The position numbers and the translations under genes are program-made. DNA of 64,000 bases from a virus. Positions 1 through 64,000 of the stretch are shown piece after piece (within the stretch, counting starts at the first letter, position 1; the number at the start of each line of letters is the position of its first letter). Location: positions 21,655 to 85,654 of the IMG/VR virus record IMGVR_UViG_3300020474_001469, one strand, 5' to 3'. The notes below the pieces were generated by a model. That model was not told the DNA's origin. It saw only the letters and a program-made list of their open reading frames with translations, and ran no database searches.

Positions 1-716
1 AGTTTTTTGAAATAATAAAGCACTTTGCAACATGGGATTGTCATATCAATGTTGCAACAAATGGTAGTTTAAGAACTGCTAGTTGGTGGACTAAACTTGC
101 AGAGATAATGCCTGAAAGCCATGTTGTAACTTGGGGCATAGATGGTAGTGATGAAACTAGCGAGTTATACAGACAAGGGTCTAATTTTAAAAAAGTACAG
201 CAAAATTTTAGGGCGTTTATAGCCGCCGGAGGCAGAGCTCATTGGCAATTTATTGTATTTGAACACAACGAGCACCAATTAGAAATTGCAAAGAAAATGG
301 CAGTAAATGAAGGCTTTAAGGAGTTCAAAACAATCATTAGTCATAGAAAAGACATAGGTGGAGTGAAACATAAAAAGCTCGAAGTAGAAGAATCTCCTAC
401 AATAAGTTGTAAGTATGGTAATCAAAAGCGTATATTTGTAAATCATATGGGAAATGTAATTCCTTGTTGTCACCTTAACAGCAAAATGTTAGAATTTTCA
501 GTTAACGATAAACAAAAAGATAGATTTGAACAAATATTAGTTGAAAACAACTATATGTCTGATATTAATCTTAAAAATGTTTCATTAGATGATGCTATAC
601 ATGGTAAAGTTTGGACAGATATACAAAAAAGTTGGAATTCAAACAATAGAATACCAAGATGTGAAAGTGTTTGCAAACAAAACATGCGAGATAAATTTAT
701 AAAAGAAAAGTTATAG
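1..716 (+). CDS. Radical SAM/SPASM protein, 5' truncated by window edge
   Basis: The frame is open from base 3, so the start and the CxxxCxxC radical SAM cluster lie outside the window. The visible part aligns by eye with the radical SAM protein at 17010-18083: both share an NGS segment, a (I/D)DG motif, a YR.GSNF block and an AGG.A.WQFI.F.HN block. The C-terminus carries SPASM-type cysteines (CKYGN, a G-NVIPCC turn, CESVCKQ), which in this superfamily bind auxiliary iron-sulfur clusters. The ATG at 108 is internal, not the real start. Its tail overlaps the convergent nitroreductase by six bases. Substrate unknown. Confidence 0.85.
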   Translation, partial: FFEIIKHFATWDCHINVATNGSLRTASWWTKLAEIMPESHVVTWGIDGSDETSELYRQGSNFKKVQQNFRAFIAAGGRAHWQFIVFEHNEHQLEIAKKMAVNEGFKEFKTIISHRKDIGGVKHKKLEVEESPTISCKYGNQKRIFVNHMGNVIPCCHLNSKMLEFSVNDKQKDRFEQILVENNYMSDINLKNVSLDDAIHGKVWTDIQKSWNSNNRIPRCESVCKQNMRDKFIKEKL

Positions 717-1355
717 TATAGTATAGGTTACTTTTTTATCATATCGTTCTACATACCGTAGTATATCATTACTTTCATCTTTTAAAACAACATTACTGTG
801 GAAGTTTGTATTTGGATAACCTATTCCTAACATTGTTATAATATTTGAGTCAAGAGTATACCCTATACTTTTAAGATAATTTTTAAGTAATTCGGTGTTA
901 TAACAACAACAAAATCCTGTTCTCATGCCCAGCTGATTTGCGGCTAGTGCAACAGCACCAGAGCTAATACCTGCAGATAAAGTAGCATTAAAATTGTGTA
1001 CATGGTGTTGTTGCTGTATACTATCCTTTTTTTCATGGCCAGCATATTTAAAATTATCTCCTGTGTATTCATTTTTTAAATATATGAAAAGTAAAGGACT
1101 ATCAACTTGAGAGTTTCTGTCCTTAGTACCCTTGTTTTCTTCGTCAATAGAACATTTATATATATTTTTGTTGTAAACAGGATTATCAGAAACCAATAGA
1201 TGATAATACGCTTGATTTTGCTTTGTAGGAAGATCTATAGCTATATTGATCAAGGTATACTTTACAAGTTGGGATATTTTTTTATTTCTATCCCAATTAC
1301 GTTGACATTGATTTGCAGTTTTACTAGCACTTACTAGTAATTTTCTAACACCCAT
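711..1355 (-). CDS. Nitroreductase-family FMN oxidoreductase
   Basis: A 214-aa protein of about the usual length for the nitroreductase fold. Seen: an N-terminal RNWD helix start (about residue 20), a long GISSGAVALAANQLGMRTG segment (about 130) typical of the second FMN-contact helix region of the family, and a late MLGIGYPN motif. Members reduce nitro or quinone compounds, or do other flavin chemistry, with NAD(P)H as electron source. It is divergent from the radical SAM cluster to its right and convergent with the partial one to its left. In a phage it could act in the tailoring pathway next door or in host redox control; this is inference. Confidence 0.75.
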   Translation of the reverse strand: MGVRKLLVSASKTANQCQRNWDRNKKISQLVKYTLINIAIDLPTKQNQAYYHLLVSDNPVYNKNIYKCSIDEENKGTKDRNSQVDSPLLFIYLKNEYTGDNFKYAGHEKKDSIQQQHHVHNFNATLSAGISSGAVALAANQLGMRTGFCCCYNTELLKNYLKSIGYTLDSNIITMLGIGYPNTNFHSNVVLKDESNDILRYVERYDKKVTYTIL

Positions 1356-1400
1356 GTGAAACCCTGTTTTTCAGCTTAAATAAATCCATACTAAGTTTAA

Positions 1401-1408
1401 TATAAATA
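1401..1408 (+). promoter_or_regulatory. T4-type late promoter (TATAAATA)
   Basis: Exact match to the T4 late -10 octamer TATAAATA, with no sigma70 -35 hexamer in front. It sits in the divergent gap, 30 bases before the ATG of the first complete radical SAM gene and on the correct strand, which is the normal geometry. It implies that the radical SAM/2OG block is transcribed late. Confidence 0.7.
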
Positions 1409-1438
1409 TATTTATGTTCATTAAAGTAGTAGTTAACT

Positions 1439-2845
1439 ATGCATAGAAAACCTCCTTCAGAAACGTTTTGCTTGTTACCATGGGTGCATTTAAGCACTAG
1501 ACCAGATGGAAGTATGCGAGTATGCTGTACTGCAAACGCAAGTTCAGTAGGAGCTACTAATGACCGAGAACACGGTGGGCAAGTGGGTATTTTAAAAACA
1601 GAAGATGGTAAACCAAACAATTTAAATGTAAGTGACTTCGAAACTGCTTGGAATAGCACATATATGAAAAATGTACGTAAGCAGATGCTTAACGGAGAAA
1701 AACCGCCTAGCTGTTTGAAATGTTATAAAGAAGAAGCGGCCGGCCACAAAAGTAAGCGTATGTGGGAAACACATTACTGGGGACAGCGTGTTGATTTAGA
1801 TAAAATACTAGCTGACACCAAAGAGGATGGGTCTGTTCCTCCACAACTAGCATACATAGATTTACGTTTTGGTACCAAATGTCAGTTAGCTTGTGTTATG
1901 TGTTCTCCACATGACAGTTCTGGTTGGATTAAGGATTGGAAAGCTGTTTTTCCTGCTGTAGAAAATGCTAGTCTGAAAGAAACTATGCAATGGAAAGACA
2001 AGGGTAGTTTTAACGGAAGTAGCTATAACTGGCACAAACAAAATCCTACATTTTGGAAACAGTTTTATGAGCAGATGCCAAGTATGCAACAGATATATTT
2101 TGCAGGCGGCGAAAGTTTAATTATTGAGGAGCATTATGAAATACTTGAACATGCTATTAAAATGGGATATGCTAAAAATTTAGAGTTACGATATAATTCA
2201 AATGGTGTTGAATGGCGTGACGATTTGTTTGACCTTTGGAAGCATTTTAAATTAGTGCGTTTTCACTATAGTGTAGATAGCATAAAACAAATGAATGATT
2301 ACATACGTTATCCTAGTGAGTGGAAACGGCAAGAAGAAGTTTTCCATATTTTAGATAATGAAACAAGTGATAATGTTGAAGTAACTATAGCTTGTGCAGT
2401 ACAGGCTTTAAACATTTATTACATTCCAGATTTTATAAAATGGAAACTTGAAAAGAAATTTAGAAAAATAAACATGTGGCCGTTTGCCGCAGGAGCAATA
2501 AATTATCATTTTGTTTATCATCCGCCACATCTTAATGTAAAGATATTACCTACATGGTTTAAAAAAGAATGTAGATTAAAGTATGAAAGATTTTATCCAT
2601 GGTGGGAAGAAAATTGGGAGTTAGGTGTACCTAGTTGGCATAAAGGTAAAGTAACATATGAAGAATGGCGTAGTGCAGAATACGGCATTAAGAGACTAAA
2701 AGGTATGCTTAAATTTATGGAAAGTGAAGATTGGAGTAGGCGTCTACCTGAGATGAAGGAATTTCTACAACTTTGTGATAAGCAAAGAGGCATAACTTTC
2801 GAAAAAACTTTTCCTGAAATGCGGGGCATATTTAATGATTTCTAA
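1439..2845 (+). CDS. Radical SAM protein with N-terminal SPASM-like cysteines
   Basis: 468 aa. Seen: N-terminal CLLPW...GSMRVCC (C11, C29, C30) followed by CLKCYKEE, then the radical SAM cluster CQLACVMC (C148, C152, C155), then FAGGES, the GGE SAM-binding motif, and an NSNG strand. Placing SPASM/twitch-like cysteines before the core is a recurring layout in this cluster and in marine phages. Radical SAM enzymes cleave SAM to a 5'-deoxyadenosyl radical that abstracts hydrogen from a substrate. First gene after the late promoter; its end overlaps the next gene by 11 bases, so the genes are likely co-translated. Substrate unknown. Confidence 0.88.
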   Translation: MHRKPPSETFCLLPWVHLSTRPDGSMRVCCTANASSVGATNDREHGGQVGILKTEDGKPNNLNVSDFETAWNSTYMKNVRKQMLNGEKPPSCLKCYKEEAAGHKSKRMWETHYWGQRVDLDKILADTKEDGSVPPQLAYIDLRFGTKCQLACVMCSPHDSSGWIKDWKAVFPAVENASLKETMQWKDKGSFNGSSYNWHKQNPTFWKQFYEQMPSMQQIYFAGGESLIIEEHYEILEHAIKMGYAKNLELRYNSNGVEWRDDLFDLWKHFKLVRFHYSVDSIKQMNDYIRYPSEWKRQEEVFHILDNETSDNVEVTIACAVQALNIYYIPDFIKWKLEKKFRKINMWPFAAGAINYHFVYHPPHLNVKILPTWFKKECRLKYERFYPWWEENWELGVPSWHKGKVTYEEWRSAEYGIKRLKGMLKFMESEDWSRRLPEMKEFLQLCDKQRGITFEKTFPEMRGIFNDF

Positions 2846-4073
2846 TACAATGTGCCCTTATCCTTACATGCATCAGTTAATTAGTTCCTCAGGAACTGTT
2901 ACACCTTGCTGTCATGTTTATGAACCTCCTGGTACTCCTTGGAAAAAAGTAAATTTTAGAGATGGCATAACAACTGACTTACATAAGTTAATGCGTAAGC
3001 AAATGGAAAGTGGTAAATGGCCTGGTATTTGTGTAAAATGCAAAGATCAAGAACTTAGGGGAGATATTAGTCATAGACAACTTGCCCTTGAACAATTTGG
3101 GAATACACACGATATTAAAATAAAATCACTTGACGTGGCATATACTAATAAATGTAATTTAGCATGTAGAATGTGTAAACCTTCAGATAGTAGTTTGCTA
3201 GACGAACTTTATATAAAAGCAAAAGAAGATGGCATAAATGAGATTCCTAGTTGGATTAAGATTTTTGGACATTCACCTACTTATGAATACGAAGCCATAG
3301 AAAAGGTTAAGTACACGAAGAAACTTATTGCAGAAGGATTAACTAATTTAAAAGTAACTGGCGGAGAACCTACAGCGTGTAAACATTTTATGGGACTAGT
3401 TGAATGGATATTACAAAAGGGCCACGCAAAGAATATAGCTATACAAATTACAACAAATGGTACAAAACTTAATAAAGTGTTAATTAAAAAATTACTACAG
3501 TTTAAACAAGTAAAGTTAGTATTAAGTATAGACGGCACTGGAAATGTATACAACTATGTTAGACATCACGGTTCTTGGGATAAAACATATAGTAACTTAC
3601 AGGAATTATCAAAGCATCCTAGTATAACAGTAAGTGTAGCATGTATTGCTTCTTTTTTTAACACTACTAATATAATAGATTTAATATACCAATGTGCAGA
3701 ACTTGGCATTGCAGTTCATGTTGATCAAGATCTTAAACCAAGAAATTCAGAAATAACACCGTACAATCACGATAGTAATATTTCAAGTATCCTATTAGAC
3801 CAAGCGACCCAATTAAGAAAAGATTTTAAAAGTTGGAAATCGTATAGTGGTGAAGACACAAAAATGCCGGTTGGATTTAATAAAATTATTTGGTATGCAA
3901 ATAAGTCAGCAAAAACACTTGAAAATATTGCTAATACTCCACGTCCTAAAGGACATATTAGAGATCGATTACAACAGACAATAAAAATACAAGACAAGTT
4001 ATATAATACCAACTTTGAAGATTTTCTGCAACCTGAACAAATAAGATACCTAGGTGGTAACTATGCCCAGTGA
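2835..4073 (+). CDS. Radical SAM protein with N-terminal SPASM-like cysteines
   Basis: 412 aa. N-terminus MISNTMCPYPYMHQ with GTVTPCC and CVKCKDQE, the same layout as the preceding gene. The radical SAM cluster is CNLACRMC (C107, C111, C114), followed by KVTGGEPT and ITTNGT, classic GGE and SAM-contact strands. The ATG lies inside the end of the upstream gene. An alternative start at 2850 would remove only five residues. Probably a paralogue of its neighbours with its own substrate or step; no precursor peptide is seen nearby. Confidence 0.88.
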   Translation: MISNTMCPYPYMHQLISSSGTVTPCCHVYEPPGTPWKKVNFRDGITTDLHKLMRKQMESGKWPGICVKCKDQELRGDISHRQLALEQFGNTHDIKIKSLDVAYTNKCNLACRMCKPSDSSLLDELYIKAKEDGINEIPSWIKIFGHSPTYEYEAIEKVKYTKKLIAEGLTNLKVTGGEPTACKHFMGLVEWILQKGHAKNIAIQITTNGTKLNKVLIKKLLQFKQVKLVLSIDGTGNVYNYVRHHGSWDKTYSNLQELSKHPSITVSVACIASFFNTTNIIDLIYQCAELGIAVHVDQDLKPRNSEITPYNHDSNISSILLDQATQLRKDFKSWKSYSGEDTKMPVGFNKIIWYANKSAKTLENIANTPRPKGHIRDRLQQTIKIQDKLYNTNFEDFLQPEQIRYLGGNYAQ

Positions 4074-6585
4074 AGTTAAATTACCTTGTTACTATGCCCA
4101 CGGAGGGTTGAATTATAAAAACGGATTTGCAACAGTATGTCCTATTAGCGGAGCTAGGTTAAAAGAAATAGATGAAGAACTTCCTAGTAAATTTTGGAAT
4201 AATAATTATTTTACAGAATACAGAAAATCTTTAGATAGAGGCGTCTATCCTCCTGATTGTAACCTATGTAAAACTAACGAAGAAAATAATATAAAAAGTA
4301 TGAGACAGGATTACCCTGCAGATTTATCTAATTATGATCCAGCTACTGGAAAAGTAAACTTTGCAGGATTAAAACATGTAGAACTAAGATTTAGTAATGC
4401 TTGTAATATGGCTTGCTTACATTGTAGTGATGTTTATAGTAGCCAATGGGGTAGCAGGTTAAAAGATTATGTACCAGATGAAATAGATAAGGAATATAAC
4501 TTAGAACAATTACTTAAAACACAACACCGAGTATGGTGGCCGGAAAGAGATGCTAACTGGAAAGTAGGAAATAAAGATCCGGGACCTGCAAAGTTTTTTG
4601 ATGTAAACATAAGTTTAAAGACAGCCCATGTACTAGAAATTGTAGAAGATTTAATTAAAAATTTTCCTAATATAGAAAAGATAGATTTTGCAGGCGGAGA
4701 AGTATTATATCAAAAACAATTTTTTCCATGTTTACATAAATTAGCTGAACACCCTAATGCTAAAAATATATTAATATTTTTCCATAGTAATTTTAATGCT
4801 GACTTTGATGTTCAAGATCTAAGTGATGCTTTGGAACCTTTTGGCAAAAGTCAAATTCAGATTAGTGTTGATGCAGGAACAAATATATATCCTTACTTTA
4901 GAGACGGCAGTTGGAAAAAGTTAAAAGAAAATTTAAAAAACTTTAACCAAGTAAATAACTTTACTGAGATAAATGCAGTATGTACTACTAGTGCATACCA
5001 GATAATGGATATAGAAAATGTAATAGAATCTTTACTTGAATTAAACTTAAATGCTATAAATTGTAGTATTGTTTATACCCCAAGATACATAAATCCAGCT
5101 ATAATGATGCGACATTTTTCTAAGGAAGTAATTGAAGATTTAGAATCTACTAGAGAAATAATTAGACATATTGAATCAGTAAGATATTTAGATGATCCGA
5201 AAAAACACAGATCGTGGAACGGACAGATATTTAGTGACATTAGATCTGCACTTCAGGGTATAGACAATATAGAAGAATATGTTACTAATTACAAACATAC
5301 AGTAGAAAAAGACTGGGAAGGGTTTTTACACTACAGTAAAAAAATGGACAAATTGTGGAAAAAAGATTTTAATAAACATTTTATAAAATACAAAAGAAAG
5401 GATGGTAAAATGAATAGAATAAACATAGTAAAAGCTCACGTACTTACATATGAGTCAATTCCCTACAAGGAATCAATAAAAGTTCCTGTCAGTAACAATC
5501 ATGTAGACGCTATCCTTGAGAAACAGAAATTACTTAAAAATGTCCCCCAATTAAGAAAGCGATCCGACGAAGTTGATGTTTGGAAAGAAAAATTACAAAA
5601 ATTAAACGATGAAAGAAATTATTCTGAACATGTTAAGGATTTAGGACCTGAAGAAAAGAAAGCATTTGCAGATGCAAAAAATGATAGTGAGATGTATGAG
5701 ATTATTAGAACACATCATCAAGATGAAATACGCAAACGTCTATTAGATCGACAAAACCTAAGCAAAGTAAAACTTGTAACAGAAGAAATAAGAAAAATTA
5801 TTTTTTTAAGAGAAGAAGAAAATATTAGAAACTTAATTAGGCGTGGAATAAAAACATTTGATCAAGACGGAGTTGATATACCTTTGAATCCGTGTTGGAA
5901 TAAAATAGCAATTATGCTAAGTGGTGGAGCAGATAGTGCTAGTCTTGCTTACATACTCTGTGCAGAAATTGAAAAAAATAAACATGAATGTACTGTAGAT
6001 ATTTTAAGTTCACATAGATGTTGGGAAACCAGACCATGGCAGGCAGATATTAGCTTAAGAGTTTTTAACTGGCTAAAAGATAGATTTCCGAATATAATTG
6101 GAGAACGTTTTACAACCTTTGTTGCACCACAACTAGAACACGGTGTATCTGGAGAGATGTTTGATGGCAGATCTGGAGAACAGGTTCTAATGTCAGAATT
6201 TAACAACTATATGGCTCATGCTAATGGATACAATGCTGTGTATAATGCAACAACTGCTAACCTACCAGGATATACTGGGCAAAGAATGCTTAATAGAGAT
6301 GAAGGTGCTGAAAAGTTTGTAGGCATAGCAAAAGAAGGAGGTTGGTGGAATTTACAACCATATTCACATGTTCCAAAAGATTGGGTAATCAAGCAGTACA
6401 AAGATTTAAATATACTGGACTTCTTAAATTTAACACGAAGCTGTGAAGGAGATTCACAAAAAGAACGTACCCATTTTGGAATGGATGCTACGTGGTACAA
6501 GTGTACTGGAGAAATACCAGACGAGTGTGGTATTTGTTATTGGTGCAAAGAAAGAAAATGGGCTATGGAAAAGAATGAGCTTTGA
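4063..6585 (+). CDS. Radical SAM - QueC-like ATPase fusion protein
   Basis: 840 aa from the ATG at 4063; an in-frame GTG nine bases upstream is possible, but AGGTGG just before the ATG is a good ribosome site. N-terminal half: CYYAHGG, CNLCKTNEE, then radical SAM cluster CNMACLHC (C114, C118, C121) and FAGGEVL. A long helical linker follows (about residues 430-590). C-terminal quarter: PP-loop LSGGADS (619-625) and a zinc-type cluster C814-x7-C822-x2-C825-x2-C828 followed by KERKWA. This matches the layout of QueC, the 7-cyano-7-deazaguanine synthase, which has C-x8-C-x2-C-x2-C. QueC converts 7-carboxy-7-deazaguanine to preQ0 with ATP and ammonia. It is the only QueC-like domain in the window. 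Confidence 0.82.
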   Translation: MPSEVKLPCYYAHGGLNYKNGFATVCPISGARLKEIDEELPSKFWNNNYFTEYRKSLDRGVYPPDCNLCKTNEENNIKSMRQDYPADLSNYDPATGKVNFAGLKHVELRFSNACNMACLHCSDVYSSQWGSRLKDYVPDEIDKEYNLEQLLKTQHRVWWPERDANWKVGNKDPGPAKFFDVNISLKTAHVLEIVEDLIKNFPNIEKIDFAGGEVLYQKQFFPCLHKLAEHPNAKNILIFFHSNFNADFDVQDLSDALEPFGKSQIQISVDAGTNIYPYFRDGSWKKLKENLKNFNQVNNFTEINAVCTTSAYQIMDIENVIESLLELNLNAINCSIVYTPRYINPAIMMRHFSKEVIEDLESTREIIRHIESVRYLDDPKKHRSWNGQIFSDIRSALQGIDNIEEYVTNYKHTVEKDWEGFLHYSKKMDKLWKKDFNKHFIKYKRKDGKMNRINIVKAHVLTYESIPYKESIKVPVSNNHVDAILEKQKLLKNVPQLRKRSDEVDVWKEKLQKLNDERNYSEHVKDLGPEEKKAFADAKNDSEMYEIIRTHHQDEIRKRLLDRQNLSKVKLVTEEIRKIIFLREEENIRNLIRRGIKTFDQDGVDIPLNPCWNKIAIMLSGGADSASLAYILCAEIEKNKHECTVDILSSHRCWETRPWQADISLRVFNWLKDRFPNIIGERFTTFVAPQLEHGVSGEMFDGRSGEQVLMSEFNNYMAHANGYNAVYNATTANLPGYTGQRMLNRDEGAEKFVGIAKEGGWWNLQPYSHVPKDWVIKQYKDLNILDFLNLTRSCEGDSQKERTHFGMDATWYKCTGEIPDECGICYWCKERKWAMEKNEL

Positions 6586-7750
6586 TACAATTGACTTATT
6601 AACTGGAAAAGTATTTCAAGTAACCTGGGATACTGGTAGAAGATGTAACTATGATTGTAGTTATTGTCCTGTACATCGACATGACAATTTTAGTAAACAT
6701 GCAACATTAGATGAACTTAAAGCAAACACAGATTTTTTATTCGAGTATATAGATACATACATGCAATACAGAGATTATAAGTATGCTAGTATCAGTTTTA
6801 CAGGCGGAGAACCTACTGTAAACCCCAATTTTATTCCTTTTATACAATACTTAAAAAATGAATACAATACAAGATATGCAAATAAATGGAATGCAAATTT
6901 TGCATTGACAAGTAATGGAGCCATGGGAGAAAAAATGGCTCAACGTGTAATGGAAAACATGAGACATATAACAGTAAGTTATCATGCAGAAAGCGATATT
7001 AAATTAAAGCAACAGGTTAGAGATAGAATATTACAGTTTCATACAGACGGACCGGCTCACAAAATGACTTTAAGTATAAATGTAATGTTTCACGCAGAGC
7101 ATTTTGATGAATGTAAAGACCTTTGTGAGTTTTTAGATGAGCATGGAGTAAAATATGTACCTAGAATAATAGGCGAGGAAGCGGGCAGTAGGAATAACTT
7201 TGCTCATCAATATACAGATCAACAACTAGATTACATAAAAAATTATTGGAAATATAAAAACGAAAAACTTAATAACACCAGAGAAGAAGCTAACATTTTA
7301 AGTGCCGCCGGAGAAAAAACTACAGAAAAGAAAAAATTAGGCTTTACAGTAGGTAGACCATGTTGTGGTAGCAGAGAAATGTGTTTAAGTATGAAAGGCA
7401 AAAGTAGAAAAGCAACCTTTGTAGATATGCGTGAATTTAAAGGTTGGAATTGTAGCGTAAACTGGTTTTTCTTACATTTAGAACAACAAACAGATAGCAT
7501 TTATCATCATCAAACATGCCAAGCTAGGTTTGATAAAACTAGAGGACCTATTGGAAAATTAAGTGAAGGCAAAAAATTAATTGCAGAACTAAAAAGTAAT
7601 TTAAAAAATAATACAATGCCGACTGTAGTATGTCCTAAGCATACCTGTGGATGTGGGTTGTGTGCGCCTAAATCAAAATATAAAGAAAATTATATGGAAG
7701 TAATGAAAAATCACATAGATACTTCTGTATTAGGAACCATAAGTGGATAA
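6575..7750 (+). CDS. Radical SAM/SPASM protein (C-terminal SPASM)
   Basis: 391 aa starting MSFDTIDLLTGK. The frame is open further upstream inside the previous gene, but this ATG overlaps the preceding stop and follows a GGAAAAG site. The radical SAM cluster CNYDCSYC (C24, C28, C31) is very near the N-terminus, followed by FTGGEPT. The C-terminal region has many cysteines (PCCGS, NCS, TCQ, CPKHTCGCGLC), a SPASM-type auxiliary cluster region. Architecture is thus core first, SPASM last, the reverse of the three genes before it, and like the gene two places downstream. Confidence 0.87.
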   Translation: MSFDTIDLLTGKVFQVTWDTGRRCNYDCSYCPVHRHDNFSKHATLDELKANTDFLFEYIDTYMQYRDYKYASISFTGGEPTVNPNFIPFIQYLKNEYNTRYANKWNANFALTSNGAMGEKMAQRVMENMRHITVSYHAESDIKLKQQVRDRILQFHTDGPAHKMTLSINVMFHAEHFDECKDLCEFLDEHGVKYVPRIIGEEAGSRNNFAHQYTDQQLDYIKNYWKYKNEKLNNTREEANILSAAGEKTTEKKKLGFTVGRPCCGSREMCLSMKGKSRKATFVDMREFKGWNCSVNWFFLHLEQQTDSIYHHQTCQARFDKTRGPIGKLSEGKKLIAELKSNLKNNTMPTVVCPKHTCGCGLCAPKSKYKENYMEVMKNHIDTSVLGTISG

Positions 7751-8834
7751 GAAATATGCATGTCCTCTACCGTTCAATCATATGGCGGTAAGACCTGATG
7801 GTCAAATTTTTCCATGCTGTATTTTTAGATGGGACGATGTTCCTGAAGATTTAAATATCTATCATAAAGACCCTTTTAACCATAATTACATGAAAAAACT
7901 TAGACAAGACATGTTAGAAGATAAACCTATTTCAGGTTGTTCGCATTGTTATGATAGGGAAAAAAGTAATGCTAGTAGTTTTAGATTAGAAGCATGGAAC
8001 GAACAGGAAAAGTATGGTACGACAAGTTTGTCTACAGGACAAGAACCTCAATTACGGTATGTTGACCTAAGTATTAGTAACACTTGTAACAACAAGTGTA
8101 GAATGTGTGTTCCTGCTTTAAGCACTCATTGGTATAGTGATGCAAAAAAATTAGGACTACAAATTCCAAAAGGAATAGTAAGAAATCCTTTTATAGAAAA
8201 CACAGATTTTTCAACATTAAGTTATATAAAATTATTAGGCGGAGAGCCTTTAATGGAGCAAAATGTATTAATAAAGATTTTAAAACAATGTGATTTAGAA
8301 AATCTAACAGTACATTTAATTACAAATGCAACTTTAAGACCTAACGAAGAATTGCTTAATTTATTTGAAAAATGTAAACAAGTAAAGGTTACATTAAGCA
8401 TAGATGCATATGGAGATTTAAATGACTTTTTACGTAAAGGAAGTTACTGGAAAACTACATTTAAAAATCTGCTGTGGTTTTTAGATATGTTTCCAAAGTC
8501 CTCTGTTCATAGTGTTCTAAGCATTTACAATATAAACAAAGCAAAAGAATTTGTTTATTTTTGCAATGAATTAAAAAAAGGCTGTCAAAAGTATTTTCTT
8601 ATAGATGGACCCGATTATATGATGCCAAGACATTTACCAGAACAAGTTAAACCAAAAATACTAGAAAGTTTACAAGGTATAGAAAGTTTTGAAGTATATG
8701 AAAAAGAATTACATAAAACGGGAGATTTTAATATATTTGTTAAACAAGACAAAGTAATGAATAATTTGCGTAATGAACATTGGAAAAATGCAAATCCGGA
8801 CTTGCATAATCTTGTAAAAGAGTATATAATATAA
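7743..8834 (+). CDS. Radical SAM protein with N-terminal SPASM-like cysteines
   Basis: 363 aa from a GTG start overlapping the upstream gene by eight bases. AGGAA six bases before it supports the start, and starting later would lose the CPLPFNHM motif conserved in its paralogues. Then QIFPCC, CSHCYDRE, the radical SAM cluster CNNKCRMC (C115, C119, C122), KLLGGEP and ITNAT. Same N-terminal-cysteine architecture as the genes at 1439 and 2835. Confidence 0.87.
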   Translation: MDKKYACPLPFNHMAVRPDGQIFPCCIFRWDDVPEDLNIYHKDPFNHNYMKKLRQDMLEDKPISGCSHCYDREKSNASSFRLEAWNEQEKYGTTSLSTGQEPQLRYVDLSISNTCNNKCRMCVPALSTHWYSDAKKLGLQIPKGIVRNPFIENTDFSTLSYIKLLGGEPLMEQNVLIKILKQCDLENLTVHLITNATLRPNEELLNLFEKCKQVKVTLSIDAYGDLNDFLRKGSYWKTTFKNLLWFLDMFPKSSVHSVLSIYNINKAKEFVYFCNELKKGCQKYFLIDGPDYMMPRHLPEQVKPKILESLQGIESFEVYEKELHKTGDFNIFVKQDKVMNNLRNEHWKNANPDLHNLVKEYII

Positions 8835-8836
8835 GT

Positions 8837-9949
8837 ATGACCGAAGATTTAAAATGGAGTAATTATGACTTTTCTAAAATACCATTTGACGACATTGTTA
8901 AGGTCGGCCAAAGGACGCTTCTATACAGAGATCTGTTTACTGTTAGTTGGCTTCTTGGTCGCTTTTGCAACTATCGTTGCAGTTATTGTTGGCCATACGC
9001 CAGATCAGATAAAAAAGATCACAGGCCCACACAGCTCGCTTATCATACAATCGATGAGATAAAGAGGCAAGCACGTGACAACAATTTTAATTCTTTTCAT
9101 TTTAGTCTTTCTGGTGGCGAGCCTACGTTTCACCCAGGATACCTTGACATCCTTAAATATTTGGCTGATGATGTCGACAATACTAATTATACTAGTATAC
9201 ACATGACAAGTAATTGTTCGAGACCAATGAAGTGGTTTCGTACGTATGTAGATTATGCAAAGCCGTTTCATCGTGCCAGCATAACTGCAAGCCTACATGT
9301 TGAACATGTAAATACAAAAGATAAGATGCAAGACTTTGCAGACAAGTTAAATTTATGTCAGGAGTACGATGTTCAAGTTACAATTAATCAGGTTATGGTT
9401 CCAGAACATTTTGAAAGAGATTGGGAAAATGCTCTTTTCTTTCACGAACAAGGAATCAACGTTACCCTTAAACCTCAGTCGGATCCGACTGCGTCCAGAG
9501 TGGTTGATGGATACAAAGACGAAGATCTCAAAAGACTCTACAACGGAATGCCGCAAAGAGCCTTCACCGAAACGAAACGTATTTGGAATAACCGTCCACG
9601 ACCACAGTTTCAAGTTCCCGCAGGAATAACAGGAAAAAATGATGCTAGTGTGCCTTGGCATATGCAGGTTGAATTAGAAGATAGCAAAGGTAAAAAATGG
9701 TATATGGACCAAGCAGAACGGTTTAATGCCTTTAATTTTAACAATTTTGAAGGATGGGCATGTAACGCCGGTTACAGCGGAATAATAATACGGGAGCCTG
9801 ACGGTTCGGTAAAAAGGAGTTATTCGTGCCATGATGTGCCCCTTGGTAACATCGAAACAGGTTTCGAGCTATTTAAGGCACCTAAACCTTGTATTACAAA
9901 AAGTTGCGTAAGTTCCGCCGATTCTAAAATACCAAAAAACAAGTACTAA
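8837..9949 (+). CDS. Radical SAM/SPASM protein of atypical base composition
   Basis: 370 aa. Radical SAM cluster CNYRCSYC (C44, C48, C51) in a WLLGRF context, SLSGGEPTFHP, MTSNCS, and a C-terminal SPASM-like set (GWACNAG, SYSCHD, CITKSCV). It resembles the gene at 6575 in domain order. The DNA is clearly richer in G+C than its neighbours: four 60-base lines counted by eye gave 43-50 percent, against 22 percent in a line of the preceding gene, with more C-ending codons. This suggests it joined the cluster later or from another source. Confidence 0.86.
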   Translation: MTEDLKWSNYDFSKIPFDDIVKVGQRTLLYRDLFTVSWLLGRFCNYRCSYCWPYARSDKKDHRPTQLAYHTIDEIKRQARDNNFNSFHFSLSGGEPTFHPGYLDILKYLADDVDNTNYTSIHMTSNCSRPMKWFRTYVDYAKPFHRASITASLHVEHVNTKDKMQDFADKLNLCQEYDVQVTINQVMVPEHFERDWENALFFHEQGINVTLKPQSDPTASRVVDGYKDEDLKRLYNGMPQRAFTETKRIWNNRPRPQFQVPAGITGKNDASVPWHMQVELEDSKGKKWYMDQAERFNAFNFNNFEGWACNAGYSGIIIREPDGSVKRSYSCHDVPLGNIETGFELFKAPKPCITKSCVSSADSKIPKNKY

Positions 9950-9965
9950 CAAGTTAAATATTAAT

Positions 9966-10724
9966 ATGAGTCTAGTATGTGAAGAAATATTATCCTTAAG
10001 CACAGCAGTACGTACAAACGTGTTAGAAGATGTTAACCGTGCTGTAGAGGGCTTAAAATGCGATTTAGACGGTGTTTTAAAGTACTCTACTAATATAGTT
10101 GAGTGGTTAAAACCGGTTGTAGATCTGTCTAATTTCCATGTATATCCTATGAATGGAATAACGCAAGGACTAGATTGGTGGTACGATAAAGAGTCTAGAT
10201 GCGTGGTTATGAAGCCAGGAGATTACCAATGGATATCTCCAAAAGGTGGATATGGAAGGGTATGTTACATCAGTGTACCGAGTGCTATTGATGGTAACTT
10301 TGTTGATATTCCAAAAGACAATCCTACAGTGGTTGACTTAGCTTATGTTGGAAGTACAAAAGTTAAAAAAATAAATATTCCAGAAAATACACAATTTGCA
10401 TTTTATAGTTTTAGTAAACCGTTTGGCATTAGGAATGTAAGAACAGGATGGATTTTTACAAAGAAACCCGATCTTAGATTAGAAGCACTTACCCATAGTG
10501 CAAAGTACTACAATTATCATGCTCATAATATTGCAGAAACTATAATTAATAATTTTGATATTGATTATGTTTGGAACCAATTAAAAGAAAAACAAAAAGT
10601 CGTATGTGAAAAATATAGCTTTACACCAAGTGATAGTGTTTGGTTAGCATCTACACAAGATCCAGCTTACGATAAATTTAAAAGAGGGGAACGTGCCAGG
10701 TTATGTCTCGCACCGTGTTATTAG
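9966..10724 (+). CDS. Small PLP aminotransferase-like protein (fold type I)
   Basis: 252 aa. Seen: a glycine-rich NGITQGLDWWY segment, D124-L-A-Y127 and S148-F-S-K151 followed by PFGIRNVRTGW. These fit the D-x-A-Y pyridine-nitrogen/hydroxyl contacts and the SxSK Schiff-base lysine of class I/II aminotransferases, with G-x-R-x-G after it. Family members usually have 350-430 residues, so parts of the N-terminal arm and C-terminal domain are missing or reduced. It could be a true transaminase or decarboxylase, or a remnant. It overlaps the next gene by 22 bases inside the radical SAM operon. The assignment rests on motifs only. Confidence 0.6.
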   Translation: MSLVCEEILSLSTAVRTNVLEDVNRAVEGLKCDLDGVLKYSTNIVEWLKPVVDLSNFHVYPMNGITQGLDWWYDKESRCVVMKPGDYQWISPKGGYGRVCYISVPSAIDGNFVDIPKDNPTVVDLAYVGSTKVKKINIPENTQFAFYSFSKPFGIRNVRTGWIFTKKPDLRLEALTHSAKYYNYHAHNIAETIINNFDIDYVWNQLKEKQKVVCEKYSFTPSDSVWLASTQDPAYDKFKRGERARLCLAPCY

Positions 10725-12223
10725 GAACTATCTCAAGTGTATATCACGACTGGGTACCATACCCGGTTGGTTGCCTAATCTCTCACTGTCTAAAAAATCC
10801 TAAAATAAAAAAAGAATACAAATTTCTTGAACCTTTATATAAGAATAAATGGGATAATCAAGAAACCCACGATAAATTAAAACAAGCAGATATATTAGGT
10901 TTAACCTGTTATGTTTGGAATCAAAATGCAAATGATGAAATAGCTCAAATATTTAAACAGTACAATCCTGCAGGTATTGTTGTGTACGGAGGACCTAACG
11001 TACCAGAAGAAAATTTACAAGAATTTAAACGTAACTATGTAGATCATTACATGACAGGCCCTGGAGAATTACAATGGGAAAAATTATTAGATCCTGCTAG
11101 TGATAGCGAATATGCAATACCAACTCCTTACACTGACGGAATATTTGATAATATTTTAAAACACGAAGATGATATTGCTGTTGCATTTGAAACAAACAGA
11201 GGATGTCCATATCACTGTGCATTTTGTGATTGGGGAGGAGTCAGTCGTAGTAAAATTACAAAACTTAAAGATGCCGCAGTAAAAGAAACTATAGAACACG
11301 TATTAAGTTTTGACAAAGTAAAACGTTTAGAAATACTAGATGCAAACTATGGTATATTTCCAAGAGATGTGGATTTTGTACAGCATATAGTCGATAATAA
11401 AAAACGTGATGATATGTTATTAACCTTTGCAGGATTTGCTAAAAATGGATCGCCATACCTTCCTGATATAATGAATTTAACAATGGATAATTTTAACGAC
11501 AAGTTAAGGAATGTAAAAATAAGTTTGCAGACATTAACGCCTGATGTGTTAGATACAATACAAAGAAAAAATATTTCTACAGATAAATTACTCCGTATCA
11601 TGGATCAGTTGAGAGATATAAAAGTAAATTCAGAACTTATAATAGGCTTGCCTGGAGAAACAGCAAGTAGTTGGGCTGATACTTTGTTCAAACATCCTGA
11701 GTTAGGAATAGATTTTGCTAGAGCATACCCGTTATACGTATTGCCTAATACGCCTATGGCTACACAAGATTATAGAACTAAACACAAAATAAAAACTAAA
11801 AAAATTAATTTGCCTAATAAAGAAACGTTTGAAATGATATATGAGTGTAGTAGTTATGATTTAGATGAAATTACACAAATATATTTAAACTGGTGGTACT
11901 TTAACACTTTTTATAATTTTGGTATAGATAAAACTATTACAAAAGATACTATGAATGACTTTTTTGCAAATTTAAAAGATACGCCTTTTATGAGTTGTTG
12001 TGTAGAAGAAGTAAGAAATATATTACACAGAATATTCAAACCAGAGGACGAAATGTTGTTAGAAGGATATGATTATAACTTTTTACATAAACAGCTAGGC
12101 AGAGGAAAAGAATTGTTATACATGAAGAAACACAACAAGACAGTACAACAAGAACTAGGAATAAAGTTTGACATAAAAAATGATGATAAAGAACTAGGGA
12201 GCGCCTTTGCGTATATAAAATGA
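10703..12223 (+). CDS. B12-binding-type radical SAM protein
   Basis: 506 aa. N-terminal about 150 residues look like a cobalamin-binding Rossmann domain: ILGLTCYVWNQNAN, VVYGGPNVP and YMTGPGE, as in B12-dependent radical SAM enzymes. The radical SAM cluster is CPYHCAFC (C168, C172, C175) with a following DWGG. IGLPGET and a LYVLPNTPM segment are typical of Elp3/B12-radical SAM cores. Such enzymes often transfer methyl groups to unreactive carbon or phosphorus or rearrange rings. Its stop overlaps the next ATG (ATGA). Confidence 0.85.
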   Translation: MSRTVLLGTISSVYHDWVPYPVGCLISHCLKNPKIKKEYKFLEPLYKNKWDNQETHDKLKQADILGLTCYVWNQNANDEIAQIFKQYNPAGIVVYGGPNVPEENLQEFKRNYVDHYMTGPGELQWEKLLDPASDSEYAIPTPYTDGIFDNILKHEDDIAVAFETNRGCPYHCAFCDWGGVSRSKITKLKDAAVKETIEHVLSFDKVKRLEILDANYGIFPRDVDFVQHIVDNKKRDDMLLTFAGFAKNGSPYLPDIMNLTMDNFNDKLRNVKISLQTLTPDVLDTIQRKNISTDKLLRIMDQLRDIKVNSELIIGLPGETASSWADTLFKHPELGIDFARAYPLYVLPNTPMATQDYRTKHKIKTKKINLPNKETFEMIYECSSYDLDEITQIYLNWWYFNTFYNFGIDKTITKDTMNDFFANLKDTPFMSCCVEEVRNILHRIFKPEDEMLLEGYDYNFLHKQLGRGKELLYMKKHNKTVQQELGIKFDIKNDDKELGSAFAYIK

Positions 12224-12885
12224 AAGACGTAATTTTTACACCATTAGCAATTCCACCAATACCAGAAAAACAAAAAGTATTAGATAGATTTAATGCTCCA
12301 GATTTTTATGTTTGGTGGGACGAAGAAACACTATTAGGAGAAAAAGAAAATAACAATCCATTAGGACATCCTCAACAATGGACAGATAATGCAAGAAATA
12401 ACTATCCAGAACTTATAGATTGGGTTGAAACTTACATTCCTTGCGACGAATGGTATTACATACGTATAGCAAGAGCTAAGGAAGAGATACCTCCACACGT
12501 AGATGGCAACTCTGTAAATCCTACACATAAGCACCATCTTGCAATACTTCCAGAAGCACTAGAATATAATATGAAACACGAGCCAATAGGATATAGATTT
12601 GTTATAGCAGGTAGCAAAGACAAAATGTACATGTGTAAAGAACATGATTACTCTAAAGATATGACATGGCAGGAAAAACATATGTGTATTGTCCCTGAAG
12701 ATACAGATGCATTTGTTATTAGAAACCAAGACCAAGCACATGGTGTTGAAGCTGATACAGATGATCGATTAATAGGTTTTATACTAGGAAAAGTAAATGC
12801 CAAAAAACATTGGGACCTAATAGAAAAGAGTGTAAGTACATACAGCGATAAAGTGATAAGGAAACAAGATGTATTCAATGCATGA
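12220..12885 (+). CDS. Fe(II)/2-oxoglutarate oxygenase-like protein
   Basis: 221 aa. Double-stranded beta-helix motifs: H93-V-D95 after RAKEEIPP, distal H174 in QDQAHGVEADTDDR and R183 for the 2-oxoglutarate carboxylate. These give a complete H-x-D...H...R set. The family hydroxylates or otherwise oxidises C-H bonds using Fe(II), O2 and 2-oxoglutarate. It overlaps the methyltransferase downstream by 17 bases. First of a run of oxygenases after the radical SAM genes. Confidence 0.68.
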   Translation: MKDVIFTPLAIPPIPEKQKVLDRFNAPDFYVWWDEETLLGEKENNNPLGHPQQWTDNARNNYPELIDWVETYIPCDEWYYIRIARAKEEIPPHVDGNSVNPTHKHHLAILPEALEYNMKHEPIGYRFVIAGSKDKMYMCKEHDYSKDMTWQEKHMCIVPEDTDAFVIRNQDQAHGVEADTDDRLIGFILGKVNAKKHWDLIEKSVSTYSDKVIRKQDVFNA

Positions 12886-13453
12886 TGGTATGGACACAAG
12901 CATACATTTAGAAGTAGCTGAAAGGCTTAATCCTAGCACCTGTGTAGAAGTAGGCACTTATTACGGAGGTATAACTTACAAACTATGTAAAGCATTACCC
13001 CATTGTCATTTTTTTGCAGTCCAGGCATACCACGATCATAAACTTAATCACATGCCGGATACAATAAGAGGAGAATACAGCCAAGGAGTAGCTGATAAGA
13101 CAAAAAGCATTAATCTAGATCCTAGCTTGAAAAACCAAGATTGGAAAAGAGCAGTAGCACAAAATTTTCCTCCTGAATATCATGATTATTTTGATTTTAA
13201 TTTATTAGTAAAAACATTCCAAGATTGTAACAATGTAAGCATAATATTAGATACAAGTCCATTTAAATGGCAGTTTCCTGAAGTAGATTTAACTATTTTT
13301 GATTTATCTCCATTACTAGAAGAGAATATAAAACAGTATGAATTTTGGAAAAATAAAAGTAAAAATATTTTAGTAGGAGCATATAATCATCAACAAGAGT
13401 TTATTGATTATGCAGGCGGAGCAAAAATGAGAAAGGATTATGTATTGGTATGA
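12869..13453 (+). CDS. Class I SAM-dependent methyltransferase-like protein
   Basis: 194 aa. TCVEVGTYYGGITYKL near residue 27 is a motif I (ExGxxxG) SAM-binding loop, and FFAVQAY is the next beta strand. A late IFDLSPLLEEN segment is compatible with motif IV/V. Short for the family, and the acidic ribose-binding residue after motif I is not obvious, so activity is uncertain. Embedded between two 2OG-type genes with overlapping ends, so presumably a step in the same pathway. Confidence 0.6.
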   Translation: MYSMHDGMDTSIHLEVAERLNPSTCVEVGTYYGGITYKLCKALPHCHFFAVQAYHDHKLNHMPDTIRGEYSQGVADKTKSINLDPSLKNQDWKRAVAQNFPPEYHDYFDFNLLVKTFQDCNNVSIILDTSPFKWQFPEVDLTIFDLSPLLEENIKQYEFWKNKSKNILVGAYNHQQEFIDYAGGAKMRKDYVLV

Positions 13454-14163
13454 CAAAGAATTATCACGAAGCAGTTGGCTTTTATCAAACATATGAATTA
13501 AATGTAGATTTTGTTGAAAGAGTAAGAGAAGAGATTACACCTTTTTTTGAAAATTATGTTGTTGATGATGTAGCACAAGGAGGATGGGGTAGCGGTTATG
13601 TGCCTTTTGAAGATTGCGGTCCTTGGACACACAAGTTTATAGATTTGTTTAAAGGCAACTTTTTAAGTAATATAAGATTAAGTGCTTTCAGTCCAACAAA
13701 TAGTTATGATTGGCATATTGGTATAGAGAAAGAAAACAATAAATGGAAACAGGGTGGTGAGAACGAAGAACCGGAAATTTATCCTTATCAAGTTAAATGT
13801 AGCACACTAAATGTTTTTTGTAGTCCTTCTATAGGTGATAGAACATTGTTTGCAACCGATATGGATATGCCTCCTTATAGAGGATATTATATTGGATATG
13901 GCACCAAAAAGAAGATGCTTGTAATAGATGAAATGGTTGTAGATAGAAATCCTGTTATTTTAAATACAGGGCTATGGCATAAAATAGATGCAAGTGGAGA
14001 AAGAAACATGGCTAGTTTTCTGTTTACTCCTTATCTTAGTTTTGCAGGATTAGTAGCATATTGTAGAGAAGTAGGATTATTGATCGAAAGGACTAATCCT
14101 ATTATACCTTATTACGAAGAAGATTGGGAAGACAAGTATATGCAAGGAAGAAAATTTGACTAA
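13450..14163 (+). CDS. 2OG oxygenase paralogue with HxG instead of HxD
   Basis: 237 aa. Aligns by eye with the genes at 14156 and 15889: a loop before the first His, then the late block NTGLWHKID and a (G/E).RN.ASF ending with a V.LLIER tail. The distal His is H177 and the Arg R185. Where the paralogues have H-I-D and H-F-D, this one has H89-I-G91. Loss of the metal-binding carboxylate is typical of inactive copies, but also of Fe/2OG halogenases (HxA or HxG). Function is therefore open. Confidence 0.65.
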   Translation: MTKNYHEAVGFYQTYELNVDFVERVREEITPFFENYVVDDVAQGGWGSGYVPFEDCGPWTHKFIDLFKGNFLSNIRLSAFSPTNSYDWHIGIEKENNKWKQGGENEEPEIYPYQVKCSTLNVFCSPSIGDRTLFATDMDMPPYRGYYIGYGTKKKMLVIDEMVVDRNPVILNTGLWHKIDASGERNMASFLFTPYLSFAGLVAYCREVGLLIERTNPIIPYYEEDWEDKYMQGRKFD

Positions 14164-14746
14164 TTGTGCATATAATTTAAATATTGATGTTACTGATCTT
14201 AGAAAAGAATTATTAGAGTATCAAAAGACACTTTCTTATACTAAAGAAGATTGGGGTAGCTTATTTGTAGAAAGAGAAAAATTAGGAAAACATACAGAAA
14301 ATTTTTATAAAATACTTCCTAATTGTTTTTTAAGTAAAATAAGATTTATAGATTATACACAATTTGACGAAGAAAATCCCCATTTATATCATATAGATGT
14401 TGATGTAGCTAATCAAGGTTATTATGATGGTGAGATACATCACATGCAGATTAGACAAGCATCAATTAACATTTTACTTTCAGGCAATGAGAATATAGAA
14501 ACATTATTTGCTGTAGATCTTGAAAGTGAATATAGTGACAAGCTACATTATTTCAAAGAAAGAAATATGAAAGTTGTCGATAGAAAAAAAGCTACTAAGT
14601 TTCCAATGCTTATTAATACAGGAATGTGGCATAAGTCAGATCCAATTGATAACACAAGAAAGCTAGCCAGTTTTATATTTCATCCTTTTGTATCATTTAT
14701 TGAAGCAAGAGAAAGGTGCAAACATAAAGGAGTATTAATAGAATGA
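14156..14746 (+). CDS. Fe(II)/2-oxoglutarate oxygenase-like protein
   Basis: 196 aa from a TTG start; AAGGAAG five bases upstream supports it and no in-frame ATG follows soon. Metal triad H79-I-D81 and H159 in NTGMWHKSD, then R and ASFIFHPF. Clear paralogue of the genes before it and at 15889, with the intact H-x-D. It overlaps its upstream neighbour by eight bases and its downstream neighbour by four (ATGA). Confidence 0.68.
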   Translation: MTNCAYNLNIDVTDLRKELLEYQKTLSYTKEDWGSLFVEREKLGKHTENFYKILPNCFLSKIRFIDYTQFDEENPHLYHIDVDVANQGYYDGEIHHMQIRQASINILLSGNENIETLFAVDLESEYSDKLHYFKERNMKVVDRKKATKFPMLINTGMWHKSDPIDNTRKLASFIFHPFVSFIEARERCKHKGVLIE

Positions 14747-15354
14747 AAAAGAATCAATTACCTAGTATACATAATTTAAATTTAGATATAGATCTAAAAA
14801 CATTGCAAAATGAATGTGATAAACTTGCAGAAAAATTTGTTGATGTAAAAACTGCAAATCCAATGTTGTGTGATAATCATATGGAATTGGTTGCAGATGT
14901 ATATGATAATTTTGAACAAATAAATCTAACAACTCCGAGCGAAATACTGCCTTATACTGCTAGTATAAAAGAAAGACTAAAACGTAAGGAAGAACACTTA
15001 TACAATATTCCTACAGAAGATTACACAGGAAGTTATTTTGAAAAAATTGTTACACAACTTAAAGCACCTGCAAGTAGAATACGTATAACAAAATTAGCAC
15101 CAGGAAAAAATATTCCGTTTCATGTTGATTATGATGTCAGTTATGCTGTAAGATGTATAGTTCCAATTTACGGAGATAAGCAAGTAATTAATTTATTCAA
15201 GCGTGACGGAAAGTTAGAAGCCTATAATCTAGATAGTGGAAATGCATATTTTTTAAATATCGGATATCCACATGCTGTTATTAACATGAGTACAAAACCA
15301 AGAATTGCACTTATGTTTAGTTTAAATGGTACTGAAGATCTAGAATCAATATGA
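14743..15354 (+). CDS. Aspartyl/asparaginyl beta-hydroxylase-like oxygenase
   Basis: 203 aa. RIRITKLAPGKNIPFH127-V-D129 followed by IVPIYGD, then AYFLNIGYPH177AV and KPRIALMFS. This order matches the Asp/Asn hydroxylase-like branch (PF05118 type) of 2OG oxygenases rather than the three paralogues around it. Substrate could be a protein side chain or a small molecule. It ends in an ATGA overlap with the sulfotransferase gene. Confidence 0.7.
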   Translation: MKKNQLPSIHNLNLDIDLKTLQNECDKLAEKFVDVKTANPMLCDNHMELVADVYDNFEQINLTTPSEILPYTASIKERLKRKEEHLYNIPTEDYTGSYFEKIVTQLKAPASRIRITKLAPGKNIPFHVDYDVSYAVRCIVPIYGDKQVINLFKRDGKLEAYNLDSGNAYFLNIGYPHAVINMSTKPRIALMFSLNGTEDLESI

Positions 15355-15896
15355 TTATATTTCCAGATAGGATTTTTATTCTTATTCCTAAGTGTGGCTG
15401 TAACAGTATTATGAGTATGTATGGTGTAAATCCTTGGGCAAAACATAGACAACATATTGAAAATAAAGAGGAAGCAGTTTTATATTTAAAAGGAGATTAT
15501 CCCCATATGCCTGTTAGTCAGATTCCAGAAAGATTTTCTTATCTGCCTACAGAAGCGATAGTCAGAAACCCTTGGCATAGAACTGTAAGTAGATATTTTT
15601 ATCTACAAAAAATGAACGACTTCGAAATGAGTTTTGAAGAATTTGTAAAAAGTAAGTATATACATCCTATGTACAAACAAGATCCTGATTATGCCAAATG
15701 GGGTAGTGTAAGTTGGACACAACAGATTGAATGGATTGACGATAATACAAAGGTACATAAATTTGAAGAGTATGATTTTACGTTACATGAAAATAAATCA
15801 CATAGTCGAGATTTTGAAAGTATGTATAATAACGAGTTATATAAAATAGTAGGAGATTATTACATAAAAGATGTAGAAAGGTTTAATTATGTATAA
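15351..15896 (+). CDS. Sulfotransferase-family protein
   Basis: 181 aa. FILIPKCGCNSI (residues 9-20) is the 5'-phosphosulfate loop for PAPS, and AIVRNPWHRTVSRYF (69-83, with R72 and S80) is the 3'-phosphate site. Together they define the carbohydrate-type sulfotransferase family (Sulfotransfer_2). Shorter than most members (usually 230 or more), so it may be a minimal form. Sulfating a sugar or lipid would fit the oxidative enzymes around it. A second, differently built sulfotransferase sits at 18715. Confidence 0.75.
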   Translation: MIIFPDRIFILIPKCGCNSIMSMYGVNPWAKHRQHIENKEEAVLYLKGDYPHMPVSQIPERFSYLPTEAIVRNPWHRTVSRYFYLQKMNDFEMSFEEFVKSKYIHPMYKQDPDYAKWGSVSWTQQIEWIDDNTKVHKFEEYDFTLHENKSHSRDFESMYNNELYKIVGDYYIKDVERFNYV

Positions 15897-16476
15897 AAGT
15901 TGTTATGAAGTAGATGTTAAATTGCCAGATGATTATGTAGATAAGGCATTAAAAGCATTTCACGAAAGATTGCCGGAGGCTTATACAGATAGAGCACCTG
16001 ATGCCCATATAGATGAGTATCCCGAATTGTTTGAAATATTTGGAGATATGAAAGGTTGGTTTGCACCAAAGGTTAGATTGCTTAACCACACTCCTAACGA
16101 ACTAGGGACAACGGCACCACACTTTGATGTCAATGAGCATTGGCAATATGAAGATATGGATAGATTTATTAAAATTGAAGCAAGTTTGAATGTTCCATTA
16201 TTTGCCCCAGAAGGCGTTGTTACACGTTGGTATCAACAAAAGAATCCAGATGTTATACACCCATATGACTTTTGGGAAGGTAAAAAATATGAAATGCGAA
16301 CAGTAGATGAATTTGAAATTACAAATAAGCCTGTATTGTTTAGAACAGGTATTTGGCATGCTGTAGAAAAATCAGACAGCAAACGCACTATGCTAAGTTT
16401 CAGTGCAAGATATGGTATCGATTGGGATACTTTTGTAAATTGTTGGAGAGACAGCGGATTACTTATTGAGCGTTAG
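15889..16476 (+). CDS. Fe(II)/2-oxoglutarate oxygenase-like protein
   Basis: 195 aa. Metal triad H78-F-D80 and H157 in FRTGIWHAVE, then KRTMLSF and a final DSGLLIER that recurs in the 13450 gene. Third member of the local paralogue family. Last gene of the plus-strand block; its end overlaps the convergent oxygenase on the other strand by 14 bases, leaving no room for a terminator between them. Confidence 0.68.
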   Translation: MYKSCYEVDVKLPDDYVDKALKAFHERLPEAYTDRAPDAHIDEYPELFEIFGDMKGWFAPKVRLLNHTPNELGTTAPHFDVNEHWQYEDMDRFIKIEASLNVPLFAPEGVVTRWYQQKNPDVIHPYDFWEGKKYEMRTVDEFEITNKPVLFRTGIWHAVEKSDSKRTMLSFSARYGIDWDTFVNCWRDSGLLIER

Positions 16477-17023
16477 ACTCGCCCTTCCAGCGTAAAAATG
16501 GTTCTTCACTTGCAAAAGGCCAACCACTAATATTTAATCTATCACCAGTACAGTTATCTACTTCATGTAGTATGTCTACATGCATACATACAAGCCTATT
16601 TCGTTTAGGTAATATGCTTATACCATCGACACGTAAAGCACCATCAGTTTCGTCTGTCAGGTATAACATGTATGTCCAATCACCGTATATTTTATGATCC
16701 TCTATATGTGGAGCACAGAAACTTCTTTCTGGTTCAAACTTTTTTGCAAACAGTTGCAGGGGATTAAGTTTTTCTGTTGGAAGATCTAAACCTATTACAT
16801 TGCCTATTTTTTTCAACAAAGGATAACGCAAGTCACTTCGCCTAAGTTCTGTGCGTAGCATATACCAATCATAGTCTGTTTTTTCTTCCATTACATGATT
16901 ACAGTCTTCATTGTTTAATGAAATAGTTTCAGCTCCGGTAACTAACTTTGTAAGATCTGTAATTAATTCTTCTTCTAAAAAATTATCACAAATTATTAAT
17001 GTATCAAACTCAGTTCTTAGCAT
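16463..17023 (-). CDS. 2OG oxygenase-like protein with HxE variant
   Basis: 186 aa. Double-stranded beta-helix pattern of prolyl-4-hydroxylase type: F-x-APH106-I-E108 (HxE, not HxD), WTYMLYLTDETDGAL, distal H153 in ILHEV and R162 in DRLNISGW. HxE occurs in a few active members of the superfamily. It overlaps the radical SAM gene upstream by 14 bases and may share its transcript. Confidence 0.6.
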   Translation of the reverse strand: MLRTEFDTLIICDNFLEEELITDLTKLVTGAETISLNNEDCNHVMEEKTDYDWYMLRTELRRSDLRYPLLKKIGNVIGLDLPTEKLNPLQLFAKKFEPERSFCAPHIEDHKIYGDWTYMLYLTDETDGALRVDGISILPKRNRLVCMHVDILHEVDNCTGDRLNISGWPFASEEPFLRWKGESNAQ

Positions 17024-18083
17024 AATTTAATTCCTTTGTATTCCAATTTTTTCCATATCCACTACTGTATTCAAATTTTTGCCCACATGTCCTTCCACAT
17101 GTATATATTCTTTTATATTTGTCATCAGGATTATTCCAGGATCTTTCTAAATAAGTTTGGAAAAATTCGTTTTGTAAAACATTCCAACCATATTTTCTCA
17201 TATCATTAAAATCTTCGCCATACAAGTCTAAAAAATATTTAAAACTTTCCCATTGTTTAGTATGCCTTTTGTCGGCAAAATATTTAGGACCACCAAACCA
17301 ACAGCATGGCCATAGGCGCATATCCATATCAATAAATAATCTAAAATCTTTTTTAAACTTACAAGTGATATCTGTATTTGCAACATAATCATCAAAGTTT
17401 TTGTATTGAGAAAGTACAGAAGAAAAGTCTTGTGTTACGTGACTGTCTTTATTTTTTACCGTATTGCCTTTTCTAGTTTTAACTTGCGTTTTTGTATCTT
17501 GAAATCTAGCAGTATATTTTACAGTAAAATTGGTAAATCCTAATTTACTTGCTAATTTTTCTGCATCATCTATTTGATGATAATTATGTGCAAACTCTAT
17601 AAATTGCCATTCTGCTTTCCCACCAGCTTTTATATAAGCAGTTGCATTTTCAATAATTTTTTCGAAATTACTTCCTATTCTATACAAATGATTAGTATCT
17701 TTTAATCCGTCTATTGAAAATACTACAGATAGTTTTTCTTTGCCGTTATTAGCTAAGTCAGTCCACCACTTAGGTTTCCTAGCACTACCATTTGTTTCTA
17801 TTCTCATTGTTCTTGTAAAATCTAAACTGTATAAAAAAGTTTCTTCAAAGGTCGGACTTGCTATTATATCTCCAAAGTTTCCACAATGAATAATTTGGTC
17901 TAATTTATTATTTGTAAAAGGTTCTAATATAATTTTATAATCTTGTAAAGTTAAATCAGTGATTGGCATACCTGGATTTACTTTTTGATCTTTACTTACC
18001 CTGCCACATTGTGGACACATTAAATTACATCTGCTTGTATGATCAAGCATTAATTTTTTAATGTATGAAGTATTAGTAAACAT
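17010..18083 (-). CDS. Radical SAM/SPASM protein
   Basis: 357 aa starting MFTNTSYIKK; this ATG overlaps the upstream stop (TAATG) and is preferred to a start 36 bases earlier. Radical SAM cluster CNLMCPQC (C19, C23, C26) at the very N-terminus, IHCGNFGD instead of GGE, IETNGS and SIDGL. C-terminal SPASM-like WPCCWFGG and CGRTCGQ. Same family as the truncated gene at the left edge of the window, but on the opposite strand at the far side of the cluster. Confidence 0.86.
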   Translation of the reverse strand: MFTNTSYIKKLMLDHTSRCNLMCPQCGRVSKDQKVNPGMPITDLTLQDYKIILEPFTNNKLDQIIHCGNFGDIIASPTFEETFLYSLDFTRTMRIETNGSARKPKWWTDLANNGKEKLSVVFSIDGLKDTNHLYRIGSNFEKIIENATAYIKAGGKAEWQFIEFAHNYHQIDDAEKLASKLGFTNFTVKYTARFQDTKTQVKTRKGNTVKNKDSHVTQDFSSVLSQYKNFDDYVANTDITCKFKKDFRLFIDMDMRLWPCCWFGGPKYFADKRHTKQWESFKYFLDLYGEDFNDMRKYGWNVLQNEFFQTYLERSWNNPDDKYKRIYTCGRTCGQKFEYSSGYGKNWNTKELNYAKN

Positions 18084-18730
18084 TATTTTATAAGTGCAAA
18101 TTTCTTGCAGTCGTCCCAACTTTCAGTATCGTAAGGTATATGGGCAACTACTCGCCAATGATCAGTAGGATTCACAACCTGATGAAACTGATGTCTATTA
18201 AAGATAGCAGGCTTTTCGTGTAAACAATATTCTACAGCAACTTCTTCGTCTGGTATTTCTGATAATTCTGGCCTGCCTTTAATATAATTATAGCTGTCTA
18301 TATATCTATTATCTTCTGGATCGTGCCAATGTGCATACTTTGTTATGCTTTGTTCATCAGTGCCTATTAATGGTAACATTAAGGCACCTGCATGCCAATC
18401 AGGTGAAGGAGCAGGATGTCTGTGCGGGACAAATATAGGAGTTATTTCTGGACATGTAACAAAAAACATAACATCAGATACAAGATGAAACTTAGGTATT
18501 AATCTTTGCCATTCGTTGTATTCAGGTAAATGCATAATTTGTCCAATACGAACTTTTGTCCACATTCTGGCTCTATAAAATGCATCATTGCGTTCAAAAT
18601 GTTTTTTAAAGTAATCGGTTCTTGGTTGGTTAGTGACTAAGCTAGGACATATATTAAATATATCTCTACACATCCTTTGCATTAACGTATAATCTTCACT
18701 CCATTCAAGTTCTATTATAAAATCATCCAT
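18083..18730 (-). CDS. 2OG oxygenase-like double-stranded beta-helix protein
   Basis: 215 aa. Candidate first metal ligands H103/H105 in VPHRHPAP with D111 just after, then WHAGALMLPLIG, late H183 in NRHQFHQVV and R193 in HWRVVAH. The layout fits a 2OG oxygenase or Asp/Asn hydroxylase fold, but the H-x-D dyad is not clean, so call it a family-level guess. Its stop overlaps the start of the downstream radical SAM gene. Confidence 0.55.
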   Translation of the reverse strand: MDDFIIELEWSEDYTLMQRMCRDIFNICPSLVTNQPRTDYFKKHFERNDAFYRARMWTKVRIGQIMHLPEYNEWQRLIPKFHLVSDVMFFVTCPEITPIFVPHRHPAPSPDWHAGALMLPLIGTDEQSITKYAHWHDPEDNRYIDSYNYIKGRPELSEIPDEEVAVEYCLHEKPAIFNRHQFHQVVNPTDHWRVVAHIPYDTESWDDCKKFALIK

Positions 18731-19356
18731 TTATATTCCCTTGCATTTTCTATTACTGACTCGTAATCTATGTAATCTCTCATTTTAGCATATTCAGTAG
18801 ATAAATTCATTTCCTCATAGTTAAATGTTTTAAGTTTATTAAATTTTCTCAAATCTAAACTGTTATCACGGTTATTAATATCTAACCATAATTCTACGTC
18901 AGATTTATCAATTTGTATTTTTTGTTTTTTAATTTTGTTCATTTCACTTACTTTAGGATTAGGATGCTCCCAACCTGTTTTTTGTTGATATGTATGACTT
19001 AAAAACTGCTCCCATTTGTTTTGTCTTTGTAAATAGTATACATTTTTATCTTCGTAAAAACTATATAACCATTCTCTATGATCTTCCCAGTTATATATCT
19101 GACTTGGAAATAGTTTTATACAATAGTGCCTGTCTTTTTTTATTTCTGATTCAATAAACTTGGTTTTTGAAGCAAGATTGTCTTTATCTAACTGGTCAAA
19201 CATTTCTAATAGATGTTTATGGTTTCTTCTTTTAATCCAATATAACCAATCTTTGTTAAAGTATTCTCCAATGTAATTACTAGGTTTATCCAAGTAGCTA
19301 TCTATAAACCAAGTGCTTCCACTTCTTGGACTAGCTATTAGTAGTTTAGTATCCAT
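18715..19356 (-). CDS. Sulfotransferase-family protein
   Basis: 214 aa starting MDTKLLIASP; the frame extends 36 bases upstream, but this start puts the PAPS loop SPRSGSTWF (residues 9-17) at the usual place. VYYLQRQNKWEQFLSHTYQ is the expected 3'-phosphate site strand and helix. It differs from the 15351 sulfotransferase, so the island has two. Neighbours on both sides are oxygenases with overlapping ends. Confidence 0.72.
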   Translation of the reverse strand: MDTKLLIASPRSGSTWFIDSYLDKPSNYIGEYFNKDWLYWIKRRNHKHLLEMFDQLDKDNLASKTKFIESEIKKDRHYCIKLFPSQIYNWEDHREWLYSFYEDKNVYYLQRQNKWEQFLSHTYQQKTGWEHPNPKVSEMNKIKKQKIQIDKSDVELWLDINNRDNSLDLRKFNKLKTFNYEEMNLSTEYAKMRDYIDYESVIENAREYKWMIL

Positions 19357-20089
19357 TTTGTTTCTGCCAGTCACTCCAATCAAAACTTCCATCTTCTAGC
19401 CACTGATTATTATGAGTATCACCCTTGCTTTGCAGACCGTGAATACTACCTACTAAGTGTAATCTTTTATAATCTGTATATGGAACTTGATGAGGGCGAA
19501 CAGTATTAAGTAGGAATGCTTCTCCTGGATCACACATAATAGGCCCAGCATCAGTATCTATTGCACTTACTTTAGGATCATTTTCTAATACATGATGATA
19601 TCTAAATCCAGTATCTCCATCTGTATGCCATTCAAAGATACATTCATTTTCCATATAGCTATACCAATAATTACTTCGACCCATATTATTACAATATTCA
19701 TTTAATGCCTGATAATGATGTTCGCCTAGTTTTTTCATATCATTATGTAAAAAACACCAAATATCTTTTTGTGTATAGTTTCCTAGTCTTGCATTTTCTT
19801 GGCGCATCATTATCTTATATAGTGTTCCTGTTTCAAGATGATGTTCTTCAGTGTAATCTTCCCAGTCTGGTTCATCTTCTATTACAAACCCACGTAAGCT
19901 ATCAACAAAATCTTTTTTATGCATAAGTTTGTCACTACGTTTTAGATATACATTCATGTATGTTTGGTTGCCAAACTTAATATCATCAAAAAATTCTTCA
20001 GTCATCTCATAGAATAGATCTGTCATTTCTTTTGTATTACTGATAGGCGGAATCTTTTTCCAAGCGTCTGTCATATGTGGGTCAAACAT
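19346..20089 (-). CDS. Fe(II)/2-oxoglutarate oxygenase-like protein
   Basis: 247 aa. The ATG at 20089 has AGGAAG seven bases upstream, whereas an ATG at 20074 and the longer frame have no site, so this start is chosen. Motifs: FEWH155-T-D157GDTG, then GEAFLLNTVRPH200QVPY and R209. These form a full 2OG oxygenase metal triad and Arg. The N-terminal 100 residues are unrecognised. Confidence 0.68.
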   Translation of the reverse strand: MFDPHMTDAWKKIPPISNTKEMTDLFYEMTEEFFDDIKFGNQTYMNVYLKRSDKLMHKKDFVDSLRGFVIEDEPDWEDYTEEHHLETGTLYKIMMRQENARLGNYTQKDIWCFLHNDMKKLGEHHYQALNEYCNNMGRSNYWYSYMENECIFEWHTDGDTGFRYHHVLENDPKVSAIDTDAGPIMCDPGEAFLLNTVRPHQVPYTDYKRLHLVGSIHGLQSKGDTHNNQWLEDGSFDWSDWQKQNGY

Positions 20090-20529
20090 TCGTATACTTC
20101 CTCTATTGGTTCTGCAAAACAAATTTGAAAATTTGTCCGCACATGGTTATTATTATTTACAAAATGTTCCTTTTGTGTATTCATTAGCACAGGAGTTTCA
20201 TGTGTAACAATAGGACCATCTACAAATTCACAGTTAGCGTAATCTTTGTGCCAATAAAGTGGAACAATCAATACTGTGTTTCTATCCCATTTGTCGTTGT
20301 CTATATGGGGAATAACTTTTGATCCAGGCGGCTGTTGAACAAACATAGTATAACTTTTTAACGGAAACCTATTATACTTTTCAATGTTGTTATCCCAACA
20401 TAGGTTGCCGTCATATGCTCCACCTTTTGTTGGATATGATATAAAATTACTCCAGTCTAGACTTAGTTCTAATTCTTTAACTTCGCCATCAGAGATAACA
20501 TTAGGTATCGCTATCCAATAAGGTAGCAT
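20071..20529 (-). CDS. Small Asp/Asn hydroxylase-like oxygenase
   Basis: 152 aa. QQPPGSKVIPH75-I-D77 followed by LIVPLYW, then TPVLMNTQKEH122FV and VR131TNFQICF. Compact Asp/Asn beta-hydroxylase-like fold. Overlaps the 20529 gene by one base at its start and the 19346 gene at its end. Intact triad, so probably active. Confidence 0.65.
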   Translation of the reverse strand: MLPYWIAIPNVISDGEVKELELSLDWSNFISYPTKGGAYDGNLCWDNNIEKYNRFPLKSYTMFVQQPPGSKVIPHIDNDKWDRNTVLIVPLYWHKDYANCEFVDGPIVTHETPVLMNTQKEHFVNNNNHVRTNFQICFAEPIEEVYECLTHI

Positions 20530-21179
20530 TATGTATATACCGCAAATTTTTGTGCTTGTACAGCTTCTTCACAAACTTTAACATTAAGTATTAGCCATAA
20601 GCTATCACTGTTTACACTATTATTAAATAGGCAATGCGGTTTATGTGTGTTCATAAAGTATGATGTACCTTGTTGCCAATAGATAGGTTGCATGGTTGCT
20701 CCACCACCAAACATAAAATGAAATGTTGGAGGGTTTACATTTTTAATAGGAGTTATAATCCTAAATACTTCCGGATCGTTGATTCTGTCACCGTCACAAT
20801 GTGTGGGAAAATAACCTCCTGGCGGCAGTTTAATAAAATGACTTCTTGCTATCCAATCCTTCCAAGGGTCAACTAATTTACGTACTTCCTCGCACTGGTG
20901 ATAGACAGGTGTAAGTGTTGTATAACTTGCTTCGTAAAAAATTTCGCCTGTTCGTTCCATTACGTCTTTGAGGCTATCTAGGTCGTTACCATCAAAACCC
21001 CCATCAATACTAGTTACACTTAATCCGTCTCGTAGGATATGTGGTTTACCAGGATTAAATTTTTTCCATTTATCTTTAAATGGCTCTAGTTCTTTTTGTA
21101 ATTTACCTGTATTACATTTAAATTTTGTTGGTAGTAAATCACCATAGTTACACATTATATTGTAAAGATGCCAACTCAT
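20529..21179 (-). CDS. Asp/Asn hydroxylase-like oxygenase
   Basis: 216 aa. The start is set by AGGAGG five bases upstream. Seen: RSHFIKLPPGGYFPTH127-C-D129GD, ITPIKNVN, then GTSYFMNTHKPH182CLFNNS. The pattern is the same as that of the 20071 gene but with a longer N-terminus. The final Arg is not evident (LWLILNV follows). The ends overlap both neighbours. Confidence 0.63.
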   Translation of the reverse strand: MSWHLYNIMCNYGDLLPTKFKCNTGKLQKELEPFKDKWKKFNPGKPHILRDGLSVTSIDGGFDGNDLDSLKDVMERTGEIFYEASYTTLTPVYHQCEEVRKLVDPWKDWIARSHFIKLPPGGYFPTHCDGDRINDPEVFRIITPIKNVNPPTFHFMFGGGATMQPIYWQQGTSYFMNTHKPHCLFNNSVNSDSLWLILNVKVCEEAVQAQKFAVYT

Positions 21180-21627
21180 TTATAACCTCCTGTACTGCTT
21201 CTTCTAGTGTTGTTTTTGTTATTAGATTAGGATTATCTTTTGTAAGTTCATGATTTTTTAGAAATCCCCATGTAAGATACTTTTGATTAAGTGTAGTACT
21301 TATATTCCTTAATGCTAATTTATTCTGTTTCTTGATTTTATATTCTTCATCTATAACATTAGCTTCAGTAATATTACTGCCTATATTGATACAAGGAATC
21401 TTTTTTTTATTTGCTAGTACACTTATATTTACTTGTGCATTTCCAACTTCTGCGTTGTTTACAATTACATCAAACTTTGTTTCAAAAATAGCATCAGCAT
21501 TGAACAATAAATTATAACCATTTGTTCTACTAAATCCTACTACCTCGTATCCTCCTTGAATACATTTTTCTTTAATATGTTTGCCGAAGCCTTTCGTATG
21601 CCCGGTTATGCCAATCGTAATACCCAT
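21148..21627 (-). CDS. Short NAD(P)-binding dehydrogenase-like protein
   Basis: 159 aa. GITGHTKGFGKHI (residues 6-18) is a Rossmann glycine loop of the short-chain dehydrogenase type, VVGFSRTNG the next strand and VIVNNAEVG the NNAG-like motif; Y-x-IKKQNK may be the YxxxK active site. Much shorter than the usual 250 residues. Might reduce or oxidise a sugar or lipid intermediate of the island. Confidence 0.62.
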   Translation of the reverse strand: MGITIGITGHTKGFGKHIKEKCIQGGYEVVGFSRTNGYNLLFNADAIFETKFDVIVNNAEVGNAQVNISVLANKKKIPCINIGSNITEANVIDEEYKIKKQNKLALRNISTTLNQKYLTWGFLKNHELTKDNPNLITKTTLEEAVQEVINELASLQYNV

Positions 21628-22061
21628 TGCAGGCCTCCTCGTGGTATATCTTCCTGTGTCAAATTCCAGTTATAAAAGTTATGTTTTTGAAACCATTCCA
21701 GTAATTTAGGATTTTCTTCTCTGCTTATCCAGATATCTTTATATCCTAATTCTAATGCATACTTTGTACTTTGTTCTAACGTTTCGTTTCCTCGTTGCAG
21801 ATCATCGTTCATACTCCCCCAATCATAATCTCTATCTCTTGTATGTCTACTCATAATACGTATGCTACCATTATATTCAGGACGTTCTATGCCTGCACTA
21901 TAATAAATTAGATGGGGATCGTATGCCATACGGGAAAATTTAGTATGTTCAAATAATGGCCATTGTACATAATTAGATTCATGTTTATGACCTTTTGTTT
22001 TTTTAAATAGTTCTTTTATATCATTTAAATGAGGATTAATATCTTCTAGTAACCATTTCAT
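21606..22061 (-). CDS. Possible GNAT-type acetyltransferase
   Basis: 151 aa. No clear signature at the N-terminus. The C-terminal half (SIRIMSRHTRDRD, a helix with LEQSTKYALELGYKDIWISRE and KLLEWFQKHNFYNW) reads like the last strands and helices of a GNAT N-acyltransferase. Tentative. It overlaps the desaturase gene by four bases and the dehydrogenase gene by 22, so it is part of the same minus-strand operon. Confidence 0.4.
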   Translation of the reverse strand: MKWLLEDINPHLNDIKELFKKTKGHKHESNYVQWPLFEHTKFSRMAYDPHLIYYSAGIERPEYNGSIRIMSRHTRDRDYDWGSMNDDLQRGNETLEQSTKYALELGYKDIWISREENPKLLEWFQKHNFYNWNLTQEDIPRGGLQWVLRLA

Positions 22062-22633
22062 GGAATGCTTTCTTCGTGATGATCTTTATGGTTACCTTCA
22101 AAGGGTGCAATAACATTTACCCATAATCTGTTTGCAGGACCTTCTGCGTCGTGACCAAACAAGTTTAGCACACCAAAACCTAAGTATGCAAGAAGAAATA
22201 TTATTGATAAAATTACTAGAGCATTTACACCGAAAAGTAAAAACCATAAAATAGTGTTTGCAATATAGATTGTATATCTATGTTTATGGAAAAATACTAC
22301 TCTTGGATTCTTTATCATGTCTTTTATATATTTCCTTGGTATTGATTCAATATGCCATAAACTAAAAAGTATATTATACCAGGGTTGGAACTTAGCACTA
22401 TGGGGGTCTTTTTCAGTATCAGCAAATTCGTGGTGCATACGATGTACGCCAACCCATCCTAAAGGACTTCTTAGCCCACATAGCAATCCGCAGTAAAGCA
22501 TTACAATTTCTTGCCACTTATTTGCCTTAAAACTTTTATGTGAAAAATACCTATGATAACCATAAGTAACACCTATTGTTACAACAACCATGTAACAAAA
22601 ATAAGATAAGAGTATAAGATATAGTACTTCCAT
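22058..22633 (-). CDS. Membrane fatty-acid desaturase
   Basis: 191 aa. Three histidine boxes of the acyl-lipid/acyl-CoA desaturase family: HRYFSH (27-32), HRMHH (64-68) and HKDHH (182-186), with hydrophobic segments at about 3-22, 43-60 and 124-157. They bind the diiron centre that introduces a double bond into an acyl chain. The protein stops five residues after the last box, so it lacks the usual C-terminal tail (family 250 or more). It suggests lipid is at least one substrate of the island. First gene of the minus-strand block. Confidence 0.85.
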   Translation of the reverse strand: MEVLYLILLSYFCYMVVVTIGVTYGYHRYFSHKSFKANKWQEIVMLYCGLLCGLRSPLGWVGVHRMHHEFADTEKDPHSAKFQPWYNILFSLWHIESIPRKYIKDMIKNPRVVFFHKHRYTIYIANTILWFLLFGVNALVILSIIFLLAYLGFGVLNLFGHDAEGPANRLWVNVIAPFEGNHKDHHEESIP

Positions 22634-22675
22634 ACTAATACTTATCTCAATTATGTTGGGTATAAATTAATGTGA

Positions 22676-23959
22676 TTAGTTTAGGTTTTCCCAAGCACCA
22701 CCATTGTATCCTTGGAACTTGGCTCCTGCTGTATTAAATACAATCATTCCTGCTGAAGGGCTTGAAAGTGCGGTATCACGTGCAGAATCATTTGCATATA
22801 CAGGTAGCATAAATGCACCTGAAGCTTTTACATTACCTACTACTTCAACTGCTTCTGTAACTGCACCAAAACTAGTATTTGCAGGATCAACTCTAAGTTT
22901 AACACCACCACTTACCATGTAGTCATTAAATAAACTTAAACCTTTACCGCCACCGTTTGAATTAATAAACATAGCTGTTTTTGATGCTGATATATAACCA
23001 TATGTAGTATTATTATCATTAAATTTTACTGAACCTAATGTTGTTGAAGAACCTGCTCCTGCTGTTCCATATTCTAATCTTAGTTCTGCGTCTGTTGCAT
23101 CAATTGTTTTGACTGTAACTTGTTTTGTTTGTACTAATGCATTGTCTACGGTACCTACAAGTTTTGATAATATACCATCAACAAGTATTGTAGAATCATC
23201 TGAATAAACTGATCCAGTTAGTTCTCCGTCTAATGTACCGTTAACTGCTCCACTAAATGTTCCTTTAACTATACTAGCTGATATTTGTCCGTTGACAGCA
23301 TCAACCAGTAATGTTGAATTATCTGCAAATACTGAACCGCTTAGATCACCGTCTATTGCTGTTGCATTTACTGTTGCGGCAGTAATAGTTGTAACGTTAG
23401 TTATTGCCTGGGTATTCATATTCAATGCGCCACTGCCCATTGTTAACCCGTTAAGGTTAATAATAGTATTGGAGTTTGCATCAATATTGCCTGACATTGT
23501 TAAGCCAGATATACTTAGAGTGCTTGTCGGTGCCCAATTTGCGCCGCCCCAAGCTAGTAATTGATTTGTACTAGGGGTTCCTATAGCTACATCACTTAGG
23601 TCTTTAATTGAATTATTTGTTAGGACAATTTTACTATTAACAGCATCTACAAGGATAGTAGAATCATCGCCAACAATACTACCTTTATAATCTCCTACGA
23701 AGTTAGTAGCAGTAACAGAGCCAGTTATATTAATATTACCATTACCAGTAATATTTTTACTGTTCATATCTAAATTTCCGCCAAGTTGTGGAGTAACATC
23801 TTCTAAAAGATCGTTCATTCCACTTACAAGGTTTCCACCTAATGTAGTGCCGTCTCCAGCATACAGTTTTTTCGTATCAGTAGTGTATACTATTTCGCCT
23901 TCTGCTGGCGTTACGCCCGTTCTACTAGCATTAGTACCGCGTCTAAGTCTTAAAGCCAT
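22676..23959 (-). CDS. Virion fibre-type structural protein with repeats
   Basis: 427 aa. The N-terminus (MALRLRRGTNASR...TPAEGEIVYTTDTKKLYAGDG) is the common phage-fibre attachment module seen at the start of many tail-fibre and tropism proteins. The body is beta-rich, with three copies of a (D/N)ST(I/L)LVD motif separated by about 50-80 residues, and the end PSAGMIVFNT..KFQGYNGGAWENLN is a typical fibre tip. Preceded by an exact late promoter. Host binding or baseplate decoration is inferred. Confidence 0.75.
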   Translation of the reverse strand: MALRLRRGTNASRTGVTPAEGEIVYTTDTKKLYAGDGTTLGGNLVSGMNDLLEDVTPQLGGNLDMNSKNITGNGNINITGSVTATNFVGDYKGSIVGDDSTILVDAVNSKIVLTNNSIKDLSDVAIGTPSTNQLLAWGGANWAPTSTLSISGLTMSGNIDANSNTIINLNGLTMGSGALNMNTQAITNVTTITAATVNATAIDGDLSGSVFADNSTLLVDAVNGQISASIVKGTFSGAVNGTLDGELTGSVYSDDSTILVDGILSKLVGTVDNALVQTKQVTVKTIDATDAELRLEYGTAGAGSSTTLGSVKFNDNNTTYGYISASKTAMFINSNGGGKGLSLFNDYMVSGGVKLRVDPANTSFGAVTEAVEVVGNVKASGAFMLPVYANDSARDTALSSPSAGMIVFNTAGAKFQGYNGGAWENLN

Positions 23960-23989
23960 GTCTTTTAACTCCTAGTGAATTACTATATG

Positions 23990-23997
23990 TATTTATA
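23990..23997 (-). promoter_or_regulatory. T4-type late promoter (TATAAATA)
   Basis: Exact TATAAATA on the minus strand, 30 bases ahead of the fibre gene ATG, with no -35 box. Second of two exact late octamers found in gene gaps; the geometry equals that of the one at 1401. Confidence 0.7.
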
Positions 23998-24014
23998 CAT
24001 TTAGCCATCTAAAC

Positions 24015-24344
24015 TTACCTGCGTTTTTTTAAGAAACTTGCTGTTCGACGTTGAATATCTTGCTTTATTCTTTTGGTATCTAGTCTAAAATCAATGTGCT
24101 TTATGTCGTTTTCGTATTCAGCAAACAAATCACCCATTGACTTCTCTACAGCCTCCGGACTGTCTTTTAATTTAGACTTTGCAACATCTATATCCCATAT
24201 CTTTCCATCACTAAATTGTACACGAACAGAATGAAGATATTTAATTGGCACAACATTTAATTCAACATCTTGAAATATTTCCGGCCAATGCGATATAACG
24301 TCTTCTGGAAGCTTCTTGGTCTTTTTAGGCACTTTCGTTAGCAA
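24015..24344 (-). CDS. Conserved phage hypothetical protein
   Basis: 109 aa, basic. Start uncertain: TTG at 24344 or GTG at 24332; both overlap or abut the upstream gene. Contains FSDGKIWDID and a basic tail ending SFLKKRR. It resembles small conserved proteins next to structural genes in T4-like marine phages; function unknown. Confidence 0.6.
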   Translation of the reverse strand: MLTKVPKKTKKLPEDVISHWPEIFQDVELNVVPIKYLHSVRVQFSDGKIWDIDVAKSKLKDSPEAVEKSMGDLFAEYENDIKHIDFRLDTKRIKQDIQRRTASFLKKRR

Positions 24345-24957
24345 CTTTTTTCTTCTTGGTAGGCGCTAACTCTTCTGCTTGTTCTCTAAGTTTCTTTGCT
24401 TCTTTGAATAACCTATCAGCTTGTGATCTGTACCCAGAGGCAATTTGTTCATCGCTTAATACACCATCTTGTGGAGCAGTTAAGTTTGTAGTTGCATCGT
24501 CTGCAATCGGTTGTGCAGGCGTTGTTTTAGCAGATTCTGTTGCTGTTTTAGGAGCATCTGAAACTTCTGCTCTTGGATCTTTTAGAGCTAAATCATCAAT
24601 GCTAACTCCTTTTTGATCAGCAATAATTTTGTTAAGCTCATCTAAAGAAACTACAGTCTTATTGTCAGGAGTCATTTCAACATCAGATGTGTTAAACTTT
24701 ACCATCTTTCCTGTTGTATGAAACCTTGCTAACATATTACTTCCATCTGAAAGTTGTGTTCTAGCCATTACTTCAGCTAGTTCGTTAGCACTCTGAGCGG
24801 CATTAGATTCAACAAGACTAATCAAACTATCATGATCAGCCGCTTCTAAGTTTTCAGTTGTTACACATACACACTGATCAGATTCACCTGGTACAGTTCT
24901 ATATGCAACTACTAGTTTTCGTTGATTGGTTTTCAATCTTCCTACATGTTTAAGCAT
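24325..24957 (-). CDS. Conserved phage hypothetical protein
   Basis: 210 aa starting MLKHVGRLKTN; an upstream in-frame start is less likely because it would run deeper into the previous gene. Folded N-terminal part (VVAYRTVPGESDQC, MARTQLSDGSNML, VEMTPDN) and an alanine/proline-rich C-terminal half ending in a basic helix. Family known to me only as conserved in marine T4-like phages. A virion-assembly role is a guess from position. Confidence 0.65.
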   Translation of the reverse strand: MLKHVGRLKTNQRKLVVAYRTVPGESDQCVCVTTENLEAADHDSLISLVESNAAQSANELAEVMARTQLSDGSNMLARFHTTGKMVKFNTSDVEMTPDNKTVVSLDELNKIIADQKGVSIDDLALKDPRAEVSDAPKTATESAKTTPAQPIADDATTNLTAPQDGVLSDEQIASGYRSQADRLFKEAKKLREQAEELAPTKKKKVANESA

Positions 24958-25213
24958 TTTTTGCTCCTTCTTGTGCCTTCTGTTGAGCGGCAACGGCTGT
25001 TAGAAAGGCTTCTAGTTTGGTATAAACGGTGCCTACTACAGTCATTTCGTTTGGTTTAAATGCACCTCTGCCACTTGCAACATCAATAATTTGTTTCAAA
25101 TTATTTAAATCGGCAACGGTTAATTCAACTGGTCCTTCTGCTCCTTCTGGTGTAGAAGTTTGTTCTTCTACAGGTGCAACAGACTCAGCTGGTTTTTCTT
25201 TCTCGTCGGTCAT
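24950..25213 (-). CDS. Conserved small phage protein
   Basis: 87 aa, acidic N-terminus (MTDEKEKPAESV), then a helical domain (LTVADLNNLKQIIDVASGRGAFK). Overlaps the next gene by eight bases. Often seen beside the neighbouring hypothetical genes in marine phages; function unknown. Confidence 0.6.
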   Translation of the reverse strand: MTDEKEKPAESVAPVEEQTSTPEGAEGPVELTVADLNNLKQIIDVASGRGAFKPNEMTVVGTVYTKLEAFLTAVAAQQKAQEGAKNA

Positions 25214-25250
25214 ACAAGTTTCTCCTTATATTATAATTATGACTTAATAT

Positions 25251-25541
25251 TTACTTATATTTTAAATGTGGACAAGCTAAAGTGAAATACGATAGCTCTT
25301 TAGGTTCTTCAAAACCTACCTTTAAAGACTCTGACATGGTGTTTGATGTATCAACATGTATTCCTCTTCCTATGTAAAACCTACCTTTAAGGTGGCTTTT
25401 AATCCATTTACCTATTGTGTGATCAAGGTTATACCTCATAGGAACATGTATGTATTCAAAATGAGGAGGCGGATTATTCGGAGTTCTTACACCGAAGAAG
25501 TCTAAACGATTAGGTTTTTTAATTGTTAATTGCTTCTTCAT
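25251..25541 (-). CDS. Hypothetical protein
   Basis: 96 aa, no recognised domain; contains PPPHFEYIHVPMRYN and GRFYIGRGIHVDTS. It starts inside the end of the metallopeptidase gene (23-base overlap), so is probably expressed with it. Confidence 0.55.
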   Translation of the reverse strand: MKKQLTIKKPNRLDFFGVRTPNNPPPHFEYIHVPMRYNLDHTIGKWIKSHLKGRFYIGRGIHVDTSNTMSESLKVGFEEPKELSYFTLACPHLKYK

Positions 25542-26907
25542 AATGTGCAGTTATCCCAAATGGTGCTTCAAAATTTTTATCATGATATCCATGTATAATG
25601 AATACAGTATCGCAATACTCTTCGTCACCCCAACTATCCCAAGGATAGCCATCTGTAAACATAATAAATTTCTTAGGTTGAATGTCGTTTTCTTTCATGT
25701 ATTTCCAATTACACATGAAGTCTGTACCACCTCCACCTTTGATGTCGTAGTTTAATAAATCATCACTATTGTCAGATGAAAAATCTTGTTCATTATAAAC
25801 TTTTGTATCAAAGCACCATACTTTAATATTAAAGTCTTTGTATTGATCCATAATGCCTTTTAGCTCAGACATCATTTCCTTAGCTTGTTCGTTACCAATT
25901 GAACCGCTCATGTCAAGTCCAACGGCAATGTCAATTGTTTCTTCAAAATTCATTCCAGGAAGAACTGCACCAATGTGCCAACCTTTACGTGAAGGCCTCA
26001 TAAAAGTGTAATCGCTCTTTATTACAGATTGAATCTGTTGCTGAATTATTTCTCGCCAATTCATTTTAGGTTCTGTAAGTTCCTTTATCATTCTTTCTAT
26101 TTCACCAGGAACATTACCAGCACCTGCGGCTTGTGCCGCCGCCATCATACCTTCTTTAATTTCTTCTTTAATCTTACGAAGTTGCTCTTTTGAATACTTA
26201 GGAGGTCCTTTTTTCTTATTTCCATTAGCACCTTTTCCTTGATTATCACCGTCTTCACCCCAGTCGATATGATCATCTAACAATTCACCTAATTGATCTA
26301 AATCAATTTTTTCCGCATTTTCATATAAGTGATCGTATACTTGTTCTGACGACCAACCTTCGTATTTGTAGTCTTGATAGATAGGTATTTGTGTAACTTT
26401 TTCTCCTATCTTTTCTCTAACAAGTAAGTTGTTTACAAGATAGTCACAAGCAATATTATATAAGTGAGGATCTCTATCTACCCTTCGCTCTAAATGATCG
26501 AATGCACAATGTAATATTTCGTGTGCAATTACAAATTCAATTTGTTTTTCTGTAAGGTTATTAAAAAATTGTGTGTTGTAATATAAATGTCTACCGTCTG
26601 TTGCGGCAGTAGGACACCAATCATCACAACTAGCTATTTTTAATCTTGTAGCCATGTTACCAAAGAATGGATGTCTCAATAAAAGTCCAACCCTTGCTAC
26701 AATAACTTTATCTAAAACTTCTTTAGACATTTTTTCAAGAACTTCTGGATCAATATCTGGATCTGGTTGCCAATTCTTTTTGCCAAGTTTTTCAGGTAAA
26801 GTTGATCCTGGAACTGGCATATTATTAACGTCTGCAACCTCACCCATAATGATGTCGTTCATATGTGCTTGGAATTCACCTTCTGTATTTGCTTGTGATA
26901 TTGTCAT
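25519..26907 (-). CDS. VWA-domain putative metallopeptidase
   Basis: 462 aa. Zinc protease-type motif H129-E-I-L-H133 in the N-terminal domain and a VWA domain beginning LDMSGS (332-336, MIDAS-type DxSxS). A basic/glycine linker lies between them. This is the layout of the DUF2201-like metallopeptidase/VWA family that works with a MoxR-type AAA+ ATPase, which is the next gene upstream. Likely a chaperone or remodelling pair acting on a phage or host protein. A sigma70-like promoter precedes it. Confidence 0.8.
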   Translation of the reverse strand: MTISQANTEGEFQAHMNDIIMGEVADVNNMPVPGSTLPEKLGKKNWQPDPDIDPEVLEKMSKEVLDKVIVARVGLLLRHPFFGNMATRLKIASCDDWCPTAATDGRHLYYNTQFFNNLTEKQIEFVIAHEILHCAFDHLERRVDRDPHLYNIACDYLVNNLLVREKIGEKVTQIPIYQDYKYEGWSSEQVYDHLYENAEKIDLDQLGELLDDHIDWGEDGDNQGKGANGNKKKGPPKYSKEQLRKIKEEIKEGMMAAAQAAGAGNVPGEIERMIKELTEPKMNWREIIQQQIQSVIKSDYTFMRPSRKGWHIGAVLPGMNFEETIDIAVGLDMSGSIGNEQAKEMMSELKGIMDQYKDFNIKVWCFDTKVYNEQDFSSDNSDDLLNYDIKGGGGTDFMCNWKYMKENDIQPKKFIMFTDGYPWDSWGDEEYCDTVFIIHGYHDKNFEAPFGITAHYEEAINN

Positions 26908-26942
26908 GTTATGTTCCCTATTCAGTGCCTTATTATGTATAT

Positions 26943-26971
26943 ACTATACTATATTTAATGAAAGAAGTCAA
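26943..26971 (-). promoter_or_regulatory. Sigma70-type promoter
   Basis: TTGACT - 17 bases - TATAGT, ending 36 bases before the metallopeptidase ATG in a 109-base gap. Confidence 0.6.
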
Positions 26972-27016
26972 GAGAAATGGGCATTTTTTGTAAGAGAAAT
27001 GCCCAAAACTCATATA

Positions 27017-28102
27017 TTATGCCTGTTGTGCTTTGGTAATATATCTACCAAAACGATCATGAAACTCATCAAAACACTTAACTTCATCTGGATCAATTGG
27101 AAGAGCATATTGTGTGAGGGCCAACTTTACACCCATAACAACCAATTCAGTTTCGAAGTTGTCCATCATAAAACGTAAAAATCTATCAACCATATCATCG
27201 AAGTCTTTATCGTTTTTATCAGATGCTTCTTTAAGTTCATAACAGAGTGAGACCGCTAAGGAATACATGGCACTGATTTCTTTGGTCTGCAACTCCTTTA
27301 CCTTGCCGTTTAATATGTCGGCTGGGTTAGGCATTTGTGATGCTACCTTACGGTGAGCAACAAACTTGAGAGCCAGGCCTTCGCCTACTGAACCACTAAC
27401 AAGATCTGTTGTAGTTTCCTCGTCAAGTTCATCTTCAAGCAACTCACTAACAAAACTCCATGAACGCGGAGTTGCAAATGATCGGCTTGGAGATTTCGGA
27501 TCAAAGTCGTATAGGTCCTTTTTGCTAAATTGCAAATAACCTACAACGTCTTTATGAATTTTGTTATCAACGGCCCATGAAAACCAATCTGGAAAATCAA
27601 CTGAAAGTTCTAAGTGAACAAACCTGTTTGCTAATGGAGCCGGCATTCTATAAACAACACCTTTATCTGCTTCTCTGTTACCTGCGGCAACAATATAAAC
27701 ATTATCAGGTAGTTCATAAGTGCCAACACGTCTATTAAGAATAAGCTGATAAGCCGCCGCCTGTACAGCCGGAGCCGCAGAATTCATTTCGTCTAAGAAA
27801 AGGATAATTGCCTTATGTTTCTTAGCCATTTTAGCATTTGGAAGTTCAACAGGTGGTGCCCATTGCATAGTATTATCGTTTGCTGAATAATACGGAATTC
27901 CTTTAATATCTGTTGGTTCCCAAAGTGATAACCTAACATCAATTACGTGAGCTTCAATAGACTCACCAATTTGATGAACGATATCTGATTTACCAATGCC
28001 TGGAGGTCCCCAAATAAATACGGGCCTCTTTTTGTTCATTGCATGTAATATTCTTGATTTTGCCGTATTCGGGCCTAGTGTGCGAACTGCTACATTTTCC
28101 AT
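27017..28102 (-). CDS. MoxR-type AAA+ ATPase
   Basis: 361 aa. Walker A GPPGIGKS (32-39), Walker B ILFLDEMN (99-106), sensor-like VAAGNREAD, and an arginine-finger-like APLANRFVHLE. MoxR ATPases act as chaperones with VWA partners; here the partner is the next gene downstream. The C-terminal lid is longer than in short MoxR proteins. It has its own promoter. Confidence 0.85.
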   Translation of the reverse strand: MENVAVRTLGPNTAKSRILHAMNKKRPVFIWGPPGIGKSDIVHQIGESIEAHVIDVRLSLWEPTDIKGIPYYSANDNTMQWAPPVELPNAKMAKKHKAIILFLDEMNSAAPAVQAAAYQLILNRRVGTYELPDNVYIVAAGNREADKGVVYRMPAPLANRFVHLELSVDFPDWFSWAVDNKIHKDVVGYLQFSKKDLYDFDPKSPSRSFATPRSWSFVSELLEDELDEETTTDLVSGSVGEGLALKFVAHRKVASQMPNPADILNGKVKELQTKEISAMYSLAVSLCYELKEASDKNDKDFDDMVDRFLRFMMDNFETELVVMGVKLALTQYALPIDPDEVKCFDEFHDRFGRYITKAQQA

Positions 28103-28149
28103 TTTGTACTCCTTTTTTTCGTCAGTGCCTAATTTCTAACTATATATAC

Positions 28150-28177
28150 AGTATAGCATCACTAGAATAAAAGTCAA
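28150..28177 (-). promoter_or_regulatory. Sigma70-type promoter
   Basis: TTGACT - 16 bases - TATACT, 48 bases before the MoxR ATG, in a 95-base gap that holds no gene. Confidence 0.6.
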
Positions 28178-28197
28178 CCTTTTGTTTACCAAAAAGT

Positions 28198-28578
28198 TTA
28201 AGATTGTCGTTTCATTGCTTTAACAAGTCCATATTTACGTAGATCTCCTGCGAAAAGATGCAGTTCTAATGACTTCTTTTCGTTCGTAACGTAAAGACTA
28301 TCTTTAGCCATAAAATATGGACAAGTTATAAACTTGTCAAGGAAAATTATTGTTTGAGTTGTAATTGCTTTGTTTTTAGGATAAGGTATTTGATAAAATC
28401 TAAGATCAAGTGTTTCTTTCAAAAAGATAAATCCTGATTCTGTAAGACGTAATCCGCCTTCTTTTTTATCGCGAGTGTTTTGCCACCATAGAGGCATGTG
28501 TTCTTTTAGTGTAGCTTCTGATATACTAATGTTTGCTTGTTTTAGAAATATTTTTGTATATGTTTCTTTTAAGTTCAT
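28198..28578 (-). CDS. Conserved phage hypothetical protein
   Basis: 126 aa. Contains PLWWQNTRDKKEGGLRLTESGF and a DLRFYQIPYP...FITCPYF stretch. Overlaps the upstream gene by four bases. I recall similar small proteins in marine T4-like phages but no function. Confidence 0.6.
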   Translation of the reverse strand: MNLKETYTKIFLKQANISISEATLKEHMPLWWQNTRDKKEGGLRLTESGFIFLKETLDLRFYQIPYPKNKAITTQTIIFLDKFITCPYFMAKDSLYVTNEKKSLELHLFAGDLRKYGLVKAMKRQS

Positions 28579-28862
28579 TCTTTCACTTCTTCACCTGAAG
28601 TTAGCTTTATTACCTTGAAGTCTTTAGAATCAAACATGTCGTTTAATTTTTCAGCCAAGTTATGAGCATGTCCAGGATTAGAAAATGAAACCTTTTTATA
28701 TTTAGGACCGGGATAATTTGTTAAAGAGTTGGAACTTTTTAAATTAAATGGTTTGTTTTTGTAGAAAACAGCCCATATAGCTTCTGCGTCTAAAACTTGC
28801 TCTGCTCTATACGATTTTTTGTCAATAAATTCTAACAATACATTTGGCTTTGGTCTACTCAT
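28575..28862 (-). CDS. Conserved phage hypothetical protein
   Basis: 95 aa. Short mixed alpha/beta protein with KKVSFSNPGHAHNLAEKLN and an ending VIKLTSGEEVKE. Function unknown. Co-directional with, and overlapping, the 28198 gene. Confidence 0.6.
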   Translation of the reverse strand: MSRPKPNVLLEFIDKKSYRAEQVLDAEAIWAVFYKNKPFNLKSSNSLTNYPGPKYKKVSFSNPGHAHNLAEKLNDMFDSKDFKVIKLTSGEEVKE

Positions 28863-28888
28863 ATACGTTCCTTAGTTATATACGTATA

Positions 28889-28896
28889 TATTTATC
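28889..28896 (-). promoter_or_regulatory. Possible late promoter, 7 of 8
   Basis: GATAAATA on the minus strand, 26 bases before the 28575 gene start. One mismatch to the late octamer, so may be chance in an AT-rich gap. Confidence 0.3.
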
Positions 28897-28898
28897 TT

Positions 28899-29135
28899 TT
28901 AAAAGCCTCGACCGCCGTCCATTTGTATTTCTATAGGTTGATCTTCTTGGGTATTTTTTTGAATAAGTTTTTCTAAATCGCCGTTTAACCTAGCTAAAAC
29001 AATACCTAAAGTAAATGCTAACGTTTTAGCTTGAGAAATATCAAGTCTTACTTCATTAGACCTACTCTGATCTGCACCTTTTACCTGTTTTAAGAACTGT
29101 TCTAATGGTGCAGTATTAATTGGTTCTTTTTCCAT
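28899..29135 (-). CDS. Small hypothetical protein
   Basis: 78 aa. Mostly helical (QAKTLAFTLGIVLARLNGDLEKLIQ), possibly a small oligomer. No recognised family. Confidence 0.55.
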   Translation of the reverse strand: MEKEPINTAPLEQFLKQVKGADQSRSNEVRLDISQAKTLAFTLGIVLARLNGDLEKLIQKNTQEDQPIEIQMDGGRGF

Positions 29136-29592
29136 TTGCTCTTCCTAATGCTTCTCGCATTTCTATTTTTGTTTTGAAAGGCCCTTGGTAATCATAAGTT
29201 TCTAAAGTAATAAGTTTAGGACAAAAACTTTTCACCCAACCTTTATCAAATTTAATTATATAAAATCCTGCACAATATAAACTTTTTGACTTGTAACTTT
29301 TTGTAAATAATGGCAGTTTATTTTTTACATCATACAGTGGATTATAAGGAACAGTAGTTGTAGGAAATCCGTGGCATTCTTTGGTATCAATTACAGTAAT
29401 TTGCAGTTTATTCCACTTTATTGGTTCCCCTATTGCTCCAGTTACATCTCCTTCGCTATCAAAAAATCTTGTACCATTTGAATCGCTAAGTAGATATTTT
29501 TCATCTGAAAGAGTTAATGTTGCAACTTTTTGTCCGTTCTCTTCTAATATCCAAAATTTGCCATCAACTATTTCTTTTGCAGTTATACTCAT
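29116..29592 (-). CDS. Hypothetical beta-rich protein
   Basis: 158 aa starting MSITAKEIVDGKFW. The longer frame is rejected because this ATG overlaps the upstream stop (TAATG). Contains FWILEENGQKVATL and a YCAGFYIIKFDKGWVKSFCPK stretch broken by two cysteines. Unrecognised. Confidence 0.6.
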   Translation of the reverse strand: MSITAKEIVDGKFWILEENGQKVATLTLSDEKYLLSDSNGTRFFDSEGDVTGAIGEPIKWNKLQITVIDTKECHGFPTTTVPYNPLYDVKNKLPLFTKSYKSKSLYCAGFYIIKFDKGWVKSFCPKLITLETYDYQGPFKTKIEMREALGRANGKRTN

Positions 29593-29861
29593 TATGTTTC
29601 TAACTCCTTTTCTATTATTCCTTCTTTTGTTAGTTGTTTTACTACGTCTTGATCCACACATGAAACCATATGTGGTCTGTAGTCGCTTCCAAACTCTTCG
29701 TACAATTTAAACAATATTTTATTTCCGTTTAAGGTTGCATATCGCTTACATTGATCTACTGAGGTGAAAGTTGGTTCGGTAAAGACATATGCCATTGGCG
29801 GTTCAACTCCTTGTAGTTGACTGTTTAGCAATGTCATTAGTGCTACGATATAGACTGTCAT
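29592..29861 (-). CDS. Small exported protein with two cysteines
   Basis: 89 aa. Hydrophobic N-terminus (TVYIVALMTLL) like a signal peptide, then FTSVDQCKRYA and HMVSCVDQD. The same F-S-x-D-x-C ... SC plan is seen in the 31232 protein, suggesting a disulfide-bonded periplasmic protein. It overlaps the RNase H gene by four bases. Confidence 0.55.
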   Translation of the reverse strand: MTVYIVALMTLLNSQLQGVEPPMAYVFTEPTFTSVDQCKRYATLNGNKILFKLYEEFGSDYRPHMVSCVDQDVVKQLTKEGIIEKELET

Positions 29862-30847
29862 TTGTATCTTCCATTCAAAGGTTCAGCATATAGTTGTGCT
29901 TGTTCGCTTACTCTTTGTAAGTCCCACTTAGCACAGAATTTCATTAGTTTCATGCCTACTTGTGTTACTGATTTAGGGTTCTCTGTAGCATCTTCAACTA
30001 CATCATTTATAATCGATCTAATGTTGCCAGGTTGTGCAGTCAAATCACATAGTATTACATTACGATTGTAGTCATCTAGTACACGATGTTCTACACCTTC
30101 GTGATCAACCCACCTTTGTAACATCATATTATTCCAGTTATAGCCTTTTGTATCTTTATCTTCAAATGCCTCTTGTAAGCCTACTTTGTTTCTTGTGCCT
30201 TTTTTACGTACACCAGGAAAAGCACTAAACACATTATCACTAGTATCTCCTCGCATACACTTTTCAAATAACATATATGCAGGATTAGGTGCAGGCTTAG
30301 GTTCTCCTGTCTTTTTGTCAAGCACGGGTTTCTTTTTCTTATCGTCAAAGTAACCTTCATGTGTAATAATTGTATTGCTAACACCGTTATATTGTTTTAC
30401 ATTAGGTGCAATAAGTTGTGCAAAGTCTCCATCAGTTGAAATAATAACATGATTATCATTTGGATGTGCTTGTACCCAACCTGCAATTAAGTCATCTGCT
30501 TCTAGTTGCGGATTTTGTAATACAGTACAGTTTGTCTTTTCTTTTACAAAGTCTTTAAATAGATCAAATGTTTCCCAAAAAGTTTTATTTTCTTCTTGCT
30601 CTGCTTCTGTCAGTGCCTCTCTAGCATCTTGTCTATTTCGTTTGTAAGGCTCGTAAAAGTCTTTACGCCAACTACGACCTTCTAAACAGAATACAACATG
30701 ATCACCATCAAAGTCTGCCCATGCTTTTTTTACACCACTAAGTGAAATGTGCAAAGCCATGCCAATCTTTGTGTCAAGGTCTCCCCTTACTACATGTCTT
30801 GCACGAAAAAATGTATTAGCAGTATCAACTAGTATATATGTGGCCAT
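29858..30847 (-). CDS. rnh: T4-type 5'-3' exonuclease / RNase H
   Basis: 329 aa, similar to T4 RNase H length (305). Acidic metal-site motifs of the FEN1/5'-nuclease family: ILVDTANTFFRA at the N-terminus, LEADDLIAGWV, ISTDGDFAQLI and a later GDTSDNV. It removes RNA primers on the lagging strand. Part of the replication block with the clamp and polymerase. Confidence 0.82.
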   Translation of the reverse strand: MATYILVDTANTFFRARHVVRGDLDTKIGMALHISLSGVKKAWADFDGDHVVFCLEGRSWRKDFYEPYKRNRQDAREALTEAEQEENKTFWETFDLFKDFVKEKTNCTVLQNPQLEADDLIAGWVQAHPNDNHVIISTDGDFAQLIAPNVKQYNGVSNTIITHEGYFDDKKKKPVLDKKTGEPKPAPNPAYMLFEKCMRGDTSDNVFSAFPGVRKKGTRNKVGLQEAFEDKDTKGYNWNNMMLQRWVDHEGVEHRVLDDYNRNVILCDLTAQPGNIRSIINDVVEDATENPKSVTQVGMKLMKFCAKWDLQRVSEQAQLYAEPLNGRYK

Positions 30848-31232
30848 TTAACTCTTCTCTTACGTATCGTTGCAATTCGTGATCTCCCACGTCTTCGGGT
30901 ATTTCGTTCTTGTAAAAAAGTCTATAACTATCAGAACCATATTTCCCAACTCCATATAACATAGTAGCATCTTCTCCGTCCCATGTCAAGTAACTTTGGG
31001 TCATTTTTCTTATAGAATTTTCACGCCTGTTATAAAATCCTAAACTTCTGATAACTTCTACAACATCTTCTTTTTTACTTTTAAGAAATGATTCAGCAGT
31101 AGGCCATTTTGCAAAGAATACAGGTAGTACACGTTTCACTTGAACTCTACCTGTTTGATTTAGACAAATTACACCTACAAAGTGTTGCCATAAATTTGCA
31201 ACCTGTTGTTGCACCATTAGATCTTCTCTCAT
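30825..31232 (-). CDS. MBD4-like HhH-GPD DNA glycosylase
   Basis: 135 aa. FAKWPTAESFLKSKKEDVVE, IRSLGFYNRRENSIRKM, then the helix-hairpin-helix LYGVGKYGSDSYRLF and a conserved Asp in EDVGDHELQRYV. The hairpin and Asp context match the MBD4 glycosylase domain closely (GIGKYGNDSYRIF...EDHKL). There is no lysine at the bifunctional EndoIII position, so it is probably a monofunctional base-removing enzyme. Compact, with no iron-sulfur cysteines. It overlaps the RNase H gene by 23 bases. Confidence 0.75.
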   Translation of the reverse strand: MREDLMVQQQVANLWQHFVGVICLNQTGRVQVKRVLPVFFAKWPTAESFLKSKKEDVVEVIRSLGFYNRRENSIRKMTQSYLTWDGEDATMLYGVGKYGSDSYRLFYKNEIPEDVGDHELQRYVREELNGHIYTS

Positions 31233-31519
31233 TAGTCTTCTCTTTTATATACAGGCCTTTGACCAAGTACCATAGGAACATCTAAATTAGGTGTAATTTC
31301 CACTTCTGCACAACTAAGATACTCTATATTAACATCGCCAAATTTCTTTTTGCTATGGTCTAATAATCCATTAAGCAATTTTGCTTCATAGTCGTTATAA
31401 AAAATTACACATTCATCGTATGAAGGAAACTGTAGTTGATAACTAAATAGGTTTTCAGTTTTATTAGGGTTATCTATATAGCTTACTGTAGCTAAAAATA
31501 TTATAGCAAAAAATTTCAT
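31232..31519 (-). CDS. Small exported protein with two cysteines
   Basis: 95 aa starting MKFFAIIFLATVSYI; this ATG follows the upstream stop at once, so the longer frame is not used. Signal-like N-terminus, then FPSYDECVIFY and IEYLSCAEV, the same two-cysteine plan as the 29592 protein. No lipobox. Likely periplasmic; function unknown. Confidence 0.55.
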   Translation of the reverse strand: MKFFAIIFLATVSYIDNPNKTENLFSYQLQFPSYDECVIFYNDYEAKLLNGLLDHSKKKFGDVNIEYLSCAEVEITPNLDVPMVLGQRPVYKRED

Positions 31520-31520
31520 G

Positions 31521-31919
31521 TTAGCTAACCTCTGATTTTTCTTTATCAATTGGCTTCACATTGATATATCCTATATCTCTTTGTGTGTCAATGCCATCTT
31601 CTTCTAGAATTTGAATTGCAATAGTTCTAAACCAACCGTTCACAATTTCTTCATTAGTTTCACCTGAGTAACCTGCATCAAGTAGTTGTTCAATAAACTC
31701 GTTATTCCAATCGAGCTCGAAGAATCCGTTCTTGATGTTCTCAGGATTTACTTGAGTATCAAGAACACCTACCCAAGGTTTACCTTCTTTTGTAGCTTCA
31801 TCTTTTTCTTTTTGTAGAATAGCTCTACGTTGTTCTTCTGAACTAGTTTCAGGTGCAGTTTTTTCAATCTTAGGTGTAACTCCTAATATTGTTTTTAACT
31901 TTTGCCATTTATTTTCCAT
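31521..31919 (-). CDS. Hypothetical protein
   Basis: 132 aa starting MENKWQKLKTIL, with AAAGGAAAA before it. Charged helical N-terminus, then PWVGVLDTQVNPENIKNGFF and IVNGWFRTIAIQILEEDG. Conserved-looking but unrecognised. Confidence 0.6.
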   Translation of the reverse strand: MENKWQKLKTILGVTPKIEKTAPETSSEEQRRAILQKEKDEATKEGKPWVGVLDTQVNPENIKNGFFELDWNNEFIEQLLDAGYSGETNEEIVNGWFRTIAIQILEEDGIDTQRDIGYINVKPIDKEKSEVS

Positions 31920-31933
31920 ATGTTTTCCTTTCA

Positions 31934-32113
31934 TTACCATCCTGCCTTTCTTATTCTATCTGAAGGGTCTTTATCAACCTTAGCCTTCATTGCTTTTTGA
32001 TGTTGTTTATTTTTGTATTCACGTATGTTTTCAAGTTCGTATTCTGGATACGGTGGATGGTAGGGCTTGTTTGCTGGCTTACTTTTAAATAGATTTTTTA
32101 TAAACTGTAACAT
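31934..32113 (-). CDS. Small basic protein, 59 aa
   Basis: A 60-codon frame filling the gap between queE and the 31521 gene. It begins MLQFIKNLFKSK one base after the queE stop, with AGGAAC upstream, and ends RIRKAGW. Proline/tyrosine-rich middle (KPYHPPYPEYE) and a basic helix. The exact fit between neighbours supports it as real. Function unknown. Confidence 0.65.
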   Translation of the reverse strand: MLQFIKNLFKSKPANKPYHPPYPEYELENIREYKNKQHQKAMKAKVDKDPSDRIRKAGW

Positions 32114-32114
32114 G

Positions 32115-33044
32115 TTAAGTTCCTATTGCATTACCAAACAAGTATACATGTACTCTTGCCGCTACATTATATCCACGTTTAAATGCCTTTTCAGCAACTT
32201 TGCCTGCACCTGCTATTTGTTCTTCTTCTCTAGCACCTGTTGGCATAACCCATATAGGCCAATCTACACCTTCTGCTTTAAACAGTTTAATAACTTCTTC
32301 CATTTCTTCCCACTCTCTATCGTCTGGACCAACTACAAACTTTAATTGTCCTTTATCAGAAAGTTCTCTGTACTCTGCTACTATTTGAGGCTTGATTGCT
32401 TTTTCTCTTTTCTCACCTGCAACTGACCATAGTTTAGGACTACAACTAAAAAATATTTCTGTGTCTATCCTGTTTACCCATTCCTTAAACGGATCTCTTA
32501 ACTTTTGTGTTCCGTTAGTTTCAAATGTCATACTGCCCGGCAAGTTACCTTGTCTTTCAAGTTCTTCATATATTCCGACAGTTGCTGTCTGTCCAGTTAC
32601 CATTAAAGGCTCTCCGCCTGTAATACATAAGTGTTGACTTTGTCCTGTTACTGGATGTTTAAATAATCCTTCAGGATTACTTTCGTTTTTCAATATGTCA
32701 ATAATTTTATTCGCCATTACTGTCGGCGTTTCTTGACCCATCAAGTCTTTAAACTTCTTTGCCCATGTGTAACTACTATCACAACCTTTATCCCACACAG
32801 GCAAGTCTTCAACTTTTTTTACTGTTGATACATCAAAATCTTGAAAAGGTAATTCATATGTATCTGGATTTGTAGGATCTAATTGTCCAAATCCGTTGCA
32901 TTGTAAATTACATAAAAAGAAACGTATCCAAGCCGTAGGCACTCCTGTGTAATGTCCTTCGCCTTGAATACTATGAAATATTTCTGAATAGTAAAACTTC
33001 TTTTCTACAGTTTTACCAAATTCATGTTGTGCTAATGCAGACAT
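32115..33044 (-). CDS. queE: 7-carboxy-7-deazaguanine synthase (QueE)
   Basis: 309 aa. SIQGEGHYTGVPTAWIRFFL then C45-NLQ-C49, CITGGEPL and FETNGT; the ordering is that of QueE, a radical SAM enzyme that contracts 6-carboxy-tetrahydropterin to 7-carboxy-7-deazaguanine. The third cluster cysteine does not follow at two residues; C88 in WDKGCDSSYTW is the candidate, so the loop is expanded. I recall the same in phage QueE. Neighbours FolE, QueD and the DpdA-like enzyme complete most of the pathway. Confidence 0.85.
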   Translation of the reverse strand: MSALAQHEFGKTVEKKFYYSEIFHSIQGEGHYTGVPTAWIRFFLCNLQCNGFGQLDPTNPDTYELPFQDFDVSTVKKVEDLPVWDKGCDSSYTWAKKFKDLMGQETPTVMANKIIDILKNESNPEGLFKHPVTGQSQHLCITGGEPLMVTGQTATVGIYEELERQGNLPGSMTFETNGTQKLRDPFKEWVNRIDTEIFFSCSPKLWSVAGEKREKAIKPQIVAEYRELSDKGQLKFVVGPDDREWEEMEEVIKLFKAEGVDWPIWVMPTGAREEEQIAGAGKVAEKAFKRGYNVAARVHVYLFGNAIGT

Positions 33045-33244
33045 TATACTATCTCTTCTACAATGCCTAACACTTCAGCTAGTACAAAACCAATACCTGC
33101 AAACATCATTAAGTAACCTGAGTAAGCAATAACTATATCTGTATAGTCGTTTGCCGCCCAAAGTTCATAACCTGCGTAAGCCAATACGCCGCCTGCTAAT
33201 ATTCTTAAAACACTCTTTACCATACTTACTGTAAAATGATTCAT
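33044..33244 (-). CDS. Small membrane protein
   Basis: 66 aa with two hydrophobic segments (about 9-27 and 36-60) joined by ANDYTD. No recognised family. Overlaps queE by one base. Confidence 0.55.
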   Translation of the reverse strand: MNHFTVSMVKSVLRILAGGVLAYAGYELWAANDYTDIVIAYSGYLMMFAGIGFVLAEVLGIVEEIV

Positions 33245-33255
33245 AATATATCTCC

Positions 33256-33945
33256 TTATTTGTTACAAGCAAATTCTTGTTGTAGTTTAATATTATCCAT
33301 AAACTCTTTTTTAGTACCTGGATCGTCACCAAATGCTCCACGTAGTACAGTTGTTTGTGTTAAACTACTATGAGCACCAATACCTCTATTCTCACAACAA
33401 CCGTGTGTTGCTTGTAAATAAACACCTACATTAGGACTATTAGTTGCATGTTGTATTTTATTAGCAATAACGTTATTAAGTTCTTCTTGTAGTGTTCCAC
33501 GTCTAGCACACCATTGTGCAATACGTGTATATTTAGAAAGTCCTATAAGTGTTTCTGCGGCAATTATGCCAATATATGCAACACCGCTTACTGGTTGATG
33601 ATGATGCGAACACATACTTTTAATTTCGCTTCTTACAACTAACATTCCTTTATAACTTTCTGTACTGTCATTAGGAAATGCAGTTGCATTAGGCATAGGA
33701 TTATACCTACCACTCATCAGTTCATTTATATACATTTTTGCTAGTCGCCTGCCAGTATCCATACTGTTAGGATCATTAAACCTATCAATTACTAAGCCAT
33801 CTAGTACAGATTCAAACTTAGGAGTCAATTCTTCAATTAGTGCCTCTTTGTCGCCTTTTTGTAAGACCTCAGAAATGTTGTCACCTGCCCAATAGCGGAT
33901 GCCAGCATCTTGTAGTCTCATGATAATTTCTTTACTTTTACTCAT
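33256..33945 (-). CDS. folE: GTP cyclohydrolase I (FolE)
   Basis: 229 aa. Zinc and active-site motif SMCSHHHQPVSG (C112, H115) and a later HGCCENRGIGAHSS with the third zinc Cys, as in FolE. It makes 7,8-dihydroneopterin triphosphate, the first step to preQ0. Start: GGAG lies seven bases before the ATG at 33945 but only one before the ATG at 33951, so the inner one is chosen. It has a perfect consensus promoter. Confidence 0.88.
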   Translation of the reverse strand: MSKSKEIIMRLQDAGIRYWAGDNISEVLQKGDKEALIEELTPKFESVLDGLVIDRFNDPNSMDTGRRLAKMYINELMSGRYNPMPNATAFPNDSTESYKGMLVVRSEIKSMCSHHHQPVSGVAYIGIIAAETLIGLSKYTRIAQWCARRGTLQEELNNVIANKIQHATNSPNVGVYLQATHGCCENRGIGAHSSLTQTTVLRGAFGDDPGTKKEFMDNIKLQQEFACNK

Positions 33946-33988
33946 TTTCATTCTCCGAGTTATAGACGAGGATGTCTATTATGTTATT

Positions 33989-34017
33989 ATTATACAATAT
34001 ATTTAGGCGATTGTCAA
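33989..34017 (-). promoter_or_regulatory. Consensus sigma70 promoter
   Basis: TTGACA - 17 bases - TATAAT, twelve of twelve, 44 bases before the folE start. Implies strong early transcription by the unmodified host polymerase. Confidence 0.8.
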
Positions 34018-34064
34018 TCAAAACATTCGCCCAAATTAAATTTTTGCTTGTATTTAGGTTTTTC

Positions 34065-34301
34065 TTACCCATTCAATACAGTTTTGTCGGAACTTTCAGA
34101 AAAATATTTGTCCAACATAGATAGTCTATCGTCTGCCGCCGCTAGTTTGTTTAATTCTTCTATCACTGCTTCTGTAATATCAGAATGTTCACCTATTCCA
34201 GCGGGCATAGTTTGATAGACTTTAATATTGGCCATATGGACCGCTATCTCCCCCTCTGCCTGCTTTCTAGCCGCAATCAATAAAGCTTCACCTGGCTTCA
34301 T
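34065..34301 (-). CDS. Small hypothetical protein
   Basis: 78 aa, helical (EALLIAARKQAEGEIAVHMA; ITEAVIEELNKLAAADDRL). Overlaps the upstream HIT gene by four bases. Unrecognised. Confidence 0.55.
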   Translation of the reverse strand: MKPGEALLIAARKQAEGEIAVHMANIKVYQTMPAGIGEHSDITEAVIEELNKLAAADDRLSMLDKYFSESSDKTVLNG

Positions 34302-34654
34302 CCATTACTCTCCTTACGTTTTAGGTAATTTCCTTTGTTAGGAATTACGTTTCTGACCCCACCTCTGGGATCCTCGATATCCCCCTTATTACGGGGAATT
34401 AAGTGTACATGAGGATACATCACAGTTTGTCCTGCGGCCTCACCTACATTTTGTCCTATATTAAATCCATCACATATATTATCTTGTACCCATTCATATC
34501 CCCAGCCGTATGCGGCTTTATAACAATATGCTAAACACTCCCATGTTTCTTCTTTAGGCACAAACAAAATATGTCCGTCTGTGACCGGAAATCCGTCTCT
34601 ATAAACTGTATAATGCTTCGTATCTATTACTATGTCAGTCCAAGGTTTATCCAT
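34298..34654 (-). CDS. HIT-family hydrolase-like protein
   Basis: 118 aa. GQNVGEAAGQTVMYPHVHLIPR is split around the HIT motif; here the first His of H-x-H-x-H is Tyr, the middle catalytic His and the third are kept. HIT proteins hydrolyse nucleoside phosphoramidates or dinucleoside polyphosphates. Common in T4-like marine phages. Confidence 0.78.
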   Translation of the reverse strand: MDKPWTDIVIDTKHYTVYRDGFPVTDGHILFVPKEETWECLAYCYKAAYGWGYEWVQDNICDGFNIGQNVGEAAGQTVMYPHVHLIPRNKGDIEDPRGGVRNVIPNKGNYLKRKESNG

Positions 34655-34659
34655 AATAT

Positions 34660-34998
34660 TTAATTTCCTACAAAAAAGTTAACAATGCCTGTTGCAAAAA
34701 TAAAAACTGCTACTCCATTAATAAAAACTAGTGCTCTGTCATGCCAAAGCATACCTACTACTCCCCAACCCATTACTCCACCAAGATGAAAGAATAAGTT
34801 ATATGGCTCCATACCTCCAGCACTGGTCAATACCATTCCAATAAGAATAATAAAACTAGAAGCCCATTTAATATACCAACTTAGATCGTACTTAGGTGTA
34901 ATCTTTTTAAACACTCTACTAGAGTTTAACTCCTTAATCTTATCGTCTAAATTAGGAACCCACTTTTTTATTTCTTTTTCTATATCTTTTTTATTCAT
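34660..34998 (-). CDS. Membrane protein, three helices
   Basis: 112 aa. Charged N-terminal third, then three hydrophobic segments (about 46-62, 68-86 and 90-110). Overlaps the phosphoribosyltransferase by eight bases. Function unknown. Confidence 0.6.
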   Translation of the reverse strand: MNKKDIEKEIKKWVPNLDDKIKELNSSRVFKKITPKYDLSWYIKWASSFIILIGMVLTSAGGMEPYNLFFHLGGVMGWGVVGMLWHDRALVFINGVAVFIFATGIVNFFVGN

Positions 34999-35524
34999 AT
35001 GTTCCTACATTTTCCCAAGGGTAAACTAACCAAACATCTTCTTCTGCCTTGTTCACCTCATGACAAGAATAGTGTGTCTTAAATTTAAAGTCACTAGCTA
35101 AATTATCTGTTATAACCGCAAATCTTACATTTTCACACCAAACATTACGCCAATGATCATCTTCAGGGTAACAACTACTTTGCCAGTCTTCAACAATCCA
35201 ATTGAATGTTGATCCTGTATCGTTAATATCGTCAACAATTAATATATTCTTTCCTTGTCCGTTACTGTCTGCATTAGGTGTTCCAAATGCATCTTCTGCC
35301 ATCCAAGCATTAGATTCGTTTGCATATCCACTGTCACGTAAACTAACTTTTATTGCTTCACAACGTATGCCGGTCATATTAGAAATAATTGTTGCAGGAA
35401 CATTGCCGCCTCTTGTTATTCCTACAATATAATCAGGTGTCCATTGATCCTTATACATTTGATTTACAATACTTGTGCTACAATTTTCTATGTCTTTCCA
35501 TGTATAGAAATGCTTTTTAATCAT
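34991..35524 (-). CDS. Phosphoribosyltransferase
   Basis: 177 aa starting MIKKHFYTWKDI; the ATG lies one base after the upstream stop. VGITRGGNVPA and the PRPP loop ILIVDDINDTGSTF are those of purine or related type I phosphoribosyltransferases. It would salvage a purine base (hypoxanthine, xanthine or guanine) or regulate nucleotide supply. Confidence 0.78.
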   Translation of the reverse strand: MIKKHFYTWKDIENCSTSIVNQMYKDQWTPDYIVGITRGGNVPATIISNMTGIRCEAIKVSLRDSGYANESNAWMAEDAFGTPNADSNGQGKNILIVDDINDTGSTFNWIVEDWQSSCYPEDDHWRNVWCENVRFAVITDNLASDFKFKTHYSCHEVNKAEEDVWLVYPWENVGTYE

Positions 35525-35525
35525 A

Positions 35526-36086
35526 TTACCAAACCCAAGATACAAAACTGTACCTTGTCCCTTCTGTTATTAATGTTACTTTGTGTGAGTACATAAATGT
35601 ACTTGGAAATATAAGAATATCTCCTGCTCCTAGCTCAACTTTATTGTCGTCTAGCATAATAAAATCGCCGCCTGTAAAGTTATCGTTTAGTAATCCTACT
35701 ACAGACAGGGTAGGAATACCTTTTCTTTCACCGTCGAACATCTGTTGAACTCGATCGGCATGCATATGCATCTGTGTATTTTCATCATACTTATTAAACC
35801 TAACATCCGTAAATCCGTCGAATCCTTGAAGTGTAGGTAATGCTATATCTTTTTCTATGTATTGTATTAGACTATCTTTAACAATATGATGTAGTTCTTT
35901 ATAGTGAGGCACTACTTGGTGAGATATAGAAAGTTCAGTATCTGTACTAAATTTCTCTTTTTCACTATGGGAATAAAATGTATGCTTTTGCCAATCATCT
36001 TGGAAATTATCAATTATAGTATTGCATATGTTTACAGGAACTTTTTGTTTTTGAACGACTACATAAGACATAAGATCTTTCTTCAT
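35526..36086 (-). CDS. Prolyl-4-hydroxylase-like 2OG oxygenase
   Basis: 186 aa. MHMH109-A-D111RVQ, FTGGDFIMLDD, IFPSTFMYSH168KV and EGTR178YSFVSW, the complete set of the P4H-type branch common in marine T4-like phages. Outside the tailoring island, with nucleotide-metabolism neighbours. Confidence 0.75.
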   Translation of the reverse strand: MKKDLMSYVVVQKQKVPVNICNTIIDNFQDDWQKHTFYSHSEKEKFSTDTELSISHQVVPHYKELHHIVKDSLIQYIEKDIALPTLQGFDGFTDVRFNKYDENTQMHMHADRVQQMFDGERKGIPTLSVVGLLNDNFTGGDFIMLDDNKVELGAGDILIFPSTFMYSHKVTLITEGTRYSFVSWVW

Positions 36087-36451
36087 TATACATCGCCCTC
36101 CTTCTTTTTATTAAAGTCTGACTTACACATATCATAAAATAATTTAAAATTTCTCCAAGCCTTATCTAAACCTGGATAATCTTTAGACATTTCTTCCACA
36201 TCATTTTTAAAATTAGTTTCTGTATAGGATGCTTCTCCGGGACTAATATTCACTGTGAACTCTGATCCAGTATCATTTGTTCCATATGTTAAAGGATCAA
36301 ACCTTCCATCTCCATAAGATACACCGCTTGTTCCTCCGCCTGTTGATGTTACATCGTATGTAATAGTATCGCCTAAATCTAAATTGAGTTGATCGATATT
36401 AACAGTTACAGTATCTTCCAAGTTTATTTTGTAAGTGGTATCATCTCCCAT
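36086..36451 (-). CDS. Hypothetical beta-rich protein
   Basis: 121 aa. Threonine/glycine-rich beta-like N-terminal two-thirds and a helical C-terminus (WRNFKLFYDMCKSDFNKKKE). Unrecognised; could be a small virion protein. Confidence 0.5.
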   Translation of the reverse strand: MGDDTTYKINLEDTVTVNIDQLNLDLGDTITYDVTSTGGGTSGVSYGDGRFDPLTYGTNDTGSEFTVNISPGEASYTETNFKNDVEEMSKDYPGLDKAWRNFKLFYDMCKSDFNKKKEGDV

Positions 36452-37500
36452 TATATAGCCTCATATAACTGCTTACCAGAAAAGAAATCTGTGTTAAGTT
36501 TTTTTACTTGTTTATCTAATGGTACAAGAAAGTCTTCGTAGTGTTCCATGTATTCGGATATCTGATTAACAACTTCTGATCTATGAATTTTGTAACTTGC
36601 AAAACTTTCTGTCCATTTGCTAGGATATTTAAAATCTGGCAAAGCCATTTCTTCGTAGCTAAGTCTGTCTGGAACCATTGGTATTGCACCAACAACTGCT
36701 CCTTCGTACCAACTAATACCTAGTGTTTCTTGTAAGTTTGCACTAAACACCATCTTAGCTTCTCCTAGCAAGTTATGATATTGATTCTTATCAAGTTGTT
36801 TTTCTTGACAAACAACAAAATCGTATTGTGGTAACTGTGTTGCTAAATCACTGAAGATTTCTAGTTGTTTCTCTGGAGCAATTCTATGTGGAAAAAGTAT
36901 TAAATTACGTTTCTGCATTCCTTTATATGGAAGCAATTCTTCACGTAAATACTCCATAGGCCACCCGACTCGAACACTTTTTTCATCTAATTCTATTCCT
37001 TCTAACATAAGTTCATTACTAAACATATTAATATGAAACTCTGTAGCAAAGAAGTTGTGATTATAGCATTCATACATACTAGCTTCAGCTTTTCTAACCC
37101 AAGGTTTGTTACCAATTAGTCTACCTAAAAAGTCGTGCGGATCATAACTACCAGCATGCCACATGCCACCAATGCTAATGTCAACACCCAATAATTCTGC
37201 CATATAACGCAATTGAATAACTGTAGGATTCCAGGCATCGGTGTACAAAAAATAATCATCGTCTTTAACCTTGCCATTGCAGAACATTTCTCCTATTTGT
37301 TCGAGTTGTTTACTCTTATATATGTTCGTTCCGCCAAAGTTAAGAAACGCCCCAGGCGTTGTTGCTTGAGGAGTCTCTCCTCCACTTATAGTGACGACTT
37401 CCTCATTAGTAGACCGTTTAAGTTGCTTAGGAAGATGCTCCTTCCACTGTTTAGTATACCTAGTGTCTACTGCTTCAATGTCTACTATATAAATGGTCAT
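36451..37500 (-). CDS. Glycosyltransferase (GT-B type)
   Basis: 349 aa. RNLILFPHRIAPEKQLEIF begins the C-terminal GT4-like Rossmann domain, and QETLGISWYEGAVVGAIPMV is the E-x7-E-like nucleotide-sugar site. The N-terminal domain has SGGETPQATTPGAFLNFGG. Might glucosylate DNA or modify a surface glycan; the acceptor cannot be read from sequence. Overlaps the next small gene by four bases. Confidence 0.72.
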   Translation of the reverse strand: MTIYIVDIEAVDTRYTKQWKEHLPKQLKRSTNEEVVTISGGETPQATTPGAFLNFGGTNIYKSKQLEQIGEMFCNGKVKDDDYFLYTDAWNPTVIQLRYMAELLGVDISIGGMWHAGSYDPHDFLGRLIGNKPWVRKAEASMYECYNHNFFATEFHINMFSNELMLEGIELDEKSVRVGWPMEYLREELLPYKGMQKRNLILFPHRIAPEKQLEIFSDLATQLPQYDFVVCQEKQLDKNQYHNLLGEAKMVFSANLQETLGISWYEGAVVGAIPMVPDRLSYEEMALPDFKYPSKWTESFASYKIHRSEVVNQISEYMEHYEDFLVPLDKQVKKLNTDFFSGKQLYEAI

Positions 37501-37682
37501 CGTCTTTTATTATTCCTCCATTTTTTTCTAGTTCTAGACCAAGCCATATAACTTTCCCAAGTTCTGTCGCCTTTTTTATAAAGGCTGGCTTCTTTAAAAA
37601 CTTTACCTTCGAGTCTACAGTAATCTCGGAATGTGTCGAGATCGTCAAAAATTTTCCTAATAAGGGGATTCTTAATTGCCAT
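37497..37682 (-). CDS. Small conserved phage protein
   Basis: 61 aa starting MAIKNPLIRKIF, set by AGGAAC upstream; the longer frame would run into queD. Basic, ends SRTRKKWRNNKRR; contains SLYKKGDRTWESYMAWSRT. Possibly nucleic-acid binding. Another frame here (37475-37702) is its shadow. Confidence 0.6.
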   Translation of the reverse strand: MAIKNPLIRKIFDDLDTFRDYCRLEGKVFKEASLYKKGDRTWESYMAWSRTRKKWRNNKRR

Positions 37683-37698
37683 GATAGTTCCTTGTATA

Positions 37699-38094
37699 TC
37701 ATTGTGTGGGGTAATAAATCGAACAGCCGTTTTCACCGTCTTCAGCAACGTCAATCTCTACAAATCGGCCTGGGTATTTTGCAGAAATCTCTTGATATAA
37801 GTCATCAGCAATCATTTCGCATGACTTATGATTTAATTCTATTACATCTTCATTGTATAGTTTTTCCATCCATCGTTTAAACTGAATAAATTCAATATCA
37901 CGATCATCATGGAATACTTCTATTCGCACTTTGAAGTGGAATATATGTCGATGTGCAACGCCTAAGAAGCTCACGTCGTCCCAGTCTCCTGTTGCAAGTT
38001 TTGGATCATCTTTAGCCGCTGGATACAAATGTATTCCTTCTTTTCTAAATGTTACCCAAATACTTCGCTTTGCATTTTTCACTGCATCTTCCAT
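37699..38094 (-). CDS. queD: 6-carboxytetrahydropterin synthase-like (QueD)
   Basis: 131 aa from the proposed ATG; the open frame goes back to 38187. Zinc-type histidines in GIHLYPAA and H-R-H of AHRHIFHF, then ELNHKSCEMIADDLYQEI and VAEDGENG carrying the late acidic residue, as in QueD. A perfect sigma70 promoter overlaps the longer N-terminus, and AAGG precedes this ATG, so a start at 38094 (or 38112) is more likely. It makes 6-carboxytetrahydropterin for QueE. Confidence 0.75.
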   Translation of the reverse strand: MEDAVKNAKRSIWVTFRKEGIHLYPAAKDDPKLATGDWDDVSFLGVAHRHIFHFKVRIEVFHDDRDIEFIQFKRWMEKLYNEDVIELNHKSCEMIADDLYQEISAKYPGRFVEIDVAEDGENGCSIYYPTQ

Positions 38095-38152
38095 ACCTTT
38101 TACCTTCTCCATAAGTTCTTCAAACCGAGCTTCTCTCTTATTGACTAAGTTT

Positions 38153-38181
38153 ATTATATTATCTTTAGATGATTTTGTCAA
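38153..38181 (-). promoter_or_regulatory. Consensus sigma70 promoter inside long queD frame
   Basis: TTGACA - 17 bases - TATAAT, all twelve consensus bases. It covers codons 3-12 of the longest queD frame, so the true start must be downstream, or the sequence is bifunctional. Distance to the ATG at 38094 is 58 bases and to 38112 is 40, like the other promoters. Confidence 0.7.
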
Positions 38182-38680
38182 GTCCATAATCTTTCCATTC
38201 TGTAAATTTATCTCTATGCATCAAATCATGTAGACTATGACACCAAACACCAGGATTAGATGCCTTAAAGTCTTTATCGTCAATTTTTAACATAGTGTTA
38301 TAGTTCCATTGTTTTATATAAGGAACAGGTACACGCAGTTGCGGAATAAAATTATCATATTCGCAAAGTCCACCCTCTAAAAATTCTTCTGCGTATTTTA
38401 TAGGAATATCTAGAGAGCATAACTTACCAGCTGACAAAAATGCTTTAATAAGATTCTCCCATGATTCCCATTCTTTATCATTCTCTGGATGGAATGAATG
38501 ATTTGCACCAAAGAATATATGTTCACATTGATTTTCATCATAATGTTTTTGTATTTCGTGAGGTTCGTGTACTCCTGTAACAAATAGTGTTTTTAATCCA
38601 TATGCAGGAGTCTTTTCTACTTCATTACCTATGAACATTTTAACATCAGTTTGTGTGCCGTTTTCGTAATCTCTATTCAT
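38165..38680 (-). CDS. Conserved phage hypothetical protein next to queD
   Basis: 171 aa. Begins MNRDYENGTQTD; contains KTLFVTGVHEPHEIQ, EHIFFGANHSFHP and GVWCHSLHDLMHRDKF. It seems to be a fixed neighbour of deazaguanine genes in some marine phages as I recall, but the fold is not recognised. May take part in DNA modification. Confidence 0.6.
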   Translation of the reverse strand: MNRDYENGTQTDVKMFIGNEVEKTPAYGLKTLFVTGVHEPHEIQKHYDENQCEHIFFGANHSFHPENDKEWESWENLIKAFLSAGKLCSLDIPIKYAEEFLEGGLCEYDNFIPQLRVPVPYIKQWNYNTMLKIDDKDFKASNPGVWCHSLHDLMHRDKFTEWKDYGLDKII

Positions 38681-38886
38681 TTGCTTATCATCACTAAAAT
38701 TGCAGTAAAGAAAAGTGCAAAGAACACAACCGTATAGTCTTTTTTTGGTTCTATTTTACAAGCCTCCTCAAACTCACTGTAATCTAAAGGCATATAATCT
38801 CTGTTCCATGCATCTCTTCTTGTATCTTTCTTACGTTGATCGACTTTGATAGATCCTGGGTCTACTTTATAATCTTCCTTTTTCAT
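38677..38886 (-). CDS. Small tail-anchored membrane protein
   Basis: 69 aa. Charged N-terminal part, then one hydrophobic C-terminal segment (VVFFALFFTAILVMISK). Overlaps both neighbours by four bases. Confidence 0.55.
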   Translation of the reverse strand: MKKEDYKVDPGSIKVDQRKKDTRRDAWNRDYMPLDYSEFEEACKIEPKKDYTVVFFALFFTAILVMISK

Positions 38887-39281
38887 CTATCATTTCCTTT
38901 CATTGCAAAATACAATCCACCAACCCATAGCATAACATGAAAGTTATCATAAAGGATAACATCCATAAAGCTCTCAGGTTGTCCTACCCAAATCACTCCA
39001 GTCATAATACATCCAATAGTAAATCCACTGAACTTAGTTATTAAATTTCCTACCCAGGGCCATAATCTTTTCCAAAGTGCAGAAATTCCTCCGATTAGCA
39101 GGCCAAACCCTGCTCCTAGTTCACCTAATATTACAAATACCCAAACTATATAAGGCAATTCGAAACTTTGTGCATCTTCAATTGAGATAGGTAGTTTAAT
39201 AAGTCCTTGTTGAATAAACACTATTGCAAGAGGTACTCTTAGCAACCAACCAGGTAAGTGTTCGTTTATTTTCTGTATCAT
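38883..39281 (-). CDS. DoxX-like membrane protein
   Basis: 132 aa, four hydrophobic segments. WLLRVPLAIVFIQQGLIKLP at the N-terminus and LGELGAGFGLLIGG in the middle are typical of DoxX/DUF-type small quinone-related membrane proteins. Role in a phage unknown. Confidence 0.65.
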   Translation of the reverse strand: MIQKINEHLPGWLLRVPLAIVFIQQGLIKLPISIEDAQSFELPYIVWVFVILGELGAGFGLLIGGISALWKRLWPWVGNLITKFSGFTIGCIMTGVIWVGQPESFMDVILYDNFHVMLWVGGLYFAMKGNDR

Positions 39282-39460
39282 TTTCTTTTTATATGATCCT
39301 TTAGTGCTAACTTTTGTTTCTTTAATTTTACTAGATGTTCTTTAGTTTCCCAACTTCTATCGTAATTTCTTTCTGCTTCTACTTGCTCTACTTTCTTATG
39401 AAAGTAATCAAACATATTTTGCATCTTTTTAGCCTTCTTGGTGGCTCTTCCAGTACTCAT
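39278..39460 (-). CDS. DUF465-like small helical protein
   Basis: 60 aa. Ends LVKLKKQKLALKDHIKRK, the LKKQKLxLKDxI ending of the DUF465/YdcH family of coiled-coil proteins. Overlaps dpdA by one base. Confidence 0.6.
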   Translation of the reverse strand: MSTGRATKKAKKMQNMFDYFHKKVEQVEAERNYDRSWETKEHLVKLKKQKLALKDHIKRK

Positions 39461-40920
39461 TATATCTCCTCAAACAAATTATTGAACTGCGAACTTGCAT
39501 TTACAGTTCTCTTTCCAGTAGCACCTCTTGTTCCAATAATCGACATCCAAAACTTTGAAAACTCTTCTATCACAAGATTTGCTTCATCTCTGCTACTTGT
39601 AGCAAAAATAGCTTCAACGACATCTTTGAAGTATACTCTATCAAATCGTTCGTCTACTAACATAGCAGGAATAGTATTATTGTCGTATTTTCTATTTGCT
39701 TCTTGTACTGCATTAATGTGCATCCATACATTGTGTCCCATCATTATTGCATAAGAAAAACTATCCCAACTAGTTTTACCTTCTTTTCCTATTTTATTTA
39801 GGTCTCCTGGACCATATATACAAATGTCTTTAGCCATTAATTCTGCAGTAATAGGAGAGTCTAAGAAACTTGTATGTTTTCCTTCTCTAACAAATGCAGT
39901 ACCAAACGGCGTAGTATCTGTAGATAAACTTTTGTCATCTATACTAGGAACCATTCTGTATACCCATTTAGATCTATCTTGGGTTTCTAGTTCGCAATAT
40001 ATTTGTCCATTCGCTGTTGCTAAAAACGGACTAGCACAGTCAAATGTTACAGTAAAGTTTTCGTTATGATACTTACGAACTGCTCTTTGTATATCAGTAA
40101 GTAGTGTAGCCCATTCTAGTTTGCTTGTGCCTAAAAAGTGCATTACATCATGTATACCTTTTTCTAGTAATCCGTCAAATCTTAGTGCAACTAGTCGTTT
40201 CAAAACAAGATGCACATCACACATATTCTGTCCACCCATTGACCATCCATTAAAGTGATCATTAGGATATTTTTTAGGATCACAATAGTCTTTCATCTGA
40301 TTATACCAGTCATCTGCATCAGCATGATTTTCGCCTTGTAAAACATTTAGGAATTTACAAGCACCAGATCTATTTTTCATCCAATAATCGTTATTGATAC
40401 GTGTGGCATTTACTGCATCTTGGTAGTTGTCAATACCAGTAGCTTTTGCACCCTCGGGTGAACGTGAAACCCAAGCCGGAATATCTAATATCATTCCATA
40501 GTCCATGTAAGCATCCATCCATCGTAGAACACCATCACGTTTCTTTTGTGCTTTAGGACAATTAGGATCTTTCCAATCGCCTTCCCAAACACCTTTACCT
40601 ATTTGAAATCCACCAGAGTCTCCTAATATCCAACTGTTATTTCTATCTCTGTTCCGAATCATATCTTCTTTAGGAGAATCTTTGTTAATATCTAGCTCAG
40701 CATGACCTGCAGAATACAAAGTCCATTTGTACTGAAATTGACCCTGTGTTGGATTAATGTAATTAAGACCTTCTACACCATTTTTTAAGTTACTAGGTAT
40801 TCTTGACGTTTCAACATATTCATCAAAACGTTGTTTTCCAACATATGTAGCATAAAATCCGCTTAAAGCTGGAAGAAATCTAGCATAATCTTTTTGTTGT
40901 GCAGTTAAGTCTGTAATCAT
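39460..40920 (-). CDS. dpdA: DpdA-like DNA guanine transglycosylase
   Basis: 486 aa. TGT-fold motifs in order: LGDSGGFQ (D101-Q106), LNVLQGENH (cf. the VQGG loop), GWSMGGQNM (cf. GG-x-x-GE) and FDCASPFLATANGQ with D294 at the nucleophile position. DpdA enzymes swap guanine in DNA for a 7-deazaguanine, and phage homologues are known to modify phage genomes. With FolE, QueD and QueE in the same block, this is the likely final enzyme. The tRNA enzyme's zinc cysteines are not seen. Confidence 0.78.
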   Translation of the reverse strand: MITDLTAQQKDYARFLPALSGFYATYVGKQRFDEYVETSRIPSNLKNGVEGLNYINPTQGQFQYKWTLYSAGHAELDINKDSPKEDMIRNRDRNNSWILGDSGGFQIGKGVWEGDWKDPNCPKAQKKRDGVLRWMDAYMDYGMILDIPAWVSRSPEGAKATGIDNYQDAVNATRINNDYWMKNRSGACKFLNVLQGENHADADDWYNQMKDYCDPKKYPNDHFNGWSMGGQNMCDVHLVLKRLVALRFDGLLEKGIHDVMHFLGTSKLEWATLLTDIQRAVRKYHNENFTVTFDCASPFLATANGQIYCELETQDRSKWVYRMVPSIDDKSLSTDTTPFGTAFVREGKHTSFLDSPITAELMAKDICIYGPGDLNKIGKEGKTSWDSFSYAIMMGHNVWMHINAVQEANRKYDNNTIPAMLVDERFDRVYFKDVVEAIFATSSRDEANLVIEEFSKFWMSIIGTRGATGKRTVNASSQFNNLFEEI

Positions 40921-41177
40921 GAATCAGCTCTCCACCTATACACTTCTGGGATACAAAAATTTCTGCCCCATTTACAAGTATTATCTTCTTTGCATACACG
41001 TTCGTGTTTACTGTTTTCCCAACAATCACCTGTTAGTCCTCGCATCTTTACAAGTTTCGCAAATCCATCATCTATTGATAGCATAATAATAGAAGGAAAA
41101 ATTAAGCCCATGGTTACAATCCAAAAGAATGCCCAACCAAAGCCTTTATTATGATATGGTTGATTTGGATCACTCAT
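40917..41177 (-). CDS. Small membrane protein with cysteines
   Basis: 86 aa. One hydrophobic segment (GWAFFWIVTMGLIFPSIIML) and a C-terminal part with four cysteines (GDCWEN, RVCKED, TCKWGRNFC). Likely anchored and disulfide-linked outside the membrane. Overlaps the clamp gene by one base. Confidence 0.55.
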   Translation of the reverse strand: MSDPNQPYHNKGFGWAFFWIVTMGLIFPSIIMLSIDDGFAKLVKMRGLTGDCWENSKHERVCKEDNTCKWGRNFCIPEVYRWRADS

Positions 41178-41905
41178 TATTTGCTCTGAGCTGGTAGTAT
41201 ATAGTCGTATTTTACCATACCACTATCTACTGAAATTTGCATAGCACCTTGATCACTCAAACTCATAGTTAAATTACCGTCTAAGTTAAGTATAGATTGA
41301 ACTTGTGCGACAGGCCAACTCCAAGTATGTGCTAGTGTACCTTCTATTCCGTGATGGAAAACAAATTCACCTGCATGTGTGCTTTGATCACCGAACGCAA
41401 AAACAAGATTACCATCTTTTGTACTAACATTAAAGTTAGGCTCTTCTGAATGTGCCGCACTCATTAGTTTCATTCTTGCAATACTTGCCACACTTGGGGC
41501 AAATGTAACTTGCCACTGGGCACCTTTAAATTTTACTGTTTTAAGTTTTTCGTCAATGATTGCTTTGTTCATAAAACGATAATCATTTTGGAAATCACCA
41601 GCCGCATTTTCAAAATGAATATGTGTAGGAACAGTTTCTCCGTTTCTTTCTGCTTTTACAACTTCTATCTTTGCATCTTTTTGATATTCTGGATTCTTTA
41701 AATGCAATGCAAGTTTGTCTAAATTTGGCATACCAAAAGTATTTTGAAATTCGCCTACTGCTGACTGTGCTTCAGCAGATAGTATAACACTACGGTCTTC
41801 AGCCATAGAGTCAATCTGTGTTCCTTCTTCGTTTGTAACTTTTACCAAGCTCAAGAACCCTAAAGCATGAGTGTGTGCTACAATATCTTGTAAGATGTCT
41901 TTCAT
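41177..41905 (-). CDS. 45: DNA polymerase sliding clamp (gp45-like)
   Basis: 242 aa, near T4 gp45 (228). Two-domain beta/alpha pattern; ends YDYILPAQSK as a clamp C-terminus. GEFQNTFGMPNLDKLA is the usual gp45-type helix and strand. It tethers polymerase to DNA and in T4 activates late transcription together with the late promoters, which this window has. A strong early promoter is just upstream. Confidence 0.82.
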   Translation of the reverse strand: MKDILQDIVAHTHALGFLSLVKVTNEEGTQIDSMAEDRSVILSAEAQSAVGEFQNTFGMPNLDKLALHLKNPEYQKDAKIEVVKAERNGETVPTHIHFENAAGDFQNDYRFMNKAIIDEKLKTVKFKGAQWQVTFAPSVASIARMKLMSAAHSEEPNFNVSTKDGNLVFAFGDQSTHAGEFVFHHGIEGTLAHTWSWPVAQVQSILNLDGNLTMSLSDQGAMQISVDSGMVKYDYILPAQSK

Positions 41906-41925
41906 ATTATTCTCCTATTGTTATT

Positions 41926-41954
41926 ATTATAGTATCTAAGTGGTTGAAAGTCAA
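41926..41954 (-). promoter_or_regulatory. Sigma70-type promoter
   Basis: TTGACT - 17 bases - TATAAT in the 45-base gap before the clamp gene; its -35 overlaps the stop codon of the upstream dehydrogenase gene. AGGAG follows at the right place for the clamp ATG. Confidence 0.75.
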
Positions 41955-42736
41955 GTGTTTTTCCTAACTTTATTGTTATATTCTACCGCTGATCTTATGA
42001 TATTTAGATCGATGCCGGCATTGTCTGCTGATTTTAGGATAGCATTTGCATCCTTTGGAAAGCAATGACCACCAAAGCCTCTTTCTTCTGTGACCTTGGT
42101 ATGACTATGTCCTATTCTAGGATCTTCGCCAATTTCTTGAGCTACTTTATCGAAGTCTATATTTAATTTTTTACACATATCAAATATCTGATTAAAAAAA
42201 CTTACCTTAGTAGCTAAAAATGCATTGCGAAATACCTTTGCAATTATTAATTCTTTAGGTTCGCTTATAATAATGTTTTTGCCACAGTTATTAAAAACTT
42301 CAGTCCAATACGGAATATCATCGCCACCAAGAGATATATCTTCACAATCTAATAAATCTTTTGTTGCAGTTTTAGATCTCAAATACTCAGGACTAAAAGT
42401 TATGTTATGTTTAGGAAATTTTTCTTTTAAATTAAACCAACCATCAATACTAATAGTGCTTTTTATAAGTACTGGAATGTTTTCTTTTGTTTGAGATAAT
42501 ACTTCAAAAATGTTTGACATATTACATGCACCATCATAGTCTTCAGGAGTGCTTACACAAACTATTACACTTTCTGAATTATAATCACTAATCCTACCTA
42601 AAAAAGTTTTCTGTTTGCCTAAAATTCTATAGTATTCTGGATCAACAATTTGTGTCATGTAATCAAAATCGTTAAGTAATTTTTCGTGAGCTTGTCCTAC
42701 AGACCCATATCCAGCAATTATAATGTATCCGGTCAT
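41951..42736 (-). CDS. UDP-glucose/GDP-mannose dehydrogenase-like protein
   Basis: 261 aa. Rossmann loop IIIAGYGSVGQAH, VCVSTPEDYDG, STISIDG, and the catalytic GFGGHCFPKDANAIL with Cys at about residue 225. It has the NAD domain and central helix but lacks the C-terminal UDP-binding domain (family about 400). Either a minimal dehydrogenase or one with another substrate. Next to a cytidylyltransferase and HAD phosphatase, suggesting sugar metabolism. Confidence 0.72.
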   Translation of the reverse strand: MTGYIIIAGYGSVGQAHEKLLNDFDYMTQIVDPEYYRILGKQKTFLGRISDYNSESVIVCVSTPEDYDGACNMSNIFEVLSQTKENIPVLIKSTISIDGWFNLKEKFPKHNITFSPEYLRSKTATKDLLDCEDISLGGDDIPYWTEVFNNCGKNIIISEPKELIIAKVFRNAFLATKVSFFNQIFDMCKKLNIDFDKVAQEIGEDPRIGHSHTKVTEERGFGGHCFPKDANAILKSADNAGIDLNIIRSAVEYNNKVRKNT

Positions 42737-42903
42737 TCAGTATCCTCTATGCAGACAAAGCCTACACCTGGTTCTGCCTCTTGTTCTTCTATGATAGCAT
42801 TTTTCCAGCATTCGTATGAGCCTGTATAATAATTAATTGATTCTCCGGTTACAGTTCCGTTAGCAAGAATAGTAACCATTACAAGTATGTAACCATATAT
42901 CAT
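42733..42903 (-). CDS. Small exported protein with two cysteines, 56 aa
   Basis: A 57-codon frame that fits exactly between its neighbours, with ATGA overlaps at both ends. Signal-like N-terminus (MIYGYILVMVTILANG), then SYECWKNAI and GFVCIED. Third member of the two-cysteine exported type (others at 29592 and 31232). Function unknown. Confidence 0.65.
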   Translation of the reverse strand: MIYGYILVMVTILANGTVTGESINYYTGSYECWKNAIIEEQEAEPGVGFVCIEDTE

Positions 42904-43304
42904 TCGCAAATCCTCTTTCTTAAATCAGTTGTACTAAATCTATGATCTCTTTTGTTAAAATATAATTCAATTCCTAAACGTCTACAAATATCTTTTCCAG
43001 TAAAGTCTTTATCTTTATATTCTTCACCTAATATACGTATATCTATTTGATACATTTCAAGTATGTCTTCTACATCTTTTTCTGTTGTGTAAGGAATAAT
43101 TTCGTCAACATATTTTACACCTTTTAATTGGGTATAACGTTCTACAATAGTTTGAATTGGCTTGTTCTTTTCTGGTCTGTCTATGGTAGGATCTAATTGT
43201 AGTCCTGCAACCAAATAATCGCATTTATTTTTTGACTCTCTAAGCATTGCAATGTGGCCTGCATGTAGCAAATCAAATGCACTAAAGGTTATTCCAACTT
43301 TCAA
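42900..43304 (-). CDS. Cytidylyltransferase-like nucleotidyltransferase
   Basis: 134 aa. GITFSAFDLLHAGHIAML with the HxGH motif and a C-terminal RFSTTDLRKRI (cf. R-x-S-T-T-x-I-x-x-R-I), as in glycerol-3-phosphate cytidylyltransferase. Activates a sugar- or polyol-phosphate with CTP (or ATP). Overlaps the HAD gene by four bases. Confidence 0.78.
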   Translation of the reverse strand: MKVGITFSAFDLLHAGHIAMLRESKNKCDYLVAGLQLDPTIDRPEKNKPIQTIVERYTQLKGVKYVDEIIPYTTEKDVEDILEMYQIDIRILGEEYKDKDFTGKDICRRLGIELYFNKRDHRFSTTDLRKRICE

Positions 43305-44026
43305 TTAGCTACTCCTGTTTTTTGTAGATTTTCTAAGATTTCTTTAGTCTCTCGCCAGTTCTTAACTTGTTTAGCAACTCCACCTCTTTCTTTGACTGCA
43401 TAAGCTAAACTAAAATCGTTGCCATCAGGATCCATTCTATCTCCAAAGAAGAATAATTTTTCGTCGTCTTTAAAATGACTTACAATTTGTCTTTTATCTT
43501 TTCCTTTAGATATAATATCTATACCTGTTTCTCCGCCTACTACTGCACTTACATCTGGAAATTTATTGTTTACTGCTTCAGCTATGTTTACACGTTCTTC
43601 ACTTTGCATATCCCAATAATAGTAGTCTTTTCTTTGTACTTTATCAGCTTTTCTACCAACTACGGAAAAGTTTATCATACCTGGACGATGTTCTATGTGC
43701 TTACCTGTTTTAGTTTGGTATTCACTTCCTTGCAAATGGTTTTCTAAAAATGCCAATAGTTCAGCAGATGGTTTCCAGTTGTTTGTGTATACATTTTGTT
43801 GCTTTTCCCATATGTCATTACCATTACAGTTGTAACATTTGTTTACACTTTTACATATTTCTATTCCTAGTTGCTCTACAGTTTTAGGATTATCACTACC
43901 TGTAACTAAAGACACAGGATTTTGTTGTGCAAAATACATAAACCATAATGCAAATTCAGATTGTATTCTTTTACGGCTTGGAGTTAGTGTGCCGTCTACG
44001 TCAAATAAGAAATGATTCCTATTCAC
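43301..44026 (-). CDS. HAD-family phosphatase (phosphomannomutase-like)
   Basis: 241 aa. FDVDGTLTPSR (DxDGT motif I), VTGSDNPKTV (motif II region) and FFGDRMDPDGNDFSLAY (motif IV). Cap-containing Cof/PMM type. It dephosphorylates or isomerises a sugar phosphate and sits with the cytidylyltransferase. Confidence 0.78.
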   Translation of the reverse strand: MNRNHFLFDVDGTLTPSRKRIQSEFALWFMYFAQQNPVSLVTGSDNPKTVEQLGIEICKSVNKCYNCNGNDIWEKQQNVYTNNWKPSAELLAFLENHLQGSEYQTKTGKHIEHRPGMINFSVVGRKADKVQRKDYYYWDMQSEERVNIAEAVNNKFPDVSAVVGGETGIDIISKGKDKRQIVSHFKDDEKLFFFGDRMDPDGNDFSLAYAVKERGGVAKQVKNWRETKEILENLQKTGVAN

Positions 44027-44426
44027 TATTTTTCTCCTTTATATCTAGTTTTTCTAAACTTAATTTTTCCTTTGCACTCATTAAATAAGCGGCACCTGCA
44101 AGTACAAGAATTGCTCCTGCTTCTGCAATAAGCACCCAAGGATCAGCATCCTTTGAATGTAATATAATTAATCTACATAATGCTGTCATAGCAATAATAA
44201 TTGGTAATGTTACAGGTATTCTATTACTAATAAAGTATGCTCCTACCATTCCAACTATTTCAGTGTAAATAAATAGCAAAAATAGATCAGCAAGTTGTAT
44301 TTGTTTTGCAACCCACATATCCCATACTGAGGTTCCTGCGGCAACAACAGTTAAACAACCTATAAATGCTAACATACCTTTTTCTGTTAAGGTAGTTGTC
44401 CAATGCAATCTTTTATTAACTTCCAT
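44019..44426 (-). CDS. PsiE-like membrane protein
   Basis: 135 aa, four hydrophobic segments. LLFIYTEIVGMVGAYF and PVTLPIIIAMTALCRLIIL match the PsiE (phosphate-starvation-inducible) family pattern. Start MEVNKRLHW with GGAG before it. May relate to phosphate stress in an oligotrophic host; inference. Confidence 0.65.
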   Translation of the reverse strand: MEVNKRLHWTTTLTEKGMLAFIGCLTVVAAGTSVWDMWVAKQIQLADLFLLFIYTEIVGMVGAYFISNRIPVTLPIIIAMTALCRLIILHSKDADPWVLIAEAGAILVLAGAAYLMSAKEKLSLEKLDIKEKNSE

Positions 44427-44427
44427 A

Positions 44428-47097
44428 TTACTCTCCAAAGTCAAACAAGCTACTAAATGTGTTTTGTTGTTTAGTATCTTCTAAATTATAGTTTAGCACA
44501 CCAATAAGATTGTCAAGTTTATTGTCAATAATAGTTTCTTCCATAGCATCATTATCAAATGGAAGTTCTTTAAACCAATCTGGTATACGTAATTCATCTG
44601 TAGGATATGCAACACTAGTATAACCAAGTGGGTTATTTTTAAGTTTACATACAATAACTTTCATTCCGTCAACTATTTCCTGCGAATACTTGTCTCCGTT
44701 CATACGTTTTAGTGTATTCCAGTTAATACTTGCTCTAACATGTCCGGGCATATTTGCCTTTCCTTGTTTTTCTTCTAGCCTTCTATAGTGTCCAACTTTA
44801 TTAGCACGTTTGGGAGAGCCTTTCTCCCAACCGGGACGTTCTTTAAAGTCTCGCCTAAATTCTGTAATACGTTCTAGTACTTGCTCCTGTGGAATATCTG
44901 TAAGCACCATTAGTAATAGCTCACTTAAAAACTGTTGCATGAATACTGGCGTATCGGATCTTCGTAAGTCTAAGCCCATTGCTTTTACTTTACCTGGCTT
45001 ACCGTCTACGTCACTTCTAAAGCCTTCAATATCATATACTAGTGCCGCATAACGTTTTTTAGTAATATAAAGTCCGCTTTCTGCTACAATTTCTCTACCT
45101 GCGGCAATAACATCTGATCTGCTTTTAGGACAATGAAATGCAGTTAACATAAACTTTTCAAATGTTGTATTTGCTTCTTCTGCAACTTGGTCGTATAGGG
45201 TAATAACGTTATCTTTTGACCAAGGAATATTACCAGCCTCGATATCTTTTTTAAGTGTAGGATAAGCACTAAAATAAACAGAATCTGTATCACCATATAT
45301 AACTGCTTGGCCTACATGATCATATGTTCCTGTTATTACCTTGTTTACCTCAGCACTCATATGCTTAACAATAGTCCTGCCAGACAATGTTGTTGACTGA
45401 CCAATACGTTTATCAAAGAATCTACAACCAGGATTAAGTATAGCACCATATAAACTGTTTAAGTTAATCTTTTTAACAAGTTGTCTTTTGTCCCAATATT
45501 CAGTTTCTATTGCATTGCCGGCATCTTTTGCTTTTTTAAGTTGGGCTTGTAACTCTTTACGTTCTGCATACCAACGTGCAAGGATTCCAGGTATAACACC
45601 TTCAAACTCAGTTGTAAAAATAGTTCCATTAGAACTAAGCATCCAAGGCATGTTGCTGTCAAATACTAGCTTGTAGATTTCAGCACCACTCATTACTTGA
45701 CTTTCTTGGTTTTCAAAGTCAACTGTAATGGCAATGTCTTTTCTCTTTGCCATGACTGCTTCGTATTCTTCTGAGCCGAACTTTCCTTCCCATGCTCCTG
45801 CAAAAGACTTCTTTTGCAGTACCATTGCATCATGTAGCATTGCTTCTGTATGCTCAGCACGTAGTTGTCCAACAATAGTTTCTGGAGCCATATTCAATGC
45901 ACGAATTACACTAGGATACAGACTGTTTAAGTCCATTGACCCAATCCATTTATGCAAACCTTTTTTAGGAAATGCTACATAGGCACCTGCGGCCGCAGTA
46001 TTTTCGTCATCACGTTTTGGTCTGTTAGGAACTTGTAGTCCTCTATGATGAGCTTCGTTGATAATTGCTTGTTCTGTAACTGCTACTGCACCCATAGTGG
46101 TTTGAAGCAAAACAGTATTTGCATGTGCTAGTTCGTTACTTAGATCAATAAATCTTAGTTTTTTGTCCAGCTTGTCCAGTAATGCGGTATCTTGTATGTT
46201 GTATTCAATGAACTTTCTAAAGTCATTGTTGTACAGTTGATCCAAAGTTCCTTCATACGGAACCTTATTCTCTCCAACTTCGAGCTCGCCAATTGCATCA
46301 AGTCTATAAGTGTGTCTTTCTTCATATGTATATTTACGATATAATTCTAAACTATCTAAATGTACCCTGCCTACTAGGTCATAGGTTACAGCTGATTTGC
46401 CGTACTTTTCATATTCACGTTTTTTAGGAAGTTGTTTCCATAAGCAAAATCTTCTTGTGTCATCTTTGCTTAGTACCCTACTAGTTCTATTTACTGTATA
46501 AGGTATATCATAACCTTCACTGTTCCAGCCTGATAATATATCAGCATCTTCGATTAATGTTAAGAAAGTGTCGATCATTTCACCTTCTTTTTCAAACAAC
46601 ATTACATTTTCAATGCCTTCAAGTTCTTTCTTTGCTTGATCCATTGTAAGTGTTTTAGGAGGAACGGCTAAACATATCATTGTTTCCATCCACTGTAAGT
46701 AAACACTTATACTTGTAATTGGCATAAACGGATCTGCAGGATCAGCAAATCCTCGTTCTGGGTCATAATCTGTCTCAATGTCAAAAAATGCAATGTTTAG
46801 TTTAGGTGCATCTTGATTGAGATAGTTTTCGCTTAGACATTGGAATATAGGATTTATGTCGCTTTCAAAAAGTTCTTTGCCTTTGTTGATAGCAACTTCT
46901 TTACGAAAGTCCTTTGTGTTTTTAGAAACAATCCTCGTTAAAGGATCACCATATATACTTTTATGTTTACCTTTTAGATCTTTGTAATAGAATGTATATT
47001 TTACGGGATATTCGTGAAATCTTCGTTTGCCGTCTACTCTTTCGACGACCTTTATTATATCTTGATCACGGTCAAAGACCGCATCTACGTAACTCAT
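44428..47097 (-). CDS. 43: Family B DNA polymerase (gp43-like)
   Basis: 889 aa, close to T4 gp43 (898). Exonuclease I motif FFDIETDYD, polymerase motifs SMDLNSLYPSVIR and YGDTDSVYF, and a NGT/KKR region. No split or intein. Ends NTFSSLFDFGE, which is clamp-binding-like (LFDF). It is preceded by a G+C-rich leader with a hairpin. Replicates the phage DNA with gp45. Confidence 0.95.
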   Translation of the reverse strand: MSYVDAVFDRDQDIIKVVERVDGKRRFHEYPVKYTFYYKDLKGKHKSIYGDPLTRIVSKNTKDFRKEVAINKGKELFESDINPIFQCLSENYLNQDAPKLNIAFFDIETDYDPERGFADPADPFMPITSISVYLQWMETMICLAVPPKTLTMDQAKKELEGIENVMLFEKEGEMIDTFLTLIEDADILSGWNSEGYDIPYTVNRTSRVLSKDDTRRFCLWKQLPKKREYEKYGKSAVTYDLVGRVHLDSLELYRKYTYEERHTYRLDAIGELEVGENKVPYEGTLDQLYNNDFRKFIEYNIQDTALLDKLDKKLRFIDLSNELAHANTVLLQTTMGAVAVTEQAIINEAHHRGLQVPNRPKRDDENTAAAGAYVAFPKKGLHKWIGSMDLNSLYPSVIRALNMAPETIVGQLRAEHTEAMLHDAMVLQKKSFAGAWEGKFGSEEYEAVMAKRKDIAITVDFENQESQVMSGAEIYKLVFDSNMPWMLSSNGTIFTTEFEGVIPGILARWYAERKELQAQLKKAKDAGNAIETEYWDKRQLVKKINLNSLYGAILNPGCRFFDKRIGQSTTLSGRTIVKHMSAEVNKVITGTYDHVGQAVIYGDTDSVYFSAYPTLKKDIEAGNIPWSKDNVITLYDQVAEEANTTFEKFMLTAFHCPKSRSDVIAAGREIVAESGLYITKKRYAALVYDIEGFRSDVDGKPGKVKAMGLDLRRSDTPVFMQQFLSELLLMVLTDIPQEQVLERITEFRRDFKERPGWEKGSPKRANKVGHYRRLEEKQGKANMPGHVRASINWNTLKRMNGDKYSQEIVDGMKVIVCKLKNNPLGYTSVAYPTDELRIPDWFKELPFDNDAMEETIIDNKLDNLIGVLNYNLEDTKQQNTFSSLFDFGE

Positions 47098-47137
47098 TTT
47101 CTCTCCTCGTTGCTTATGGCCAACGTACCTTCTACAT

Positions 47138-47158
47138 GCCCGCCAATCGGCCTAGGGC
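47138..47158 (-). promoter_or_regulatory. Hairpin in DNA polymerase leader
   Basis: In the 76-base leader before gene 43 the RNA can fold as GCCC-UAG-GCC-GAUU-GGC-GGGC: four and three pairs around a UAG bulge and a GAUU loop. No U tract follows, so not a simple terminator. T4 gp43 represses its own mRNA by binding a leader hairpin; this could be the same control. Confidence 0.4.
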
Positions 47159-47173
47159 GTTTGTTGTATTTAA

Positions 47174-47434
47174 CTACTTGTCTTTACCAACGGTAGCAAC
47201 AAGAACTTCTAAATCTTCAAATTCATCTGCAACTCTACTCCAGTCGCCTTTTTGTGCAACTTTTATAGCTTTGTTAATCAATGCAGGTTTGATCTCTAAC
47301 TCTTCTGCAATTGATTTTACTGTGTCTCTTAAACCTTCTTGTAGGTCTTCTACTTCTTGTAAAACATTGACACCTTCGTTTACAAGTCTTTCAAGTTTTG
47401 CCTTTTCTTCTGCACCGTATACACGACTGCTCAT
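47174..47434 (-). CDS. dsbA: DsbA-like late transcription accessory protein
   Basis: 86 aa. Helical, SIAEELEIKPALINKAIKVA and KGDWSRVADEFEDLEVLV. Size (T4 DsbA 89) and pattern fit phage DsbA, which binds DNA near late promoters. Its place just before the polymerase gene is a usual one in marine T4-like phages as I recall. Consensus promoter upstream. Moderate certainty. Confidence 0.6.
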   Translation of the reverse strand: MSSRVYGAEEKAKLERLVNEGVNVLQEVEDLQEGLRDTVKSIAEELEIKPALINKAIKVAQKGDWSRVADEFEDLEVLVATVGKDK

Positions 47435-47457
47435 ATTGATCTCCTAATGTTTAACTA

Positions 47458-47486
47458 AGTATACTATAAGTTTGCCTGTTTGTCAA
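47458..47486 (-). promoter_or_regulatory. Sigma70-type promoter
   Basis: TTGACA - 17 bases - TATACT, 24 bases before the dsbA-like ATG; its -35 lies inside the end of the upstream gene. Would drive dsbA and the polymerase. Confidence 0.7.
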
Positions 47487-47688
47487 GCATTTTTTTATAT
47501 GCTTCTTCAAAACCATCCAAAGTGCCGTTAAATTCTACACTTTCCCCTTGTAACCTGCACCACATTCGTTTGAAATAGCCGTTGTAACAACTGTAAATGG
47601 TATCCATAGATGAATTCAAATGACCCTTTACAATCCAGAACATTTGACAAGCCTCCTTATGTGAGGGGTTGTCCTCGCCGTCCGCCAT
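47464..47688 (-). CDS. Small hypothetical protein
   Basis: 74 aa. Three cysteines (EACQMFW, YSCYNGYF, WCRLQ), one helix at the C-terminus. Starts with ATG directly after the upstream gene stop. Unrecognised. Confidence 0.5.
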   Translation of the reverse strand: MADGEDNPSHKEACQMFWIVKGHLNSSMDTIYSCYNGYFKRMWCRLQGESVEFNGTLDGFEEAYKKMLDKQANL

Positions 47689-48159
47689 TTATTTGAAATT
47701 TCTAAGTGAGTGGTATAATTGGTCCTTAACAGACTCTTCTTTTGGTTGTTCTTTGGGCCTTTGCCCTTTTAGTATTCTATTCATAGATACTAAACTACTT
47801 CTAAATCTAGGTTCAGTAAGTAGCTTTGTTATTAATCCTACATAAGGACTGAGTGCATTTCTTTCATTTGGAGTTAATGTTTCTCCTGCTACTGCTTTTT
47901 GTAAGCCTCTAGCTACTAGTATATTTGGGTCATCGGAATCTAAGTCTGATTTAAGTGCTGAAATAGCGGCCGACAATCTATTGGTATCAATGTCATCTTC
48001 GCCTACAAGTTTGTCTTTCAAAGGATGTGGTTGTGAACCGTTTTTACTTGGTGTAGAAGTTTTTGGTGTTGGATCTTTGCCTTTTGCCTGTCCAGGAGAG
48101 CCCATCTTTTGCTTTTCATTTACACCTGCTAGTGTTCGTATTTCATCAAATATACTCAT
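47689..48159 (-). CDS. Hypothetical protein with LAGVNE leader
   Basis: 156 aa. Starts MSIFDEIRTLAGVNE, a leader shared with the 51189 protein. A proline/lysine/serine-rich linker follows, then a helical domain. Probably an internal virion protein; see finding. Confidence 0.5.
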   Translation of the reverse strand: MSIFDEIRTLAGVNEKQKMGSPGQAKGKDPTPKTSTPSKNGSQPHPLKDKLVGEDDIDTNRLSAAISALKSDLDSDDPNILVARGLQKAVAGETLTPNERNALSPYVGLITKLLTEPRFRSSLVSMNRILKGQRPKEQPKEESVKDQLYHSLRNFK

Positions 48160-48167
48160 AATAATAT

Positions 48168-48398
48168 TTAGTCCCTCAATGCGGCGTAGCCTTTGTCCTT
48201 GGCAATTTCAATAGCTCTTCTTGCGTCTAATGGTTTAATTTTAGGAAATTTTTTCTTCAACATTTTAAGAAGTACTCTTTCAGGATAAATGTTTACCTTA
48301 GGCACAATATAAGGAAGATATTCGGTCTTCATTTCCTTGCCCGACCAATCCATCCATTTGGGCCAACCCCATCCTTCTGTAATTTGGTGTGCTAACAT
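48168..48398 (-). CDS. Small hypothetical protein
   Basis: 76 aa from the ATG two bases after the stop of the cysteine-rich gene; the longer frame would overlap that gene by 47 bases. Tryptophan-rich start (GWGWPKWMDWSGKEM), basic end. Unrecognised. Confidence 0.55.
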   Translation of the reverse strand: MLAHQITEGWGWPKWMDWSGKEMKTEYLPYIVPKVNIYPERVLLKMLKKKFPKIKPLDARRAIEIAKDKGYAALRD

Positions 48399-48399
48399 A

Positions 48400-48507
48400 T
48401 TACTTACAATGTTTACAACTGCAACCTGTACAAACATCATTTGCACAGTCTAAACATTCTTCACCGCAATGATGGTCATGTCCACATTTCTCGCACTTGC
48501 ATTCCAT
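48400..48507 (-). CDS. Metallothionein-like 35-aa protein, ten cysteines
   Basis: A 36-codon frame with a strong AGGAGAGG site before its ATG. Starts MECKCEKCGHDHH; ten Cys (3, 5, 8, 14, 18, 21, 26, 29, 31, 34) and four His in 35 residues, in CxC/CxxC pairs. It fits exactly between its neighbours. Likely binds metal (Zn, Cu or Fe-S); sequence does not show which. Related small proteins not known to me. Confidence 0.75.
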   Translation of the reverse strand: MECKCEKCGHDHHCGEECLDCANDVCTGCSCKHCK

Positions 48508-48526
48508 AGTCCTCTCCTAAATTATG

Positions 48527-49213
48527 TTATTTTTTTTGTTCTTTTTTATAACGTGCTAAAAACTGCTTGTGTTTCGCATGGCTCTCTGCCGCATCTGGGC
48601 TTTTCTTATAAATTTTTAGCCAACCCTTATATTCTAAGTCATCTTTGGAACTGCTCTCTTTTACTTTTCCATATGTTTTACAAGGGTCTTGGCCACAACC
48701 ACAGTTCTTTTTCTTTTCAACAAGTTTGTTGTTTAGCTTTTCTGATAGTACATTTTTGTATGGCGTAGGTGCTTTTGCATGGTACTTAGATTCAGCAAAT
48801 TTCATTTCATAATCTAAGTTGTGGAAAACAGAAGATATGTAATCAGCGGCTTTAGTAATTTTACTTTGTTGCCAACCTTGTAGTCCTTCTGCTTCTGAAA
48901 TATTTTTTAGCATATTATGGAGTTTAATAGAATATTTTGCAAGTTTGTATAAGTCTGATCTAGCCATATCAACTTCGTGATCTTTTTCGACCATATCAGC
49001 CATCATTGCCATATTCGAACCTTCTTCTACCGAATCTTTAATTTTAACACAGTTATCAACTGTCTTGCCACCTTTTTTCTTAGTGCCCATACGTTTATAG
49101 CCCTTCCAACAAACCTTGCCATCTACACCTTTTTGTTTTTCTTCGTCTAGTGTAGTGTAACTAGGGTTACCACAATCTGGGCATAATTCGCTTTCAAAAT
49201 GTTTTAATCTCAT
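48527..49213 (-). CDS. Conserved phage protein with zinc-type cysteines
   Basis: 228 aa. Starts MRLKHFESELCPDCG; CPDCGNP and CGCGQDPC look like metal sites. KGYKRMGTKKKGGKTVDNC and ISSVFHNLDYEMKF are conserved in marine T4-like phages as I recall, function unknown. The leader resembles a capsid-targeting sequence. Confidence 0.6.
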   Translation of the reverse strand: MRLKHFESELCPDCGNPSYTTLDEEKQKGVDGKVCWKGYKRMGTKKKGGKTVDNCVKIKDSVEEGSNMAMMADMVEKDHEVDMARSDLYKLAKYSIKLHNMLKNISEAEGLQGWQQSKITKAADYISSVFHNLDYEMKFAESKYHAKAPTPYKNVLSEKLNNKLVEKKKNCGCGQDPCKTYGKVKESSSKDDLEYKGWLKIYKKSPDAAESHAKHKQFLARYKKEQKK

Positions 49214-49231
49214 AACATGCTCCTGTTATAG

Positions 49232-49239
49232 TATTTATG
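49232..49239 (-). promoter_or_regulatory. Possible late promoter, 7 of 8
   Basis: CATAAATA on the minus strand, 18 bases before the 48527 gene start, in a short gap. One mismatch; weak. Confidence 0.3.
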
Positions 49240-49240
49240 T

Positions 49241-49627
49241 CTAACCGGCATGCATTGCCGCCATGTGAGCCTTATACTTTTTAGTTCCTTTTTTATGTGG
49301 ACTTTTACCTTCTACCTTCTTTTTCTTTTTCTTGCCCATACGTGATACAACACCTGGACCACCATTAGCAAAACCGTTACCTCCGCCCATACTAGTTGCT
49401 ATTGCACTTGAACTTGTGGTTTCTAATATGTAATCGCCTTCTTTATGCTGTTTTACGTCTTTCATTTTTGACATTACTTTTTGTGCATCTTCTTTGTGTC
49501 CTGCATCTTTACATGCTTTTTTTATTGCACCTAGACCTGCGGCTCCGCCTTCTTTCTTGAGTGTTTTACGTATGCAATCCTCGATTGATCCTTTAGATTT
49601 GCTTTCTACTATTTCATATACTTTCAT
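49241..49627 (-). CDS. Conserved phage protein, basic and glycine-rich
   Basis: 128 aa starting MKVYEIVESKSK with GGAG upstream; the open frame extends further but this start is preferred. Helix-rich domain (CIRKTLKKEGGAAGLGAIKKAC), glycine-rich segment and a lysine-rich tail. Leader reads IVE-S, like a prohead cleavage site. Confidence 0.55.
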   Translation of the reverse strand: MKVYEIVESKSKGSIEDCIRKTLKKEGGAAGLGAIKKACKDAGHKEDAQKVMSKMKDVKQHKEGDYILETTSSSAIATSMGGGNGFANGGPGVVSRMGKKKKKKVEGKSPHKKGTKKYKAHMAAMHAG

Positions 49628-51192
49628 TTCTTTCTCCCAGATTTCATATTTGCACACCAATGATACATTTTAGCTTTTTCACCTGATGCATTTTTTGCCT
49701 TTTTACGTAGACTAGTAACACTACCGTTGCAACTAGCACCTGAACGTTTTACACGTCCTGGTCTGCTTTTACCCTTTTTTTTACCGTCTGCAAAGTTTTC
49801 TACGATTGCTTTTATTTTCCATGGCAACCTAGCAACTTCAACTTCCTTTATATTTAACATTTTAAGAGCATCTAGTCTATGATGCCCATTAATTATTTTA
49901 TTGTCACAGTCTACTACAATATGATTGTATTTACCAGCTGTCAATCTGTCAACCTGTCTTTTAAAGTTTTCCATAATACGTTCTTGTTGCACAGAGATAA
50001 GATCTTTTACTTGTACTTTTTCTATTGTATGTTTAATATTTTGTAAATTTTTATTTTTTATTTGTGGAAGTTGGTCTCTTGTATAAGATTCCTTCTTTTG
50101 TTGATTCATTGCTATTGCGTAAATAGCACCTTCTGGATCCATTCCTTTTTCTTTAGCCCATTTTGCTATATTTTTTTTTGCTTTGGGTTTACTTTTTAGT
50201 TTGTCAGCTTTTTTATGGGCTGACTTAATATCCGACTTGCTCATATCTTCTTTCATTAGTGTTTTTAAATTTCTAGCTGTTCTTTCAAACTTATGATCTT
50301 TATGTTTAAAGCCCATACCACCAGCGGCTTCCCATTTTCCTATGTTTATTCCGTAGTCGTCAATTAGTATGTTAGGAGTGCCATCAGATTGAGATGCGTA
50401 CTTGGCTTTATCAAATGTAATAATAATATTCTTAGGTGGAAAGAATGATAAGTGTTTTTCAATCCATTGTCTTTTATGTGGTTCTGAATTAGGATCATCT
50501 GGCAACGGACTGCTTAAAATGTTGTACGATCCTTTGATGTCTTTGATTAGAGATAGTAGGTTTTTTGCATTACTTGTCACTGGCAAATTTAGCCAAAAAT
50601 CTTCTGTATCTCTTATCTTTTGCAAGGCTGGTTTTATGTCTTTTATGTTTCTCCAATCCTTACCAACAAGTTTTTTCCAGTCTCCAAAAAAATCTGCTAA
50701 TACACCGTCCATGTCAACATAGATCTCACTTTGTGCATTTATGTCTTCTTTTACTTGTTCTTTTTCTTTTTTTCTATTCTTAGATATCTGATGTGCAAAA
50801 TATCCTCCTGCACTACCACCTATTAAATATCTAAGGAAATCTACAACTACTTCAGGACTCACACCAGGTGGCATTCTTCTAAGGAATTCTGTCATTATTT
50901 CCTTAGCTTTTTTTGCTCCTTTTTTCTTAGCTAATAGTGTAAAAGCCGCGACTATGATTGGCCAAACTTGTATTGCTTCTGTAACTTGTACTGATTCTGC
51001 AAGTCCTAAGTTATAGAGAACATTAGTGCTTTTACCTTTTACTTTTTTACTTAATGTAGGAGGTCTTCCGTCTTTGTCTACAGTATTACCAAACTTTTTT
51101 GCTTGTCTTGGGATTTCATTAGTACCCACATCAACTGTTGTGTTAACACCCTTTACTATTCTGCCGTCTTCGTATAATTCACCTACTTTCAT
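49624..51192 (-). CDS. HAD nucleotidase - ParB-like fusion protein
   Basis: 522 aa with at least four parts. Leader MKVGELYEDG. Hydrophobic/glycine segment (about 75-130) as a possible membrane or core helix. HAD/5'-nucleotidase-like domain from EIYVDMDGVLADFF to LIDDYG. ParB-type motif VVDCDNKIINGHHRLDALKM, a nucleotide or nuclease fold. C-terminal SLRKKAKNASGEKAKMYHWC module seen on other phage proteins. Looks like a virion or head multidomain protein. Confidence 0.65.
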   Translation of the reverse strand: MKVGELYEDGRIVKGVNTTVDVGTNEIPRQAKKFGNTVDKDGRPPTLSKKVKGKSTNVLYNLGLAESVQVTEAIQVWPIIVAAFTLLAKKKGAKKAKEIMTEFLRRMPPGVSPEVVVDFLRYLIGGSAGGYFAHQISKNRKKEKEQVKEDINAQSEIYVDMDGVLADFFGDWKKLVGKDWRNIKDIKPALQKIRDTEDFWLNLPVTSNAKNLLSLIKDIKGSYNILSSPLPDDPNSEPHKRQWIEKHLSFFPPKNIIITFDKAKYASQSDGTPNILIDDYGINIGKWEAAGGMGFKHKDHKFERTARNLKTLMKEDMSKSDIKSAHKKADKLKSKPKAKKNIAKWAKEKGMDPEGAIYAIAMNQQKKESYTRDQLPQIKNKNLQNIKHTIEKVQVKDLISVQQERIMENFKRQVDRLTAGKYNHIVVDCDNKIINGHHRLDALKMLNIKEVEVARLPWKIKAIVENFADGKKKGKSRPGRVKRSGASCNGSVTSLRKKAKNASGEKAKMYHWCANMKSGRKK

Positions 51193-51410
51193 TTCTTCCT
51201 GCCTCTAAATTGAACAGGTCCAGTCATGTAGGGTTTAGAAAACCATAGCTTAAACCAGTCAGCATCTCCAGGCTTAACTCCTAGTTTCTTTTCTTTACGT
51301 TTTAATTCTGCGGCTGTTTCAGAGGGGTTTTCGTCTATCTTGTATTCAGTAAATCCTTTGAACTCATTTACACCTGCAAGACGTTTTAGTTCTTCAATAC
51401 TAGAATACAT
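51189..51410 (-). CDS. Small protein with LAGVNE leader
   Basis: 73 aa. MYSSIEELKRLAGVNEFKG, then TAAELKRKEKKLG and PGDADWFKLWFSKPYM. Leader shared with the 47689 protein. Overlaps the fusion gene by four bases. Confidence 0.5.
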   Translation of the reverse strand: MYSSIEELKRLAGVNEFKGFTEYKIDENPSETAAELKRKEKKLGVKPGDADWFKLWFSKPYMTGPVQFRGRKK

Positions 51411-51414
51411 TAGA

Positions 51415-52878
51415 CTACCCCTTTACACCTACATCTGGATTAACTGCCCTTGGTGCTTGAGGTGCTCTTTGTTTTGCTATTCTAGCATTTTGATCTTGAT
51501 TAGTTTTGTCTAATGACGCCCACCATTCCTTAGCACCTGCGATTGCCTGATTAGCAGGAATACTACGTCCGTTTTTAAGGAATTTTACATCAGCAATAGC
51601 CATTAGTTGTTTTAATCTTTCTGAGTGATTTACATTAGGCATAGGTCTGCCCATTTGGCTTTGCCGTGTATATGCTAAGTATTTGTCTATAGACTTTTGC
51701 ATTCTTTCTTTGCCGTATTTTTGTAATTTTGCTGGATTAGATTTTAAAACTATTGTTACATCATTAAAAGGATCAAACATTGCATTTTTAACTGTTACCC
51801 CCGACTTGTCTTTATTTACTGAGAAGCCGCCAGCTCCTACTCCAATATTACCGGAGTCTGCTATTTTGTTGCCCTTCATATCATACGTTGCACTTTGGTC
51901 TACGTTTGCCTCTCCATTATCAGTTTTAACACTAGTTACAAAATTTAATTTAATTTTTCTTTGCACATAGTCATATGTATATTCCAATCCTTTGATAGCT
52001 GGTGTTTTCCACATTGTCATTCTTCCATCGACAAATGTGTACTTACCTCCGCCATTGCTTACATGTACTTTATTGTCATCATATTTGTCTTGTACATAGG
52101 TTGTTCCATCATCTGCAGTATATCCAGTTCTGTTAACTGGTATAGTTGCATCTGGTGCCTTAGGTGGATTTTGTGGCTTAAGAACCTTTATTTTATCCGG
52201 TAAAGTATCTCCAACTGCTTCGTTTTTTTGACCCTGACCAAAAACTTTCTTGCGTCTTTTAAAATCCTTTTTTACTTTGTCCACAACATCTTTAACTATA
52301 TTTTCACCAATAGCATCGACACCCATTAAACCTTGTAGTTTTTTAAACATTTCTTCTGCAAAAGGTAATGCAGATTTTGTAACACCTAACTTGAATGCTT
52401 CTATATCATTATCCATTACAGTTTGTCGTAATTTACTTGCACTCATACCCGTGGCATCTTCTGCATCTGGATCTCTAGTTAACCGCACTAGTTTTAAAGT
52501 ATCAAAATTGTAATCGTGTTGATCCATTTTTTTACCATTGTATGATTGAAGTACATTGCCCATTTTAGGCTCACCTTCTAGATATATTAGATCAGTGTAA
52601 CCCATTTTATATAATCTATCAGCCGCCAAAAAAGGACTCTTAGCAAGTCCTACAGCAATGCCGTTAAAACTTTTTTGTGCCCATGCTAATTTTTCTTCGG
52701 AACTTAATGGATCTGTAGGAAGTTTAGATGCTCTATCACTTAAAAACAAAAAAGGATCTGCATTCTGTCTTTTAATTTCTTCTATTAATAGTTCATGTCC
52801 AGAGGTGGCAGGATTTAAACGACCAAATGCAAACGCCGCAGTTTTTTTTGGTGCTTCAAATAACTGCCTTAATCTCAT
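51415..52878 (-). CDS. Nucleotidyltransferase-domain phage protein
   Basis: 487 aa. Leader MRLRQLFEAPK, then FGRLNPATSGHELLI (cf. the GxFxPxTxGH nucleotide site), LSDRASK and MSASKLRQTVMD, a cytidylyl-/adenylyltransferase domain of about 200 residues. The rest is beta-rich (about 240-390) and may be a structural domain. Possibly packed into the head. Confidence 0.65.
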   Translation of the reverse strand: MRLRQLFEAPKKTAAFAFGRLNPATSGHELLIEEIKRQNADPFLFLSDRASKLPTDPLSSEEKLAWAQKSFNGIAVGLAKSPFLAADRLYKMGYTDLIYLEGEPKMGNVLQSYNGKKMDQHDYNFDTLKLVRLTRDPDAEDATGMSASKLRQTVMDNDIEAFKLGVTKSALPFAEEMFKKLQGLMGVDAIGENIVKDVVDKVKKDFKRRKKVFGQGQKNEAVGDTLPDKIKVLKPQNPPKAPDATIPVNRTGYTADDGTTYVQDKYDDNKVHVSNGGGKYTFVDGRMTMWKTPAIKGLEYTYDYVQRKIKLNFVTSVKTDNGEANVDQSATYDMKGNKIADSGNIGVGAGGFSVNKDKSGVTVKNAMFDPFNDVTIVLKSNPAKLQKYGKERMQKSIDKYLAYTRQSQMGRPMPNVNHSERLKQLMAIADVKFLKNGRSIPANQAIAGAKEWWASLDKTNQDQNARIAKQRAPQAPRAVNPDVGVKG

Positions 52879-55019
52879 GTATATTCACCATTGTTAATTT
52901 GTTCTATCTCTTCAGAGTAGATTTTATCGTACAATGCTTGTCTATGATCCTGTTTAAAAACTTCATCTGGCATTTTAGCAACATTATATTTTTTGCAGTA
53001 AGAGTTAATGCCATTGTCTACTAATGGCATAACAATCATTTTAGGATCAAAAACTTTTCTACCTTTAGTAAGTTCTGCAATTTTACACATTGCTGGATAA
53101 TACTGTTTTCTGTAAAAGTCTCTATCATTTTTCATATGTACGTGTGTATCGTCTATAACATCAAAATTAAATTGTTGTTCTAAACCTGCTAGTTCAACTA
53201 TTCTGTATAAATCTTTCATATCTTTACCATCTCTCAAATCATTTTTTCTTTTTGGATCATATTGGTCACCGTCCCATTTACCACTTTTTGTGTTATATTT
53301 GATGTTACCTTTGCTATCCATTACGCCTCCCGGATGTACCATTTCTTTTGACTTTGCAATTTTACCATCTGTGCCTCTATAAGAGTCGTACTCAGCTTCT
53401 AATTTTTTGTACTCGGGAGAATCCGTATATTCAAAGCCATCTGTCTTGTCACCAAGTGCGTCCATTTGATCTCTTATTTTTTTCTTCTCTGCACGTAGTT
53501 TTTGAGTTTCTTTTGTTGCTCTCATAACTTTTGCAAATCTTGTAGTGCTTCCCCCACCTGAGGTGCTTGTTGTATTGCTAGATCCACCTGTTGTTGTAAC
53601 ATTGCTTGTGCTTGTACTGGTAGACGATGATGTGGTTTTGACATCTGCACCACCTTTTTTCATAGCCGCGATTTTGTCTTTGCTTTTTTGCATTGCAGAG
53701 TCCATATCGTCGTCATCATCGCCGTCTAGCATTCTATCAAAGTCGTCTTTTCCATCAGCATCGCGTTTTGTGTTTGTAAACTTGTCTTGCTTTGCCTGCA
53801 TTGCATCAGCTTCGTCTTTATCTATTTCAACTTCTTTGCCTGTTTTAGGGTCAGTTTTGTAATATTTTGTTGTACTTTTTTTATTTTTACCTGAGTATCT
53901 TCCTTCAGGTTTTTCAGGCAACCCTGTAACACCTGCTTTAACTAGTTGTTGTTTTATTCTATTGGTGTTCATTAACCTTGCAAAATATCTGTTGCCTTTT
54001 ACTGCATCTATCAACGCCTGTAGTTCTTGTAATTCAGGTTGACTCAGTGCTTCGTGTAATAATTTTCCTAGCATACTTTGAAAGTCAATACCTGCAGTTA
54101 CAGAACTAGAATCTACTTTTTTCAATAAAGCATTTATACGTTTACTAACATCGTTTCGCGACATTTGTTTACCATTAATATTAAAAGTATCGTCCTTGGT
54201 TGATGCTTTAGTAGTTGCTGTCTTTGTGCCATCTGGGTCTTGTTGTGCTGGTGTTGCTCCTGTAGTAGCTGGTGCTGTTTTATCAGGAGGTGATACTTTA
54301 GGTGCTTTATCTTTAGGATCAGGTGTTGCTGTCTTTGTGCCATCTGGGTCTTGTTGTGCTGTTGTGGTTCCTGTTGTATCTGATGCTGTTGGAGTGCCTC
54401 CAGGTGCAGTAGTTTGTGTTTGTGCATCAGGTGATACTGGTGCTGTTTGTTGTCCTGTAGTTGTGTCCTGTCCTGCAGGTGTTGCTCCTGTCGTAGCAGG
54501 TGCTGTTTTATCCTGAGGAGATACTTTAGGTGTTTTATCCTGGGGGTTTTGTTGTACTGGAGCTGGTGTTGTAGTTGCACCGGGCGATACTTTATCTTTT
54601 GGATTAGGTGCTGGTGCAGTTGTTTGGTTTGCCTGTGTAGTATTTGCCTGAGCGTCAGCCGGTCCGTCAACACCTTGAGTTGTATTTCCTGATGGCTGAG
54701 CTGGTTGTGCTGGAGCCGTCGGAGCAGGTTCTTGTGCGGGTTCTTTTTGTACACCTGCACTTTGCATAGCCTTCAATGTTCCTGGGCCTGCATCTCCGTC
54801 TACTGCTATTCCTTGTTTTTGTTGAAAAGCTCTAACTGCATTGGCAGTACCTTTTCCGTAAATTCCATCTTCGCCTCCGGCATTAAAGCCGTTAGCATTT
54901 AACCATTTTTGTAATTCTACAACTTCAGGCAGTTTGTTAGCACCATACCCGCTTTTTTTCCAAAGGCTTTGTGTAGTGTCTACATTAAGTTCTAAAAGGA
55001 TTTCTGCCCAAGCTACCAT
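52875..55019 (-). CDS. Large protein with peptidoglycan-binding domain
   Basis: 714 aa. N-terminal PG_binding_1-like domain (LQKWLNANGFNAGGEDGIYG, then NAVRAFQQKQG). Then a T/P/Q/D-rich low-complexity region with repeated QQDPDGTKTAT and DKTAPATTG units (about 100-260), helical region, serine/threonine stretch and a globular C-terminus (RDFYRKQYYPAM). Could be a tail lysozyme-associated or internal virion protein. Overlaps both neighbours. Confidence 0.6.
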   Translation of the reverse strand: MVAWAEILLELNVDTTQSLWKKSGYGANKLPEVVELQKWLNANGFNAGGEDGIYGKGTANAVRAFQQKQGIAVDGDAGPGTLKAMQSAGVQKEPAQEPAPTAPAQPAQPSGNTTQGVDGPADAQANTTQANQTTAPAPNPKDKVSPGATTTPAPVQQNPQDKTPKVSPQDKTAPATTGATPAGQDTTTGQQTAPVSPDAQTQTTAPGGTPTASDTTGTTTAQQDPDGTKTATPDPKDKAPKVSPPDKTAPATTGATPAQQDPDGTKTATTKASTKDDTFNINGKQMSRNDVSKRINALLKKVDSSSVTAGIDFQSMLGKLLHEALSQPELQELQALIDAVKGNRYFARLMNTNRIKQQLVKAGVTGLPEKPEGRYSGKNKKSTTKYYKTDPKTGKEVEIDKDEADAMQAKQDKFTNTKRDADGKDDFDRMLDGDDDDDMDSAMQKSKDKIAAMKKGGADVKTTSSSTSTSTSNVTTTGGSSNTTSTSGGGSTTRFAKVMRATKETQKLRAEKKKIRDQMDALGDKTDGFEYTDSPEYKKLEAEYDSYRGTDGKIAKSKEMVHPGGVMDSKGNIKYNTKSGKWDGDQYDPKRKNDLRDGKDMKDLYRIVELAGLEQQFNFDVIDDTHVHMKNDRDFYRKQYYPAMCKIAELTKGRKVFDPKMIVMPLVDNGINSYCKKYNVAKMPDEVFKQDHRQALYDKIYSEEIEQINNGEYT
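54200..54750 (-). repeat. T/P/Q-rich coding repeats
   Basis: Imperfect tandem repeats in the linker of the peptidoglycan-binding protein, based on QQDPDGTKTAT, PKVSPxDKTAPATTG and similar units. A Q/H-rich frame within it is an artefact of the same repeats. Confidence 0.6.
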
Positions 55020-55582
55020 TTTCTACAACTCCAGTAACGAGCCTTATGACGCGGTCCTGGATTAGCACAGTTATGTCTTGCTCTAAAGGAACGTCTACGT
55101 GCCGGATTAGACTTTTTAATTTTCACGCCTTTTTGCCCAAAGTTAACTTTAACTACATTACCTTTTGGATTCTTTACATAGACTTTAAATTTCTTAACAT
55201 CTCCAGCCATTGGCTTACCAAGTTTGACTTTACGTCCTTGGTATTCTGCTTCGTCAATAACATCATCTTCGTTAAACCACATAACACCATATTCTGCAAA
55301 AAAATCATCGTCATCATCAAATGTAACTTCGTCTAATTCTTCTGCTTCGTCTGTTGATACTTCTATATCAAAATCTTCGTATCCTTCAGCAAAAAGGTAC
55401 TTACTTAACCTTTCAGCATATTCGTCTGATTCTTCGTTAGTTAGTTGTCTAGCTAAAGGTATTTCTAAAACTCTAGCACCCTGTTCTGATTCTAAAACAG
55501 TTAGATTTGGAAAAATAGATTCATCTAGGTTTTCGTTTAAATTATCATCTTTTTCAAATACTATTCTTACAAAATGTTCCAT
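55013..55582 (-). CDS. Conserved phage protein with basic C-terminal domain
   Basis: 189 aa. Acidic N-terminal half and a basic C-terminus: RKVKLGKPMAGDVKKFKVYV, then ARRRSFRARHNCANPGPRHK and YWSCRKW. This last module occurs at the end of other phage proteins, possibly head-related; function unknown. Confidence 0.6.
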   Translation of the reverse strand: MEHFVRIVFEKDDNLNENLDESIFPNLTVLESEQGARVLEIPLARQLTNEESDEYAERLSKYLFAEGYEDFDIEVSTDEAEELDEVTFDDDDDFFAEYGVMWFNEDDVIDEAEYQGRKVKLGKPMAGDVKKFKVYVKNPKGNVVKVNFGQKGVKIKKSNPARRRSFRARHNCANPGPRHKARYWSCRKW

Positions 55583-55592
55583 TGCTTCGTCC

Positions 55593-55958
55593 TTAATGAT
55601 TTAAAACAACACCATTTACAGTTCCGTCTGTATAGGTTACTACTATTCTTATCCACACATAATTACCTGTAACGTTACGTATTGCACTTGTAGTCTGTGT
55701 AGATAAAGTGTTAGTATCTACAGTAAACCAGTCTGCTTCTGCTGGTGTTGTCGCAAGTGTGCCTTGTATTAGTATTGTTCCACTGAATCCATCAAGATTA
55801 TATTGTATACTATGTAAACCATCAGATCGTCCATAGTATCCATCACCTTTTAGTTTATCAGATGTATTCGTCACTGACGTGCTGTCACCCGGATGGGTGA
55901 AACTAGTGTTGTTTGTTGAGCTTATTACAAAATTAAATGTTTCACTGTTTGCTGGCAT
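55593..55958 (-). CDS. Small beta-sandwich virion-type protein
   Basis: 121 aa, rich in Ser/Thr/Asn (PANSETFNFVISSTNNTSF) with GTILIQGTLATTP and VWIRIVVTYTDGTV. Resembles small phage structural proteins. No family named. Confidence 0.5.
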   Translation of the reverse strand: MPANSETFNFVISSTNNTSFTHPGDSTSVTNTSDKLKGDGYYGRSDGLHSIQYNLDGFSGTILIQGTLATTPAEADWFTVDTNTLSTQTTSAIRNVTGNYVWIRIVVTYTDGTVNGVVLNH

Positions 55959-55962
55959 ACAA

Positions 55963-56637
55963 TTATTTATCTATATTTTGCCTGCTTACCAATTTGTCTA
56001 TTCTTGCAAAACTAGTGCCAGCAATCAAATTACACAACATCAGAGTTGAATCATTTTTAGCATACATATATCGTCCAGCAACATAGCCGTTTTTCTTTAT
56101 TTCATCATTAGTAGCAGGAGTAATTTTAACTTTATTTTTATTTCTCTCACACCAGTCACCAAATGAAGCTGGAAGAGGATTATTCCCAAATGTAATCTTA
56201 TATTCATATGGAAAATCACCATTAACAATCATAGTTTTGTGATTATCCATTAAAAATTGTGCTAGTTTTGGATCTGGCTCATAAAACTCTGTAATAGATG
56301 TAATTTTTTTAGCTATACTTTTAAGCCAAGGTTTGTCATTAGAATAAACTTTAACAACATTACCTTCACATCTTAACATATACTCATTTGTATACCTAAA
56401 ACATTCATTAAAAAAAGTTCTTACATCAGTAAACTCGTCTTGTTTTATTTGCTTCTCTTTCATAGTCTTTTTAATCCATAGAGGAAGACCAGATTCGTGA
56501 GAACGTTGTAAGTCATCTATAATAGACTTCGCATACCTAAAGTTTTTATTTCTAAAGATACTAGCTATAGGATTTCTAAATGACATTCCATAAAGATATT
56601 TGTTGTAAAATAGTTTTTTTGTTTCAAACTTTTTCAA
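55963..56637 (-). CDS. Conserved phage hypothetical protein
   Basis: 224 aa. Starts MKKFETKKLFYNKYLYG; contains RFTDV-like DVRTFFNECF and CNLIAGTSFARIDKL. Seen in marine phages as I recall; unknown function. Its start overlaps the end of the Clp gene. Confidence 0.55.
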   Translation of the reverse strand: MKKFETKKLFYNKYLYGMSFRNPIASIFRNKNFRYAKSIIDDLQRSHESGLPLWIKKTMKEKQIKQDEFTDVRTFFNECFRYTNEYMLRCEGNVVKVYSNDKPWLKSIAKKITSITEFYEPDPKLAQFLMDNHKTMIVNGDFPYEYKITFGNNPLPASFGDWCERNKNKVKITPATNDEIKKNGYVAGRYMYAKNDSTLMLCNLIAGTSFARIDKLVSRQNIDK

Positions 56638-58861
56638 TTTTTACCTTTTCGTAATCAAGTTTTATAGATTTACCTTTAACGACAATTTTACATTCGCCGC
56701 CTTCTTTTAATTCTCCAAACAACATTGCCCTTGATAAAGGCTTTTTAATATCTCTATCAATTACACGTTGTAAGGGTCTTGCACCCATCTTACTGTCGTA
56801 TCCTTTATCAACAAGATAATCTAAAGCATCATTGTCAATAGTAATTTTGATGCCTTTTGCTTCTACCTGTGTACGTAATGTTACTAGGAATTTACCAACA
56901 ACTTTCATCATTACTTCTTTACTTAATTTTCCAAAAGTTACTACTCCGTCTAATCTATTTCTAAATTCGGGAGCAAAGTATTGTTTTAGTTCAGTATCTT
57001 CATATTTGAAGTCAAAGTCGTCGGAAAATCCTATAGACTCTTTTTCAGCTTGTTCTGCACCTAGGTTTGTTGTTAGTATGACTATAGTGTTACGTGCATC
57101 TGCTTCTTTACCATTACTTCCTGTCACTTTTCCGTTGTCCATTATTTGTAACAGTATTTGTGACACATCAGGATGTGCTTTTTCTATTTCATCTAATAGT
57201 AATACACAATTAGGATTTTCTTGTAGTTTAGTAATTAAGAGTCCGTGATTTTCTTCGTAACCTACATATCCTGGAGGACTACCAATAAACTTTGCTACTG
57301 CATGTTTTTCTTGATATTCACTCATATCGAAACGTACAAGTTTTGTACCTAAGTGTTTTGCAAGTTGTTTTGCAGTTTCGGTTTTACCTGTTCCAGTAGG
57401 ACCCATAAATATAAAACTTCCAATAGGTTTATCTTCATCTTTCAATCCTGCTTGTGCTACTAGGATCTTATCAACTAAATCTTCTATTGCTTTATCCTGT
57501 CCGTACACACTACCTTTAATATTCTTTTCAAGATTTGCTAGGTTCTCAGTTTCTTTTTCAGCAACCTGTTCAGCAGGTAAATTTACAAGTTTTGCAAGTT
57601 CAAACTGAATATTTTCTTCTCCTACATTTCTCTCAATATCTTTTTCTTTTAGATTAAACCTACTACAAGCTAAATCAATCAAGTCAATAGCTTTATCAGG
57701 AAGTTTCTTATCACTTTGATATTTCACACTTAATTTAATTGCTGAGTCGATTGCATCTTCTGAAATAACTGTGTTATGAAACTCTTCATAATACTTTTTG
57801 ATACCATTAAGAATATCCATTGTTATTTCTTGTGACGGCTCGTCGACTGTAACCCTTTGGAACCTTCTCATTAATGCTCTATCTTTTTCAAAGTATTTTC
57901 TATATTCTTCCCAAGTGGTACTTGCAACAACTTTGATATTACCTTTACTAAGTGCAGGTTTAAGCATATTAGCAAGATCGTTTGAGTTAGGTCCGCCACC
58001 TGATCCTGCTCCACTAATCATGTGTGCTTCGTCAATAAACATTATAGTTTTGCCTTTACCTCTAAGTCCAGCTAAAACAAGTTTGAACCTTTCTTCAAAG
58101 TCACCTCGATACTTAGAACCAGCTAGTAATGATCCTATGTCTAAGTTGTAAACATTGTATTCTTTTAAAAACTCTGGCACAGTATCATTGACAATATTCC
58201 AAGCTAATCCTTCTGCAATAGCAGTTTTACCAACTCCAGGATCACCTACTAATAATACGTTGTTCTTGTTACGTCTACCTAATGCAAGTGCAATACTGTC
58301 TAGTTCTTCACTTCTTCCAATCACAGGATCAATTTTATTTTTTTGTACTTCCTGATTTAGGTTTGTTGTAAATGCTCGTAAAGCCCGTTGTGCCTGTCCT
58401 GACATTTCATCTTCAGCTAGATCGTATTCCATTTCATTGCTGAGATAATCATTTAATTTATCTTTTTGAACACCGCCTTTTTCTAAGTAGTAGTTTGCAA
58501 CAGATTTCTTTTCTGATAATACACTTAATACAACGTCTTGTAAGTCAATATGCGATCTTCCGCTGAAAAGAGTTTGTGTAAAAGCTCTGTTTAAAACCCT
58601 TTCAACTGATTGTGTTTTTTTAGGCTTATGTTTAGGATCATCTATTTCAATATCCTTACAACTATTTTTTAAATGATGCTCTAAATTAGTTTTGATAAAT
58701 TCAACATCTGCACCAAAACCTTTCAACAAATTATATAAAGTTTCGCTACACATTATACTGAACAATAAATGTTCAATAGTAACGTATTCGTGCTTTAGGT
58801 TTTTTGCATCTTTAATTGCTTTTTCAAATACTAATTTTAAATCTTCACTAGGTTCTACCAT
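56624..58861 (-). CDS. clpA: ClpA-type AAA+ unfoldase
   Basis: 745 aa, near the length of ClpA (758). Clp N-domain, D1 Walker A GDPGVGKT (206-213) and FIDEAH, D2 Walker A GPTGTGKT (487-494) and LLLDEIEKAHPDV. IGF (610-612) in ESIGFSDD lies where ClpA has its IGL loop for ClpP docking, so it may bind host ClpP. No ClpP gene in the window. Could redirect host proteolysis. Confidence 0.9.
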   Translation of the reverse strand: MVEPSEDLKLVFEKAIKDAKNLKHEYVTIEHLLFSIMCSETLYNLLKGFGADVEFIKTNLEHHLKNSCKDIEIDDPKHKPKKTQSVERVLNRAFTQTLFSGRSHIDLQDVVLSVLSEKKSVANYYLEKGGVQKDKLNDYLSNEMEYDLAEDEMSGQAQRALRAFTTNLNQEVQKNKIDPVIGRSEELDSIALALGRRNKNNVLLVGDPGVGKTAIAEGLAWNIVNDTVPEFLKEYNVYNLDIGSLLAGSKYRGDFEERFKLVLAGLRGKGKTIMFIDEAHMISGAGSGGGPNSNDLANMLKPALSKGNIKVVASTTWEEYRKYFEKDRALMRRFQRVTVDEPSQEITMDILNGIKKYYEEFHNTVISEDAIDSAIKLSVKYQSDKKLPDKAIDLIDLACSRFNLKEKDIERNVGEENIQFELAKLVNLPAEQVAEKETENLANLEKNIKGSVYGQDKAIEDLVDKILVAQAGLKDEDKPIGSFIFMGPTGTGKTETAKQLAKHLGTKLVRFDMSEYQEKHAVAKFIGSPPGYVGYEENHGLLITKLQENPNCVLLLDEIEKAHPDVSQILLQIMDNGKVTGSNGKEADARNTIVILTTNLGAEQAEKESIGFSDDFDFKYEDTELKQYFAPEFRNRLDGVVTFGKLSKEVMMKVVGKFLVTLRTQVEAKGIKITIDNDALDYLVDKGYDSKMGARPLQRVIDRDIKKPLSRAMLFGELKEGGECKIVVKGKSIKLDYEKVKIEKV

Positions 58862-58884
58862 TAACGTGTTCCTTTGTTTTCCAT

Positions 58885-59304
58885 TTATTCGTGTTCTCCA
58901 CCTGGATCATTTGCATCTAATTTTACCTTTTTACCATTTACCCACATGTTCTGCCTTGCTCTTGGTCCACTGTTATAACCACTCTTGAAGGTAAATGACT
59001 TTACAGTTTTATTTAAGCTATCAGGCCTTTTATCAGCCTCATTAAAGATCATAACTGTAATTGCAGTACCTGATATTAGTGCGACGTGAGCTATAGCACT
59101 TATGCCAAATGCAGTTATACTTCCAACCATAATTGAAAATATTCCACTCCACATAAATGCTAAAATCGTAAACACCATATGTGCTACCCTTGGATCTAGT
59201 TTACGTAATGCTGATCCTTCGATTGTCATAATAGAATTCCAAAAGTCTTTGATTATTACGTATACCAATACAGGAGGGTATGCTTTATAACTATTTTTAT
59301 TCAT
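58885..59304 (-). CDS. Membrane protein, three helices
   Basis: 139 aa. Three hydrophobic segments (about 12-30, 43-62, 66-90) and a soluble C-terminus ending DPGGEHE. Unrecognised. Own promoter upstream. Confidence 0.55.
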   Translation of the reverse strand: MNKNSYKAYPPVLVYVIIKDFWNSIMTIEGSALRKLDPRVAHMVFTILAFMWSGIFSIMVGSITAFGISAIAHVALISGTAITVMIFNEADKRPDSLNKTVKSFTFKSGYNSGPRARQNMWVNGKKVKLDANDPGGEHE

Positions 59305-59328
59305 CTTTCAATCTCCTAACTATTATAC

Positions 59329-59356
59329 ATTATACACATATTTAAAAAAAATGCAA
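59329..59356 (-). promoter_or_regulatory. Sigma70-type promoter
   Basis: TTGCAT - 16 bases - TATAAT in the 53-base gap before the membrane-protein gene. Confidence 0.5.
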
Positions 59357-59357
59357 G

Positions 59358-60200
59358 TTATTTGGTAATATCTCTCTTTATGTTCTCTATCAGTTGCAGG
59401 TTCTTTTCTGATAATTTAGGTGTTTGGCAACCAATTTCAACGTATAAGTTGCCTCTTTGCTTTGTACGCATTACAGGTATTCCGTATCCATTTATACTAA
59501 ATGTAGTTCCAGGATTTGTTCCTGTAGGTATTGTCAAACTAATAGATTTACCTTCAGGAGTGTTTATGTCTATCTTGGTTCCTGTTAGTAAATCTAACAT
59601 GCCTACGGATATTTTTGTATATATGTTATTACCGTCAACACGCCATCCAGGAGGATATCTTACTCTTATTACAACGGATAAGTCTCCCCTTGGTAAGTTA
59701 GGTATAGAGTTATCGCCGTATCCTGTAAATCTAAGGGTGTCTCCATCTTTCATACCTTCTGGTATTCTTACATCTAGTATCTCATTCTGTCCATTGGGCA
59801 ATTTAAATGTTATAGTGTTTCCACCGCCTGTAAATACATCTTTAAAGTCTATTGTATAGTTTAGTCTTATATCTTTATTTTTACGAGGACGTTGTTGTGC
59901 AAAACCAAATGGACCTCCTCCAAACATTTGTTCAAACACGTCTCCCATGTTTCCTGAATTAAAATGAAACGACTGGCTTTGATTTTGATTTACTTGCTGT
60001 GGATCAGCTGTACCAAATTGATCGTACATTTGGCGTTTTTGTGTATCACTAAGGACTTGATATGCTTCGTTAATTTGTTTAAACTTCTCAGGATCTCCTC
60101 CTTTGTCAGGATGGTACTGCATTGCTTTATTTTTGAATGCTGTTTTAAGTTCTTTGTCTGAGGAAGATTTTGTTACCCCTAGAAGTTCATAGTAGTCCAT
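59358..60200 (-). CDS. dnaJ: DnaJ-type co-chaperone
   Basis: 280 aa. N-terminal J domain with HPD at 30-32, GF-rich linker (FGGGPFGFAQ), then two DnaJ C-terminal substrate domains, without the CxxCxGxG zinc repeats (type II / CbpA-like). It stimulates Hsp70 and presumably works with host DnaK in virion assembly or replication. Confidence 0.9.
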   Translation of the reverse strand: MDYYELLGVTKSSSDKELKTAFKNKAMQYHPDKGGDPEKFKQINEAYQVLSDTQKRQMYDQFGTADPQQVNQNQSQSFHFNSGNMGDVFEQMFGGGPFGFAQQRPRKNKDIRLNYTIDFKDVFTGGGNTITFKLPNGQNEILDVRIPEGMKDGDTLRFTGYGDNSIPNLPRGDLSVVIRVRYPPGWRVDGNNIYTKISVGMLDLLTGTKIDINTPEGKSISLTIPTGTNPGTTFSINGYGIPVMRTKQRGNLYVEIGCQTPKLSEKNLQLIENIKRDITK

Positions 60201-60212
60201 ACTACTACTTAT

Positions 60213-60662
60213 TTAAACGGTAACTTTGCCTTCGGAGATTAGACGTTCTCTATTTTTTAAATGCTGTGCATCTATTTCGTCTTTAGATCCACCAAAATAT
60301 GCAACACCGTAGCCGTCATCAATCATAACTTCAGTAAGTTTTCTTTGTGCGTCTTTCTCACCATGGTATACTAAAAAGTCTCCTAGTATTCTACCAAACT
60401 TACCTCTACTGTCTTCACCTGATTTGTCTATGGTAGTTTTTAAAACTTGTATTGATCCTACAGGTAGATAACTTTTTACATATTCTTTTGATGCAAGGCC
60501 AAACTGCTTTTCTACTAAATCTCTAGTTCTAGATTCAGGAGTATCAATGCCCATCATTCTCACACGTTCTTTGTGCATCCATACTCCGAATCCTAAGTCG
60601 ATATCAACGTCAACTGTATCTCCGTCGACTACTCTTAAAATTTTTGCCTTATACTCATACAT
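60213..60662 (-). CDS. Thermonuclease-family (SNase) protein
   Basis: 149 aa starting MYEYKAKILRVVDG with AGGA upstream. VVDGDTVDVDIDLG, RVRMMGIDTPESR and GRILGDF are those of the staphylococcal nuclease fold, including catalytic Arg and Asp residues. May degrade host DNA/RNA. No signal peptide from this start. Confidence 0.8.
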   Translation of the reverse strand: MYEYKAKILRVVDGDTVDVDIDLGFGVWMHKERVRMMGIDTPESRTRDLVEKQFGLASKEYVKSYLPVGSIQVLKTTIDKSGEDSRGKFGRILGDFLVYHGEKDAQRKLTEVMIDDGYGVAYFGGSKDEIDAQHLKNRERLISEGKVTV

Positions 60663-60675
60663 TTTATAATCCTTT

Positions 60676-61194
60676 TTAGTTTCTATTTGCGAGAGGATTA
60701 TCAAGAGCTCTTTGTAACTGTTTCTCCATGTCGTCTTGAAGATCTTTTATTTTACTTTCTAAAAGTTCTTTTGTAGTAGAGTTTTCTCTTATAAGCATGT
60801 CCTTTTGTGCAACATATTGGTTTAACAAGTCATCGCGTTTAGTATCGAATCTAGTTTCAGCATCGTCTATTAATGTTCTTGTTTTAGTTTCAACTTCATT
60901 AATATCATCTTCTACTTTGTCTATAATCTTTTCTAACCGCACTATGTCGTCACGCAGGCCATTCTTAATATCTCTTGAATAATCTAATGCCTCATCTAAC
61001 TTTGTATTTATAACATCCATACGTGCATTAACTTGGCCAGTATCTATGTTGGCAATGATATCTTTCATGTTTGAATAGTCTTTATAAAATTCAAATCCTG
61101 CCCATAGTCCTCCACCTAATGTACCCAAAAGAGGTAATATAAGTAGAAGCTTCCCTCCACTTAATTTAATTCCTCCATATTCAACTTCTGCCAT
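60676..61194 (-). CDS. Membrane-anchored coiled-coil protein
   Basis: 172 aa. One hydrophobic segment (KLLLILPLLGTLGGGLWAGF) then about 110 residues of charged coiled coil (heptad-like, DIVRLEKIIDKVEDDINEVE). Could be a spanin- or scaffold-type protein. Abuts the 61204 gene. Confidence 0.6.
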   Translation of the reverse strand: MAEVEYGGIKLSGGKLLLILPLLGTLGGGLWAGFEFYKDYSNMKDIIANIDTGQVNARMDVINTKLDEALDYSRDIKNGLRDDIVRLEKIIDKVEDDINEVETKTRTLIDDAETRFDTKRDDLLNQYVAQKDMLIRENSTTKELLESKIKDLQDDMEKQLQRALDNPLANRN

Positions 61195-61203
61195 TTTTTC
61201 CTC

Positions 61204-63726
61204 CTATTTTAAGTTGTATTGTAATTCTTCCATTGCACCAAACTTAGGATCGTTTAAGAACCATCTAGAAAAATAATGATCCACAGTAGGCTTATCTGGA
61301 TAAAATGCAATCTGTTCTATTTCTTTTTTATTGTAATCAAAACCTGGCACAAAAGAAATAAGTGCAAGGAGTTGTCGTTGTACTAACATTTGTTGTTCTA
61401 TAGTTACTGCGTTTTCAATCTTCTTTGTTAATTCGTTGGCCTTTTTAGCAATTAACATCTTTAATTTATCATTTCTACTAGTGGGTTTTTTCTTAGCTTT
61501 TGGCTCTTCTTTAGTTTCCTCTTTTAGCTGTGCGATTTCTTTTTCAATGTCATCTTCTTGTTCTTTACTGCCTCCAATTGATCCATCTTTTTCGCCTGGT
61601 GTTTTGTTATCTTCTTTAGACTTTTGTTTATCTTCTTTCTTCTCTTCTTCTTTTTCTTCAATCTCTTCGGACTCTTCTTTTCCTTCTTCAAGTTCTTCTT
61701 TAGCCTCATCAGCATTTGGATTGTTAGTTTCTTCTTCTAATGAAGCAATCTCTGCTTCTATGTTATCCTCTTGATTAGATTGTCCATTATTAGACTGTGA
61801 TTCTAAGGAAGCAATTTCTGCTTCTATGTTGTCAGACATTGCCATTGTGCCATCCATTGATTCTAGTTCTGCAAGTTCTCTTTCTATACTATCTTCCATT
61901 GCTGTCAAGTCAGATTGTACAATATCAACTTCTGGAACTTGTACTGTTTCAGTTGTTGTGTCGACAGTTGGTTGTACAAAATTTTGTACAGTAGGTAATC
62001 CTTCAATTTGTAAACCTGTATTAATATCTCCTATTATAATTTCTGTATCTAATATTTCTTCAATTGGATCTATATCAGTTCCATCGTCAACAATTTGTAT
62101 TGGTGATATGTAACCTGCACACGTTTCATCATATTGTGGATCAAAACTACATTGTTGGTTAAAATACGCAACATCATAACCTATGCATGTAGTTTCATAT
62201 AAAGGGTCAATGTTACATTTTGCTTCTTTATAACCTGTACATGTTGCATCAAATAATGGATCTAATGCACATTGTTGATTCAAGTAAGCAGTCGCATGTC
62301 CTGGACACCCTTTATCATATAAAGGATCCAATGAACATTGTTGGTTATAATATGCTTGTGCATATCCTGTACAGCCTGCATCGTATAATGGATCCAAAGT
62401 ACATTGCTGGTTATAGTAGGCTGTAGCATATCCAGGACATTGTGTGTCATACAATGGGTTTAGTGAACATTGTTGATTGTAGTAAGCTGTAGCATATCCT
62501 GGACATTGTGCATTATATAATGCACTTATTGAACATTGTTGATTAAAATATGCAGTAGCATATCCTGGGCATTGCGGATCATGTAATGCACTTATTGAAC
62601 ATTGTTGATTAAAGTATGCAGTAGCATAACCGGGACAGTTCTGGTCATGTAATGCACTTATTGAACATTGTTGATTAAAATAGGCTGTTGCATATCCAGG
62701 ACAGTTTTGGTCATGTAATGCACTGATTGAACATTGTTGATTAAAATATGCAGTAGCATAACCAGTGCAAGAAGTATCATGTAATGGATTTAAAGCACAT
62801 TGTTGGTTTAAATAAGCAGTTGCATATCCAGGACAATTCTGATCGTGTAATGCATTTAAAGAGCATTGTTGGTTATAGTATGCTGTTGAGTATCCAGGAC
62901 ATGTTGGGTCATGTAATGGATTTGCTGAACATTGTTGTGTCATATAAGCCGCCGCATATCCTGTACAAGTAGGATCAAATAACGGGTTTTGAGTACATTG
63001 CTGATTAAACAATGCTACTGCATAACCTTGGCATTGCGGATCATATAACGGATCGTTATGGCAAGGATTAGCTGAAAAGGTTAATTTTAATTCAGATTGA
63101 GCAACATTAAATTCAGGACCATAACGACCAGCCCAGTTTGCACTATCACTTCCTTGTGCGAGTATGTTTATATCTGAAAAATATGACGGAGGTAAAAATT
63201 GATTAGGAAAAGTTTCCGATCCGGAATGAGTAGTCCAATTGTGAGAATGGCCGTAATCATAAGTATATGTTTGATATGTGTTACCGTTGGAGTCTAATAT
63301 TTCAACAGTGATTTCAAAATCATCTATTCCTGGTTGGTTTGTGTAGATATTTGCGTTACCATTTTTAACTCGCCATTTATAAGTAAATCCGTTTACCTGT
63401 ATACCTGCCTGTGCTAATGCAGTATTAATAGCTATAGTTGTGCTAATAATTTCATCTGCACCACCCCAAATAAATCCACTGTCATTAGGTAATCTATTAG
63501 GAACAGATTCGTTTCCAACACCTGCTGGATTTCTACTTCCACCCCACCAACCAGTACCATAAGTACCAGTCCAGTTCTGAGCACTGGGATCTAGTAAATC
63601 ACCTGTCGTGGAAGTTTGGGGAGTTGTATTTACAACCTGTGCTGATGCATTACAGTAAAAGCAAAAGCATAAGAGCACTGCCAATAACGGCGCCAATACC
63701 CAAAGTAGCTTGTTTCTTTTGAACAT
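61204..63726 (-). CDS. Secreted protein with 15 Cys-pair repeats
   Basis: 840 aa from the ATG at 63726 (a GTG 24 bases earlier is possible). Signal peptide: KRNK, long hydrophobic core, NASAQ. A beta-rich N-terminal domain (about 30-220), then 15 repeats of 22 residues of type C-S-I-S-A-L-H-D-Q-N-C-P-G-Y, and a Glu/Lys-rich coiled-coil region before a C-terminal domain. Two Cys per repeat suggest disulfides in the host periplasm or on the virion. Its start overlaps the upstream gene. Confidence 0.75.
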   Translation of the reverse strand: MFKRNKLLWVLAPLLAVLLCFCFYCNASAQVVNTTPQTSTTGDLLDPSAQNWTGTYGTGWWGGSRNPAGVGNESVPNRLPNDSGFIWGGADEIISTTIAINTALAQAGIQVNGFTYKWRVKNGNANIYTNQPGIDDFEITVEILDSNGNTYQTYTYDYGHSHNWTTHSGSETFPNQFLPPSYFSDINILAQGSDSANWAGRYGPEFNVAQSELKLTFSANPCHNDPLYDPQCQGYAVALFNQQCTQNPLFDPTCTGYAAAYMTQQCSANPLHDPTCPGYSTAYYNQQCSLNALHDQNCPGYATAYLNQQCALNPLHDTSCTGYATAYFNQQCSISALHDQNCPGYATAYFNQQCSISALHDQNCPGYATAYFNQQCSISALHDPQCPGYATAYFNQQCSISALYNAQCPGYATAYYNQQCSLNPLYDTQCPGYATAYYNQQCTLDPLYDAGCTGYAQAYYNQQCSLDPLYDKGCPGHATAYLNQQCALDPLFDATCTGYKEAKCNIDPLYETTCIGYDVAYFNQQCSFDPQYDETCAGYISPIQIVDDGTDIDPIEEILDTEIIIGDINTGLQIEGLPTVQNFVQPTVDTTTETVQVPEVDIVQSDLTAMEDSIERELAELESMDGTMAMSDNIEAEIASLESQSNNGQSNQEDNIEAEIASLEEETNNPNADEAKEELEEGKEESEEIEEKEEEKKEDKQKSKEDNKTPGEKDGSIGGSKEQEDDIEKEIAQLKEETKEEPKAKKKPTSRNDKLKMLIAKKANELTKKIENAVTIEQQMLVQRQLLALISFVPGFDYNKKEIEQIAFYPDKPTVDHYFSRWFLNDPKFGAMEELQYNLK
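62104..63063 (-). repeat. 66-bp coding tandem repeats (15 units)
   Basis: Fifteen near-identical units of 66 bases (22 codons: C-x10-C-P-G-Y-A-T-A-Y-x-N-Q-Q); the sixth and seventh units are identical in protein. Unit 13 is shortened (TGYKEAK). Edges diverge, the middle is most alike, a sign of recent expansion. Confidence 0.85.
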
Positions 63727-64000
63727 CTTCTTTTGTCTCCAATTCTTCACGAGGTGGTATTTTTCCTGGATTGGATTGCCATTCGTCAGTAGCTTGTTCG
63801 CCTATTTTTCCTAAATAAGGACAAGGAGTTCCTGCCATTTCCATAGCATCATAAACTCTCCTATCTTGACATAGTACTGATACTGCCGCAACTTTCATAC
63901 CCATGTCGTATAAAGTTTTTGATATTTTTAATCTTTCACAGTTTGCATCTCTTACAGTTTCACCTGTTGAAATACCTAGTATCTGTGTTTGTACTGCACC
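63650..64000 (-). CDS. Conserved phage protein, start outside window
   Basis: At least 116 aa; the frame is open to the window edge. Contains GISTGETVRDANCERLK, LYDMGMKVAAVSVLC and AGTPCPYLGKIG and ends in a hydrophobic helix (LGIGAVIGSALMLLLLL). Similar proteins occur in other phages; function unknown. Its 3' end is shared with the signal peptide of the next gene. Confidence 0.6.
   Translation of the reverse strand, partial: GAVQTQILGISTGETVRDANCERLKISKTLYDMGMKVAAVSVLCQDRRVYDAMEMAGTPCPYLGKIGEQATDEWQSNPGKIPPREELETKEDVQKKQATLGIGAVIGSALMLLLLL

Follow-up and report, generated by a model that had tools for sequence, protein, structure and literature searches.

In known metallothioneins, four-metal clusters use 11 ligands, and the ligands of SmtA are nine Cys and two His; in prokaryotic metallothioneins (PF02069), a Zn4 cluster is enclosed by strands and a helix in a zinc-finger fold. 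SmtA binds four Zn, and bacterial metallothioneins, in which His is common, mix Cys and His and bind three to four Zn (PMC10612145). The C-terminal CRD of class II ribonucleotide reductase is a further small Cys-rich zinc domain and can be a separate subunit (PMC5704485). The stretch of DNA analysed here (the window, 64,000 nucleotides, a portion of an 85,654-base IMG/VR record) carries a gene whose product, MECKCEKCGHDHHCGEECLDCANDVCTGCSCKHCK, has 10 Cys and 4 His in 35 residues. Like SmtA and BmtA (PF02069), this microprotein is small and Cys-rich with few His ligands and with CxC and CxxC motifs, and the ligand set of SmtA is comparable to the at least 11 Cys/His ligands of the microprotein family. 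Unlike SmtA and BmtA, which are approximately 55 residues long, the family spans 35–60 residues with a different ligand order and spacing, has a conserved NDV loop, is phage-borne and lacks a PF02069 match: none of 64 members matches at E up to 1, with SmtA as a control at E 3.9e-21. Judged by sequence, the microprotein belongs to a previously undescribed family of tiny phage proteins.

The gene starts with ATG at 48507-48505 and stops with TAA at 48402-48400 on the minus strand, where the start is preceded by a strong Shine-Dalgarno sequence (TTTAGGAGAGGACT-ATG; Table 1). The first-pass annotation had pointed to a strong ribosome site, a tight fit between genes and the 10 Cys and 4 His, all of which the sequence confirms. 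A longer GTG reading of the 76-aa downstream gene, from 48446, is needless, as its conserved part runs from MLAHQ. No terminator-like sites were found around the microprotein gene, which is thus probably co-transcribed with its neighbours. The window holds one ORF of 30–60 residues with an ATG start and at least 25% Cys, and none arises in 150 first-order Markov copies; this and, decisively, the conservation described below rule out a chance ORF.

Table 1. Features at and around the microprotein gene, in window coordinates.
Feature	Position	Strand	Remarks
Microprotein gene (stop codon included)	48400..48507	-	Open frame with Shine-Dalgarno sequence; family of about 100 sequences; purifying selection
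Shine-Dalgarno sequence AGGAGAGGA	48510..48518	-	Direct read of the sequence
Upstream gene, 228 aa, without Pfam match	48527..49213	-	Co-oriented; stop 19 nt ahead of the microprotein gene
Downstream gene, 76 aa, start MLAHQ	48168..48398	-	1 nt past the microprotein stop; synteny kept in contig L006
Family B DNA polymerase (jumbo-phage type)	44428..47097	-	Approximately 1.3 kb downstream; commonest shared neighbour of the family

In near-identical sister contigs the microprotein sequence is unchanged. The version in contigs L004 and L005, MECKCEKCGHKCHCGAECQECANDVCTGCSCKHCK, differs from the query by seven synonymous and seven non-synonymous changes over approximately 16 and 86 sites, respectively. 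Contig L006 begins inside the microprotein gene, and the end NDVCTGCSCRHCK-stop survives there beside a 76-aa neighbour that is only 49% identical. Across the family, dN/dS is approximately 0.20 for pairs at moderate divergence, a summary figure over overlapping pairs rather than a test; 94 of 97 members start with ATG, an SD-like motif precedes 81 of 97, and the median distance from the upstream gene is 3 nt. Each of the 16 viral records searched holds a single copy. The upstream 228-aa gene has many relatives, the majority without the microprotein, which is therefore an accessory gene. Lack of conservation of the frame in relatives had been named in the first-pass annotation as a finding that would refute the peptide; the frame is instead conserved in about 100 relatives. 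Taken together, the microprotein is a real, conserved coding frame under purifying selection.

Relatives were sought through neighbouring genes and degenerate DNA patterns. The first pattern, C-x2-C-A-x-D-x-C-x2-C-x-C-x2-C, which fixes six Cys and leaves N and V free, matched 66 viral stretches, 64 of which nevertheless read CANDVC. In 84,980 prokaryote species genomes it matched 20 stretches, with one genuine member on an 11.5-kb contig of a Pirellulales MAG (L158); its neighbours are the same as those on viral contigs L120 and L138, and it is therefore probably phage. Two further patterns enlarged the set, and a small HMM yielded 106 distinct ORFs, a few of them marginal, 96 of which were aligned. 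The tiny homologues that the first-pass annotation proposed to look for thus exist, on 64 CANDVC viral contigs and as about 100 distinct relatives in all. Family members have 9–14 Cys each, mostly 35–60 residues and a mean of 1.3 aromatics, which fits metallothioneins in the general sense. Pfam, PHROGs and NCBIfam hold no match to the family. Against cultured phages, tblastn gave chance-level matches for the query (two Erwinia phages and LesNorah) and none for two relatives, searches in which the BLAST low-complexity filter may have masked the queries. For this reason six cultured-phage records were searched with a profile, and the sole match was in HTVC008M; no member was found by profile search in jumbo phages Phosso, Atu_ph07 and 121Q, whose polymerases are closest to that of the window.

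Thirteen positions (3, 5, 8, 10, 12, 13, 14, 18, 21, 26, 29, 31 and 34, query numbering) are able to hold Cys or His. Complete sequences never fill fewer than 11: 11 are filled in 40 sequences (for example MDTKCNKCGHTSHCDKECPECANDVCYRCECARCTDSK from L097), 12 in 6 and 13 in 53. C5, C8, H13, C26, C29 and C31 are present in 96/96 aligned sequences, C18 and C21 in 95/96 and C14 in 92/96. Position 10 is Cys in 60 and His in 36 of the 96, with no other residue, and position 12 varies among Cys, His and Ser. The non-ligand residues N23, D24 and V25 are strongly conserved, the first two being near-invariant except in loops shortened to two residues. Some letters were fixed by the search patterns, so unconstrained positions were rechecked in the set found with CANDVCxxC, a search that left positions 5, 8, 10, 12–14, 18, 31 and 34 free: Cys or His at position 10, His13 and Cys31 each occur in 59/59. 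Four sequences of this set have 12 ligands, one of them at a contig end. All sequences with Ser12 (n = 13) retain C14 and C34, and all those missing C14 or C34 (n = 32) carry C12. Losses at positions 12, 14 and 34 never coincide, with a shuffle probability of 0.001–0.016 after clustering at 70–90% identity; as this handles relatedness only crudely, the absence of double losses is suggestive.

A compact multi-metal thiolate cluster would predict both the near-fixed ligand number and the exchange of Cys and His. In the reduced cytosol, the Cys and His of the microprotein very probably coordinate several metal ions. Beyond this, we propose, with a probability of roughly 0.5, that the microprotein is a cytosolic metallothionein-like protein that, in the course of infection, buffers zinc or captures it. 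Produced together with its neighbours and nearly without fold when metal-free, it would wrap 10 Cys and two or three His around divalent ions, approximately four or possibly five of them and most likely Zn(II), in a metal-thiolate/imidazole cluster. It would then act on its own as a buffer or sink for zinc, capturing zinc, or a toxic soft metal freed by host protein breakdown, and the captured zinc could pass to new phage proteins. This reading draws on the Cys content of approximately 29%, the CxC and CxxC spacing, a net charge of -3 and the few aromatics; on the count of 11 or 13 (rarely 12) ligands, the Cys/His-only position 10 and the invariant His13; on the low dN/dS and on the single copy per record amid varied neighbours, the latter two of which argue for a self-contained role; and on the mixing of Cys and His and the binding of three to four Zn in bacterial metallothioneins (PMC10612145). 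By analogy with metallothionein chemistry, we infer the metal binding, its stoichiometry and zinc as the metal and, less firmly, the buffering role. Counting against a metallothionein are the missing PF02069 match and the missing metal-homeostasis gene, none of which was seen adjoining the microprotein, and the conserved N23, D24 and V25, which would be unusual in a pure metal sponge.

The main rival, doubtful yet well ahead of the remaining ones, is a structural zinc microprotein, in which two to four Zn would hold together a very small domain resembling a zinc knuckle or zinc ribbon with the metal as scaffold only, and the NDV loop and charged surface would bind nucleic acid or a protein of the phage or the host, as a replication, transcription or takeover factor. 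Residues C5, C8, H13 and C18 fit the zinc-knuckle spacing C-x2-C-x4-H-x4-C exactly and are nearly all invariant, with one to three residues inserted ahead of C18 in some lineages; this arrangement, in which Gly often follows the second Cys, is that of the CCHC zinc knuckle of the retroviral nucleocapsid type. In line with this, the only trace in the PDB, weak at E ~0.2, is to CCHC knuckles; no Pfam profile, that of the CCHC knuckle included, matches with an E-value of 1 or less. The conserved N23-D24-V25 also suits a structural role. Unlike a CCHC knuckle, however, the family has three to five additional conserved Cys/His within or beside the knuckle and a C-terminal Cys cluster, and 10–14 Cys in 35–60 residues exceed the need of two zinc sites, the extra positions being kept as Cys/His and compensating for one another. 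An AlphaFold2 model of the query, computed without metals, is coil only, with no strands or helices (pLDDT 85), and Foldseek found no fold match to it. Additionally, the negative charge is unsuited to a nucleic-acid binder.

The structural reading also gains from a second, unnamed family of zinc-finger-like phage microproteins, here termed the SHC family (CKNCGHxSHCG...[IV]C-x2-C-x-C-x2-C), in which residues other than the ligands are conserved and two strands are predicted. It is the larger of the two, with at least 120 stretches among the matches listed, and includes the hypothetical proteins AGE60383.1 of Pelagibacter phage HTVC008M and QOI69074.1 of Mosig EXVC030M. Sequence comparison indicates that the query family is homologous to it: hhalign gives a probability of 96% and E 1.7e-9 with both Cys clusters aligned, a score to be read with the Cys-rich composition in mind, and profile A1 of the query family retrieves AGE60383.1 at E 2e-4. 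The two families share the clusters C-x2-C-x4-HC and C-x2-C-x-C(-x2-C), whereas SHC proteins have approximately seven Cys and a middle part of 10–25 residues, replaced in the query family by EC-x2-CANDV. The two strands are predicted in this middle segment, which is absent from the query family; the prediction used an alignment solely of sequences from viral contigs. Foldseek with the SHC model gave only two convincing viral matches; at 40 and 45 aa, these are as long as the proteins of HTVC008M and Mosig. The Mosig protein is intermediate between the families, MAECKNCGHDCHCGCECDECINDVCVTCDCAKKDIPDSFTKENT (L354) was found by the SHC pattern and is of the query-family type, and in five loci (L208, L237, L242, L244 and L255) genes of both types lie in tandem with a 4-nt overlap. 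These sequences suggest that the query family is probably a branch expanded in Cys in which EC-x2-CANDV would have replaced the strands, and the homology, with its conserved non-ligand residues, suggests that the metal sites of the ancestor were structural. Position 10 of SHC proteins can be Asn, so that two separate zinc sites are equally likely there, and we do not claim a rule of one metal per two ligands spanning 9, 11 and 13 ligands across both families. Four proteins of 84–108 aa with 13–18 Cys (L374, L384, L400 and L425) join an SHC-type unit to extra Cys-rich segments, and that of L425 resembles two fused units. The SHC genes of HTVC008M (3998-4120 of L320) and Mosig (3001-3138 of L321) lie upstream of and adjacent to genes for a PAAR-like protein and baseplate wedge, and their proteins offer a cultivable entry point for experiments.

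Gene neighbourhoods bear on both zinc readings. A family B polymerase lies 0.8–4.2 kb downstream in 49/102 representative loci, which favours the structural rival, and the polymerase lies there in more than one arrangement: either with 'AGV' type genes, as in the window, or in the order clamp loader, RegA-like, Hsp20-like, microprotein, lysozyme-like, polymerase. Other members lie by ribonucleotide reductase, amid neck/tail-like genes or adjoining an adenylate-cyclase-like gene, and this variation counts against a structural role; all these labels, except that of the window polymerase, are by-eye readings of sequence rather than profile matches. Several genes near the microprotein, including those at 47689-48159 and 51189-51410 on the minus strand, share a starting motif (MSIFDEIRTLAGVNE and MYSSIEELKRLAGVNE) and have relatives in many contigs; the motif is possibly a common signal for targeting or cleavage, such as one for capsid packaging.

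The remaining readings are less likely than zinc buffering or structural zinc. A copper (or silver/cadmium) thionein guarding against Cu(I) or soft-metal stress in infection is unlikely: the high Cys density and the CxC motif would suit Cu(I) too, but the invariant His13 and the Cys/His exchange at position 10 speak for zinc, such features being usual for zinc and not for copper thioneins, and copper genes were not seen in the vicinity. It is very unlikely that the gene encodes an Fe-S carrier or a disulfide-rich peptide or is an untranslated ORF, readings to which its short length and the presence of radical SAM genes in another part of the window might point. No Fe-S family in Pfam, PHROGs or NCBIfam matches; a secreted disulfide peptide is rejected, since no signal peptide is visible, the Cys number is odd or even (9–14) and Cys and His swap; and the low dN/dS and the Markov copies speak against an untranslated ORF. 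Of what the first-pass annotation suggested for function, a probable metal-binding peptide is supported by the variation among relatives, namely Cys/His exchange and the ligand floor, whereas Fe-S supply is unsupported, the radical SAM genes being approximately 30 kb off at the opposite window end; a tie to the many metalloenzymes of this phage is needless, because other phage lineages carry relatives in quite different gene neighbourhoods. Least likely of all is a detached Cys-rich redox/zinc domain for ribonucleotide reductase, which, like the class II CRD (PMC5704485), would be small and Cys-rich and which the gene's position approximately 150 nt past the reductase gene in the five tandem loci recalls, and we reject it, as those reductases end in ELACxAAGGCEI, their own C-terminal Cys pair, and the great majority of members lie at loci with no reductase nearby.

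A bolder form of the metallothionein-like reading, which we put forward tentatively, is that these would be the first metallothioneins of bacterial viruses: phage-born from a zinc-finger-like microprotein, gaining one metal per two ligands from 11 to 13, and, in metal-poor water, commanding the zinc of the host in lytic infection. No description of a phage metallothionein was found in the open-access published literature searched; the one phage paper naming metallothionein does so in a table entry of its bacterial genome section. If the reading is true, a widespread family would add intracellular zinc control to the functions taken over by phages. The ligand rule yields clear predictions that are quickly testable with a synthetic 35-residue peptide. 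Family members, differing in length and in the use of Cys or His, further form a natural set of minimal metal-binding proteins, and they illustrate how much curated phage families overlook below approximately 50 residues.

Two further regions of the window stand apart from the microprotein. A large protein encoded at 61204-63750 on the minus strand has approximately 11 tandem 22-aa repeats (CPGYATAYFNQQCSISALHDPQ, at 62230-62967) with regularly spaced Cys, and is possibly a surface or fibre protein. Between 1439 and 18119 lie genes for six or more radical SAM proteins (PF04055; a SPASM domain in one of them as well) and a seventh, at 17010-18119, just under the Pfam cut-off, interleaved with genes for small proteins that are 2OG-Fe(II) oxygenase-like by eye, of which the one scanned, at 13450-14163, has no Pfam match; this run may be a peptide- or small-molecule-modification island and is worth a study of its own.
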